From IMG/VR virus record IMGVR_UViG_3300046533_001474, positions 1 to 41,221 of that record: a DNA stretch of 41,221 bases, one strand, 5' to 3'. The DNA is from a virus. Positions 1 to 41,221 of the stretch are shown here, piece by piece (position 1 is the stretch's first letter; the number at the start of each line of letters is the position of its first letter). The position numbers and the translations under genes were made by a program. The notes below the pieces were generated by a model that made no database searches, was not told the origin of the DNA, and saw nothing but the letters and a program-made list of their open reading frames with translations.

Positions 1-63
1 GCGCTCCGGGTAGAGATCTAGGCCCTTCCCGAGCTGCGAGTCCGCGGTCACGAGGATTTTCAC
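1..63 (-). CDS. SbcD/Mre11-like nuclease, N-terminus only (cut by window edge)
   Basis: Only the first 21 codons are inside the window. They start with GTG at 63 and continue past base 1. The peptide reads MKILVTADSQLG followed by KGLDLYPER. The pattern (hydrophobic beta strand, then D-x-x-L/H-x) matches the first metal-binding motif of calcineurin-like phosphoesterases of the SbcD/Mre11 DNA-repair exonuclease group, where this Asp binds the metal. The start codon overlaps the stop of the upstream gene (GTGA), so translation is coupled. A nuclease directly after a RecT-type annealing protein gene would give a recombination pair. The family call rests on a short stretch and is an inference; another metallophosphatase is possible. 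Confidence 0.55.
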   Translation of the reverse strand, partial: MKILVTADSQLGKGLDLYPER

Positions 64-419
64 GCTGTCTCGCTCATCTCACGCATGAGCCGCGCGAACT
101 CCCGGCGCAGCTTGTCCGCTTCGGCGTTCGCCGCCAGCGCCTTGATCGTGAGCTGCTTCGCTTGCGCGTCGGCCTTGTCCGCGCGCTTCGCGAGACCCTT
201 CAGCTCGTCCAGCCCGGCCGCCAGACCCCCCCCGTTCGTGGACTGCGGCATCCTCGGCGACGTGCTCTTCGACGTCCCGTCCGGGTTCGCTGTGCCACGG
301 TTGATCTGACACGGCGTGCAGTACGCGTACCGGCCTACGCTCGAGCGCGCCTCGCCGGTGCAGTGCGGCGTCCTGCAGTCGTGCGTTGCTGCGACATCGT
401 GGCCGTGGGTGTCCGTCAT
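60..419 (-). CDS. Small zinc-finger/coiled-coil protein of the early operon
   Basis: 119 aa. I start it at the ATG at 419, which overlaps the stop of the upstream gene (ATGA), rather than at a start further upstream that would overlap more. The N-terminal part holds two Cys pairs (CRTPHC near residue 15 and CTPC near residue 34), a likely treble-clef or zinc-ribbon site. A Ser/Thr/Pro-rich linker follows, and the last 50 residues are Lys/Ala/Glu/Leu-rich with heptad character, a probable coiled coil. Function is not recognised. It sits between a 71-aa small protein and an SbcD-like nuclease, so a role in DNA recombination is possible but unproven. Confidence 0.7.
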   Translation of the reverse strand: MTDTHGHDVAATHDCRTPHCTGEARSSVGRYAYCTPCQINRGTANPDGTSKSTSPRMPQSTNGGGLAAGLDELKGLAKRADKADAQAKQLTIKALAANAEADKLRREFARLMREMSETA

Positions 420-631
420 GCTGCCACCTTCGGAGCGGCGCGGAACCCGTTCGCGACCGCCCACGACACCGCATCAGCGAACGCGTCCTGCGCCGAGAAC
501 CGGGCGGCGCACACCTCGTCCACGGTGTCGCCCGCGTAGACCTTCACTTCGATCTGTGCCTCGCCCTTCGCGTTCAACGCGATCTTCACGCTCGACCGGG
601 GCTCCTCGCGCTGCTGCTCGGGTGTGCTCAT
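416..631 (-). CDS. Small conserved-looking phage protein, unknown function
   Basis: 71 aa, ATG start at 631 overlapping the RecT stop codon (ATGA). The middle (SVKIALNAKGEAQIEVKVY) predicts a pair of beta strands rich in Lys and Val, followed by an Ala-rich helix. Small proteins of this type often follow recT in actinobacteriophages, but I cannot attach a function. Its place in a coupled operon argues that it is expressed together with RecT. Confidence 0.7.
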   Translation of the reverse strand: MSTPEQQREEPRSSVKIALNAKGEAQIEVKVYAGDTVDEVCAARFSAQDAFADAVSWAVANGFRAAPKVAA

Positions 632-1770
632 CCGACGTACCCCGCGAGAAACGCGTTCAGCTTCGCGGCGAAGTCGGCGTCACGCCACGACTTCGCGGCC
701 CACCCGAGGTACTGGAGCCCGTCGGGGCCGTCCGCGGCGATCTCCGTGAACGTGCGGCCGGTGTGTTTCCCCGAGGGGAACTCAACGGCGCCGAGGAGGT
801 CGCCCGCGGGGCCCTGTCCGGTTGCGCCGGCGGGCGGGACGAACTGGGAGGTCTCGGGCTCCTCGCCATCGAACATCGGACGCTCGTCGGCGAGCACCGC
901 ATCCTCCTCGTCGGGCGGCGGGGGGGTGGCCGGCCCGGCCGGGGTCGGGGCCGGGCCGGCCTGCTGCGGCGCGCCCGCGGGGGAAGGATCCGCGGGCTCG
1001 GGGGCCGGGGGCGTCCCGGCAGACTCAATGGGGGCCGCGTCGAGCGCGGCGCGCGGCGCGGCGGCGGCGCCGTAGAGGGCCGCGACCGGGTCGGGTGTGT
1101 CGGCGGCGAGGATCCGCCGGACACGGTCGAGGTCGGTGTCGCCGAGCGGCAGCTGCTTGAAGAGCTTCCGGCCGGCGGTCTTCTCCCACATCCGGTCGGT
1201 CCAGTCCACCCACGGTCCGCGGTTCTTGCTCCGCGATACCTGCCTGATCTTTTCGACCTCGGCGGCGTCAAGGACGACGGTTTCCTGGCGCCCGTCCTCG
1301 TGGCGAGCGACCGCGTAGGCGCCGATCATCCGGCCGCGCTCCTCGCCGAGCCTGGCCCGAACATGCCGGAGCTTCGGCTCGAACCCTTCCTCGTGCTCGA
1401 ACAGATCGTTCTCGTAGACGACGGCGGCCCGCAGCGTCCACCCGTGCTCCGCGGCGATCTTCCGGTAGCCGCCGATCATCGGCATGTACTGCGCCTTCCC
1501 GTTGAAGATAACGAGGGCGGCTTCGCGGCCGTCGGGGAGCAGCCCGTCTTGGGCGCACTTCACGATCGCGGCGAACAGGCTGGGCCGGTCAGCGCCGACG
1601 AGCGCCGGGGTCTCGTTCAGGGCGGTCAGGGTGACACGCTTGAACTTCGCGATCGACACGTTCGCGGGAAGCGCGGCGGCGATCTCCTCGGATACCTCCT
1701 CGGAGTTGATCCTGGCGCGCAGAACCTCGAGGTCGGTCGGTGGCTGGCGTTGGTCGAGCGCGGTGCTCAT
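628..1770 (-). CDS. recT: RecT-family single-strand annealing protein with C-terminal extension
   Basis: 380 aa. Residues about 15-235 look like RecT: helical N-terminus, then AAIVKCAQDGLLPDGREA, a YMPMIGGYRKIA motif (about 95-106), and a conserved end with WEKTAGRKLFKQLP. RecT proteins bind single-stranded DNA, anneal complementary strands and drive phage recombination with a partner nuclease; here the SbcD-like gene downstream is the obvious candidate. After a Pro/Ala-rich linker (about 235-320) there is an extra C-terminal segment (about 325-380) with FPSGKHTGRTFTEI, resembling the small G-K-x-x-G-x-x-x-x-x-I/V domains found attached to phage recombination proteins. The ATG at 1770 overlaps the stop of the upstream gene (ATGA). 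The RecT call is strong; the meaning of the extension is unknown. Confidence 0.9.
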   Translation of the reverse strand: MSTALDQRQPPTDLEVLRARINSEEVSEEIAAALPANVSIAKFKRVTLTALNETPALVGADRPSLFAAIVKCAQDGLLPDGREAALVIFNGKAQYMPMIGGYRKIAAEHGWTLRAAVVYENDLFEHEEGFEPKLRHVRARLGEERGRMIGAYAVARHEDGRQETVVLDAAEVEKIRQVSRSKNRGPWVDWTDRMWEKTAGRKLFKQLPLGDTDLDRVRRILAADTPDPVAALYGAAAAPRAALDAAPIESAGTPPAPEPADPSPAGAPQQAGPAPTPAGPATPPPPDEEDAVLADERPMFDGEEPETSQFVPPAGATGQGPAGDLLGAVEFPSGKHTGRTFTEIAADGPDGLQYLGWAAKSWRDADFAAKLNAFLAGYVG

Positions 1771-2591
1771 GCCTCCACCTCGACCTTCCCGACCTCGATC
1801 AAGCGCTCGAGGAGCAGCAGAGCCGAGGCCTGAAGACCCTTCGTCGTTGGCGCGAGCGCGTCCCTGGCTGCGGCCCAGGCTGCGTCCCAGGCTGCGGCCC
1901 TGGCTGCGTCCCTGGCTGCGTCCCCGGCTGCGTCCCTGGCTGCGTCCCCGGCTGCGGCCCTGGCTGCGGCCCAGGCTGCGGCCCCGGCTGCGTCCCCGGC
2001 TGCGTCCCTGGCTGCGTCCCCGGCTGCGGCCCCGGCTGCGGCCCTGGCTGCGTCCCAGGCTGCGGCCCCGGCTGCGGCCCAGGCTGCGTCCCCGGCTGCG
2101 GCCCTGGCTGCGTCCCAGGCTGCGGCCCAGGCTGCGTCCCAGGCTGCGTCCCAGGCTGCGGCCCCGGCTGCGCGGGCCGCATCGAGACTCGGCTGCGCGC
2201 TGAGCGCCGAATCGGAGCCCGTCAGCGGCGCGAGCTGCTCAAGCAGCTCCGCCTGGTTCGTCAGACCGGCAAGGCGGAGCCACGCAGGCGCGCACTCGCG
2301 GGCGAGCCAGTCCGTGAGCATCCACGCCCGCGTCTCCTCATCCGCCAGCCCGGTGTTCGTACCGACGAGCCGGGGGATGAACGGCTTCAGCATCTGCCTA
2401 TCCGCGTCGTCGAGCGAATCGTTCCATGAGCGCAAGAACGAACCGAGGACAGGGGACGCGCACGTCGGGTGATCACTGAACTTCTCCCCAGCGACGAACG
2501 CGACCGCTTCCATCACGCACATCCCGTCCTCCGGTGCGCTATGCCCACCCGCGGCCAGCTCCAGCACTTCCAGGTCGAGCGTGTTGCCCAT
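1767..2591 (-). CDS. Phage protein with C-terminal Ala-Ala-x-x tetrapeptide repeats
   Basis: 274 aa, ATG at 2591 with GGAGG eight bases upstream. Residues 1-130 form an ordinary mixed domain with CVMEAVAFVAG and a Trp-rich stretch (ARAWMLTDWLA-like), a pattern seen in small actinophage proteins of unknown role. Residues about 140-240 are about 26 copies of a four-residue unit A-A-[W/R/G]-[D/A], encoded by an exact 12-bp tandem repeat. A four-residue Ala repeat would form a long continuous helix with a Trp/Arg/Gly stripe. The last 30 residues leave the repeat (LQASALLLLERLIEVGKVEV). The stop overlaps the RecT start. Function not recognised; a protein-protein scaffold or length-variable surface is a guess. 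Confidence 0.8.
   Translation of the reverse strand: MGNTLDLEVLELAAGGHSAPEDGMCVMEAVAFVAGEKFSDHPTCASPVLGSFLRSWNDSLDDADRQMLKPFIPRLVGTNTGLADEETRAWMLTDWLARECAPAWLRLAGLTNQAELLEQLAPLTGSDSALSAQPSLDAARAAGAAAWDAAWDAAWAAAWDAARAAAGDAAWAAAGAAAWDAARAAAGAAAGDAARDAAGDAAGAAAWAAARAAAGDAARDAAGDAARDAARAAAWDAAWAAARDALAPTTKGLQASALLLLERLIEVGKVEVEA
1866..2171. repeat. 12-bp tandem repeat, about 26 copies
   Basis: The unit on the + strand is GGCTGCG[T/G]CCC[T/A/C], repeated every 12 bases from 1866 with the last, diverged copy starting at 2166. Only two positions vary. On the coding (-) strand they choose Asp or Ala, and Trp, Arg or Gly. There are no insertions or phase changes, which fits recent slippage or unequal crossing-over under selection to keep the frame. 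Because the unit has no stop codon in any frame, long false reading frames appear on both strands here. Confidence 0.97.
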
Positions 2592-2603
2592 CTTCTTCGC
2601 CTC

Positions 2604-2831
2604 CTACATCCGGGCCGCGAGGTGTTCGCGGACCCGCTGGTTGTGGTAGCCGGGCGGGAGCAGCCTCCGGCCGGTCAGTGGGTGCTCGATCGAGTGCTCG
2701 ACGCACCGGACGTGCTCGGCGACGTTGATGCCGGGCCCGTTCACGTCGCAGCACGCCGCGGAGAGCCTGGCGTGCCGTTCCACGAGCTCGTGCTCGGCGA
2801 GCTGCTTCCGGAGGAGCGGGTCGAGCCTCAC
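2604..2831 (-). CDS. Small early-operon protein, unknown
   Basis: 75 aa, GTG start at 2831 sharing bases with the stop of the upstream zinc-ribbon gene (GTGA). The sequence is Leu/His/Arg-rich with an amphipathic N-terminal helix (LRKQLAEHELVERHARL) and three Cys (a CC pair and one near residue 42). No family recognised. Coupled position and codon use like its neighbours support that it is a real gene. Confidence 0.6.
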   Translation of the reverse strand: MRLDPLLRKQLAEHELVERHARLSAACCDVNGPGINVAEHVRCVEHSIEHPLTGRRLLPPGYHNQRVREHLAARM

Positions 2832-3070
2832 AGCGCGCTCCTGGCGGGGGAGGCCGCCCCGGGAGGGGCGGCGCTTACCGCGGCACGCGTTCGCGGGCTC
2901 TCTCCCCCCGCCAGATCAAGATCATCGACCAGGCCGCCGTCGGGGCAGTCACAGGCCAGGAACCCGCCGCACCGTAGACACCGCGGGACCGGGATACCGG
3001 TCTTGTAGCCGCAGCACCAGGTGCGGCCCTGGACGACCTCGGTCTCGTCGAAGCAGCGCGGGCAGATCAT
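2828..3070 (-). CDS. Zinc-ribbon small protein
   Basis: 80 aa. The first half carries CPRC near residue 3, a CC pair near 19, CLRCGG near 31 and CDC near 40, with the spacing of one or two zinc ribbons. The second half is Ala/Pro/Ser-rich and probably disordered. The start overlaps the stop of the upstream gene. Such mini zinc-ribbon proteins in phage early operons may bind nucleic acid or host proteins; no precise function can be read from the sequence. Confidence 0.7.
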   Translation of the reverse strand: MICPRCFDETEVVQGRTWCCGYKTGIPVPRCLRCGGFLACDCPDGGLVDDLDLAGGESPRTRAAVSAAPPGAASPARSAL

Positions 3071-3270
3071 CCTGCGCGCCTCTCCGGGAACCAGGTGTTA
3101 TCGCAGTCCTCTACGTGGCCGAGGGGGAGGTTGCAGATGCGCCCGTCGAACAGCAGGGTGGCGCAGAGCTCGAGGCCGCACACTTGGCATCCGGTCGCGG
3201 ACTCGAAGTCGCGTGGCGTCTGGTTGAACAGGTGCCGGTGCTCCGGGATCATCTGGGGCGCCGTCGTCAT
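3067..3270 (-). CDS. Small Cys/His-rich protein, probable zinc binding
   Basis: 67 aa, ATG at 3270 overlapping the upstream stop (ATGA). It holds CQVCGLELC (residues 28-36), a further Cys near 46, then GHVEDC, a C-x2-C...C...H-x3-C arrangement suited to bind one or two zinc ions. It is the second of two adjacent Cys-rich miniproteins. Function unknown; possibly a host-directed early protein. Confidence 0.65.
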   Translation of the reverse strand: MTTAPQMIPEHRHLFNQTPRDFESATGCQVCGLELCATLLFDGRICNLPLGHVEDCDNTWFPERRAG

Positions 3271-3602
3271 GCAGCCGTGTCTCCGTCGTCGAGCGCGGCG
3301 ATGTCGGCAAGCAGCCGGCGCGTCCCACGCTCCCGGCGCGTCTCAGCGCGGGCATCGAGGTAGCCGGGGTGCCAGTCGAGGTCGTCGCAGTCGTGGAACC
3401 AGTCCTCGGGGTCGGGCACATCGGTCAAGGCGGCGCGGGCCTCGGTGCTGGTGAACTCGAGGAGGCCGCCGCGGGCGTCCTGATACCGACGCTCCTCATG
3501 GTGGAACAGCCAGTCGACGGCGTAGAACAGGATGACGGCGATGGCGAGGCCGGCGGCGAAGTAGAGGCCGGCCCGGTCGACCGAGAAGAGGGCGGCGGTC
3601 AC
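3267..3602 (-). CDS. Small membrane protein of the early operon
   Basis: 111 aa, GTG start at 3602 overlapping the stop of the Cro-like gene. Residues about 11-33 (GLYFAAGLAIAVILFYAVDW) form one transmembrane helix; the rest is a charged soluble tail with acidic and Arg-rich parts. It is the first gene after the regulator, so it would be made very early after infection or induction. Membrane proteins at this position can act in exclusion or in anchoring replication, but nothing specific is recognised. Confidence 0.65.
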   Translation of the reverse strand: MTAALFSVDRAGLYFAAGLAIAVILFYAVDWLFHHEERRYQDARGGLLEFTSTEARAALTDVPDPEDWFHDCDDLDWHPGYLDARAETRRERGTRRLLADIAALDDGDTAA

Positions 3603-3928
3603 AGCGACTCCCCCTCGCGGGTGAACTCGCGGACGGCGAGCCGGAGTGCCTGCATCAGGAGCGTCGGCACGTCGGCCGCCTCCGCATCGTCAGCGGAGGC
3701 GGCCTCGGTGTTCGTGAACGTCGCGCGAGGCATCCCTGTCCGCTCCGCGATCCTGTCGAGCAGCGCCGAACCGGGCTGGTTGCGGCCTCCCTCGACGCGG
3801 ATCAGGTGGCGACGGGTCATGCCGACCTCAGGCGCGAACGCCTCTTGCGAGAGACCCGTCTTCTCCCGCGCGGCCCTGATCTTCTGGCCGAGCACTGCAT
3901 ACGGGCGGGTATCGAGTAGAGGTGTCAC
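3599..3928 (-). CDS. XRE-family regulator, Cro-like, first gene of the early operon
   Basis: 109 aa, GTG start at 3928. Residues about 13-66 are a classical helix-turn-helix of the XRE/Cro type (GQKIRAAREKTGLSQEAFAP, then GMTRRHLIRVEGGRNQP). The C-terminal 40 residues are acidic and helical. It diverges from another XRE gene at 4022 and leads the leftward operon that runs through RecT, so by position it resembles Cro, the lytic-side regulator. The inferred promoter would start transcription at or very near the GTG, giving a leaderless mRNA. The opposite assignment of repressor and Cro roles is possible. Confidence 0.85.
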   Translation of the reverse strand: MTPLLDTRPYAVLGQKIRAAREKTGLSQEAFAPEVGMTRRHLIRVEGGRNQPGSALLDRIAERTGMPRATFTNTEAASADDAEAADVPTLLMQALRLAVREFTREGESL

Positions 3929-4027
3929 GGGACAAACATGCCACTAGAAATGTCCCGTGTCAAGACGTGACATTGAAGTGTCCCTTACGAATTCCCGCAA
4001 ATAGCGCCAAAATCATGTCACGTGACA
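3923..4027. promoter_or_regulatory. Operator cluster of the immunity switch
   Basis: Copies of a 12-bp palindrome, consensus TGTCMCGKGACA, lie between the divergent regulators: TGTCACGGGACA at 3923-3934, TGTCCCGTGTCA at 3951-3962, a half-conserved TGTCCCTTACGA at 3979-3990 and a perfect TGTCACGTGACA at 4016-4027. The first three start exactly 28 bp apart. There is an extra half site GTGACA at 3967-3972. The outer copies cover the GTG starts of both regulator genes. This is the expected design of a repressor/Cro switch; the sites are read directly, the binding proteins are inferred. Confidence 0.75.
3935..3963 (-). promoter_or_regulatory. Early leftward promoter candidate
   Basis: On the - strand a perfect TTGACA (-35, bases 3963-3958) is followed after 17 bases by CATGTT (-10, 3940-3935), which keeps the A and final T of the TANNNT form. 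Expected start is about base 3928, the first base of the GTG of the Cro-like gene, so the transcript would have no leader. The -35 hexamer overlaps the operator at 3951-3962, so a bound repressor would block polymerase. Confidence 0.55.
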
Positions 4028-4453
4028 GAGGCGGAGGACGATCGGAAATGGACGGGAGAGCAGCTCCGCGCGTGGCTGGCTGACCTACGCGAGAACGCCG
4101 GGATGAGCCACGACGCGCTTGCCGACGCGGTCGGGTCGACGTCCCGTCGCCAGACGATCCGGTGGCTAAAGGACGGTCACGAACCGAACGGGGTCGCGCT
4201 CATGAGGATCCTGTCGGCGCTCGGCGTCACGTTCACACCCCCGGCGCCGCGGGCCCTTCGAAGCGTGAACGCCGAGCTATGCGCACTCACAGAGCAGGTC
4301 GATCGTCTCGCCGATCCGAGATATGAGGAGCGACGGCAAGACCTCCTCGAACGACTCGAAGGTGAGGTCGACCGGTGGCGTCATCTGAACGAAGAGCTCG
4401 CAGTTGCGCTAGGCCAGCCTCCGCGAGAAGACGGGCGGACTGAAGCGTCGTGA
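4022..4453 (+). CDS. XRE-family regulator, probable lysogeny repressor
   Basis: 143 aa, GTG at 4022 inside a perfect operator palindrome. Residues about 10-70 form an XRE-like helix-turn-helix (LRAWLADLRENAGMSHDALA, then TSRRQTIRWLKDGHEPNGVA). The second half (about 80-130) is a charged coiled coil (CALTEQVDRLAD, LLERLEGEVDRWRHLNEEL), likely for dimerisation. No LexA/CI-type peptidase domain is present, so induction by RecA-stimulated self-cleavage is not expected. As the only regulator facing away from the lytic operons it is the best candidate for the immunity repressor. Confidence 0.8.
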   Translation: MTEAEDDRKWTGEQLRAWLADLRENAGMSHDALADAVGSTSRRQTIRWLKDGHEPNGVALMRILSALGVTFTPPAPRALRSVNAELCALTEQVDRLADPRYEERRQDLLERLEGEVDRWRHLNEELAVALGQPPREDGRTEAS

Positions 4454-4725
4454 GCGCTTCGATCAGGTCGAGCTCGTCGCTGCCGCGCGCGGACCGCATG
4501 TCTTCCCCCCACATCGCCTTCTCGTCGTGGCCGCGCGGCCCGCGGCACGGCAAGGTTACAACGGCCCGGAGACGCGTTCAACCAGAAATCGAGTTGCCTA
4601 TTAAGGATGCGGTCGGCGTCCCGCTGTCCTGCCTTGGGCCGCAAGGTCGAACCTCGGGACGCCGGGCCCGGATATTGGCAACGGCACCGGACGGAGCGCA
4701 TCGCAGGGGCGACCGTCGGGATTCC
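4454..4725. other. Noncoding stretch between repressor and membrane-protein genes
   Basis: No convincing gene is seen here on either strand. It contains an exact 9-bp inverted repeat, GGCGTCCCG (4615-4623) and CGGGACGCC (4655-4663), with a 31-base loop, and a GC-rich part near 4530-4555. It could hold the end of the repressor transcript or a small structured RNA. The promoter of the next gene begins at its right border (4726). Confidence 0.4.
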
Positions 4726-4754
4726 TTGAGTCAGGTGGTACAAAGGCGTAGGGT
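4726..4754 (+). promoter_or_regulatory. Promoter candidate for the rightward lysogenic genes
   Basis: TTGAGT (4726-4731), a 17-base spacer and TAGGGT (4749-4754) fit the actinobacterial TTGACN/TANNNT pattern. Predicted start is near 4761, about 33 bases before the ATG at 4794. No copy of the operator consensus overlaps it, so it would stay active in the lysogen. Confidence 0.6.
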
Positions 4755-4793
4755 CTGATTGCATCTGTGGCGTCCGTCTCGAGGAGAACTTTT

Positions 4794-5117
4794 ATGAGCA
4801 AGCAGCTCGTGGTGAGCAGTTCGGCTCCTGTACTGGAATCTGAGAAAGTCGTCGTTTCGGCGCCGATGAGTTTCGCGGGCAGCGCCCAGCGTGTCTGGAA
4901 GCTCACCCGCGACAAGGAAGGCGGTCCAAAGATCGCGTTCGTGATCATCGCGTTCCTCATCCTGTCCATCTGGTGGCCGCTCATCGCCGCCTGGTATCTG
5001 CTCTTCGGGATCCTCCTCGTCCCTTACCGGCTGCTCCGCCGCGGCTCTCGGAAGCGGAAGCGGCAGGCGCTCCAGCATCGCGAAATGCTCGCGGCGATCG
5101 ACCAGAAGAAGGCCTGA
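4794..5117 (+). CDS. Membrane protein, probable lysogenically expressed gene
   Basis: 107 aa. I start it at the ATG at 4794, which has AGGAG seven bases upstream, instead of an earlier in-frame start without a ribosome site. After a soluble N-terminal third, residues about 51-85 are strongly hydrophobic (IAFVIIAFLILSIWWPLIAA followed by a second short helix), one long or two short transmembrane helices. A positive tail (RLLRRGSRKRKR) predicts the C-terminus inside the cell. It stands on the strand opposite to the lytic genes, next to the repressor, with its own promoter, a usual place for superinfection-exclusion or lysogenic-conversion genes. Function not proven. Confidence 0.75.
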   Translation: MSKQLVVSSSAPVLESEKVVVSAPMSFAGSAQRVWKLTRDKEGGPKIAFVIIAFLILSIWWPLIAAWYLLFGILLVPYRLLRRGSRKRKRQALQHREMLAAIDQKKA

Positions 5118-5177
5118 CCAAGGCCACGACCAAATCCCGGTCTCTGATGAGCAAATAGAGAGGGCGGCCGCTTGAAG

Positions 5178-5852
5178 ATGACCCGTTCGAGTCGTAGAGT
5201 CGGGCGGGTGATGGCGGCGATAACTCGTGGCAAAGCGTGTGCGCTTCTCGCGGTCGCGCTTGGGGTCGCGGGCTGCGGCAGCACGAAGACGGTGACCGTC
5301 ACCGCTTCATCGTCGACGCCTCCAGCGACGACGACGAAGCCGGCACCCACACCCGCCCAACTCGCAGCGGCGAAGCGCGATCGGATCGCGAAGGCAAAGA
5401 GGGACGCCGCAGCCGCGAAGACGAGAAGGGCCGCGGCGCGCGCGAGAGCCAAACGCGAGGCCAAGGCCGCAATGCTCAGACGGAAGCGAGAGCGAGCAGC
5501 CGAGATCGCGCGGGCCAACGCGGCAGCAGAGCGCGAACGACTCGCGAACGCCTGGCACCAAGGCTACGACCAGGACGCCACCGACGGCCGCATCTACTAC
5601 CGCTGGCTCGATCCCAGCGAGTTCTCGTGCGACCAGTTCTCCCAAGGCTGCTGGAAGGTCAAGATCATCACCAGCGTAGGCTGTAGCTACCTCGAGGTCA
5701 CGGCCAACGAGACGAAGGATGGCTCCATCGTCGGGAGTCTTCTCAACAACCAGACGAACATCCCAGCGAAGACGCCAGTGCTGATGACCCTGGAAGCCGA
5801 TCAGACCGGCGTCCAAGCCAACAACACCAAGTTCCAGTGCACCAACTACTAA
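5178..5852 (+). CDS. Predicted lipoprotein with Ala/Arg/Lys-rich helical segment
   Basis: 224 aa from the ATG at 5178; a TTG at 5172 or the ATG at 5211 are other choices. A lipoprotein signal peptide ends in a lipobox LGVAGC, so the protein would be lipid-anchored outside the membrane. A Thr/Pro spacer is followed by about 85 residues of Ala/Lys/Arg/Glu heptad-like sequence, a long charged helix, and then a C-terminal domain of about 95 residues with four Cys (CDQF, GCW, GCSYL, QCTNY) that may form disulfides. It follows the membrane-protein gene on the + strand and is likely transcribed with it. A cell-surface role in the lysogen, such as blocking phage adsorption or DNA entry, is plausible but inferred. 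Confidence 0.75.
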   Translation: MTRSSRRVGRVMAAITRGKACALLAVALGVAGCGSTKTVTVTASSSTPPATTTKPAPTPAQLAAAKRDRIAKAKRDAAAAKTRRAAARARAKREAKAAMLRRKRERAAEIARANAAAERERLANAWHQGYDQDATDGRIYYRWLDPSEFSCDQFSQGCWKVKIITSVGCSYLEVTANETKDGSIVGSLLNNQTNIPAKTPVLMTLEADQTGVQANNTKFQCTNY

Positions 5853-5879
5853 ACGATCGCCGCGTTGAAGATCGACTCT

Positions 5880-5900
5880 GCGACCAGGATGACCTGGCGC
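5880..5900 (+). terminator. Hairpin after the lipoprotein gene
   Basis: GCG-A-CCAGG, loop ATGA, CCTGGCGC forms an eight-pair stem with one bulged A, 28 bases after the stop codon. There is no T-rich tail, so termination is only suggested by the position between convergent genes. Confidence 0.35.
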
Positions 5901-5938
5901 ACGTTCAAGGTTCCCTGAGCGCGGGCATGCAGCGGCCC

Positions 5939-5958
5939 GTCCCGCCCGAAGGCAGGAC
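5939..5958 (-). terminator. UUCG-loop hairpin ending the leftward late transcript
   Basis: Read on the - strand it is GTCCTGCC, TTCG, GGCGGGAC: an eight-pair stem (one G-U) closed by the extra-stable cUUCGg tetraloop, 21 bases after the stop of the last late gene (5979). No T-run follows, but high-GC bacteria often terminate without one. The location between convergent units supports the call. Confidence 0.6.
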
Positions 5959-5978
5959 GAGCCAGAAAAGAGGGCGGG

Positions 5979-6170
5979 CTAGATAACGATCTTCTCGGCG
6001 ACGGGCAGCGGGCAGCCCTGGGCGATCATCCCGGCCACCTGGTGCCAGTCGGCCTCGGCGAGCGCGAGGAGGTCAGCATGGGACTCATCGAAGCCGAGCG
6101 CCTGGAACCTTTCGCTGCGCCACCGGGCGACCCGGAGCGTCTCCGTGACCGGGGTGTCGGTGTCGACCAT
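5979..6170 (-). CDS. Small phage protein of the lysis region, unknown
   Basis: 63 aa, ATG at 6170 with AGGGG upstream. The sequence has TLRVARWRSERFQALGF, then ADLLALAEADWHQVAGMI and GCPLPVAEKIV. This layout (Arg/Leu start, a LA..DxH motif and a final GCP..A..I) recurs in small proteins at the end of actinophage tail or lysis modules. No function is known to me. It is the last gene of the leftward late unit. Confidence 0.75.
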   Translation of the reverse strand: MVDTDTPVTETLRVARWRSERFQALGFDESHADLLALAEADWHQVAGMIAQGCPLPVAEKIVI

Positions 6171-6179
6171 GCCTATCCC

Positions 6180-6926
6180 CTACCTGGCGACGCAGATGTA
6201 GACGGTGAGGTCGGTGCTGCCGCGCTGCCGGACGGTCGTCTGCTGCCCGGTGAACCCCGTGGGGCACTGCAGCCCCGGCGGACCCTGCGGCCCTGCTGGC
6301 CCTGCTGGCCCCGTCGGGCCTCCCAGGCCTCCAGCTCCGGGGTTTCCTTGCGGCCCGATCAATCCTTGTGGTCCGCGGCTGCCCTGCGCGCCGTTCAACC
6401 CTGGCGGCCCACGGGTGCCAGTCGCTCCTCGCGCTCCTGAAGCTCCTCGGGGCCCCTGGGCGCCGTTCACGCCATCCGTCCCCGCCGCGCCATGCGGCCC
6501 CACTGGGCCAGCGGCACCCTGCGCGCCCGTCTTTCCTGTCGCCCCGACGGGGCCGATCAAGCCCTTCCCCGAGATCGTCACGGTCTTCCCGCTCGGCCCG
6601 ACCGTCAGCTTCGTGACATGGCCCGCCTGGATTTTCACCAGGCGCGCCTCGAGCTCGGAGAGCGTCAGCTTGGCGGGCAGCCGGACGCCGTTCGCGATCT
6701 TCCGGCATTGCACCGACGTGCGGCCCTCGCTACGACACAGCACAAAGGTTGCGAGGCGCGTCTGTACATCGCTTGCCTCGCTGACCGCGAGCTCGCGTTT
6801 GCGGGTCGCCTGCTCCTGCTGCGCCGACCGGAACAGCAGCCAGAAGATCCCGCAGATCGTGATCGCGAAGCTCAGGACGAGCCCGGCCGTTACGGCCCGC
6901 AGCATCCAGGGATGGTTCCCGATCAT
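6180..6926 (-). CDS. Membrane-anchored collagen-like protein
   Basis: 248 aa. I use the ATG at 6926 that overlaps the upstream stop (ATGA). Residues about 10-33 are one transmembrane helix (AVTAGLVLSFAITICGIFWL); residues 35-110 are helical, with QQEQATRKRELAVSEASDVQ and a later Leu-rich stretch suited to trimerisation. About 80 residues (near 125-210) are Gly-x-y triplets rich in Pro and Ala (GPVGATGKTGAQG and on). A short C-terminal cap carries LQCPTGF and VYICVAR, two Cys that could pair. Collagen-like stalks are usual in phage fibres, but a membrane-anchored one next to a holin-like gene is unusual. Confidence 0.8.
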   Translation of the reverse strand: MIGNHPWMLRAVTAGLVLSFAITICGIFWLLFRSAQQEQATRKRELAVSEASDVQTRLATFVLCRSEGRTSVQCRKIANGVRLPAKLTLSELEARLVKIQAGHVTKLTVGPSGKTVTISGKGLIGPVGATGKTGAQGAAGPVGPHGAAGTDGVNGAQGPRGASGARGATGTRGPPGLNGAQGSRGPQGLIGPQGNPGAGGLGGPTGPAGPAGPQGPPGLQCPTGFTGQQTTVRQRGSTDLTVYICVAR

Positions 6927-7171
6927 CCCGTCAACCATTTCGTCGCGAGCAGCACCGACACCGCCAACAGCACAAGCCCGCCCGCGAGGGACAGGGCAGC
7001 CGTCATCAATGCACCGTTCAGGGCGTCCACCTTCTTCGTCAGCTCCCGGAACGTCTCGTCGACGTCACGGGACAGCGCCCGGAAGTCCTCTCTCATGTTG
7101 GCCTCGAGCACGGTGAGGCGCCGCTCACATTCAGCGAGCCGCTGCTGTACGTCGGGCATCGACGCGGCCAC
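6923..7171 (-). CDS. Holin-like protein with coiled coil and C-terminal membrane helix
   Basis: 82 aa from GTG at 7171; an ATG at 7159 is an alternative. Residues 5-50 are a charged coiled coil (LAECERRLTVLEANMREDF, then ELTKKVDALNGALM); residues about 57-79 are one transmembrane helix (LAGGLVLLAVSVLLATKWL). This order is that of XhlA-type (hemolysin XhlA) phage lysis proteins, which work with a holin. It sits in the lysis module downstream of the endolysin. It may be the holin itself or an accessory; the small membrane proteins at 8795-9078 are rivals. Confidence 0.6.
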   Translation of the reverse strand: MAASMPDVQQRLAECERRLTVLEANMREDFRALSRDVDETFRELTKKVDALNGALMTAALSLAGGLVLLAVSVLLATKWLTG

Positions 7172-7347
7172 CGTCTATGCGATGGTGGTCGGGGCTGCCA
7201 CGGGAGAGTGAAAGCCGGTCACGTTGACTCCTGTCTGGGTGTGTGGGCGCGGAAGATCGCCCTGTTTTGGCCGCAGTAATAGGCCATTTCAGCCGCATGA
7301 CCTGTTGACTTTTCCGTTGACAAACCCCAGCATCATCAGCCTCCAGT

Positions 7348-8046
7348 TCATGGGCACGCGGCCGCGCGGGTGTTGCCGACGTCCACGACGTTCGTCGCGG
7401 GCGGGCCGCCCCCCGAGGGCGCCAGGGGAACCAGGAATGGGGTCCTGACCGTGGTGGACGGGCAGATCGTCGAGTAGCGCACCCCGGAGGCGTCGCTTGT
7501 CCCGATGTCGACGGTGGTACCAGTCGACCCCAGCAGCCCGTACTCGAAGATGATCTGGGTCGGCGGCGGGTTCCCGTTCACGAAGAACGCGGAGTGGTTC
7601 AGCGCGCCCTTCAGGGGAGGTGTGACGGGGCACCGGACGACCATCCCGCGGAACAGGATCCGGTCGCCGCCGAGCGCTTGGATGCCGTCCTGGTGGACGG
7701 TCGGGGCCTTCCCGATGCAGGCGACGCTGCCAGCGATGATCTTCAGGTCGTGGGATCCCGGTGCGACCTTCACACCGTCCCCGGAGTCTGTGACGATCGT
7801 GAGGCGGCGGATCAGGCCGGTGCAGCCCTTCGCGAACTTGACGGCGTCTTCGCGGTCGGTGGGGCTGTTGACGGTGACCGTGACGCGGGCGAGGTTCACG
7901 GGCTGGCTGCACGTCCAGCAGGTGTTCTTGCCGCAGGTGCTGCCGGTGCGGCTGATGCTGCCGGTCAGAGTCCCGGTGCCGGTCTGAGCCATGGCTGCGG
8001 CCGCGAGGAGCCCCGCCGCGGCGAGGATCAGCAGGGTCCTGGTCAT
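7348..8046 (-). CDS. Exported protein with probable beta-rich fold
   Basis: 232 aa. A signal peptide (MTRTLLILAAAGLLAAAAMAQ) is followed by a Thr/Ser/Gly-rich mature part with Cys (CGKNTCWTC near residue 40, then Cys near 75, 109, 139, 206 and a final one). The repeated short strands (RRLTIVTDSGDG, DLKIIAGSV, GDRILFRGMVVRC) resemble a right-handed beta-helix of the pectate-lyase type, but catalytic residues are not identified. Its ATG overlaps the endolysin stop (ATGA). Export by the host before lysis would put it outside the cell, where it could act on surface polymers; this is inference. Confidence 0.65.
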   Translation of the reverse strand: MTRTLLILAAAGLLAAAAMAQTGTGTLTGSISRTGSTCGKNTCWTCSQPVNLARVTVTVNSPTDREDAVKFAKGCTGLIRRLTIVTDSGDGVKVAPGSHDLKIIAGSVACIGKAPTVHQDGIQALGGDRILFRGMVVRCPVTPPLKGALNHSAFFVNGNPPPTQIIFEYGLLGSTGTTVDIGTSDASGVRYSTICPSTTVRTPFLVPLAPSGGGPPATNVVDVGNTRAAACP

Positions 8047-8810
8047 GATGTTCGGAGGCGCAGGTAGACGCTCGTCGCGTGCCCGTGCGACGACTGGTAC
8101 GCGTTCTCATCCTGGTAGCTGATCGTCCTGGGGCCGGGGTCGCTCCCGAACGAGCCGAGCAATCCCGTGGCGGGGTCGATGAAGATGCAGACGTGCTGCC
8201 CGGTCGCGGGTGGCGTCCACACGACGAGGTCGCCCGCCTTCACCTCGCTCCGCGGGATGTGGGCGAGGTGGTCGAGCATCGTGCCGGTGTAGCCCTGCCC
8301 GTTGTTGAGGCCGTTCGGGTCGGGGACGTGCGCTCTGGTGCACGCCCAGGTGATGCTGCCCGAGCAGTCAGTCTGCGTCCGGGGACGGATCGCCCCGAGG
8401 TACGTGGGGATCGGCCTGACCTCCGCGTAGTCGATCAGCGCGGCGTTCGCGATGAGCTCGCGGTAGCAGGCGACGACGCGGGCGCGGGCCTGCGCGTCGT
8501 GGTCGACGGGCGGGAGATGCGCGGCCCGGGCTCTCGCCCGTTCCGCGTAAGCCAGCGGCGGGTGCTGCCGGCCTGTCAGGTACGCGAGGACGGCGTCGCC
8601 GGCGTACTCGTGGCCGTGGTGGATCGCCGACGCGGGGTAGCCGAGCATCCACTTCGCCTTCTCGACAGCCCGGGCCGTCGATGGCCCGTACTGATCATCA
8701 GCCGCGCCGGCGGGCAGAAGGCCACGCTCGATGAGTGCCTGCTGCAATGCCTTGGCGCCGTGCTGGTACGGGGGGCCGGCCAGGCGAAGCGTCTTCACGT
8801 CGTCACCCAT
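8043..8810 (-). CDS. Endolysin: peptidoglycan-binding domain plus NlpC/P60- or CHAP-like peptidase
   Basis: 255 aa from ATG 8810; a GTG at 8798 overlapping the upstream stop is possible. Residues 14-78 match a peptidoglycan-binding repeat (LQQALIERGLLPAG, QYGPSTARAVEKAKWMLGYP). Residues about 140-250 match a cysteine peptidase: catalytic Cys149 in TDCSGSITWAC and His206 in GQHVCIFID, with VKAGDLVVW before it. Such enzymes cut peptide bonds of the cell wall at the end of infection. It lies after two small membrane proteins and before an exported protein. No signal peptide is seen, so a holin is needed for release. Confidence 0.82.
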   Translation of the reverse strand: MGDDVKTLRLAGPPYQHGAKALQQALIERGLLPAGAADDQYGPSTARAVEKAKWMLGYPASAIHHGHEYAGDAVLAYLTGRQHPPLAYAERARARAAHLPPVDHDAQARARVVACYRELIANAALIDYAEVRPIPTYLGAIRPRTQTDCSGSITWACTRAHVPDPNGLNNGQGYTGTMLDHLAHIPRSEVKAGDLVVWTPPATGQHVCIFIDPATGLLGSFGSDPGPRTISYQDENAYQSSHGHATSVYLRLRTS

Positions 8811-8917
8811 GTGTCCTGGCCGCCCTCGAAGAACCCGTTCGTCGCGGCATAGGCCGCGGAAGCGCCGGCAGCGAAGAATGCGAGCGCCATGAGCAGGACG
8901 AGCGTTCGCCGCGTCAT
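8795..8917 (-). CDS. 40-aa membrane or exported miniprotein
   Basis: ATG at 8917 overlaps the stop of the upstream 54-aa gene (ATGA). The first 25 residues (MTRRTLVLLMALAFFAAGAS and on) are a signal peptide or membrane helix followed by a short polar tail. It precedes the endolysin and overlaps its start by 16 bases, so it belongs to the lysis cassette. A role as holin partner or antiholin is possible. Confidence 0.6.
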   Translation of the reverse strand: MTRRTLVLLMALAFFAAGASAAYAATNGFFEGGQDTWVTT

Positions 8918-9078
8918 CGCTTCACCCACGTCCCCCATGGCAGCGACGACGCCCACCAGAACCCGACGCCCAGCGTCAACCACGCGATCGGGTGCTGCCA
9001 GTCGAGGAACGTCCACTGGATCAGCGCCGACACGACAGCGCAGATCACGGCGAGGATCAGCAGAGCAACAGGTGCCAT
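8914..9078 (-). CDS. 54-aa membrane protein, holin candidate
   Basis: ATG at 9078; 54 aa with two hydrophobic segments (VALLILAVICAVVSALIQW, and HPIAWLTLGVGFWWASSLPW) separated by a short turn, and a positive end (WVKR). Two short transmembrane helices with a charged C-terminus are typical of small holins and of many actinophage lysis-cassette proteins. It overlaps the next gene by four bases and lies two genes before the endolysin. Confidence 0.65.
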   Translation of the reverse strand: MAPVALLILAVICAVVSALIQWTFLDWQHPIAWLTLGVGFWWASSLPWGTWVKR

Positions 9079-9087
9079 GAGTTGGGC

Positions 9088-9243
9088 CTACCTTTCCGCG
9101 GCGAGTTGGAGGATCGCGCCAGCGACGAGCTGGCTGTCGTTGAGGAGCTGGTCGAGCGCCTGGCCCGGGGTGAGGTCTTCGTCGAAGCCGTGGACGATCC
9201 GGTCCGCCGCTTCGGTGACGGCAGGGGTGAGCGTGTCGCTCAT
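9088..9243 (-). CDS. 51-aa protein between tail and lysis genes
   Basis: ATG at 9243 with AAGGAG six bases upstream; TAG at 9088-9090. The sequence is MSDTLTPAVTEAADRIVHGF, then an acidic helical part (EDLTPGQALDQLLNDSQLVA) and ILQLAAER. It is soluble and helical with no known family. The strong ribosome site and coding-like composition support it as a real small gene. Confidence 0.65.
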   Translation of the reverse strand: MSDTLTPAVTEAADRIVHGFDEDLTPGQALDQLLNDSQLVAGAILQLAAER

Positions 9244-9307
9244 GGCGGTCTCCTTCGTTGAGTTCAGGTGCCGCGGCGAGCCCGGGAGCGCTGCCGGCGG
9301 TCGGGGC

Positions 9308-10888
9308 TCAGCCGGTCAGGGTTCGTGTTTTCGCGGCGAGGCGGGCCAGCAGAACGTCGGAGCGTCTGATCTGGCCTTCGATCTCGAGGGTGACGGTCTG
9401 CGCGTCGAGGTCGGCCTCGACGCCGACGACGTGGAAGGTCGTTTCGCCATCGCGGCCCACGGCGAACGCGTCGGTTTTGGGAAGGTCGCGGATGCTGATG
9501 TTCTCGCCGCCGCGGATCAGATGGGATGGGCAGGGTGCCCCGTTCGCGCGCTGGATGGTCTTCCCGAAGGGGAGCACGACTCGTCCGTTGGCGGTGGGAT
9601 AGCTGCCGTGGTCGGCGGCGATCCTCGCGGCGAGCTGGCTGGCAGTGACGTTCGTCATCGGGAACGACACCTGCACGATCTCGTCGTTCGTGCGGCTCTG
9701 TTTCACGAACGGGTTCCGCTGATCCGTGGACGCAGCGGACGCTTCCAGCGTGAAGCCGCTGCTGTCCTGGTACTGCACGATCACGGTCCTGGGCGTGTCC
9801 TCGACGGTGCCCTGGAGATCGATCTTCATGGTGTCGCTGACCGCGATGAGGTACTGGGCCTCGTCGAGGCTGACGCTCTTCCAGTCGAACCGGCCGTCCT
9901 CCCAGACCGCCCACTCCCTCGTGTAGTAGCTCGCGGCCTCGATGACGACTGCCTCGGCGGTGTCGCGGGCCGCGCGCTCGATCGACTCGATGGTGAAGTC
10001 GCTGCCGGTTTCGATGATCCCGGGGGTGATGCCGTCGACGAGCGACGCGATGTCCTGGAGGATCGTGCCGCCGTAGAGGCCGCCGGTTGCGTCTTCGGTG
10101 GTGCCGGTGCCGAGGAGCCTGATGTTCTCGAACGCGATGGCCGCCCCGGAATCGTTCAGTCCCGTGTCGAAGTGCCCGATGAACTGGAGGAACCTGGTGG
10201 TCGCGGCGACGGGCTGCGTGTAGCTGGTCTTGGCGGTGTTCTTCGCGGACCAGATTTCCGTCCAGGCGGAGCCATCAGCGGATTCGCGTAGGCCGGCGAC
10301 GTCGTTGGCGGTCGCGTTCGTGGTCGCGTCGAAGAGGATGCGGGTGACGAGGCCCGCTGCGGGGAGCGTGTAGATCGTGGCTGTGCTGGCGACGCGGTTG
10401 TGGTCGCTGTTGCTGCCGTCGAAGAGAAGCCCGATTCTGGTGAGGTTGGCGGGGTCGATCTGGCCGGTGACGATGTTCCAGTCGGCGGGGTGGTAGCTGA
10501 GCGCGTTCCCCGCGGCGGCGAGTGTCCCGGCTGTCCCGATAGTGGCTGGCTCCTGGTAGGTGAGGTCGCGTTTCACCCAGACCCGCTGCAGGCTCGTCTC
10601 GGCGAGGCGCCGCCGGTGACCGAACGCCTGGATCGTTGTCGCGGCACCGGAGTCGTCGATCGTGATCCCGCGATCCTCGATCTGCCCCTCGAACAGGATC
10701 TCTGTCCCGTAGGTGAGCCGCAGCAACGCGAGGTAGGGGATCTGGTGGACGCGGATGCCGGGCAGGGTGAGCTCGCAGGATGCGTAGCCGCCGCTCGAGG
10801 CCGAGCTCCAGCTGCCGGTGTTGAGGGCGGGGGTGGCGTCGTAGACGGTGACGCCGCCGGCGACGATGACCGCGCGGAGCTCGTTCAC
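9308..10888 (-). CDS. Tail protein (baseplate/tip component)
   Basis: 526 aa, GTG start at 10888 just after the distal-tail gene stop. The N-terminal 100 residues are beta-rich (AVIVAGGVTVYDATPALNTG, ASCELTLPGIRVHQIP); a middle domain resembles a carbohydrate-binding or jelly-roll insertion (TRFLQFIGHFDTG, AIAFENIRLLG); and the C-terminal 250 residues show ILQDIASLVDGITPG, FDWKSVSLDEAQYLI and VVLPFGKTIQR, common in the tail hub/prophage tail protein that follows Dit in siphophages. It is the last long tail gene before lysis. The exact structural role is inferred from order. Confidence 0.7.
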   Translation of the reverse strand: MNELRAVIVAGGVTVYDATPALNTGSWSSASSGGYASCELTLPGIRVHQIPYLALLRLTYGTEILFEGQIEDRGITIDDSGAATTIQAFGHRRRLAETSLQRVWVKRDLTYQEPATIGTAGTLAAAGNALSYHPADWNIVTGQIDPANLTRIGLLFDGSNSDHNRVASTATIYTLPAAGLVTRILFDATTNATANDVAGLRESADGSAWTEIWSAKNTAKTSYTQPVAATTRFLQFIGHFDTGLNDSGAAIAFENIRLLGTGTTEDATGGLYGGTILQDIASLVDGITPGIIETGSDFTIESIERAARDTAEAVVIEAASYYTREWAVWEDGRFDWKSVSLDEAQYLIAVSDTMKIDLQGTVEDTPRTVIVQYQDSSGFTLEASAASTDQRNPFVKQSRTNDEIVQVSFPMTNVTASQLAARIAADHGSYPTANGRVVLPFGKTIQRANGAPCPSHLIRGGENISIRDLPKTDAFAVGRDGETTFHVVGVEADLDAQTVTLEIEGQIRRSDVLLARLAAKTRTLTG

Positions 10889-10890
10889 GG

Positions 10891-13125
10891 CTATACGCCT
10901 TTGAGGAGCTGGAACCGGGGCCGGGCGCGCACCGAGACGGCCGCGGATTGCGGATACGCCTCTGCGTAGAGGCCCGTTGTTGCGGCGATCCCGGAGACGC
11001 CGGCGTTGAAGTGCGCCGCGATCCGGGAGCCGGTGAGAGCTCGGTCGAGCCAGACCGCGAGATCGCCGAATTGGCCGATCGCGTAGCCGGATGCGGCTCC
11101 GATCGAGTCCTTCCCGATGAAGAGAAGGTTCGCGCCGCCGGAGCGCAGCGATGTCGCTGGTCTCCTTGACGCGACCATCGTGGCGTCCCGATAGAGCGCC
11201 ATGTAGTTCGCCGTCGCGTCGAAGACGGCTGCGAGGTGATGCCACGACGCTTCGAGGTTCGCGGACGCACCGGGCGCGTTCAGGGTCGCCCCGATCTGGT
11301 CGCCCGGCCCGAAGCTGAACATGTGCGTGTTCGATGGTGACCAGCCGAGCTGCAGGTGCCGGGCGGTCGCATGCGACCCTCCCCACGCGACGAGATTCGC
11401 CGGGGTGGCCTGCTGGCCCGACAGGCGCAGATCGGACGCCCAGAGCTCGATCGTGAACGACCGGCCGGACAGGTCAACCGAGGCTACCGCGGAGTCCGAG
11501 CCGACCGTCGTGTAATTCCACACACCGTATTGCTGGTCGTTGTTGAGGGGAATGTACGGGCTTCGGGAGCGGCCCGTGACCAGCGTGCCGCTGTCGCCCG
11601 TGAAGGAGCCGATCCAGGATCCTTGGCGGGCGTTGAAGCTGGAGTCGAGGACGGTCGGGTAGCCGCTGGACGACACGAACCGGTAGAAGTAGTCGGGCGA
11701 GTCGGCTTCGACCTCGTGCTGGTATTCGAAGTGACGTCCGGGCCGCGGCAGCCCAGCGATGTTGATGCTGCTGATGCTCGCACCGATGTAGGGGAGCTGG
11801 CCGCGGTAATCAGCGGCCTGCCCCGCGACTGTCGACGGGGGGCTGTAGAGGAGCTGTCTGCTGTCGATGCTGCTGAGGTCGAGCCCGTAGCCACTCGCCT
11901 TCCCGAACGTGAGCGTCGACGGGATCTGGAGGCCGCGCGGGAGGACGCCGGCCCCGGGCGCGATGGGCTGGAGGAACAATCCGCCGAACGTGACCGGCTG
12001 CTGCCCGGTCGACGCGGATGGAGCGCTCGCGATTGCTGTCGGGAGGTTGAGCCAGAGACGCAGCGTCTGTGGGCCCTCGATCCCGGACGCGGCTCCGGGC
12101 AGGTTGATCGGGCCCAGCGGGACAATCGAGAAGAGAGGCTCCGGGGTCTGGTTCCCGTTCTGGAGGGGCACCGTCGCGACGAGATTCGCCGACGCCATCT
12201 GACGTGCACCGGAGTAGTCCTGGGGGACCACGTCGAGGAGCGCCTGGAACTGGTAGGTGCCGGCGGGGATCCTCAGCCACGCGTATGCGTTGAACCTGGC
12301 GCGGTAGGCGGGGGCGAGCGCTGACGAGAGGAGGTAGTTGGCGCCTTGCACCCAGCCGCCGCCGAGGCCGGCGCCGAGAGCCCATGATCCCGCCCACTGG
12401 TCGGGCGTGTAAAGAGACGATGCGCGCGCCACGTTCTGCAGCACGATGTCGCCGGGTGGGCCGGAGTTGTAGAGGAAAGAGCCGCCGCTCAGGAACGGCA
12501 TGAACGACGGGCTCCCAGCGAACCCCCACGCTAGCCCGTCGGTGACATAGGAGGCGCCGAGCCGGTACTGGGTCGCGGCGGGCTGGTTCGGCCGCACCGC
12601 GACGACTGCCTGGGCTGGAACATCACCGGGGACCGCGGAGAGCGCGAGGTTCGCGGGGAGCGCGACACTCGCCGTCGACGCGAGGATCATCATCGTCGGC
12701 AGATACCCGTAGGGCTGCACATCGAGGATCAGGTTCCCCTGGCGGCGCCCCGCACGGTTCACGAACACGCTGTAGTCGGGCTCCCACCGGCCCGCGTTCA
12801 CGTCGAACCGGATCGCGTCCCCCGACGCGACCCCTTCGGGCTGCACGTCGACGACTGCTCCAGGCCGGGCGAGCAATCTGAGCCAAGACTCCGCGCCGGT
12901 GAGCCCCGACGGGACCGCGCTGACAGAAGCGACCATGAGCGGGAACTTGAACTGCCTGACCCCGCTGAACTCGTAGGCGATCTGGCCGCCCTCCGTCAAC
13001 GCGTTCTGCGCGTAGGCGGCCTTCAGCAGGTCGTGCGTCCCGAAGTCGGGGCCCGGGTCGGCCTGGAGCCACGAGCCGACCTGCAATGCGCTCCCCTGCG
13101 GTCCCGTGAGGACGATGCTGTCCAT
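10891..13125 (-). CDS. Distal tail (Dit-like) protein with LamG-type lectin domain
   Basis: 744 aa, ATG directly after the tape-measure stop. The N-terminus (SIVLTGPQGSALQVGSWLQA, GVRQFKFPLMV) is like siphophage distal tail proteins that attach after the tape measure. The middle holds a probable carbohydrate-binding region. Residues about 550-715 form a concanavalin-like LamG domain (SFTIELWASDL, SWHHLAAVFDATANYMALYR, IGQFGDLAVWLDRALTG). LamG domains bind sugars, so the protein may contact the host surface. Position right after the tape measure supports the call. Confidence 0.8.
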   Translation of the reverse strand: MDSIVLTGPQGSALQVGSWLQADPGPDFGTHDLLKAAYAQNALTEGGQIAYEFSGVRQFKFPLMVASVSAVPSGLTGAESWLRLLARPGAVVDVQPEGVASGDAIRFDVNAGRWEPDYSVFVNRAGRRQGNLILDVQPYGYLPTMMILASTASVALPANLALSAVPGDVPAQAVVAVRPNQPAATQYRLGASYVTDGLAWGFAGSPSFMPFLSGGSFLYNSGPPGDIVLQNVARASSLYTPDQWAGSWALGAGLGGGWVQGANYLLSSALAPAYRARFNAYAWLRIPAGTYQFQALLDVVPQDYSGARQMASANLVATVPLQNGNQTPEPLFSIVPLGPINLPGAASGIEGPQTLRLWLNLPTAIASAPSASTGQQPVTFGGLFLQPIAPGAGVLPRGLQIPSTLTFGKASGYGLDLSSIDSRQLLYSPPSTVAGQAADYRGQLPYIGASISSINIAGLPRPGRHFEYQHEVEADSPDYFYRFVSSSGYPTVLDSSFNARQGSWIGSFTGDSGTLVTGRSRSPYIPLNNDQQYGVWNYTTVGSDSAVASVDLSGRSFTIELWASDLRLSGQQATPANLVAWGGSHATARHLQLGWSPSNTHMFSFGPGDQIGATLNAPGASANLEASWHHLAAVFDATANYMALYRDATMVASRRPATSLRSGGANLLFIGKDSIGAASGYAIGQFGDLAVWLDRALTGSRIAAHFNAGVSGIAATTGLYAEAYPQSAAVSVRARPRFQLLKGV

Positions 13126-16100
13126 CTAGATCCTGCCGCCGCGCGCCCGCGACGACGCGGCCTGGCCCATCTTCACGCTGATATCCGATGTCGCCCTGAC
13201 CGCACCAATGTGGATGAGCTGCTCGAGTTGCGCGTCGTCGACGACCAGTTGGATCGTGATGTCGCCGATCGACCCGCCGTCGCCGCCCGCCGCGTAGGGC
13301 ACACCGGAGGGGGTGACGCGCTCGCCTCCGTGGAGGAGGTAGGCGCCGGTCTCGGGGACGTTGATCGTGCCCTTCTGGAACGAGCCGAGGATCGGGAGTT
13401 GGATGCCTTGCAGGCTCAGTGCGAGGTTGGACTGGCCGAGCTGCGCGAGGAGGGCGGCGAGGAGCGCCGTCTGATCCGGGTTCGCACCGCTGCCCCCGCT
13501 GCCGGCTGCGCTGGCTGCGACGGCGGCGTTGTTCGCCGCGACCTGCTTCCCCAGTGCAGCGGGGTCGATGTCCGCCAATTCGCCGCGCAGCTGGTATTCG
13601 GGGCTGCCGACATTGTCGCGGATATCGAGGGGCAGGAACCGCAATGCCTGATCCTCCTCGCCGAGATTCGTCCGGTAGTTGCCGAGCAGGTTGTTGTCCT
13701 TGCCGAGCCTGTCCTTCTCGCCAGTCAACGTTTTCTTGTCCGTGGAGAGGCCGGAGCGGAGGCCGACGAGCTGGTGGCGCCATCCGCGGATCGCTGCCGC
13801 GTCGGGGCCGCCGGTGTAGGTGACGTGGCCCTTCGCGTCCTTGTGCTTTACCCGTTTCTTCTGGCTCTCCTTGTAGATCCGGTTGTTCAGGTCGGTGATG
13901 GCTTTCTGGTCGGCTTTGATCTTCTGTTCCTGCGCCCGGATCATCTCGGCCTCGTGTTTGATCCTCGCGGTGACGGCCTTGATCGCCGCACGCAGGACGG
14001 CGACCAATTGCCGGAGCAGCTGCGCTTTCCGCTGGTACAGGGCGCGGAGCTCCTCCTTTTTCGCGAGAAGCTTCTGAATCTCCCCTGACCGCTGGTCGAC
14101 GGCGGCCTGGTCGATGTATTCGGTGCCGTCGGTGTTGGTGCCGATGAACTGGAGGTTCCGGTCGTCCACCGAGAACTTGTCGGACATCTCGTTGTACTCG
14201 CGGTCCGCGAAGTCGATGTCGCTGTCAACGCCGCTGGGGCCGCTGATCCTGGACACCAGACTGGTGACGCGGCTGTCGTAGCTGGGTGTGCGGTGCACCG
14301 CACGGTTCCCGGTGCTCTTCGGGTTCGCGCCGGGCCGGCGGCGCCGCGGCTTCGCGATCCCGCCGGTGGCAAAGAACTGGGTGAGGCCCGGGACGATCCC
14401 GCCGCCGTTGAACCCGAACATCCGGGCGAGCATCGCCTGGCCGCCGAGCATCTGCTGCTGCCGCTCGTTCAAGACCATCTCGCCGGGGGTGAGCATCGCG
14501 GGCACCGAGTCTTTGCCGGGGGTGCCGAGGTGCATCGGGATGATCCCGCCGGCGGCGTGCGGGATGTGGCCGATCGCGCTGACAACCGAGCCGCCGACCT
14601 TCGCTGCGAGGTTCGCTGCTGCCTGGAGGGTTCCGAGGCCGCTCACGCTGATGTTGACGGCGAGGTGGATCGCGTGGGAGGCCTCCTGCTTCAGCCAGTC
14701 CCACGCGGCGCGGACGGAGTCGACAGCGCTGCGGACGGCGCCGAGGGCAGCGACGATGCCGCCGAGCGCGCCGATGACTACGGCGTCGACGCCGGCGGCG
14801 ATCGCGGCCATCCCGGCCATCCCCGCGTTGAACACCGGGGCGGTGATGCGCATCGCGATCGCGACTCCCTCGAGGCCGTAGCTGATCGCGCGGAGGACAG
14901 CGAGCACAACGGCGCCCATGGTGTGAGCGTTCGCCTCGATGATCGCGGCCGTCGACCGGAACCCCGGAGCCATCGCCCTCGCCGCCGCGGTGAACTGCTC
15001 GAACGCGGGCTGCAACGGCGCCAGGGCGCTCTTCACCTGCTGGTAGAGCCTGTGCGCGGCGGCGGTGACCTGCCCCCAGTTCTGGATGACCTTCTGCGCC
15101 GCCGACTGCGACGCGGCGACCATCCTCGCAAAGGTGGGGGCCCCGAACTGCTGCCACGCCTGCTGGATCGCCCGCATCGCACGCTGGGTCGCGGCCTGGA
15201 TCATCGGCATGTACTGGGTGATCTTCCCGGCGAGGAACTCGACGCCCTGCGCGCCCTTCATCAGCGCCGGGAACAAGAGCTGCCCGATCGGGATCGCCGC
15301 CGCCGTCAGGGACGCCTTCGCGCGCTGCCACTGGAAGCTAATCGACTTCGCCTGCTCGTTGAACGCCAATGTTGTGGCGCCGGCGCCGTCGGTGGCGTGC
15401 TTCATCGAGTTGACGTTCGCGGTGAACTGCCCGATGTTCTTCCCAGCGATGTTCATGAAGCCGCCGAGGGCCCGGACGTTCGGGAACCACGACGCGATCG
15501 TCGCCTGATTCCCATGTGCCGCCGTCGAAAGATCGGTGACGACCCCGACGAGGCCCTTCTGCTGCAGCGCGGTCTGCGCCGACGCATAGCCGAGCGTCTT
15601 GAACTCCGCGCCGAGATCCCTCGACGGCTTCAGCATGCTCACGAGCACCTGCTTGACCTGGGTCGCGGCCTCCGCCGCCGACACACCATGCAGCGTCACC
15701 GTGGCGAGGGCGCCGCCGACGTCCGTCACCGGGACCTTCAACGCCGCGGCGACGGGGATCACATCGCCGATCTGCGACGCGAGCTCCTCGAAGGTGAGGA
15801 CGCCCTTGTTGACGGTCTGGAACAGCACGTCGGAGACCTCGGCGGCCTTGCTCGCGGGGAGGTGGTAGGCGTTAAGGACAGCCGTCACGGCCTTCACCGA
15901 CGTCGCGGTGTCCGTCAAACCGGCCGTCGCGGCCTTCGCCGAGGCGTGCAGCACGAGGAGCGCGTCCTGCGCCTTGAACCCCGAAGAGACGATGTCGTAG
16001 AGGCCGTCCGCGAGCTGCTTCGGCGCCTGGGCGGTGTCCTTCGACATCTTCAGGACGCTCTTCGACAGCGACTGGAACTGCTTCTCGCTCGACTTCGTGA

Positions 16101-16311
16101 TCGACTGGACGTTCCGCATGCTCTTGTCGAACGAGATGGCCGCTGCGACGCTCGCGCCGAGCGCGGCGGCGAACCCGACACCGATCGCGGTGGCCGCGAC
16201 CTTCGCTCCCCGCCCCAAGGCGGAGAATGAATGCTCGAGGCTCTTCGTCGCCCGCTGCGCGCTACCGCTGTCACCGAGGAACACGACGCGGACTGAGGAG
16301 TCAGCGGCCAT
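13126..16311 (-). CDS. Tail tape measure protein
   Basis: 1061 aa, ATG at 16311 with GGGAGG six bases upstream. The N-terminal 280 residues match the TP901-type tape measure domain (ISFDKSMRNVQSITKSSEKQ, GLYDIVSSGF, TFEELASQIGDVIPVAAALK). A hydrophobic stretch is near residues 465-525, as usual for proteins that enter the host membrane. A long charged coiled coil covers about 730-880. At about 0.15 nm per residue the tail would be near 160 nm. It follows the frameshifted chaperone genes exactly as in siphophages. Confidence 0.95.
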   Translation of the reverse strand: MAADSSVRVVFLGDSGSAQRATKSLEHSFSALGRGAKVAATAIGVGFAAALGASVAAAISFDKSMRNVQSITKSSEKQFQSLSKSVLKMSKDTAQAPKQLADGLYDIVSSGFKAQDALLVLHASAKAATAGLTDTATSVKAVTAVLNAYHLPASKAAEVSDVLFQTVNKGVLTFEELASQIGDVIPVAAALKVPVTDVGGALATVTLHGVSAAEAATQVKQVLVSMLKPSRDLGAEFKTLGYASAQTALQQKGLVGVVTDLSTAAHGNQATIASWFPNVRALGGFMNIAGKNIGQFTANVNSMKHATDGAGATTLAFNEQAKSISFQWQRAKASLTAAAIPIGQLLFPALMKGAQGVEFLAGKITQYMPMIQAATQRAMRAIQQAWQQFGAPTFARMVAASQSAAQKVIQNWGQVTAAAHRLYQQVKSALAPLQPAFEQFTAAARAMAPGFRSTAAIIEANAHTMGAVVLAVLRAISYGLEGVAIAMRITAPVFNAGMAGMAAIAAGVDAVVIGALGGIVAALGAVRSAVDSVRAAWDWLKQEASHAIHLAVNISVSGLGTLQAAANLAAKVGGSVVSAIGHIPHAAGGIIPMHLGTPGKDSVPAMLTPGEMVLNERQQQMLGGQAMLARMFGFNGGGIVPGLTQFFATGGIAKPRRRRPGANPKSTGNRAVHRTPSYDSRVTSLVSRISGPSGVDSDIDFADREYNEMSDKFSVDDRNLQFIGTNTDGTEYIDQAAVDQRSGEIQKLLAKKEELRALYQRKAQLLRQLVAVLRAAIKAVTARIKHEAEMIRAQEQKIKADQKAITDLNNRIYKESQKKRVKHKDAKGHVTYTGGPDAAAIRGWRHQLVGLRSGLSTDKKTLTGEKDRLGKDNNLLGNYRTNLGEEDQALRFLPLDIRDNVGSPEYQLRGELADIDPAALGKQVAANNAAVAASAAGSGGSGANPDQTALLAALLAQLGQSNLALSLQGIQLPILGSFQKGTINVPETGAYLLHGGERVTPSGVPYAAGGDGGSIGDITIQLVVDDAQLEQLIHIGAVRATSDISVKMGQAASSRARGGRI

Positions 16312-16314
16312 GCG

Positions 16315-16892
16315 TCACCTCCCGTCGCCGTACCATTTCCGGTGAGCCTCTTGGCGGTTCCGCTGGTTCAGCGCGGCGACCTCGCGGGCACGGATCCGCT
16401 CAACCCGCAGCCGCTGCCACGCGAGGAACTCGGCTAGCCCGATTTCGTGCCAGTACGTCGGCGCGAAGTGGAACTCGTCGACGAGGAGCGCGATCCACGC
16501 GATCGCGCTGACTTCGGCCGGCTTCCCGCCGGCCCCGGAGGGTCAGCAGCGTTCCCGTCGGCGACCTCCTGCGCGCTGAACCCGTATTGCTCGAGGAGCT
16601 CCTTCACGACGAGCTGGATACCGATCGGCCCGAACGGGCTCGCCTTCAGCTCGGGGTCGCGGATCTGGAAGAGGCCGAGGACGGCGCTGTCGAGCTCCTC
16701 CATCACCTCGAGCCCCGCGGCTTCGGCGTCCTCGGCGTCCTCGTTCGCGTTCGAGGTGCGCTCGAACAGCTCGGCGATCTTCAGGATCACACTGAGCTGG
16801 ACGTCGCCGGGGGCGAGGTAGGTGCGGCCCCCGGGCATCTCGAACGCGATGTCCTCCGGGAGTAGCTCGCCGAGCTTGACGATACGGGCCAT
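16315..16892 (-). CDS. Tail assembly chaperone frameshift product (G-T type)
   Basis: A -1 shift near 16527-16521 would join the chaperone gene to a second frame ending with TGA at 16315-16317, just before the tape measure start, giving about 192 aa. The extension begins PAEVSAIAWIALLVDEFHF and goes on through WHEIGLAEFLAWQRLR, the hydrophobic-aromatic pattern expected for the T part. The open window for the shift is between a TGA in the -1 frame (just upstream of the hairpin at 16516-16534) and the TAG at 16434. The heptamer G-GGA-AGC is the best slip site; it is weaker than GGGAAAG. Known from tail modules of siphophages in general. Confidence 0.75.
16434..16892 (-). CDS. Tail assembly chaperone (G type)
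   Basis: 152 aa, ATG at 16892 overlapping the upstream stop by one base (TGATG). The N-terminal part is folded (LGELLPEDIAFEMPGGRTYL, LSVILKIAELFERTS, LGLFQIRDPELK). The last 30 residues after the frameshift point are Arg/Ser-rich and look like out-of-frame translation, which is usual for the unshifted product. It would bind the tape measure protein during tail assembly. Confidence 0.85.
   Translation of the reverse strand: MARIVKLGELLPEDIAFEMPGGRTYLAPGDVQLSVILKIAELFERTSNANEDAEDAEAAGLEVMEELDSAVLGLFQIRDPELKASPFGPIGIQLVVKELLEQYGFSAQEVADGNAADPPGPAGSRPKSARSRGSRSSSTSSTSRRRTGTKSG
16516..16534 (-). promoter_or_regulatory. Perfect hairpin around the frameshift heptamer
   Basis: On the coding strand GGCCGGC, loop GGGAA, GCCGGCC forms seven pairs. 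The putative slip heptamer GGGAAGC (16527-16521) fills the loop and the first bases of the 3' arm. Usual stimulators lie a few bases downstream, so a slip site inside the loop is odd; the hairpin may act when it reforms ahead of or behind the ribosome. Confidence 0.5.
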
Positions 16893-17122
16893 CAGAGACG
16901 CTCCACCGTGATCCGCAGCCGGACGCCTGCGTCGTGCGCGTAGCCGACGCATCCCGGGCGAGCATCGGGGAAGAACTCCTCCCAGATGGCGTCGTTCACG
17001 TTGACCGCATCGGTATTGACGAACGATCCGTCCTCGTAGCGACCCGAATCGTCTCGGGCGATGTAGACGACTGATTCGCAGCACTCCTTGTAGAGCGCGG
17101 CGGGACCCTCGATGACGAGCAT
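16892..17122 (-). CDS. Small protein between tail tube and chaperone genes
   Basis: 76 aa, ATG at 17122 with AAGGAG six bases upstream. It holds KECCESVVYIARDDSGRYED, an acidic middle and AGVRLRITVERL at the end, with three Cys. The position is that of small tail-associated proteins. No family recognised. Confidence 0.65.
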   Translation of the reverse strand: MLVIEGPAALYKECCESVVYIARDDSGRYEDGSFVNTDAVNVNDAIWEEFFPDARPGCVGYAHDAGVRLRITVERL

Positions 17123-17144
17123 GGCGGGCTCCTTCGGGTTGCGG

Positions 17145-18122
17145 TTATGAGCCGTACACGCTCGCGTGGAGGTTCTGGACGCTGATCCACAGCGGCGACG
17201 ACGCCGCGCGCACCGACCGTGCCGACAGGGTCTCGATGACGGTCTTCCCGTCCGGGTCGAGCTCCGTCAATGCGTTCCCGCGGTACGTGAGCACCGGCAG
17301 GTTCATGTCGATCAGATACGACGGGCCCGCGAGGGCGCCGACGCGGAGCGATCCCGTCGCGACGGTCGTGGTCGGTGCGACGCCGCCACCGTAGTAGACG
17401 CTCTTCCAGTGCGCCGGAGACTCGAACCGGCGGGTGACCTCGACGTCGATCGTCCGGTTCTGCACCGGCATCTCGTCGAGGGTCAGCCCCTGCGACTGCA
17501 ACTCCTCGACGCCGAGTGTGACGTCGACCTTCACGCCGGTGATGTCCGAGTCGCCTGTGCCGTCGAGGACGTAGGTGGGGGCGGCGTGCGCGAGGAACGG
17601 CTCCTCCCCGTAGTAGGTGGGGGTGAACGCGCCGCTGGAGGCGCCGTGGTTGATCGCGGTGAACGGGAACGTGAACTTCCACGGATCCCCGGGGCTGACT
17701 TCGATCGTGACGCCGGTGAAGCGGACGTCGCTGAAGAGCTGCGGGTTCGTGCCCGGGTGCGCGGCGACGATCGTGAACCACGGGAACGATGCGTGGTTCG
17801 ACTGGAAGGTGTGCTTCGCCATCAGCGACCCGCCGTCCCAGGTGCCGCCGGCGGGCACGGCGGCGAGGAGCTGCGGGAGGATCATCGGGCGGCCGTTGAT
17901 CACGATCTGCCCCGCGGCCTTCTGGCTCTTCTTGTAGGTGAACCCGTAGTCGAGGCCGTCGCCGCCTTCGCGGAGGTCGACGACTTCGATCTGGGGCTGG
18001 AAGTCGGTGCCGGACTCGTATTTCGCGAAGAGGAGCTTGCCGGCGGTGATCTGGGGGGTGCCGAGGGCGGACTGGAGCCCGATCGCGACGAAGGCGTTCG
18101 GGTCTGCTGAACTCAAGGGCAT
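17145..18122 (-). CDS. Major tail tube protein
   Basis: 325 aa, ATG at 18122 with GGAGG upstream. The N-terminus (DPNAFVAIGLQSALGTPQIT) is the pattern of siphophage tail tube proteins. Further parts are YGFTYKKSQKAAGQIVINGR, a central FTFPFTAINHGA and TLTYRGNALTELDPDG-like end, beta-rich throughout. Position between the tail terminator and the chaperones fits. It polymerises around the tape measure to form the tail tube. Confidence 0.85.
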   Translation of the reverse strand: MPLSSADPNAFVAIGLQSALGTPQITAGKLLFAKYESGTDFQPQIEVVDLREGGDGLDYGFTYKKSQKAAGQIVINGRPMILPQLLAAVPAGGTWDGGSLMAKHTFQSNHASFPWFTIVAAHPGTNPQLFSDVRFTGVTIEVSPGDPWKFTFPFTAINHGASSGAFTPTYYGEEPFLAHAAPTYVLDGTGDSDITGVKVDVTLGVEELQSQGLTLDEMPVQNRTIDVEVTRRFESPAHWKSVYYGGGVAPTTTVATGSLRVGALAGPSYLIDMNLPVLTYRGNALTELDPDGKTVIETLSARSVRAASSPLWISVQNLHASVYGS

Positions 18123-18167
18123 GGTGGCCTCCGAGGGTCGGGCGGCGGGCTCTCAGCGGGGAAGGGT

Positions 18168-18677
18168 CTAGGGGCCTTCGAATTGGCGGCAGCGGAAGAT
18201 GACGGCGGTCGGTGACCGGTAGAGGGCGGTCTCCATGTCGGGCTCCGCGACCGGGCCCGGGATGTGCCGGACGGGCCGGATCGAGAACGCCGACCCGGTT
18301 AGGCTCATGACCGGGGGGTCCATGTGGAGGACCTCGGTGATCGCCCTGCGCCACCGGAGGTGCCGGGTGAAGAGCGCGCCCCGGTCGGTGTCCTGCTCGA
18401 CCGCGACGACCATGATCTCGGTGACGTACACGAAGCTGGCACCTGATTCGGCCTCGTACTCGGGTGACGCGGTTTCGGTGACGATGACCGCGGGGAGCTG
18501 GCCTGGCATGCCGTTCGGGATCCCGCCGAGGTAGTAGTCATTGTCGCCCGGGGCGGCGAGGACGATCCCGTCGGGTTTCTCCGCGTTGATCGTCGCGATC
18601 CGTGCGGGCAGCCCGGCCTGGAGCTTGTCAACGACCGCGGTGATGATTGACTCGGAGAGCCGGAGGTTCGTCGTCAT
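18168..18677 (-). CDS. Tail terminator/neck protein
   Basis: 169 aa, ATG adjacent to the upstream stop. It has LSESIITAVVDKLQAGLPAR at the N-terminus, a beta-rich core (LPAVIVTETAS, SFVYVTEIMVVAVEQDTDRG) and RHLRWRRAITEVLHMDPP. This helix-then-sheet layout and its place just before the tail tube gene fit the tail-terminator (Lambda gpU/neck) class. Sequence alone does not settle it. Confidence 0.6.
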   Translation of the reverse strand: MTTNLRLSESIITAVVDKLQAGLPARIATINAEKPDGIVLAAPGDNDYYLGGIPNGMPGQLPAVIVTETASPEYEAESGASFVYVTEIMVVAVEQDTDRGALFTRHLRWRRAITEVLHMDPPVMSLTGSAFSIRPVRHIPGPVAEPDMETALYRSPTAVIFRCRQFEGP

Positions 18678-19169
18678 CTAGATGCTCCCCCACGTCTCCG
18701 CGGCCGCGGCGTTGATCCAGCCGACCATCGCCGCCTCGAACTCCTGCCTGTCCTCGACCCGCACGTCGATCACTTTCCGTTGCGGCGGCCGGCCCGGGGT
18801 TGACCCGCCGTCCTGGTGGTACTCGGCGTAGGCGACGTCGGTGCCCCAGATCATCTGCTTCGGCCCCGTCGTGGCGGCTTGCCCGGGGTCGATCAGCGAC
18901 TGCTTGAGCGCGCTCGTCTGCACCAGGATCGGCTGGTCGTCACGGCGCGCCCTGGTCGAGTCCGCCAACGCGGGCCAGGCGCCCCAGTCGTAGGAGTCGA
19001 AGATGTTCTCCTCCTGCTGCGACATGATCGGCTTGAACAAGTCCCAGAGCGTCGTGAGGTCGTCGAGCTTCCGGCGGAACGCGCCGGACTGCTGGAGGAT
19101 GAACTCGATCGGCGGCTCGAAGTGAAGCGAGACGCCGCCTCCGCCTCCTCCGACGACGGGGCCAGCCAC
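18678..19169 (-). CDS. HK97-gp10/Mu-gpG-like virion morphogenesis protein
   Basis: 163 aa, GTG at 19169 next to the upstream stop. It has SLHFEPPIEFILQQSGAFRR, a helical middle, and the motif VAYAEYHQDGG with RPPQRKVIDV near the end. The Y-A-x-x-H-x-x-G-G/PxRxF/V pattern is typical of gp10/gpG-type head-tail joining proteins. Its role is probably at the head-tail junction. Confidence 0.75.
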   Translation of the reverse strand: MAGPVVGGGGGGVSLHFEPPIEFILQQSGAFRRKLDDLTTLWDLFKPIMSQQEENIFDSYDWGAWPALADSTRARRDDQPILVQTSALKQSLIDPGQAATTGPKQMIWGTDVAYAEYHQDGGSTPGRPPQRKVIDVRVEDRQEFEAAMVGWINAAAAETWGSI

Positions 19170-19619
19170 CTAGAACACCGTGCACGCGCGGATGACCGGG
19201 CTCGCGTTGCCGCTTCCTTTCGGGAGCAGCCGGCCCGTCTCCCCCGGGCTCGACCCGGCGCCGACCAGCGGCAATGACCCGTCGCGGATCCCCGCGAGCG
19301 CGTCGCGGTACTCCTTGCAGTAGTCCGAGGCGAGCGACGAGCGATCCTGGGTGCCGGTGACGTTCGGGAAGTACAACCGGAGCACCTTGCAGCCGACACC
19401 GCTCTTCGCATAGCCGACGAGCTGCGCATACGCGCCGGTGGGGCCCGCGCTCGCCGGCGACAAGACGGGAACGTTGTATCCGGCCGCGGCGGCGGCAGCG
19501 TCGAGCTCCGCCGACACCTCGTAGCAGATCGAGCCGACCTGGCCGAGCGTCAACGGGCTCGAGTTCGTGCTGACCCGGACGCCGGCGGGCAATGTGATGT
19601 CGGTCGCCGACACGTACAT
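19170..19619 (-). CDS. Head-tail connector-like protein
   Basis: 149 aa, ATG at 19619 directly after the upstream stop. It starts YVSATDITLPAGVRVSTNSS, has an Ala-rich helix and later a conserved-looking YCKEYRDALAGIRDGSLPLV. The order (small protein, connector, gp10-like, terminator, tube) suggests a head-completion or adaptor protein. No direct family hit is recognised. Confidence 0.6.
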   Translation of the reverse strand: MYVSATDITLPAGVRVSTNSSPLTLGQVGSICYEVSAELDAAAAAAGYNVPVLSPASAGPTGAYAQLVGYAKSGVGCKVLRLYFPNVTGTQDRSSLASDYCKEYRDALAGIRDGSLPLVGAGSSPGETGRLLPKGSGNASPVIRACTVF

Positions 19620-19829
19620 CTAGGCCTCCTGGTACTGGCCGACGCCGGTGCCCTCGCGTGCGGCGGGGGCGAGCGCCTTGCCGGGGCCCGCGCTGACCAG
19701 CCCGGCCTGGGGGCGCACCCTGATCGTGTCGACGAGGGTGACGAGGATGCCGTCCTTCGTCACCACGCCAGTGAGGATGCCGCCGCCGGCGTTGAACGCG
19801 ACCTTCGTGCCGGCCTTCGGCTTCGTCAT
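19620..19829 (-). CDS. 69-aa small protein in the connector region
   Basis: ATG at 19829 overlaps the stop of the glycosyltransferase gene (ATGA), so the two are coupled. It starts MTKPKAGTKVAFNAGGGILT and continues VVTKDGILVTLVDTIRVRP, a small beta-barrel-like pattern, with an Ala/Gly-rich C-terminus. It may be a head-tail joining or accessory protein. Function unknown. Confidence 0.6.
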   Translation of the reverse strand: MTKPKAGTKVAFNAGGGILTGVVTKDGILVTLVDTIRVRPQAGLVSAGPGKALAPAAREGTGVGQYQEA

Positions 19830-22800
19830 GCGGGCACCGCCTCTCTGATCGGGTCGGCCGCGGGGACGAGAGCTGTCCACTCGGGCAGCCGAGACTCCCA
19901 GGTGATCCCGTCGACGCCCTGGATGGCTTTCCGGTGCCAGCGCCCCCACTGCTTCTCGTCGAGGAGCATCGCCGTGACCTTCGCGACGAACGCTTCCTGG
20001 TAGTCGGGCGTCTGGTTCGTCTGCTCCGTCTCGTCGTTCCCCCAGGTGATCAGGAGCCCGTGTTCGCCGACGGTCTCGTGAAGGGCTCCGAGATCCGATG
20101 TGACGATCGGTAGGCCGGCGGCGCGGGCTTCCATCGCGACGATGCACGACGTCTCCAGGAACGCCGTCGGATACGACAGGACACGGGCCTGCTGCATCTC
20201 GTCGGCCAATTGCTTCTGCCCCACACGGCCACGCAAATGGACGCCGCCGTCTTCGCCGCCGAGTTCGTCGACGCGGGCGAGGATGGCCTGCTTGAACGCG
20301 TGCAGCTGGGGGTTCGCCTGCGCGACCCGGTCGAACACATCGAACCCGTAGAACACGTGGAGCTCAGCATCGGGCACCCGCGCCCTGATCTCGGGCCAGA
20401 CGGTGAGCATCACGTCGAGGCCGCGATCGGCGCTCGACGAGTACACGCAGCGGGGCGCGCGCTCCGCGAACGGGCGGGCCTGGTCCGGGAAGCGGGGCTC
20501 GCCGAGCGCCGTCAGGCTGATCCCGTTACGGATCACCCGGAGCTTCTCCGCGGCGTATGGGTAGCGGGCTTCGAACCTGCTGCGCTGCCAGTCGCTCAGG
20601 CAGACGATGTGGGTGAACTTCTGGGCGCGCTCCTCGGTGAGGAGCCCGTCGTACTGGTTGTCATGGCACCAGAGAGCGGTGGCCTTCGCGCGGACGGGGT
20701 TGTCAACAACATGGGGGATCCTGGACACGATGAGGAGGTCGCAATCGTCGGTGGGGTCCCAGGCGGTGTGGGGACGGAAGAGGACGCCGCCGGCGATGCC
20801 AGGCTCCGCGCCCGAGTAGACCGTGACCTGGTAGCCGTCCTGCGCCATTTGGATCGACAGGTGAATCAGCGCGGTCTCCGACCCGCCGAGGCCGCCGTCG
20901 TTCACGCTGCGCGGAGACCAGGGCTCCCAGGACGCGCCGGCGTAGAACGTCACCTTCCCCTTCCTCGGGGTGGGCTTGTAGGCGACGAACGCGACGTGGT
21001 CGTCGTGCTGCAGCTCGAGGGTTTCGAGGGAGCCACGGGCCATGATCATCTGGGAGAGCTCGTGGATCGGGATCGCGCGGAGATGCCCCTTCAGCTCCAC
21101 CGACGCCCACCGGTCGATCTGGCCGCGCTCGAACGCCCCGTTGGGCGTTGAGATGCAGACGAGCCCGTCGGGTCCGCACAGGCTCTCCAGGACATCGAGG
21201 GTGCGGTTCATGTCGGGGACGTGCTCGAGCACCTCGAAGAGCAGGACGAGGTCGTAGACGGCGGGGCCGTGGCCGTTGCCGAGGAGGCTTTTCGCGTCGT
21301 GGAGGTCGCCCTGCACATATCGGCCTGGCGCCTCGAACTTCTGGATCCTGGCGCGGCCCTTCTCGATGCTCTGCGAGTTCAGCTCGATGCCGTCACAGAC
21401 GACCTGGGCGTTGACCCAGAGGTAGCAGGCGAGCCACATGTCGTTCGCGCCAAGGTCGAGCACCCGCGGCTTCCGTCCTTCGCGCTCCTCGAACTCCTGG
21501 CAGAGCTCGAGGACACGGGCGGCGCGCGGGATGTACTCGCCGACCTTCGCGACGATGTCGTCGCTGACGGTGGACTCCTTCGGCTCGTCGGCGTACCAGC
21601 GCCGGTACTCCTCCGGATGGAGCGCATGGTCGACCATCAGTTTCTGGTCGGCGCGGGCTTTCACGATCTCGGGGCGCTCCGCGATGATGTACGGGACCGC
21701 GCCCATCAGCTCGTGGGCCTTCATGTTCTCGTCGTGGCGGACGAGCACCTCGCGGAGCTCGAGCACCTTCGCGACCAGTTCGTTCTCGGCGAGCATCCCG
21801 TCGAGACGCTCCCCGTGCGCGCGAACCATCCCGTTCAAAGGGGCGACCTGTAGCGCCTGCGCGATCGCGGCGCGGCTGCCAGTGCCGTCACCGAGGTTCG
21901 CTCTGGCCTCGGCGAGTACCAGCAGCGGGATGACGGTGAACTCCAGGGGATTCAGGATCAGCGGGCTGATGGGCATCTTCGCCTTCAGCGCGAGCTCGGC
22001 GTACCAGGCGGCGCTGTCCCAGTCGCCGATCGCGCCGTAGGCCTGCGCGAGCCCGACGTAGTTCTCGGCCCACTTGGCGCGCTCCTTCACCGACTCGAGC
22101 TCGATGTGGATCCCGGCCTTGTGGTTCCCGAGGGCGCGGAGGCAGGTCGCGAGCTTGTGGTGCACCTGCGCGCGCTCGTCGGACCAGGCGGCGTCGGGGT
22201 GCTGGATGTACTGGTCGAGGTAGTCGGCGGCTCGGGCCCAGTCGCCCTTCGCCATGTACTCCGTGCCGAGATAGGCGAGCGTCCGCGGGTCGATCGGCTT
22301 CCCTTCCGCGGCGAGGCTGTCGGCCTTCGCGTGGAGGATCTTCAGGTTACGGTCGGGCTCGTACCGGTCAGGGACGAGGTCGCGCCGGTGCACGTACCGC
22401 ACCTGCTCCGGGGACACCTGGACGAGCTGCGGCTGGTGCCCCTCCGGCGGGATCAGCACCTCGTGGATCGGCTCACGCCACACGTACCCCGCTGAGCGGC
22501 GCAGAAGCCGTTCGCGCCAGAGGACGCACACGGTCGCGCCGGTCTCGTCGCGGGCGTAGTCGTACTGGAAGATGAACCCGTCCACCGACGGGTGCGCCTG
22601 GCCGGCGAGCATCCGAAGCCACTGGCCGCCGACGAGCTCGTCGTCGTCGTCGAGCCACAGAACGAAGTCGTAGGTCGCGTCGGGCATCGCGAAGCTCTGC
22701 TCGCGGGCCCACGCGAAGTCGTTGCGCCACTCGCCCTGCTCCACCACGATCGGGGCTAGCGGGACGAACTGGATGCCCTTCTCGGCGTCGGCGGCCACGG

Positions 22801-23035
22801 ATGCTTCGTGGTCGCGGCCGAGGTGCAGCTCGTGGCTGATGACCTGGCCATCGGCGCCGACCCTCATGCCTTTCAGCTCGTTCAGCTTCGCGAGCACCGC
22901 GGGGGTGCCGTCGGTCGAGCCGGTGTCGTAGACGAACACGCCGTCGACGAACGGGCGGATGCTCTCGAGACACCGTTCGATCGTTTTCGCGCTGTCCTTC
23001 ACGATCAGACACGCCGCGATCCTGGGAGGGTTCAT
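19826..23035 (-). CDS. Multi-domain glycosyltransferase/methyltransferase (GT2-TPR-MTase-GT4)
   Basis: 1069 aa. The ATG at 23035 has AAGGAG nine bases upstream and is preferred over a GTG 18 bases earlier. Residues 4-235 are a family 2 glycosyltransferase (CLIVKDSAKTIERCLESI, DTGSTDGT at 37-44, LWLDDDDEL near 127). Residues 245-410 are TPR-like helices. Residues about 500-670 are a class I SAM methyltransferase (VLDLGAND at 525, LLFEVLEHVPD near 598). Residues 694-1050 are a family 4-type glycosyltransferase (GGLGGSETAL near 714, YPTAFLETSCIVAMEARAAG near 955). The gene lies between major capsid and tail genes, so the natural target is a virion protein. Target and sugar are not known. Confidence 0.85.
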   Translation of the reverse strand: MNPPRIAACLIVKDSAKTIERCLESIRPFVDGVFVYDTGSTDGTPAVLAKLNELKGMRVGADGQVISHELHLGRDHEASVAADAEKGIQFVPLAPIVVEQGEWRNDFAWAREQSFAMPDATYDFVLWLDDDDELVGGQWLRMLAGQAHPSVDGFIFQYDYARDETGATVCVLWRERLLRRSAGYVWREPIHEVLIPPEGHQPQLVQVSPEQVRYVHRRDLVPDRYEPDRNLKILHAKADSLAAEGKPIDPRTLAYLGTEYMAKGDWARAADYLDQYIQHPDAAWSDERAQVHHKLATCLRALGNHKAGIHIELESVKERAKWAENYVGLAQAYGAIGDWDSAAWYAELALKAKMPISPLILNPLEFTVIPLLVLAEARANLGDGTGSRAAIAQALQVAPLNGMVRAHGERLDGMLAENELVAKVLELREVLVRHDENMKAHELMGAVPYIIAERPEIVKARADQKLMVDHALHPEEYRRWYADEPKESTVSDDIVAKVGEYIPRAARVLELCQEFEEREGRKPRVLDLGANDMWLACYLWVNAQVVCDGIELNSQSIEKGRARIQKFEAPGRYVQGDLHDAKSLLGNGHGPAVYDLVLLFEVLEHVPDMNRTLDVLESLCGPDGLVCISTPNGAFERGQIDRWASVELKGHLRAIPIHELSQMIMARGSLETLELQHDDHVAFVAYKPTPRKGKVTFYAGASWEPWSPRSVNDGGLGGSETALIHLSIQMAQDGYQVTVYSGAEPGIAGGVLFRPHTAWDPTDDCDLLIVSRIPHVVDNPVRAKATALWCHDNQYDGLLTEERAQKFTHIVCLSDWQRSRFEARYPYAAEKLRVIRNGISLTALGEPRFPDQARPFAERAPRCVYSSSADRGLDVMLTVWPEIRARVPDAELHVFYGFDVFDRVAQANPQLHAFKQAILARVDELGGEDGGVHLRGRVGQKQLADEMQQARVLSYPTAFLETSCIVAMEARAAGLPIVTSDLGALHETVGEHGLLITWGNDETEQTNQTPDYQEAFVAKVTAMLLDEKQWGRWHRKAIQGVDGITWESRLPEWTALVPAADPIREAVPA

Positions 23036-23071
23036 GCTGGCGGGCTCCTTCACTGGTTTGAGGTTGGGGTT

Positions 23072-23107
23072 GGGGCGGGCGCACCCTGGGAGAGCAGCAC
23101 CCGCCCC
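23072..23107 (-). terminator. Strong GC hairpin upstream of the glycosyltransferase gene
   Basis: GGGGCGGGTGC and GCGCCCGCCCC pair over 11 bases (one G-T pair) with a 14-base loop, in the 194-base gap between the 107-aa head gene and the glycosyltransferase. No T-run follows. It could reduce read-through into the glycosyltransferase or stabilise the transcript. The rest of the gap shows no gene. Confidence 0.45.
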
Positions 23108-23229
23108 TTCTGCGGCGAGCAGACCTTGCGAGGGCTGGACGGTCAGCGGGGGCCAGCCGTTGGCCGGGAGCCCGCCAGGGAACGACCGCGAGCGGAACCC
23201 CGCCGACCCTCCAGCCCCCGGGCTAGTAG

Positions 23230-23553
23230 CTACTGGTCGGCGAGGTGCGCCCGCCGCTTCGCCACCGCGGCGAGAACCGTCTCCCTGGGCGACTCCTGCG
23301 CCCCCTCGGCACGCTCGAACGCGTCGAGTTCGGCGTCGGTCTCGGCCTGGTTGATACGGGCGGTCACCTGCCGGACGTTCCCGTCGACGAGGCCACCCGG
23401 CTCGGCACCAGCGTCGTCGGGGGGCGGCGTGATCGTGAACCGCTCCCCCGACACCGCACCGATCCTCGCCGCCTCATCCCGCGCGAACGACAAGCTCACG
23501 TCGTGATGGACACGGCGGCCATCCTCACCGATCAGATCGAACTGCTGCACCAT
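23230..23553 (-). CDS. Small head protein downstream of capsid
   Basis: 107 aa from ATG 23553, with AGGGGG nine bases upstream. It has QQFDLIGEDGRRVHHDVSL, FTITPPPDDAG and a helical C-terminus (RQVTARINQAETDAELDAFE). In head operons the gene after the capsid often encodes a connector or a small structural protein. No specific family recognised. Confidence 0.65.
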   Translation of the reverse strand: MVQQFDLIGEDGRRVHHDVSLSFARDEAARIGAVSGERFTITPPPDDAGAEPGGLVDGNVRQVTARINQAETDAELDAFERAEGAQESPRETVLAAVAKRRAHLADQ

Positions 23554-23567
23554 GATGGCCCCCTGGT

Positions 23568-24533
23568 CTAGGTGAGGCAGTTGTTGATCTCGTAGCCGGC
23601 CGACGTCGCGACGACCTTCTCCGCGATCGTCATCCCGGTCGCGTACCAATCGAGCCGCTTCTTGTCGTCCCTGGCGGTGCGGGTCGAGAGAGGCTCCGCC
23701 TGCATCGTGTACGCCACCGACGGCGTCTCCAGCGCCGGTCCCGGCGACACGTACAGGACCCGGACCTGCTCGTCCCAGATGTCCGAGTACGAGGCGGTCT
23801 GGCCCTCGACGGCGGTGTTCTTGATGACACCGGGGATCAGGACACGCATCCCCCACAGGTAGCCGGGGAGGAGCGGGTACTGCTCGAACAGCGGCTGCGC
23901 GTCCACCGAGCCGCGGGTGTACTCCTGGAGCGTCGAGAAGAACCCGGTCTTGTGGAGGCCCTCGACGACGCCGGCGGGGATCACGATCGTGTTCGGGCGC
24001 ATCCCGATCGCCTGCCGGATCCCGGTGATGCCGAGGACGACATCAGTGATCACCGTCTTGTACGTGGTGTTCGTGGCGTCGTCCCACTTCGTCGCGGCGT
24101 CGGCGCCCAATGCGAGCTTGCCGCCGTTCGTCGTCTTCCGCAGCAGGGTCGCGACGCGCTGCTCCCGCTTGAGGAGGAGCCGCCCGAGGGTGCCCTGCTG
24201 TTTGTTCGTTTCGAGGCGGAGCTGGTCGTCGGCGTTCTGCCGCTCACGGTCCGACACGTCCCACGCGAGCTCGCGTCGCTGGCACCGGTACGTGTCGGTC
24301 GTGGATCCGAACTCGATCGAGCGCGGCTCGGTGCGGTCGGGGACGAGGTCGTCCACGTCGGTCGCGTAGAAGTCGCCCTGGGTGAAGACCGGGAAGATGT
24401 CGCTCTCGTGCTTCACCGGCAGTCGCGGGCACACCTCGTCGGCGATGAACCCCGCCTCGAGCGGCCGGTACAGAACGGCCAGGTTCGAGAGGAGCTGATC
24501 GACGTGGACGTTCCCAACGGTCTGTCCAGGCAT
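23568..24533 (-). CDS. Major capsid protein
   Basis: 321 aa, ATG at 24533 with AAAGGAC upstream. It contains VDQLLSNLAVLYRPLEAGFI, LAWDVSDRERQNAD, RPNTIVIPAGVVEGLHKTGF and WGMRVLIPGVI, a pattern of the HK97-fold capsid proteins found with Mu-type portal and protease genes. Position after protease/scaffold and decoration genes fits. Self-assembles into the procapsid shell. Confidence 0.87.
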   Translation of the reverse strand: MPGQTVGNVHVDQLLSNLAVLYRPLEAGFIADEVCPRLPVKHESDIFPVFTQGDFYATDVDDLVPDRTEPRSIEFGSTTDTYRCQRRELAWDVSDRERQNADDQLRLETNKQQGTLGRLLLKREQRVATLLRKTTNGGKLALGADAATKWDDATNTTYKTVITDVVLGITGIRQAIGMRPNTIVIPAGVVEGLHKTGFFSTLQEYTRGSVDAQPLFEQYPLLPGYLWGMRVLIPGVIKNTAVEGQTASYSDIWDEQVRVLYVSPGPALETPSVAYTMQAEPLSTRTARDDKKRLDWYATGMTIAEKVVATSAGYEINNCLT

Positions 24534-24600
24534 GGGACGTCCTTTCGTTCACGATGAGAGGCGGGCTCGCAGGGGTACAGCGAGGGTGGAGCGGGTGGGG

Positions 24601-25026
24601 CTAGATGACCTCGGTCGGCCGGATGAGCACCGGGAAGTAGTCGCCGGCCGCGGCGTTCTTCAGGGCCACGCCGACGCTGAACCGGAGCCCGTTGGCGCCG
24701 ATCGCGGAGCCCAGGGCGGTGGACAGCCCCGAGGGGAGCACCGGGATCAGGATCCCGTTCACGCAGCCGACGCCGACGAGCGCGAACGCGCCCAGCGACG
24801 CGCCGGCGATGCCCTTGACGACCTGGTCGACCTGGATGCTGATCGGGTCCCCGGGCGACGCGCCGGTGGCGGTCGTGAACCCGATCGGGTAGTCGTTGAG
24901 GGAGCCCGCCCGGTAGACGGTCTCCGAGAGCGCGGATCCGGGCGGCACGCCGGTCACCGGCACGTACTGGCTGATCGCCGACGCCGCGACGGCCGGGATG
25001 CGGAAGCCCTCCTGGTTGTGAGCCAT
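24601..25026 (-). CDS. Head decoration protein (DUF2190-like)
   Basis: 141 aa, ATG at 25026 with AAGGAG nine bases upstream. It has YVPVTGVPPGSALSETVYRA, a Gly/Ala-rich middle (GDPISIQVDQVVKGIAGASLG) and ALKNAAAGDYFPVLIRP. The short Gly-rich beta pattern (V..G....G..V.......A..G....V...) between scaffold and capsid is that of DUF2190-type capsid-decorating proteins. Confidence 0.7.
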   Translation of the reverse strand: MAHNQEGFRIPAVAASAISQYVPVTGVPPGSALSETVYRAGSLNDYPIGFTTATGASPGDPISIQVDQVVKGIAGASLGAFALVGVGCVNGILIPVLPSGLSTALGSAIGANGLRFSVGVALKNAAAGDYFPVLIRPTEVI

Positions 25027-25081
25027 GAGTGTGGTCTCCTTCAGGTGGTGAAGATGGCGGGCTCTCGGGGTGCTGCGGGTG

Positions 25082-25636
25082 CTATGCGGCGGCGAGCTCG
25101 CGGCGCGCCTGGGCGGCGGCCGCGAGGTACTCGTCGGTGGTCGGCGTCTTGGTGCCGTCGTCGTCGAGGATCTTCTGGGTGCGGGCGGCGACGCGGGCGC
25201 TTTCCTCGTCGACGGGGACAGCGACACCGCCGATCCTGACCTCCGTCGCGGTGACGGGATCGTCGCCGGGTCCCGTTCCGCCGCTGCCGATCTCCTTCAG
25301 CGACCGCTTCGGCATCTTCTCGAGGAGCGCCGCGGTGCCGGTGTAGTTCTCCTTCGCCATCGCCTTGAACTCGTCGGCGACGACCGGGTCGATCTTCCCG
25401 TCCGCGACGGCGGCCTTGACGAGCGTGTCGACCTTCATCTCGTCGAGCTCGAGCTTCGCAGCCCTGCCCTCGGCGGCGTGCGCGCGGAGCTCGGTGAGGT
25501 CGTCGGCCTTCACAACGACCGCGTCCTCCGCGGGCTGGGTGTCCTTCAGCTTCGCGATGGCCGCGGTGACCGTCGCCTGATCGGCGTCCTCGGCGAGACC
25601 TAGCTCGACCGCGACCGCCTTGAGCTCATCGCTCAT
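25082..25636 (-). CDS. Probable internal-start scaffold protein
   Basis: 184 aa from the ATG at 25636 (codon 257 of the fusion) with AAGGAG six bases upstream (AAGGAGAAGACC before ATG). The site is strong and the downstream domain is exactly the scaffold part, as in the Lambda C/Nu3 arrangement. Ribosome profiling or start-codon mutants would test it. Confidence 0.6.
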   Translation of the reverse strand: MSDELKAVAVELGLAEDADQATVTAAIAKLKDTQPAEDAVVVKADDLTELRAHAAEGRAAKLELDEMKVDTLVKAAVADGKIDPVVADEFKAMAKENYTGTAALLEKMPKRSLKEIGSGGTGPGDDPVTATEVRIGGVAVPVDEESARVAARTQKILDDDGTKTPTTDEYLAAAAQARRELAAA

Positions 25637-26404
25637 GGTCTTCTCCTTCTTCGGGCCGGCCGCGCCGGCGTTGACCTTCGCTCGAGCCTCCGCCGCGGCG
25701 GCGACCCATTGCTGTTCGGCGGGCTTCCACTCCGACATCGGAGCCAGCTCGGCTTCCCCGTCCACGATCGTGAACGGGATGACGTAGGCGTCGTCGCCGT
25801 TCTCCTGCACCAGGCAGACGCCGTCGCCGACGTCGAGGACGCACCACGCCCACGTGCCCGGCGGGTTCAGCGCCTCGCTGATCTCGCACATCCGCTGCTG
25901 GTAGCCCATCGAGGCGTCCCAGAGCAGATCGGCGGCCGTCACGGCCGCGAGCTCCTTGAAAAAAGGCCGGTTCGTCAATGTCGCGGCGACGATCGCCTTC
26001 GCCTTGGTCATCAGCCCGGTCTTCGCGTCCTTCGACTGGAACGTGTACTCGGGGCTGATCTTGCGGAACTCGCCGTCGGCGATCTCCTGGCGGGCCCGGG
26101 GCGTCCACTGCACCTCGGCCATGAGGCGGGGCCCGTCGCCGTTGTCTCTGACCTCGGCCTGACCGGTGAACCATCCTGCGGCGCGGGTGCCGCCGTCGGC
26201 GTGGTCGTAGTCGACCTGGATCGACTCCGCGGGGCTGTCACGGATCGACTGCGCGTAGGTTTCGAGGTCTGCTTCGGTGACGGTGAAGTAGTAGGGGCCG
26301 TTCCTAGCCTTGTCCGCGGTGGGCATCACTTCGATCCAGGAGCGGCCGTCCTCGTCGATCTGGTCGGCGGCGAGGACGGTCTGCGTGCGGAGCCTGATAT
26401 CCAT
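25082..26404 (-). CDS. Capsid maturation protease/scaffold fusion (Mu gpI-like)
   Basis: 440 aa, ATG at 26404 with AAGGAG six bases upstream. Residues 1-160 are Mu-I-like protease (IQVDYDHADGGTRAAGWFTG near 62, EFRKISPEYTF near 112-122). A middle part (about 175-225) follows, then a helical scaffold from 257 to the end (ELGLAEDADQATVTAAIAKL, MKVDTLVKAAVADGKIDPVV). Such proteins cleave themselves and other head proteins during maturation. An internal in-frame start may also yield the scaffold alone (see separate entry). Confidence 0.85.
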   Translation of the reverse strand: MDIRLRTQTVLAADQIDEDGRSWIEVMPTADKARNGPYYFTVTEADLETYAQSIRDSPAESIQVDYDHADGGTRAAGWFTGQAEVRDNGDGPRLMAEVQWTPRARQEIADGEFRKISPEYTFQSKDAKTGLMTKAKAIVAATLTNRPFFKELAAVTAADLLWDASMGYQQRMCEISEALNPPGTWAWCVLDVGDGVCLVQENGDDAYVIPFTIVDGEAELAPMSEWKPAEQQWVAAAAEARAKVNAGAAGPKKEKTMSDELKAVAVELGLAEDADQATVTAAIAKLKDTQPAEDAVVVKADDLTELRAHAAEGRAAKLELDEMKVDTLVKAAVADGKIDPVVADEFKAMAKENYTGTAALLEKMPKRSLKEIGSGGTGPGDDPVTATEVRIGGVAVPVDEESARVAARTQKILDDDGTKTPTTDEYLAAAAQARRELAAA

Positions 26405-26420
26405 GCTGATCTCCTTCTTG

Positions 26421-27197
26421 TCAGGCTGCTTCGGAGAGCTCGACGTGTGCGGGCTCCTCGCCGAACACCATGATTCCGCGGCACCGTCCGCCGCCGAGGC
26501 AGTCCGCCGGCGGCAGGAGCGCGTAATACGCGTCGGAGCCGACCTCTGCGATCGTCCCGTGCAACCGGATGCAGGGGTCGCAGCAGTCCTTATCGAGTTG
26601 CTCCGAGCGGAGCGCGAACTCGGGCGGCGTCGCGAACGAGAGGGCGCCGGCGGTGCGTCCGAGGTTCAGGGTTTCGCCGACGAGGTCGAGGATCTGGTTG
26701 TGGAGAACCCGGACTCCCTCCTTCGCGATCGCGGCGGTCGCGAGGATCGCGTCCTGGCCGCGCTGCCGGACGGCTTCGGCTGCTGCGGCGCGCGCGACGG
26801 CGTCGGCGGCGTCCTGGGCGCGGCGTCGGATCAGGGCGCGGATCGCGTCGAGACCACCAGCGGCCACATGCCCATGCTGGCCCGCGTCGGTGACCCTGGC
26901 GAGCGCGATGTTGGTTTCCCGGATCCGGGTGATCTCGGCGCGCGCATGCTTGTATCCGAACGTCATGGTGAGGCCGAGGGATTCGCGGACCCGGCGGGCG
27001 AGGTCGTCCTGGACCGTGAGCGGGATCGAATGTGCGGTGGCGAGCTGGTAGGCGAGGCGCTTCACCGCGGGGAGCGCGTGGCGTTCGGTGATCTGGCGGC
27101 GCTGCACGATCTCCTGGTCATGGCCGAGATAGTCGACGTTCCGCTCCGCCACGGTCAACGGGTGGCGCGGCGTGAACTCGCCGTCAATGACCGGCAC
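26421..27197 (-). CDS. MuF-like minor head protein
   Basis: 258 aa, GTG at 27197, overlapping the preceding small gene by 14 bases. Helical body with repeated Arg/Ala-rich helices (RRVRESLGLTMTFGYKHAR, LIRRRAQDAADAVARAAAAE). The C-terminal part has CCDPCIRLHG near residue 205 and DCLGGGRCRG near 232, a four-Cys set as seen in Mu gpF/SPP1 gp7-type minor head proteins. It may stabilise the portal and enter the capsid. Confidence 0.75.
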   Translation of the reverse strand: MPVIDGEFTPRHPLTVAERNVDYLGHDQEIVQRRQITERHALPAVKRLAYQLATAHSIPLTVQDDLARRVRESLGLTMTFGYKHARAEITRIRETNIALARVTDAGQHGHVAAGGLDAIRALIRRRAQDAADAVARAAAAEAVRQRGQDAILATAAIAKEGVRVLHNQILDLVGETLNLGRTAGALSFATPPEFALRSEQLDKDCCDPCIRLHGTIAEVGSDAYYALLPPADCLGGGRCRGIMVFGEEPAHVELSEAA

Positions 27198-27348
27198 GGC
27201 GCTTCTCCGCCTCGCGCTTCCGGGTCGCGGCCCACACGGTGTAATCGGCGGTGCGCCGCGCCCGTGCCGGTGTCTGTGCCATCACGAAGAAATCCTCGGG
27301 GGTCCCGCCGTGCGGCCGCCAGGTGAACTCGAACACTTTCCAGCGCAC
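27184..27348 (-). CDS. 54-aa basic protein between head genes
   Basis: GTG at 27348 overlaps the upstream TAG by one base (TAGTG). It begins MRWKVFEFTWRPHGGTPEDF and ends with a charged Arg/Lys tail (RKREAEKRRAGH). Too short for a family call; composition and overlaps suggest a real gene. Confidence 0.6.
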   Translation of the reverse strand: MRWKVFEFTWRPHGGTPEDFFVMAQTPARARRTADYTVWAATRKREAEKRRAGH

Positions 27349-27680
27349 TAGAGGATCCCGCTCGACGCGACGCGGAACGACCACTCGACCGCAGCCTCTA
27401 CCAGGCCGGTCGCGACCCCCGCGTACGTCCAGTCGCCGGCGGCGGACGCGACCCTGGGGATCTGGTGGTCGTGGAAGTACGCGCCGACACCCGAGCGGAC
27501 GACCGAGCCCGTCCCGTACGGGTATGAGCTGACGGCGCCCCACGGGTCCCTGATCTCGAAGTACGCGAGCGACGGGTCGGCGGGGGTGACGAGGTCGGTG
27601 CCGCAGAAGGTGGCGCGCATCGTGATCATCTGGCCGGGCCAGTAGATCTCGACGTAGGCGGGGGAGGGCTGACCGGGCAT
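27348..27680 (-). CDS. Head-region protein with Ig-like beta pattern
   Basis: 110 aa, ATG at 27680 with AGGAGG five bases upstream. It has MRATFCGTDLVTPADPSLAY, FEIRDPWGAV and a final AGDWTYAGVATGLVEAAVEW. The order (W/F-x-R-D-P, G-T-G, A-G-x-W) is that of small Ig-like domains that occur in phage head-tail regions. Possibly a capsid or connector decoration. Confidence 0.65.
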   Translation of the reverse strand: MPGQPSPAYVEIYWPGQMITMRATFCGTDLVTPADPSLAYFEIRDPWGAVSSYPYGTGSVVRSGVGAYFHDHQIPRVASAAGDWTYAGVATGLVEAAVEWSFRVASSGIL

Positions 27681-27689
27681 CCGCGCCTC

Positions 27690-29387
27690 CTACAGATCGT
27701 CGTCGACGCCTGGCTTACTCGACCGCCTGTCGGAGATGCGCAGCCGGAACGTGGCCTGGTCACCGAGAGCCCCACCGGCCGTCTCGACGCTCGCGAGTTT
27801 CACACCGAACCGTTTCAGGTCAGCGATCGTCAATCCGAACGTGGCCATGTCGGAGATGAACACCCGGCCCGGCGCTCCCGGTAGGGCGGGCTGGATCGTG
27901 CCGACGATCAGCAGCGGCGACCCCGCCGCGCCACCCGTGACGACGCCGATGACGTGGAGCCCCGAGGTCAGCCGCGGCACTCCGAGCGCCTGCCCCGAAC
28001 CCGCGCCGACGAGCCTCGCGACGTGCAGCAATCGCGGCCGGCCGAGCTGCTCACCGCCCACGACACCCACCGGGAACATGAGCGCCCTGACCGTCACCAC
28101 ACCAGGCTGCGACGCCGAAGCGACGCCGATCAGTCGGAGCGTCGAGAACAATCTTGGCAGACCCTCGGCTTCGCCTGACGCGACACCGACAACACCGACC
28201 CTGACCTTCAGCAGCGGCATGCCCTCGGCCTCACCCGACGCCACCGACCGCGCCCGGAAGAACGGCAGGAGCTTCGGTAGCCCCAGAGCCTCCGAGGAGG
28301 CGGCGCCGATCCCGAGGATCGTCTGCCGCAACGCCAGGAGCGGCACGCCGACGGCTTCGCCGCTCAGGACACCGTTCAGGGCCACGATGATCGCCGACGG
28401 GAGCTGCCCTGCGTAGACGAGGGGCCTCCCCACTGCTTCGGCGGAAGCGACGCCGATCAGCAGGATCGTCTGTCTCAATCGTAGGAGCGGGACGCCGACT
28501 GCTTCAGCGGACGCGACGCCGATCAGCCGCGGGAGAGGCGACAGCTTCGGCAGCCCGACGGCGGACGCTGTGGCGGCGCCTATCGCGCGGAAGAACGGGA
28601 GCATCTTCGGCAGCCCGACCGCCTCGCTCGAGGCGACGCCGATCAGTCTGTCCTTCACGAAGGGTTGAGGAAGGCCGGCGGCCGAGCCTGTCGCGACGCC
28701 GTTCGGCACCACGGTGATCGACGAGCTCGCCCCCGACGCGTCGAGCTCGACCGCTCCCGCCTGCCAGCGGCCCGCGAGGGTGCTACCCCAGGTGATCGTC
28801 GTCCCGGTGAACCCGCTGTCGCGGGTGACGTACTCGCCGCCGATCGTCGGGGTCGCGTAGCCGGTGTCGTCGAACTCCGTCCAGCTCGTCGGCGGCGTCA
28901 TCCCGGCCGCGCCCACAAGGTCGGTGACGCCAGCGATGGTCGGGTTCCCCGTGTTCACGCTCGCCCCGAGCGTCACGAACGGGGTGGTGGCGTTGCCGCC
29001 GTTCGTGGCCTTGTCAACACTGGCCGACTGGAGGATCGCGGTCAGGCCCGTCTTGGTCATCCCCGAGACGCCGACGACCTGGATGATGCACCCCGTCGGG
29101 GTTGACGACGCGCCCGTGCTCGCCGTCACCGTCATCGAGCTGGCGGCGGCGAGCGCGTTCGCGACGAAGAACGCGATGATGGTGGCCCCGTTATCCGACG
29201 GGCGCGCAAAGATCCGGGTGAACCCGAGACTCTGCGAGTCGGTCATCGTCGGGTTCCCCGCGACCGTCGCGGAGTGGTGGACGATCGCGATGAGCAGCTC
29301 GTTCGCGGCGGGGGTGAACGCGCCGCTCGCATACGACGTCGCGTTCGCCGTGCTCGCCGTCGAGATGCGGTGCGTCGTGGTAGCCAC
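27690..29387 (-). CDS. Structural protein with thirteen ~20-residue repeats
   Basis: 565 aa, GTG at 29387 with GGGGAGG upstream. Residues 1-225 are a beta-rich domain (FTPAANELLIAIVHHSA, TIIAFFVANALA, TEFDDTGYATPTIGGEYVTR). Residues 229-500 hold 13 units with pattern IG[VA]AS[SA/G]EA-x-G-[LV]-P, most exactly 20 residues apart; related SAEAFG-type repeats occur in phage structural proteins. A C-terminal segment (GRVFISDMATFGLTIADLKR and on) follows. It sits between portal-side genes and MuF, an unusual place for a fibre-like protein. It could be an elongated capsid-attached fibre. Confidence 0.75.
   Translation of the reverse strand: MATTTHRISTASTANATSYASGAFTPAANELLIAIVHHSATVAGNPTMTDSQSLGFTRIFARPSDNGATIIAFFVANALAAASSMTVTASTGASSTPTGCIIQVVGVSGMTKTGLTAILQSASVDKATNGGNATTPFVTLGASVNTGNPTIAGVTDLVGAAGMTPPTSWTEFDDTGYATPTIGGEYVTRDSGFTGTTITWGSTLAGRWQAGAVELDASGASSSITVVPNGVATGSAAGLPQPFVKDRLIGVASSEAVGLPKMLPFFRAIGAATASAVGLPKLSPLPRLIGVASAEAVGVPLLRLRQTILLIGVASAEAVGRPLVYAGQLPSAIIVALNGVLSGEAVGVPLLALRQTILGIGAASSEALGLPKLLPFFRARSVASGEAEGMPLLKVRVGVVGVASGEAEGLPRLFSTLRLIGVASASQPGVVTVRALMFPVGVVGGEQLGRPRLLHVARLVGAGSGQALGVPRLTSGLHVIGVVTGGAAGSPLLIVGTIQPALPGAPGRVFISDMATFGLTIADLKRFGVKLASVETAGGALGDQATFRLRISDRRSSKPGVDDDL
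27888..28703 (-). repeat. Coding repeats of about 60 bp (20 residues), 13 units
   Basis: Units start near residues 229, 249, 269, 289, 311, 338, 360, 380, 400, 420, 440, 460 and 480. Most are exactly 60 bp apart and three are longer by 2-7 codons. Conserved core is G-V-A-S-x-E-A-x-G-x-P, with alternating hydrophobic residues between. The last four units have drifted most. Confidence 0.85.
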
Positions 29388-29399
29388 GACCGCCCTCCC

Positions 29400-29801
29400 C
29401 TACGGGGTTATGAGGATGAGCTGCGGGTCGGTGAACGCGCCCGTGTTGAGCATCGTGGTCACCGTCTGGCAGGTGCCGGCCGGTGCCGAGGCCAGGAAGT
29501 TGAACGTCCACGTCTCCGCGCGACCGTGCGAACGGATCGACCAGCCGACCTGGGCATACGGCCCCGCGAAGGCAGCGACCGGCGTCAGCCCGGCGAGCTC
29601 GTCACACGAGGCCGCGGTGAAGCTCGGGTACTCCCAGATCACGGGGTAGATCGGATTCTTGATCGTCCCCGCGAACCCGTATGCGACGCCCGAAACCTGC
29701 CCCGCCGGGGCGACGAGGTACGTCGACGGTGCGGCCTGCGCCGCCGCGACCACGATGAGAGCGAACGCGGCGAGCACGGCGACTGCGAGGGTGCATTTCA
29801 T
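29400..29801 (-). CDS. Small secreted protein inside the head operon
   Basis: 133 aa, ATG with GGAGG just upstream (GGAGGAAGC before ATG). A signal peptide (MKCTLAVAVLAAFALIVVAA, cleaved after AQA) is followed by a small domain with two Cys (ASCDELAGL and GTCQTV), which may form a disulfide. In a phage, an exported protein expressed with head genes is unexpected. Possibly a superinfection-blocking or host-surface factor. Confidence 0.7.
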   Translation of the reverse strand: MKCTLAVAVLAAFALIVVAAAQAAPSTYLVAPAGQVSGVAYGFAGTIKNPIYPVIWEYPSFTAASCDELAGLTPVAAFAGPYAQVGWSIRSHGRAETWTFNFLASAPAGTCQTVTTMLNTGAFTDPQLILITP

Positions 29802-29831
29802 GCTTCCTCCAGAGGGGTCGGGGCGCGCGGG

Positions 29832-30260
29832 TTAGAGCTTGAAGATCTTGTTGGCGCCGGTGTCGGGCTGGATCGTCACGTCCAGGCCGGTGTCGAACCG
29901 GGCGGGGAGGATCGACGCGGTGTCGTCGGCGAGGATCAACAGGCTCGTGTTAGACGCGCCCGAGTCGTGGAAGAGCATCAGGTAGACGCCGGTGGCTGCG
30001 TTCGACACGCCGGCCATCACCGCGATCCCACCATCACAGACTCCCGCTCCGCTCACGGCCTTCGACCCGACATACGACGAGACGGCGATGATCTGCGCGT
30101 TCGGGACATCGCTCTTGAACACCGGCGTCGTGAGGCCGAAGCCGCCCCAGGATCCGACGAGCATCCACTTCGCTGTCGCACCAAGCCAGCCCTGGCTCGC
30201 GCCGGCGATCGAGCCGAGCGCGAACGCTGCACGGCCGCTGTCGAACATGCTGTTGGCCAC
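29832..30260 (-). CDS. Phage structural protein of the GANKIFKL-ending type
   Basis: 142 aa, GTG at 30260 with AAGGAG five bases upstream. It starts MANSMFDSGRAAFALGS and ends TIQPDTGANKIFKL. Gly/Ser/Ala-rich beta strands (SYVGSKAVSGAGVCDG, TGVYLMLFHDSGASNTSLLI) lie between. This ending recurs in small phage virion proteins near head or fibre genes; the role is unknown to me. Confidence 0.75.
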   Translation of the reverse strand: MANSMFDSGRAAFALGSIAGASQGWLGATAKWMLVGSWGGFGLTTPVFKSDVPNAQIIAVSSYVGSKAVSGAGVCDGGIAVMAGVSNAATGVYLMLFHDSGASNTSLLILADDTASILPARFDTGLDVTIQPDTGANKIFKL

Positions 30261-30262
30261 GG

Positions 30263-31732
30263 CTACTCCTTCTCGATCGTCGGTGCGGGCGGCGGGCTCG
30301 CGTTCGGATCCGGAGGGGCAGGCGGCGGGGGCATGGCGAGGTCGTTGTTCGCGTCCTCGGCGGCCTGCGTGCCTTCGTCCTCGTCGGGGGCGTCGACGAC
30401 TTCGCGGGCCCACTTCCGGAACCCCTGGTCCGGGATCATGGCCCCGGAGGAGACGAGCTGGCTGATCGCGACCGCGAACTCCGCGAGGTTCCGCTCCTGC
30501 ACGCCGCTGGCCTGCAACGTCGGGTACTCGGTGACGGTGTAGTTCAGGTCGACGAGGCGCACGATCACCTGCTGGAACGCCTGCTCCAAGTACGTCGCGA
30601 CCGCTTGGAGGGCGGCGAACCAGACGACGGACTGGATGTCGCCGGTCGCGCGCGCCCCGACCGACGCGTGGCCCAATTCGCTGAACCGGGCGAGGACGGC
30701 GGCTTTGATCTCGGCGCGATGGTAGTTCTTCGCGTCGGTGAAGTTCGGGGCGCTGCCGGTCATGCCGAGCACCTCGAACAGATACCCGTCCGTCGACGAG
30801 GTCGCCTTCGGGCCCGGGCTGACGATGTAGGTGAACTCGCCAGCGCGCACCTCGCTCAGGATCGTCTCCAGCGCGTCCTGGATCGCCGTGTCCTCGCGCG
30901 CTGAGTCGGGCGGGTAGGCGATCGGGATCCCGACGCCCCACCGCTCCAACGCGATCCCCTCGATCTTCTCGATCAGCTCCTTGAACAGCCAAGGCTTACG
31001 TGCGGGCCTGAGGATCGACTGGCCGGTGAACTCGTCGCCGCGCCGCCGGTTCGTCAACACGAGGAGCCGAAGCAGCCCGTCCTGCTCGACCGGGATCAGG
31101 ATCCGCTGGAACCCTCCGCCGCCGGCCCCGTCGTCTTTGAACACCTGCTGCTCGATGCTCTCCAGCACACCCCCCGACGCGTTCCACTTCCAGATCGTCT
31201 CCGGCAAACGGCGCGCGAGCCGCGTCAACGCGAGGAACTGCCGCGACGGGACGGTGACGGGCTCATTGGATTCGGGGTCGGTGTAGGTGAGCTCGTCCTC
31301 GACGATCTGATAGACCGGCTCGAACACGGCGTGCCCGTCGGTCAGGTACTCGAGGGCCTCCTCGACGAGCTCGATCCACGGCTGGTTCATCCAGTCGAAC
31401 AGGAGCCGCCGCGCGAACTCAGCTACCTCGAGGTCGACGGGGTCGCTGGTGGCAGGGTCGATCTCCCATCCGGCGTTCTTGACGGGAGCGATGATGTGGT
31501 CGACAGCCTCACGGACGGAAGCGTCGCTGCGCATCATCCGCTGCCACGTCTTGAGGGCTTCGCGGCCGCGAAGCTGGTGGTCGTAGTCGGACTGCTGCAG
31601 GAACCCGCTCAGGTTCAGGGTGCCGCTGGCGCCGATCTCGGCGGGGGCTCCGCGCTGCGGCCCGTGCGGCTGAACCTCTGGTTCGGCTGCGGCCTTGGCG
31701 CGGCGGCGTAGCTCGAGCGGGCCGATCTTCAT
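30263..31732 (-). CDS. Portal protein (DUF935/Mu gp29-like)
   Basis: 489 aa, ATG at 31732 with GGGAGG six bases upstream. It has ALKTWQRMMRSDASVREAVD near residue 55, NAGWEIDPATSD near 82, a hub of helices (IEKIEGIALERWGVGIPIAY) and a C-terminal Pro-rich tail. The pattern (DxxVrAavdhri..., wei.P, FqR.l.. in the middle) is that of DUF935 portals. It forms the ring through which DNA enters and leaves the head. It follows the large terminase directly. Confidence 0.9.
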   Translation of the reverse strand: MKIGPLELRRRAKAAAEPEVQPHGPQRGAPAEIGASGTLNLSGFLQQSDYDHQLRGREALKTWQRMMRSDASVREAVDHIIAPVKNAGWEIDPATSDPVDLEVAEFARRLLFDWMNQPWIELVEEALEYLTDGHAVFEPVYQIVEDELTYTDPESNEPVTVPSRQFLALTRLARRLPETIWKWNASGGVLESIEQQVFKDDGAGGGGFQRILIPVEQDGLLRLLVLTNRRRGDEFTGQSILRPARKPWLFKELIEKIEGIALERWGVGIPIAYPPDSAREDTAIQDALETILSEVRAGEFTYIVSPGPKATSSTDGYLFEVLGMTGSAPNFTDAKNYHRAEIKAAVLARFSELGHASVGARATGDIQSVVWFAALQAVATYLEQAFQQVIVRLVDLNYTVTEYPTLQASGVQERNLAEFAVAISQLVSSGAMIPDQGFRKWAREVVDAPDEDEGTQAAEDANNDLAMPPPPAPPDPNASPPPAPTIEKE

Positions 31733-31752
31733 GAACGACCTCCCGGCTCGGT

Positions 31753-33354
31753 CTAGAACGTGCGGTCTTGGAGGCCGGCGGACACCATCCTCGGACGCTC
31801 TCGGTGAACCAGCGGCCCAACACCCGACGAGCCTCGGCCGCGCGCCCAGTTCAGCAGCTGCGTCTCCGCGTCGACCTGGTCGTCATGCGCACCGTTCGGG
31901 AAACCCGCGTGCTCGTCGACGAAGTCCTGCACCCACAACGGCGTCCTCGCCGTATCCGGTCCCGACATGTCGGCGGCCATCCAGCCGGGCAGGAACACCT
32001 GGTGCGCCTCCACCTGCGGCGACGCGGCATGCGCCCGCTGCGTCTTATCCCCCCTGGCGGTGATCGATACGAGCCCGCCGATCTCGCCCCGCATCTCCGC
32101 GAGGATGTCCACGCCGAGCGCGCTCTTCTCCACGAGGACGTGGATCGGCAACCGGCCGTAACGCTCAACCGTCCACTCGTTCAACAGTTTCACCTGCAGC
32201 TTCAGCTCGGCGAGGCCACCACGAAACCGGACGCTGCGGAGCAGGTACCGGTAGGCGCCGAACAGTCCCCACACCTGGCCGACGTGGTAGTCCGACGTCT
32301 GCTTGTCCTTGAACGCCGTGTCCCACGACTGCCCGACCGCCGTGAACACCGGCATCGGCCCATTCGGGTCGTAGAACCGCCAATCCGCCCGCTTGAACAG
32401 GCCGCCCTCCAACGGCGCCGGCCGCTGCTGCAGCTGCCCCGCCGCACCGTAGGAGCCGAGGTCGTTCTTCAGCGTGTCGAGCTCGTCCCGGCCGAAGTGC
32501 GCTGGCCACAGCAGCTCCCCTGCCTCCGAGCGCCGGTCGTCGGGCCACACGAACGGATGGGAGGGCTCGAACTCGGCCGGCAGGCACAGGTGCTCCCAGC
32601 CGCTCTTCTCGAGGAGGTGCCCGGTCAGGTCGTTCTCGTGGACACGCTGCATCACCACGACCTCGGCACCCGTCTTCGGATCGTTGAACCGCGTCGAGAT
32701 CGTCTGGTCGTGCCAGTCGAGGACGCCGGTGCGGATCAGGTCGGACTCGACCTCGCGGACTTTGTGCGGGTCGTCGATCACGACCCGGTCGCCGCCCTCA
32801 CCAGTCGCCGACCCACCGACCGACGTTGAGATGCGGTAGCCGGTCCGGTCGTTCTCGAACCTCGTCTTCTCGTTCTGGTCCGACGTCAGCCGCCACGGCT
32901 CACCGGGAAGGTGGGCGAGGACACGTTGGTACACCGGACTGTCGATCACCCGCCGGCACTTCATCGAGTCCCTCGTCGACAACTGCTGCGCATAGCTCGC
33001 GAACAGCCACCGCAGCTCGGGCCGCTCGAGCCACTCCCAGCACGGCCAGAACACGCTCACGGTCAGGCTCTTCATGTGCCTCGGCGGGATGTTCACGATC
33101 AGACGTCTGATCTCACCCCTCGACACGGCCTCGAGGTGCTCGCTGACAGCGTCGATATGCCAGTTCGGGATGTACCGGGTCGCCGGTTCGACGACGGGCC
33201 AGGCGAGCGCTATGAAGTCACGGAGCCTGCGGCGTGCAGCCTCAGCGTCTAGCTGCTCAAGCGACGGCAGCGATCTCGGAGCGGCGGGCCTTCGCGACGA
33301 GCTCGCGGAGCTGGTCGAGCTCCGTGTCGGTGAGCTTCGAGATGTCGAGGCCAT
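31753..33354 (-). CDS. Terminase large subunit
   Basis: 533 aa. The only standard start upstream of the conserved part is the ATG at 33354, which overlaps the small subunit by 98 bases; a CTG at 33270 is possible because recognisable sequence begins near residue 29 (LPSLEQLDAEAARRRLRDFI). The ATPase has a Walker A-like NIPPRHMKS (88-96), a Walker B VVIDD (191-195) and a QRVHENDL coupling region; the nuclease half has WDTAF (D345) and HDDQVDAE (490-497). It cuts concatemers and powers DNA packaging. It is followed by the portal. Confidence 0.93.
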   Translation of the reverse strand: MASTSRSSPTRSSTSSASSSRRPAAPRSLPSLEQLDAEAARRRLRDFIALAWPVVEPATRYIPNWHIDAVSEHLEAVSRGEIRRLIVNIPPRHMKSLTVSVFWPCWEWLERPELRWLFASYAQQLSTRDSMKCRRVIDSPVYQRVLAHLPGEPWRLTSDQNEKTRFENDRTGYRISTSVGGSATGEGGDRVVIDDPHKVREVESDLIRTGVLDWHDQTISTRFNDPKTGAEVVVMQRVHENDLTGHLLEKSGWEHLCLPAEFEPSHPFVWPDDRRSEAGELLWPAHFGRDELDTLKNDLGSYGAAGQLQQRPAPLEGGLFKRADWRFYDPNGPMPVFTAVGQSWDTAFKDKQTSDYHVGQVWGLFGAYRYLLRSVRFRGGLAELKLQVKLLNEWTVERYGRLPIHVLVEKSALGVDILAEMRGEIGGLVSITARGDKTQRAHAASPQVEAHQVFLPGWMAADMSGPDTARTPLWVQDFVDEHAGFPNGAHDDQVDAETQLLNWARGRGSSGVGPLVHRERPRMVSAGLQDRTF

Positions 33355-33730
33355 GCGTCACCTCGGGGATCGCAGGAGTCTCGGGCTGCCTCGACCTCGC
33401 GTACACCTCGCGGAACTCGGTGAGGCGGCTGTTCGCCATCGCGAGCAGCAGCGTGTCGCTGTATCTACGGATCTGGCCGACGACCTTGCCCTGGTAGTAG
33501 ACCGGCTCCTCGACGCCTTCGACGCCGCGGCGCCTGATCTCTTCACGGATCGCGTCGTTGCCCTCCTCGAGCGCATCGGCCCATCCGTGGCGGAACACGG
33601 GGTCTCTGTCCTTGAGCCGGTAGAAGGTGCCGCGGTCGTGGCCAGCGATCTCGGCGGCGTGGCTGACGCTCAGCCCGCCGGCGAGCTGCTCAAGGAAAGC
33701 GTCCTTCGCGGCCTTCGTCATGCGAGCCAT
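33257..33730 (-). CDS. Terminase small subunit
   Basis: 157 aa. I use the ATG at 33730, with AGGGGG before it, instead of more upstream starts. An N-terminal helix-turn-helix (LEQLAGGLSVSHAAEIAGHD near 13-32) and YSDTLLLAMANSRLTEFREV match small terminase proteins, which bind the packaging site and bring in the large subunit. It ends with a helical tail (TDTELDQLRELVAKARR). Confidence 0.85.
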   Translation of the reverse strand: MARMTKAAKDAFLEQLAGGLSVSHAAEIAGHDRGTFYRLKDRDPVFRHGWADALEEGNDAIREEIRRRGVEGVEEPVYYQGKVVGQIRRYSDTLLLAMANSRLTEFREVYARSRQPETPAIPEVTHGLDISKLTDTELDQLRELVAKARRSEIAAVA

Positions 33731-33858
33731 CCTGAACCCCCTGTTTGGCTCAACCATGCGGGCACCGCCTACATGGGAGCGTACTGTTCCCAGAGCGCTC
33801 GGCTCTCGGTGGACACCCGGAGCCTCGCCGGGGAGTGTGCCGAGACGATCGGACGGTG
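33731..33858. other. 128-base gap before the terminase operon
   Basis: No gene is seen. On the - strand TTGACA (33862-33857) is followed after 17 bases by CACACT (33839-33834), a poor -10, so the region may hold a weak late promoter. Gaps next to the small terminase often carry the packaging start site (cos or pac), but no specific signal can be picked out. Confidence 0.35.
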
Positions 33859-34086
33859 TCAAGAACGGAGCGGCAACACGACTGTGCGGCCCCCCTCAAC
33901 GAACCCACCCGAGTGGTAGGCGAACGGCAGGGTCTGCTCCCGGGTTTCCATCCGACACGACTTGGCGACGATCTCCCATAGATCACGCTGCGGAACGTCA
34001 ACGCCAAGCTGCCGGAGTTCGGTCTCGACCAGGTGGAGCAGATCAAAGAAGTCGAACTCGAATGGGTCGTCAGCCCTGGCTCTCAC
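33859..34086 (-). CDS. 75-aa protein of the replication/packaging border
   Basis: GTG at 34086 overlaps the stop of the zinc-finger/HTH gene (GTGA). It has an acidic N-terminus (DDPFEFDFFDLLHLVETEL), a middle helix and a beta-like end (GGFVEGGRTVVLPLRS). No family recognised. It is the last gene before the terminase unit. Confidence 0.65.
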   Translation of the reverse strand: MRARADDPFEFDFFDLLHLVETELRQLGVDVPQRDLWEIVAKSCRMETREQTLPFAYHSGGFVEGGRTVVLPLRS

Positions 34087-34943
34087 GCCCCCTCCCTGCT
34101 CCTGTCGAGAACCCTCGTGACCGTCGACCGCTTCATCCCCATCTGCTCCGCGATCTGCCGAACTGACCGGCCGTTCCCCACCAGCCGCTTGACCTCCCGG
34201 TCCCTGTCCTCACGCCGAGCAGGATCACCCCAGCGGCCATGACCAGCAGCCCGCCGCCGCCGCTCCGCATGCACAGCCTCCAGCTCCACCGCACGGCGGC
34301 GCGCCCACCCCGGCGCCCGCCACCCCGGCTCCAGCAGCCCATCCAGGCGTAGCACACCACGGACGACGAGCTGCCGCATCGGCAACACCAGCGCCTCAGC
34401 GGGCTGCAACTCGAGGATCAACGAGTACCAGACCAGGAAGTGCTCGGCAGGCTCGACCAGGTGAAGGTCGTCGAGCGCGACGAGCAGCATCGTCTCCGCC
34501 TCACCGCGACCCCCGGCCGCCTCCTCAGCACGGTCGCCGAGCACGACCGCCATGTCTTCAGCAGCCCATAGCACCAGTTCCCCCACGCCCTTGCAGAGCC
34601 GGCACAGATGCCCGTTCGGATACGACCCCACGCCCGAGCACTCCAGGCACATGATCCGCCTCGCCGGCGCCAGATGCTCGTTCTCCACCGTCGACACCGG
34701 CGAAAGAGTCAGATCATAGGGGTCGACGTACCAGCCGCCCTGACCCTGGCAGTACCGGTGATCGCACTTCACCGGCCGCTGCTTCCACACCAGCACCCGG
34801 TCGCCCTTGCACTTCGGGCACGTCGTCCACACCGACGGGGCCCTGGCGGCCCGGCTGTGCTCATGCCACGAGCTCGCCGGCGGCGGTCGGAGCTGGTCGC
34901 CGATCGCGGCCAGCATGACGGTGATGTGCGTTAGGCGGCTCAC
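34083..34943 (-). CDS. DnaJ-type zinc finger fused to a C-terminal HTH
   Basis: 286 aa, GTG at 34943 overlapping the upstream stop (GTGA). Four Cys pairs typical of the DnaJ central zinc domain are seen: CPKCKGD (42), CDHRYCQGQGG (60), CLECSGVG (99) and CRLCKGVGE (114). There is no J domain. A helical middle part follows, and residues about 249-286 form a resolvase-like helix-turn-helix (REVKRLVGNGRSVRQIAEQM, then KRSTVTRVLDRS). It lies after the replication initiator gene, which suggests a DNA-binding, possibly replication-linked role. No exact function is known to me. Confidence 0.8.
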   Translation of the reverse strand: MSRLTHITVMLAAIGDQLRPPPASSWHEHSRAARAPSVWTTCPKCKGDRVLVWKQRPVKCDHRYCQGQGGWYVDPYDLTLSPVSTVENEHLAPARRIMCLECSGVGSYPNGHLCRLCKGVGELVLWAAEDMAVVLGDRAEEAAGGRGEAETMLLVALDDLHLVEPAEHFLVWYSLILELQPAEALVLPMRQLVVRGVLRLDGLLEPGWRAPGWARRRAVELEAVHAERRRRAAGHGRWGDPARREDRDREVKRLVGNGRSVRQIAEQMGMKRSTVTRVLDRSREGA

Positions 34944-35686
34944 GATCGGGCTCCTTCCTTTTCGCTGTCGTCGCCCGCCGCGGCCGTCCGGGCGTCGTGT
35001 TCGGCTTGGAGGGCGGCGATGGTGTAGGCGGCGCGGTTGGTTGGTCGGGGTCGTCGTTGGTCGAGTGATTCGGTGACTTTGGCGAGGCTGTTGTCGGGGA
35101 GTTTGTTGGCGAGGGTGCGGAGGATGTGTTCGGTGCCGGGGTCGGCGTGGTTGCCGATGAGGATGAGGAGTTTGGTTATGAGGTATTCGTTGGCAGGCTC
35201 TTCTGCGTGCGCGCCGTTTGTGGGTCCAGTAAGGGCCTGCCTTTTAATTTCACCTTCTCCTCTTAGCTCTTGGGGTTGGGGACGGGGAACGGCCGCGCTG
35301 GCACGCGCGCGAGGAGCCGTTCGCGTCACGGCTGCGTCACGGTCGGCCGTCACGGTGTCGTTACGGTGTTCGTCACGGGTGGTGTCACGGTCTCTGTAAC
35401 GCTTCGCTCTGGCTGCTGCGGTGGGGTCTTTGGGGTTGTATTCGTCCCAGTCATGCACTTTCCAGCCATCTTCTGCTTCGTCGAGAAGGCGAACTTGGAC
35501 GAGTTTGGCGAGTAGTTTCGGTGTCGCGGAAGCAACGGCGGATCGAACGCCGCGAGTGACGTGTCCGGATGTTCTGTAGCGCGCGCAGTAGGTGAGGATT
35601 TCGAGCCAGGCCCAGCGTTCGGGAATTGTTAGGAGCACCATTTTCGGGTGTTGTGGGAACCCGTCGTCGAGGCGGAGCCAGGGCAC
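34940..35686 (-). CDS. Replication initiator-like protein
   Basis: 248 aa, GTG at 35686 with AGGAGG nine bases upstream. Residues 1-90 look like the winged-helix N-terminal domain of phage replisome organisers (MPWLRLDDGFPQHPKMVLL, AWLEILTYCARYRTSGHVT, LLDEAEDGWKVHDWDEYNP). A charged low-complexity linker (about 90-150) contains the iteron-like DNA, and a helical C-terminal domain (ITKLLILIGNHADPGTEHIL) follows. Such proteins bind the phage origin and recruit a helicase. The family call is by pattern, not by search. Confidence 0.75.
   Translation of the reverse strand: MPWLRLDDGFPQHPKMVLLTIPERWAWLEILTYCARYRTSGHVTRGVRSAVASATPKLLAKLVQVRLLDEAEDGWKVHDWDEYNPKDPTAAARAKRYRDRDTTRDEHRNDTVTADRDAAVTRTAPRARASAAVPRPQPQELRGEGEIKRQALTGPTNGAHAEEPANEYLITKLLILIGNHADPGTEHILRTLANKLPDNSLAKVTESLDQRRPRPTNRAAYTIAALQAEHDARTAAAGDDSEKEGARS
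35236..35275. other. AT-rich stretch beside the iteron array
   Basis: CCTTTTAATTTCACC near 35240-35254, followed by a pyrimidine-rich run, is clearly AT-richer than the surrounding DNA and lies about 50 bases from the iterons. It is a candidate unwinding element of a replication origin. It is inside the initiator coding sequence. Confidence 0.45.
35324..35391. repeat. Iteron-like direct repeats, candidate replication origin
   Basis: Nine-base copies of CGTCACGGT or close variants start at 35324, 35335, 35348, 35359, 35371 and 35383, with a weaker one at 35395. Spacings are 11, 13, 11, 12, 12 and 12 bases, about one helix turn. Because 11 and 13 are not multiples of three, the array is not explained by a repeated peptide. 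Location inside the replication gene recalls the Lambda origin in gene O. Confidence 0.7.
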
Positions 35687-35688
35687 GG

Positions 35689-35880
35689 TTAGGAGCCTCC
35701 TGGCGTGTGTCCGTTAGCGGTCGCCGCCCGCGCGGCTCGGGCGCGGGCGGCGACGTTGGTGGCTGTCCGGTCGACGTAGGATTCGAGCCAGCGCTCCCCG
35801 TCCTGGGCGTAGCTGGCGTCGAGTTGGGCGCGCGTTGCCGGGTCGGGTGCTGGGCGGGGCTCGGGAGCAGGGCGGTGCAT
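35689..35880 (-). CDS. 63-aa protein upstream of the replication gene
   Basis: ATG at 35880, four bases after the stop of the 327-aa gene. The start is Pro-rich (MHRPAPEPRPAPDPATR), followed by a helix (AQLDASYAQDGERWLESYVD) and an Ala/Arg-rich tail. No known family. It is probably translated by coupling with the preceding gene. Confidence 0.6.
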   Translation of the reverse strand: MHRPAPEPRPAPDPATRAQLDASYAQDGERWLESYVDRTATNVAARARAARAATANGHTPGGS

Positions 35881-35884
35881 GCCT

Positions 35885-36868
35885 TTACGCTGCTTCGCCG
35901 GCGGGGAGGTAGATGGTGTTGATTTTGATGCGGCGTGTGGCGACGATGACGTCGAGGTCGCCGTCGCGGTTGGTGTTGCCTTTCCCTGCGTAGCCGGCGC
36001 AGACGCCTTCGATTTGGAGGGTGACGTCGTGGCCGAGGGTGAGTTTGCGGAAGAGCTTGACGTCGGCGGGGTCGCTGCGGTCGAGCATGATCTGGCCGGT
36101 GAACGCGAACGCGATTCTGTCGACGGGTTGGCCGTCGACGCGGGGTAGTTGGAGTTCCTCGGTTTCGTAGTCGATGGGGTCGATGAGGGCGGTCTGGCCG
36201 GTCGAGTCGACGATCGGATCCTCGGGCTGCTCTTCCTGTTCTGCTCCCTCATCCTGAGGCGCTGGATCGGGAAGTTCCTCCTCGACGGCCGCGAGCGCGG
36301 CGTGTTTCTCGTCGATCACGGCGCCGTTGCTGTCGCGGATGCGGAGGATCGCGCCGCCGCGGCACCGCATGCTGGCGAAGAGCTCGCGTGACTGCGCGAG
36401 CGTCTTGCCCTGGTGCTCGACCTTTGTGGGCGCATTGGGTGGGATGCGTTCGATCTGGTAGGTGAGCGTGGGCTCGGGGTTGTTCTTCTGTGCGTCGATC
36501 GCGGCGAGCTCGTCTTCGCTGAGCGTCAGCGGTGGCGTCGCCGGCGACGCGGGAGTGGGGTCGTCGATCTCCTGGCCCTGTGCCATAGCGATGCTCTCCT
36601 CCGCGTAAGCGCGCTCCTCGGCGTCGATGATCTGCTCGAGCGCGGGGGGCTCCTGGTTGGCGGGCCGGAACGAGAGGTCGCCTTGGAGGAATCCGCGTTC
36701 GACGCAGGTCTGGGCGAACTCGAGGGCGTGGTCAAGGCTGGGGAGGGTTTTGAGGTCGTCGGCTGGTTCGCCGTCTGCGGGCTGGTAGCGGACGGTTACG
36801 GCTCCGCCCTTGTAGTCGGCGGGTGGGGGCCCGATATGGAGCCGTTCGTGGGTGGCGGTCTCGGACAC
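35885..36868 (-). CDS. 327-aa phage protein, unknown function
   Basis: GTG at 36868 with GGAGG four bases upstream. An N-terminal domain (about 1-75) has AVTVRYQPADGEPADDLKTL; a disordered acidic/Pro middle (about 85-240, e.g. EEELPDPAPQDEGAEQEEQP) contains a folded part with GGAILRIRDSNGAVI; and the C-terminal 90 residues are beta-rich (RIAFAFTGQIMLDRSDPAD, LTLGHDVTLQIEGVCAGYAG, VIVATRRIKIN). That last domain resembles a small binding module repeated in actinophage DNA-metabolism regions. Between RusA and the replication gene, it is probably DNA-metabolism related. Confidence 0.65.
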   Translation of the reverse strand: MSETATHERLHIGPPPADYKGGAVTVRYQPADGEPADDLKTLPSLDHALEFAQTCVERGFLQGDLSFRPANQEPPALEQIIDAEERAYAEESIAMAQGQEIDDPTPASPATPPLTLSEDELAAIDAQKNNPEPTLTYQIERIPPNAPTKVEHQGKTLAQSRELFASMRCRGGAILRIRDSNGAVIDEKHAALAAVEEELPDPAPQDEGAEQEEQPEDPIVDSTGQTALIDPIDYETEELQLPRVDGQPVDRIAFAFTGQIMLDRSDPADVKLFRKLTLGHDVTLQIEGVCAGYAGKGNTNRDGDLDVIVATRRIKINTIYLPAGEAA

Positions 36869-36889
36869 GTGTCCTCCGTTCTGCCGCTG

Positions 36890-37342
36890 CTAGGCGGCGT
36901 CGAGTGCTTGCTGGTCGCCGTCGGCGAGCGGGATGACGGTGATCTCGGTGTGTTCGCGGTCGCCCCAGACCTTCGCGTTCCACCCGTCTACGATCAGGCT
37001 GTCGTTGCGGTAGAGGACGCCCTCGAGGGCGTCGTGGATGCCGCGGGCGATCTTCCCGGTGTCGGGGGGGCCGACCGGGTACGGGGTCGCGCGACCCTTC
37101 TTGTTGAGCTGCCCGTTCGTGCGGTAGTGGCTCTTCGGGCGGATCCTGGTCTCGGTGATGTTCACGACGAGAGGCTGGTCGAGGAGCGGCCCGGTGTACG
37201 CGTCGAGGGCCGCGGCGGCGACCTGGTTCTTCCACGGTTTCGCGTTCTTGTTCGCGTCGACGACCTGCGCGCGGCCCCCTTGGACGAACGCGCGCTTCGA
37301 CCCGGCGGGGGCTGCTTTCCCGTGGACGACGAACCGGATCAC
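36890..37342 (-). CDS. rusA: RusA-family Holliday junction resolvase
   Basis: 150 aa, GTG at 37342 overlapping the upstream stop (GTGA), followed by MIRFVVHGKAAPAGSKRAF, the usual RusA start. The catalytic part has GPPDTGKIARGIHDALEGVL (D94, K97, D104) and YRNDSLIVDGWNAKVWG (D114, K124). RusA proteins cleave four-way junctions that form in phage recombination and before packaging. The N in RND, where many have D-D, is a small deviation. Confidence 0.87.
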   Translation of the reverse strand: MIRFVVHGKAAPAGSKRAFVQGGRAQVVDANKNAKPWKNQVAAAALDAYTGPLLDQPLVVNITETRIRPKSHYRTNGQLNKKGRATPYPVGPPDTGKIARGIHDALEGVLYRNDSLIVDGWNAKVWGDREHTEITVIPLADGDQQALDAA

Positions 37343-37528
37343 CTGGTGTCCTTGCGTCCGCATGAGGGGCACCCGAGCCGCCAGTTGGTGGTGGCGCAGA
37401 CGCTGCACGCAGGGGCGCTAGGCGCGCGCACCGGTGGCTCCGCTGCCCTGTCGGTCGGGGGGGGGGCTCGAGGTCGGGAACCCTGAGCCGATCCAGGTAC
37501 CGTCGACCCATTTCCCGGTCTGTCCCAT
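37339..37528 (-). CDS. Zinc-ribbon protein interrupted by a frameshift at a C10 run
   Basis: As written there are two overlapping reading frames: one of 36 aa from the ATG at 37528 (MGQTGKWVDGTWIGSGF, stop TAG at 37418-37420) and one ending at the TGA at 37339-37341 that carries CSVC and CPSC, eight residues apart. Removing one base from the run of ten C (10 G at 37457-37466 on +) joins them to a 62-aa protein ending with the zinc knuckle and coupled at both ends (TGATG at its start, GTGA with rusA). A sequencing error, an assembly error or a phase-variable tract would explain it. Confidence 0.65.
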
Positions 37529-37845
37529 CAGAACGGGATCTCCGTGGTCGCAGGGTCATAGCCGCTCCGGCTCGGACCGGTGGCCTCGTACAGCGTCGTC
37601 CCCGTGCCGCGCCGGCGTCGCGCGACGCCCTTCTTCACGAGCGCTTCGAGGATCGATCGGCCGTCCCTGTCGAGTTGGCACCGGTCGTCGCACACATGGC
37701 CGCCGCGGTGCTCGTGGTACACGCGGCCCGCGCTGGCGGCGTTCACCTGGCCGTGCTCCTCGAGGAAGTCAGCGACGGCCTGCTGGTACTGGGTGAGCAC
37801 CACGGCGGGCTGCGGGTCGGGGAGGATCCGGAGCTGCTCCGTCAC
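37528..37845 (-). CDS. Winged-helix DNA-binding protein
   Basis: 105 aa, GTG at 37845 overlapping the sigma factor stop (GTGA). Residues about 18-90 are helix-turn-helix with wing: YQQAVADFLEEHGQVNAASA, then RSILEALVKKGVARRRRG and TTLYEAT, with CDDRC in between, a possible zinc or disulfide pair. The pattern (helix, second helix, beta hairpin) is that of small winged-helix regulators. It is coupled to the sigma factor gene, so it may regulate the same set of genes. Confidence 0.75.
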   Translation of the reverse strand: MTEQLRILPDPQPAVVLTQYQQAVADFLEEHGQVNAASAGRVYHEHRGGHVCDDRCQLDRDGRSILEALVKKGVARRRRGTGTTLYEATGPSRSGYDPATTEIPF

Positions 37846-38342
37846 GCCGCGGCCCTGAGCTTCACCCGTGCGCGCTGCACGGCGTTGTCGACGGTCTTGT
37901 CGCCCGCGTACGGGTCGCCGTTCACCACATGGATCAGCGCGCTCCGCTCCGCTGCGCTGAGTAGCGTGTTGATCGCCGCGACGAGCGCCCTGACCTCGTC
38001 GCGGGTGTCGAGGCGCAGGAACGGGCACGGTGCGGGGAGGAGGTCGATGATGGGGAGCAGCTCGCCGTTGTCGTCGCGGCCTTCGCGGGCCGCGCGGGTG
38101 AGCGATAGGTGCTTTCTCCTCGTCGCGTTCTTCACCGCGGTCAGCACGTGCCGTTCGATGCAGAGTCGGGCGAACGGGATGAACCCCGCCGGAGCGAGAT
38201 GAGGCTGGTAGGCGAGGGTCGCGTTCCAGAGGCCGATGAGCGCCTCCTGGCGGAGGTCGTCGCGCTCTGCGCCGGGGAGGTAGTAGGTGTCGGCGATCGT
38301 GTAGGCGAGCCCGACGTGCGCCTCCACTGTCCGCTCGCTCAC
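37842..38342 (-). CDS. Phage-encoded sigma-70-family factor
   Basis: 166 aa. I prefer the GTG at 38342, overlapping the upstream stop (GTGA), over an ATG 45 bases upstream. Region 2 is in residues about 7-80 (HVGLAYTIADTYYLPG, DDLRQEALIGLWNATLAYQP, FARLCIERHVLTAVKNATRR); region 4-like helices are in about 113-163 (VRALVAAINTLLSAAERSAL, KTVDNAVQRARVKLR). It lacks a recognisable region 1 or 3, like alternative sigma factors. It may switch host RNA polymerase to phage late genes. The call is firm as a sigma-like protein; its targets are not known. Confidence 0.85.
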   Translation of the reverse strand: MSERTVEAHVGLAYTIADTYYLPGAERDDLRQEALIGLWNATLAYQPHLAPAGFIPFARLCIERHVLTAVKNATRRKHLSLTRAAREGRDDNGELLPIIDLLPAPCPFLRLDTRDEVRALVAAINTLLSAAERSALIHVVNGDPYAGDKTVDNAVQRARVKLRAAA

Positions 38343-38878
38343 AGCCGGCACGTCCACTCGCCCGAACGGCCATGCGTCGTCATCCACCCTCCGGCGAGCT
38401 CCTGCGCGACGGGGTCGTAGATATTAAATCGACCGAACGGCGTACTCGCCCACGTGGAGGCGGCGAACTGCAGCAACCCGAAGTGGCTGCCGTTCGACGC
38501 GCCGGGATCGTCGGTCGATTCGCAGTAGGTGCGGCGTGTCTGGTCGACGCCATAAACGGCGCGTGCGAGCGCGATGGCGTACCCAACCGTCGGGGCGTAC
38601 CGGAGCCTCGCAGCGCGGGAGACAGCCCGTATGCGTCTCGCCAGGCGCTGCTCGCGGGCATGGCTGGCGTTCAGCGCGCGCCGGTTCGCCACGGCGTGCC
38701 TGCGCCAAGTCGCGACGTTCCAGCCCTCGATGCGCCTGTCGCGGTGCTCCGTCACCGTCCGGTAGATAGTGGCCGGCGTGCCCGGCAGGCCGGGGTCGGC
38801 GTGCCCCAACGGGTCAAACGCCGCGGCGAACCCGAACGCGAGCACCGCAGCGAACGGAGCCGCCCGGCGGACGATCAC
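38339..38878 (-). CDS. Exported transglycosylase-like protein
   Basis: 179 aa, GTG at 38878 (GTGA overlap). The first 25 residues (VRRAAPFAAVLAFGFAAA) are a signal peptide. A basic helical part follows. Residues about 108-179 resemble the resuscitation-promoting factor/lytic transglycosylase fold: RTYCESTDDPGASNGSHFG (putative catalytic E120 in CES), LLQFAASTWAS, DPVAQELAGGW and a final EWTCRL. Such enzymes cut peptidoglycan glycan strands. It is placed in the regulatory operon, away from the lysis cassette, which is unusual. Confidence 0.7.
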   Translation of the reverse strand: MIVRRAAPFAAVLAFGFAAAFDPLGHADPGLPGTPATIYRTVTEHRDRRIEGWNVATWRRHAVANRRALNASHAREQRLARRIRAVSRAARLRYAPTVGYAIALARAVYGVDQTRRTYCESTDDPGASNGSHFGLLQFAASTWASTPFGRFNIYDPVAQELAGGWMTTHGRSGEWTCRL

Positions 38879-39366
38879 GCGGGCTCCTTGGTTTCACCCG
38901 GCGTGCTATCCAGGTCGCGCCCGGGGGGTGAGGTCGGGCTGCCGCCCGGGCCATTCAACCCCGCCTGAGAGCCTGCGCGCGACTCTGACGGGCGCACCTC
39001 AACGGGATCACCCCCCGAGTCTCCCAAAGCAATACGGACGCGGGTCTCCGCACGGTCACCCGAAGCCCACAACTGCGCGTCTGTGATCTCGCCGAGGTGG
39101 TGCAGGTACAGGTCGCCGAACAGGTTCCCCAGCGCGGCGCGTAGCTGCCGGTTGGCCTCCTCTAGGGCGTCCTTCTGCCGATAGATCGGCTCAGACTCGG
39201 CCCGGTAGATGCGGTAGTCCTCGGCCTTCTCGTCCAGGTCGGCTTTGAGCGCGTCCACCTCGGCGAGCAGATCGCGTAGCTTCGCGTTGCTGCCGGTCGC
39301 GTACAACTCCATCGCGACCGCAGCCTCGATCTCGGCGAGCCGTTCGGAGGTGAGCCGCCCGGTCAC
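38875..39366 (-). CDS. Coiled-coil protein of the regulatory operon
   Basis: 163 aa, GTG at 39366 (GTGA overlap). Residues 5-85 are a long charged coiled coil (LAEIEAAVAMELYATGSNAK, LAEVDALKADLDEKAEDYRI). The end is Gly/Ser/Pro-rich and probably disordered (AGLNGPGGSPTSPPGRD). No enzyme motif is present. It may act as an adaptor. Confidence 0.65.
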   Translation of the reverse strand: MTGRLTSERLAEIEAAVAMELYATGSNAKLRDLLAEVDALKADLDEKAEDYRIYRAESEPIYRQKDALEEANRQLRAALGNLFGDLYLHHLGEITDAQLWASGDRAETRVRIALGDSGGDPVEVRPSESRAGSQAGLNGPGGSPTSPPGRDLDSTPGETKEPA

Positions 39367-39590
39367 GACGCCTCCTCAGCGGCGTAGATGACCTTCCCAA
39401 TCAGCCCCAGCGTCACGAGCGCGAGCCCATGCTCATCTCCGGCGTACTCGTCGCACAGCCGACCGACCTTCTCTAGCGCGTCGAGTGCGTCCGCGACCGC
39501 CTCCGCTTCGTCGGGGAGCAATAGCACCGGCGCATCCTGGGCGCGGGCCGCCGCGATCCGGCCACGCAGCTCGGGGAGCGACAGCGTCAC
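39363..39590 (-). CDS. 75-aa helical protein
   Basis: GTG at 39590 overlaps the upstream stop (GTGA). It has LSLPELRGRIAAARAQDAPV, LLPDEAEAVADALDALEKVG and LVTLGLIGKVIYAAEEAS, mostly helical with an acidic middle. No family recognised. Position in a coupled chain supports it. Confidence 0.65.
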   Translation of the reverse strand: MTLSLPELRGRIAAARAQDAPVLLLPDEAEAVADALDALEKVGRLCDEYAGDEHGLALVTLGLIGKVIYAAEEAS

Positions 39591-40081
39591 GCGTCCTCCC
39601 CGGCGGGGAGCGCCAGCTTCAACGTCGCTGGCATCACACCGCGGTCCGGGTCGTAGGCGGCGTCCATCTGCGGTGCCAGCCACGCCCCTACCGTCTCCCC
39701 GGACGGCAGCATCGTGTACGCGAGGAACTCGTCCTCGAACGACGCGATGCCGGTCTCGATCGCTTCCAGCTTAGCTTTGATGACGAGCGCGAGCGCCCGC
39801 CACCGCTGCCTACAAGCCTGCTCCCACAATGCCTCCGCCTGCGTCGCGGTGCGGAGCCCGCGCGAGTGATGCGTGAACCGCCGCTCGTCCCTCGACGGCA
39901 ACGGCAACTCGAACCGCACCTGCCGCCTCTGCCCCGACTCGACAGTGACGACGAACGCGACGAGCGCGCCTGTCTTCGCCCACCCGTAGAGGAACTGTTC
40001 GGCGCCGTAGCGGGCAAGCGTCTGCTCGATCTCGTGGCGGGACTTCTCGACGGAGACGGTGGTGCGGGCCGCGTAGGTCAC
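39587..40081 (-). CDS. Conserved phage protein next to attP
   Basis: 164 aa, GTG at 40081. It has IEQTLARYGAEQFLYGWAKT, VTVESGQRRQVRFELPLPSR, AEALWEQACRQRWRALALVI, LEAIETGIASFEDEFLAYTM and LPSGETVGAWL. The block RYGA..F.YGW, R(Q)VRF.LPLP, WEQ..RQRWRAL..VIKAKLEAVE.GI..FE.EFL recurs in many phages near DNA-metabolism genes, but no function is assigned. It is the first gene after the integrase and attP core. Confidence 0.8.
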   Translation of the reverse strand: MTYAARTTVSVEKSRHEIEQTLARYGAEQFLYGWAKTGALVAFVVTVESGQRRQVRFELPLPSRDERRFTHHSRGLRTATQAEALWEQACRQRWRALALVIKAKLEAIETGIASFEDEFLAYTMLPSGETVGAWLAPQMDAAYDPDRGVMPATLKLALPAGEDA

Positions 40082-40093
40082 GCTGTCCTCCGC

Positions 40094-40134
40094 GACCGGA
40101 CCCCGTCACCGGTTCGAATCCGGTCGGCGCCTCT
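40094..40134. other. tRNA 3'-end segment, candidate attP core
   Basis: On the + strand ACCGG, TTCGAAT, CCGGT (40108-40124) is a perfect tRNA T-arm, followed by the 3' acceptor strand CGGCGCC (40125-40131) and a T. No matching 5' half (GGCGCCG acceptor strand) lies in the 90 bases upstream, so there is only the 3' end of a tRNA. It lies 20 bases after the integrase stop. This is typical of attP cores that restore the tRNA after integration. The target tRNA type is not determined. Confidence 0.8.
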
Positions 40135-40153
40135 AACCCCATAAGCAAGCCGT

Positions 40154-41221
40154 TCACGCATCGGCCGACCGGACCCCTTCACGACGATGCTTCTCGAGGA
40201 GCTCCGCGGCCTTGTCCAGGCGGCGCCGCGATGAGTGCACATAGAGCTCGGTCGTCGACGTTGACGCGTGCCCCATCAGCTCGGCTAGCGACGCGAGGTC
40301 GACGCCGGCGTCTGTGCTGTCGGTCCCGTAGGTGTGCCGCATCATGTGGGCCTTCCGATACGGGACCCCGGCGGCCTGGATGATCCGTCCCCACCACATC
40401 TGGTAGCCGGTCCGGGAGAGGGGCCGTTCGGGTTCGACGCGGAGGAGCTGCGGGGCGCGGCTGCGGTGGGCTCCTGTGGCGCGGTACGGGAAGAAGAGAT
40501 GGTCGGACGCGATCGGGGCGCGATCGAGAATCGGGTAGGGCTCCATGAGGTACTGGTCGAGGTGGCGGACGAGGTCGCCGCGGAACGGCACGAGCCGCTG
40601 CTTGTCGCCCTTCTCGGTGACGAGGAGGACCCGGTCGGTCATGTTGATGTCTCTGACCTGGAGCCCGAGACAGCCGCCTTTCCGGAGCCCGTGTGCGAGC
40701 AGCCCGATCCGGACCTGGTTGGCGAGGGGGAGGAGCGTCTGGCGGGCGGCCTGGAGGAGCGCAGCCTGCTCGGCGGCGCTGAACACGTCGAGCACCCGTG
40801 GACTCTGGCGTCTGATATCGGGCAGCCGGTCGCACGGGTTCCGGTCGAGGATCTCCATCCTGGCCGCCCACATGAAGAACCCGTTCAGCGCGGCCTTCCG
40901 CTTCCTACGGGACGGGGCGGGCCAGGTGACGAGCAGCGCTTCGAGGTCTTGCGTGGTGACCTCGGGGAGTTCGCGGCCGGGCAGTTCGACGCACATGCGC
41001 GCCAACGTGCGCTCGTAGTCGTCGAGCGTTGCTTCCGACCGTCCAGCGAGGCGCTTCCAGGCTAGGTGCTGTGTGACGGCCGGCCCCAACCTGGTGGCTT
41101 CATAGCTGCGGTCGAGCGTGGGGCAGTCTCGCATGGCCTGAATCTCGGCGAGCGTGAACCGCGGCTCGAAGACGGCGATCTCGCCGAGCTCCTTACTGCA
41201 TCCACATGATTCCGCGTTCAC
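40154..41221 (-). CDS. int: Tyrosine integrase (start at window edge)
   Basis: At least 355 aa; the GTG at 41221 is the last base of the window, so the true start may be further right or internal. A core-binding domain covers about 45-130 and the catalytic domain about 145-345: R180 in LAHGLRKGG, K204 in TEKGDK, H292/R295 in HMMRHTYGT, H318 in ELMGHAS and Tyr327 in TTELYVHS. The full R-K-H-R-H-Y set is present. It integrates the phage into a host tRNA site, whose 3' copy follows immediately. Confidence 0.95.
   Translation of the reverse strand: MNAESCGCSKELGEIAVFEPRFTLAEIQAMRDCPTLDRSYEATRLGPAVTQHLAWKRLAGRSEATLDDYERTLARMCVELPGRELPEVTTQDLEALLVTWPAPSRRKRKAALNGFFMWAARMEILDRNPCDRLPDIRRQSPRVLDVFSAAEQAALLQAARQTLLPLANQVRIGLLAHGLRKGGCLGLQVRDINMTDRVLLVTEKGDKQRLVPFRGDLVRHLDQYLMEPYPILDRAPIASDHLFFPYRATGAHRSRAPQLLRVEPERPLSRTGYQMWWGRIIQAAGVPYRKAHMMRHTYGTDSTDAGVDLASLAELMGHASTSTTELYVHSSRRRLDKAAELLEKHRREGVRSADA

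Follow-up and report, generated by a model that had tools for sequence, protein, structure and literature searches.

A four-part glycosyltransferase-methyltransferase fusion encoded beside the major capsid gene of an uncultured tailed phage, a probable virion-glycosylation enzyme

The virus record analyzed here (41,221 bases; the whole stretch is called the window below) encodes, just downstream of the gene for the major capsid protein (MCP), a single polypeptide in which a family 2 glycosyltransferase (GT2), TPR-like helices, a SAM methyltransferase and a family 4 glycosyltransferase (GT4) follow one another. This fusion is probably a cytoplasmic, late-expressed and self-contained virion-glycosylation enzyme that adds a short methylated glycan. 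Virion glycosylation by phage enzymes is already known, being documented in a few mycobacteriophages; beyond those, Freeman and co-workers are said to have found little sign of it in 2023. More interesting than the single fusion is the wider MCP-linked family in which it stands. The features referred to below are as follows.

19826..23035, minus strand: fusion gene GT2-TPR-methyltransferase-GT4, 1069 aa, with ATG at 23035 and stop TGA at 19828-19826
22316..23035, minus strand: GT2 (GT-A) domain, residues 1-240; Pfam PF00535/PF13704, GmaR/SunS profile matches, motifs D37TGSTD42, D129-D132 and H191E192
21536..22303, minus strand: TPR/helical module, residues 245-500; Pfam TPR, all-helical in the model, matches to OGT and consensus TPR
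20960..21523, minus strand: class-I SAM methyltransferase, residues 505-692; Pfam Methyltransf_23, UbiG and D-glucose O-methyltransferase profiles, RebM/AtmM fold matches
19856..20959, minus strand: GT4 (GT-B) domain, residues 693-1060; Pfam PF13692/PF00534, EX7E = E961/E969, Foldseek match to PimA (TMt 0.70)
23129..23220, minus strand: GC-rich hairpin with 23-nt arms and a 46-nt loop, between the MCP region and the fusion
23230..23553, minus strand: small ORF of 107 aa between MCP and fusion, its N-terminus kept in a few relatives
23568..24533, minus strand: MCP (phrog_1005, E = 8e-50; synteny), the invariant upstream partner of the fusion
19620..19829, minus strand: 69-aa ORF, ATG at 19829, overlapping the fusion stop (ATGA)
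19170..19619, minus strand: downstream structural gene of 149 aa, next after the 69-aa ORF; a homologue lies 3' of the fusion in relatives reaching that far

The minus-strand reading frame 19826-23053 is open throughout. The ATG at 23035, with AAGGAG ahead of it, is the preferred start, an in-frame GTG at 23053 being less likely; Pfam residue numbers for the fusion, counted from the GTG, are six higher than in the ATG numbering. Pfam recognized GT2, TPR, Methyltransf_23 and Glyco_trans_1_4 in this order, the main ones above their curated cut-offs, and so confirmed the original prediction of one 1069-residue protein with these four parts; the strand, which that prediction did not give, is the minus strand. 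PHROGs matches were to beta-1,4-glycosyltransferase, glycosyltransferase and methyltransferase families. None of its segments reaches the hydrophobicity expected of a clear membrane helix.

Structure prediction of the catalytic parts, suggested earlier as a check, returned good domains; the catalytic motifs are intact in the sequences. The AlphaFold model of the fusion with 17 homologues has a mean pLDDT of 87.2 and a pTM of 0.61; its domains are well predicted and their mutual placement is uncertain. Foldseek found SunS/ThuS and PimA-like GT-B enzymes, SPINDLY/OGT as TPR-GT-B look-alikes, and the capsular polysaccharide multienzyme 8qoy. The first domain is a GT2 with a DxD-type motif and similarity in profile searches to GmaR (E = 8.5e-22) and SunS (7.3e-11), and TPR helices come directly after it, as in those enzymes. 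The methyltransferase has the Rossmann fold, motif I (DLGxxD) and acidic strand-2 residue of class I (motifs D527LGxND532, E601VxE604H605xPD608 and G650H651); modeled by itself (pTM 0.85) it shows a generic class-I fold, with RebM/AtmM among its matches. In profile searches it matches UbiG (7e-15) and, less strongly, D-glucose O-methyltransferase. The matches to UbiG, Hen1 and RebM do not fix the substrate. The last part, a GT-B fold with EX7E and a PimA fold match, has the features of a retaining GT4 transferase. Profiles of the parts also match GlgM, more weakly.

IMG/VR scans found relatives on independent contigs, aligned over their full length at 47-59% identity. Altogether 20 contigs, viral or viral-like, carry the four-part fusion; contig ends truncate four of them, and four are near-identical. 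HMMs built from each part gave the order GT2-TPR-methyltransferase-GT4 in all relatives. Wherever upstream sequence can be read, the MCP gene precedes the fusion, separated from it by 115 to about 1270 bases; on contigs long enough to show the downstream side, homologues of 19170-19619, 18678-19169, 18168-18677 and 17145-18122 follow. The proposed search for the same fusion in other phages was thus successful, and its confinement to non-phage cell-wall operons is excluded; among the matches kept from a seeded scan of bacterial genomes, which were otherwise mainly to GT2, no bacterial gene had the whole architecture. Adjacency to MCP inside one lineage is partly shared ancestry. A search based on MCP, made to avoid ascertainment by the fusion, recovered the fusion in all relatives whose MCP is at least 53% identical, including two that the fusion search had missed (L103 and L108), so that it has the look of a core gene in this group of phages. 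Of the more distant relatives, one at 34% (L117) has the fusion and four at 25-30% are without it.

Catalytic motifs are invariant or nearly so across the 17 homologues (DTGS-D, D-rich and HE in GT2; DLGxND and EVxEHxPD in the methyltransferase; EX7E in GT4, without exception wherever a homologue is readable). Comparison of two close pairs gave a dN/dS of about 0.09-0.28 per part, the GT4 value coming from one pair only, and such low values in each part indicate that all four are maintained under purifying selection. Full-length homologues, the mean pLDDT of 87 and these per-domain dN/dS values place the gene far beyond chance.

The one match in a cellular genome collection (JAHDVN010000004.1, equivalent to L023/L123/L124) is from a MAG labeled Thermoanaerobaculia, the only genome with the gene among 297 of its phylum. 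The contig is a relative of this phage, extending from terminase to fusion, with integrase, RusA and an RDF-like gene, and is a candidate prophage or mis-binned virus. Because it is phage-like and not clearly chromosomal, Thermoanaerobaculia was not accepted as host; nor is the actinobacterial host implied earlier shown.

Profiles confirmed terminase, Mu-type portal, protease, MCP, tape measure and LamG protein genes around the fusion in the window, which also encodes tyrosine integrase, RecT and RusA, a set that suggests a temperate phage. At 27690-29387 (minus strand) lies a repeat-rich protein with units like LIGVASAEAVGVPLL; it matches the minor tail family phrog_13352 and was detected in only part of the clade. 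The stop of the fusion had been described as coupled to a connector gene. The coupling is real, as the stop and the start of the 69-aa ORF overlap in ATGA, and the name connector is unproven for a product that matched no Pfam domain. The hairpin ends 93 nt ahead of the fusion start and is without a U-tract; its stem beat all 30 shuffles in the window and in L008, L009, L016, L103 and L108, and did not in the other relatives. Since so strong a hairpin separates the MCP region from the fusion, it may serve as an attenuator that lowers the level of the putative enzyme relative to MCP. The statement that the gene is transcribed with capsid and tail genes is qualified by this hairpin. A sigma-70 promoter scan found nothing.

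When an alignment of seven sequences served as query, the family grew to 251 relatives, of which the best 80 are all GT2/TPR-GT4 fusions. A same-strand phrog_1328-type MCP gene precedes the fusion in 62 of these 80, mostly no more than 1.5 kb away; several of the remaining 18 begin at a contig edge. Conversely, a survey starting from phrog_1328-type MCPs covered 62 loci with sufficient sequence and placed a fusion no more than 4 kb downstream in 28 of them, a fraction biased by a query built from fusion-linked MCPs; on a quick MCP tree the fusion trait changes at least five times. In one further member, L019, the MCP found about 3 kb upstream belongs to another type (phrog_9953), so that, with phrog_1005 and phrog_1328, the linkage recurs in at least three families of MCP. 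The Manatee Spring sequence MW202524 has a fusion without methyltransferase two genes after its MCP. Almost none of the wider family occurs in named phage records; isolate collections thus seem to miss a large MCP-adjacent family.

Members of the wider family differ in the enzymes that could cap a glycan. The methyltransferase is at the C-terminus in L131:6944-9817, L143:6983-9868, L169:6983-9811 and L162:5819-8734, apparently by an independent fusion, and a galactose-3-O-sulfotransferase-like gene (phrog_3347) between MCP and the GT fusion in L022:9058-9981 suggests sulfated virion glycans. To judge from these genes, capping enzymes recur across lineages and the capping chemistry varies. We consider it as likely as not that virion glycosylation is common among uncultured tailed phages and that MCP-adjacent GT2-TPR-GT4 proteins form a general, modular machine for it, with lineage-specific capping domains; the window protein would then be a version that primes, extends and methyl-caps the glycan within one polypeptide. 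Two other observations concern these genes. Inteins, some with LAGLIDADG or HNH, interrupt the GT4 part of distant GT2-TPR-GT4 genes (L175:3308-6427, L178:6971-10480, L196:6971-10243 and L198:6977-10219), and a phage GroEL-like chaperonin gene (L018:1804-3246) is situated between terminase and a GT2-TPR-GT4 fusion.

In the mechanism that we propose for the window protein, the TPR module would dock a structural protein, for which the MCP of the adjacent upstream gene is the likeliest candidate, and GT2 would put the first sugar on this acceptor from a host sugar nucleotide; GT4 would then extend the glycan by one or more sugars, and O-methylation by the methyltransferase would cap it. We infer the acceptor, the order of the steps, the sugars and the linkage, and likewise that the glycan rather than the protein is methylated. 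That one protein adds a short, methyl-capped glycan to the particle, as was originally predicted, is the best-supported reading: several capsid families have the gene next to MCP, its motifs are intact, it resembles GmaR and SunS, and Che8 and Corndog, described below, have the same enzyme mix. The substrates proposed with it lack such support: the repeat protein at 27690-29387 is undetected in several enzyme-bearing relatives, and MCP is the only invariant upstream partner. Within the MCP C-termini, we found no conserved acceptor residue or motif. A Cys three residues from the end, common in the clade, was rejected because it is absent from L002, L007, L009, L016, L023 and L117, and in the phrog_1328 lineage the MCP tails show no difference in length or Ser/Thr content with and without the fusion. 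The segments richest in Ser/Thr (the N-terminus of the called TerL and the C-terminus of g16434) were not used, as these ends are uncertain in start or frame.

A variant of this explanation, which we regard as unlikely, is that the methyl group goes to the structural protein itself, or that the methyltransferase contributes little, with only the glycosyltransferases acting on a glycan. The large GT2-TPR-GT4 family without a methyltransferase between TPR and GT4 implies that this domain is dispensable for the basic reaction, and the corresponding region of L019 aligns with the Pfam methyltransferase model along a part of its length only. However, its motifs are invariant in the window clade, where its dN/dS is 0.11-0.16, and other lineages have attached a methyltransferase at another position.

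It is rather unlikely that the enzyme alters a host surface polysaccharide, for serotype conversion or superinfection exclusion in this probably temperate phage. The tyrosine integrase of the window would agree with such a role, as would the frequency of GT2 and GT4 domains in cell-surface glycan pathways and the fold match to 8qoy. However, the fusion lies within the late structural array in every relative, has no transmembrane segment, and is accompanied by no gtr-type membrane partner (flippase or membrane-bound transferase) among the main ORFs profiled; moreover, its nearest GT2-TPR relatives act on proteins or peptides. This last similarity, to GmaR and SunS, would also suit an acceptor outside the virion (a regulator, a bacteriocin-like peptide or a protein of the host), in the manner of these enzymes in bacteria. 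We consider this improbable, since the gene keeps its linkage to MCP across several capsid families and shares no non-structural neighbor among them. Hypermodification of phage DNA with methylated sugars is very improbable: decoration of DNA by glycosyltransferases is known from phages (Pyle et al. 2024, cited in PMC12619734), but no base-hypermodification gene was seen among the main window ORFs profiled, and the late structural location, the TPR module and the GmaR/SunS-type GT2 point elsewhere.

If virion glycosylation is indeed the function, a single soluble enzyme would be a possible tool for cytoplasmic glycoprotein engineering, and the family would allow the function of capsid glycans outside animals to be explored.

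Among known systems, O-GlcNAc transferase and SPINDLY, which were among the top fold matches, also combine TPR and GT-B in one protein. They are, however, GT41 enzymes without GT2 or methyltransferase, and their low TM-scores denote overall resemblance only. The GT2-TPR-GT4 proteins of uncultured phages (for example that of MW202524, annotated 'beta4glucosyltransferase') have homologous parts and occupy the same place after MCP, but are without a methyltransferase between TPR and GT4, and in the distant members aligned the second Glu of EX7E is replaced; these genes carry no family annotation in the records examined. GmaR, the flagellin O-GlcNAc transferase of Listeria, and the S-glycosyltransferases SunS/ThuS likewise have a GT2 followed by TPR-like helices and act on protein or peptide. 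The GT2 domain of GmaR glycosylates flagellin, and its TPR has been proposed to bind the substrate (PMC9638930). In contrast to the window protein, these enzymes are without GT4 and methyltransferase (GmaR has an antirepressor domain instead), and they act on cellular substrates or on prophage peptides.

A further close parallel is with the mycobacteriophages Che8 and the Corndog cluster. In the latter, the interval between portal and protease holds genes for one O-methyltransferase, for two glycosyltransferases and for a putative GlcNAc transferase (PMC4351075); capsid and tail tube are the reported targets of these enzymes (PMC11600133). In Che8 the major capsid protein carries glycans (PMC11256854), and glycans are placed at the C-terminal ends of capsid and tail tube subunits (PMC12619734). 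The enzymes in question are gp108-110 of Che8 and the O-methyltransferase and glycosyltransferases of the Corndog cluster (Freeman et al. 2023, as described in PMC11600133 and PMC12619734). By Pfam, the genes of Che8 and of Firecracker, which represented the Corndog cluster in our comparison, both include TylF-type O-methyltransferases, together with GT2- and GT25-like proteins, and Che8 gp108 is itself a GT2-TylF fusion. Neither hmmsearch (no match) nor BLAST (no significant similarity) related the window enzyme to these proteins. Like them, it is a set of phage-encoded transferases linked to structural genes (in Corndog, the head-gene block) and joined to a methyltransferase, whose O-specificity in the window is presumed; unlike them, it is not a group of separate small genes with TylF/Methyltransf_24 domains but one polypeptide with GT4, TPR and Methyltransf_23. 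Different parts have thus been combined into the same set of activities, and no other argument for a methyl-capped glycan on the virion is as strong.
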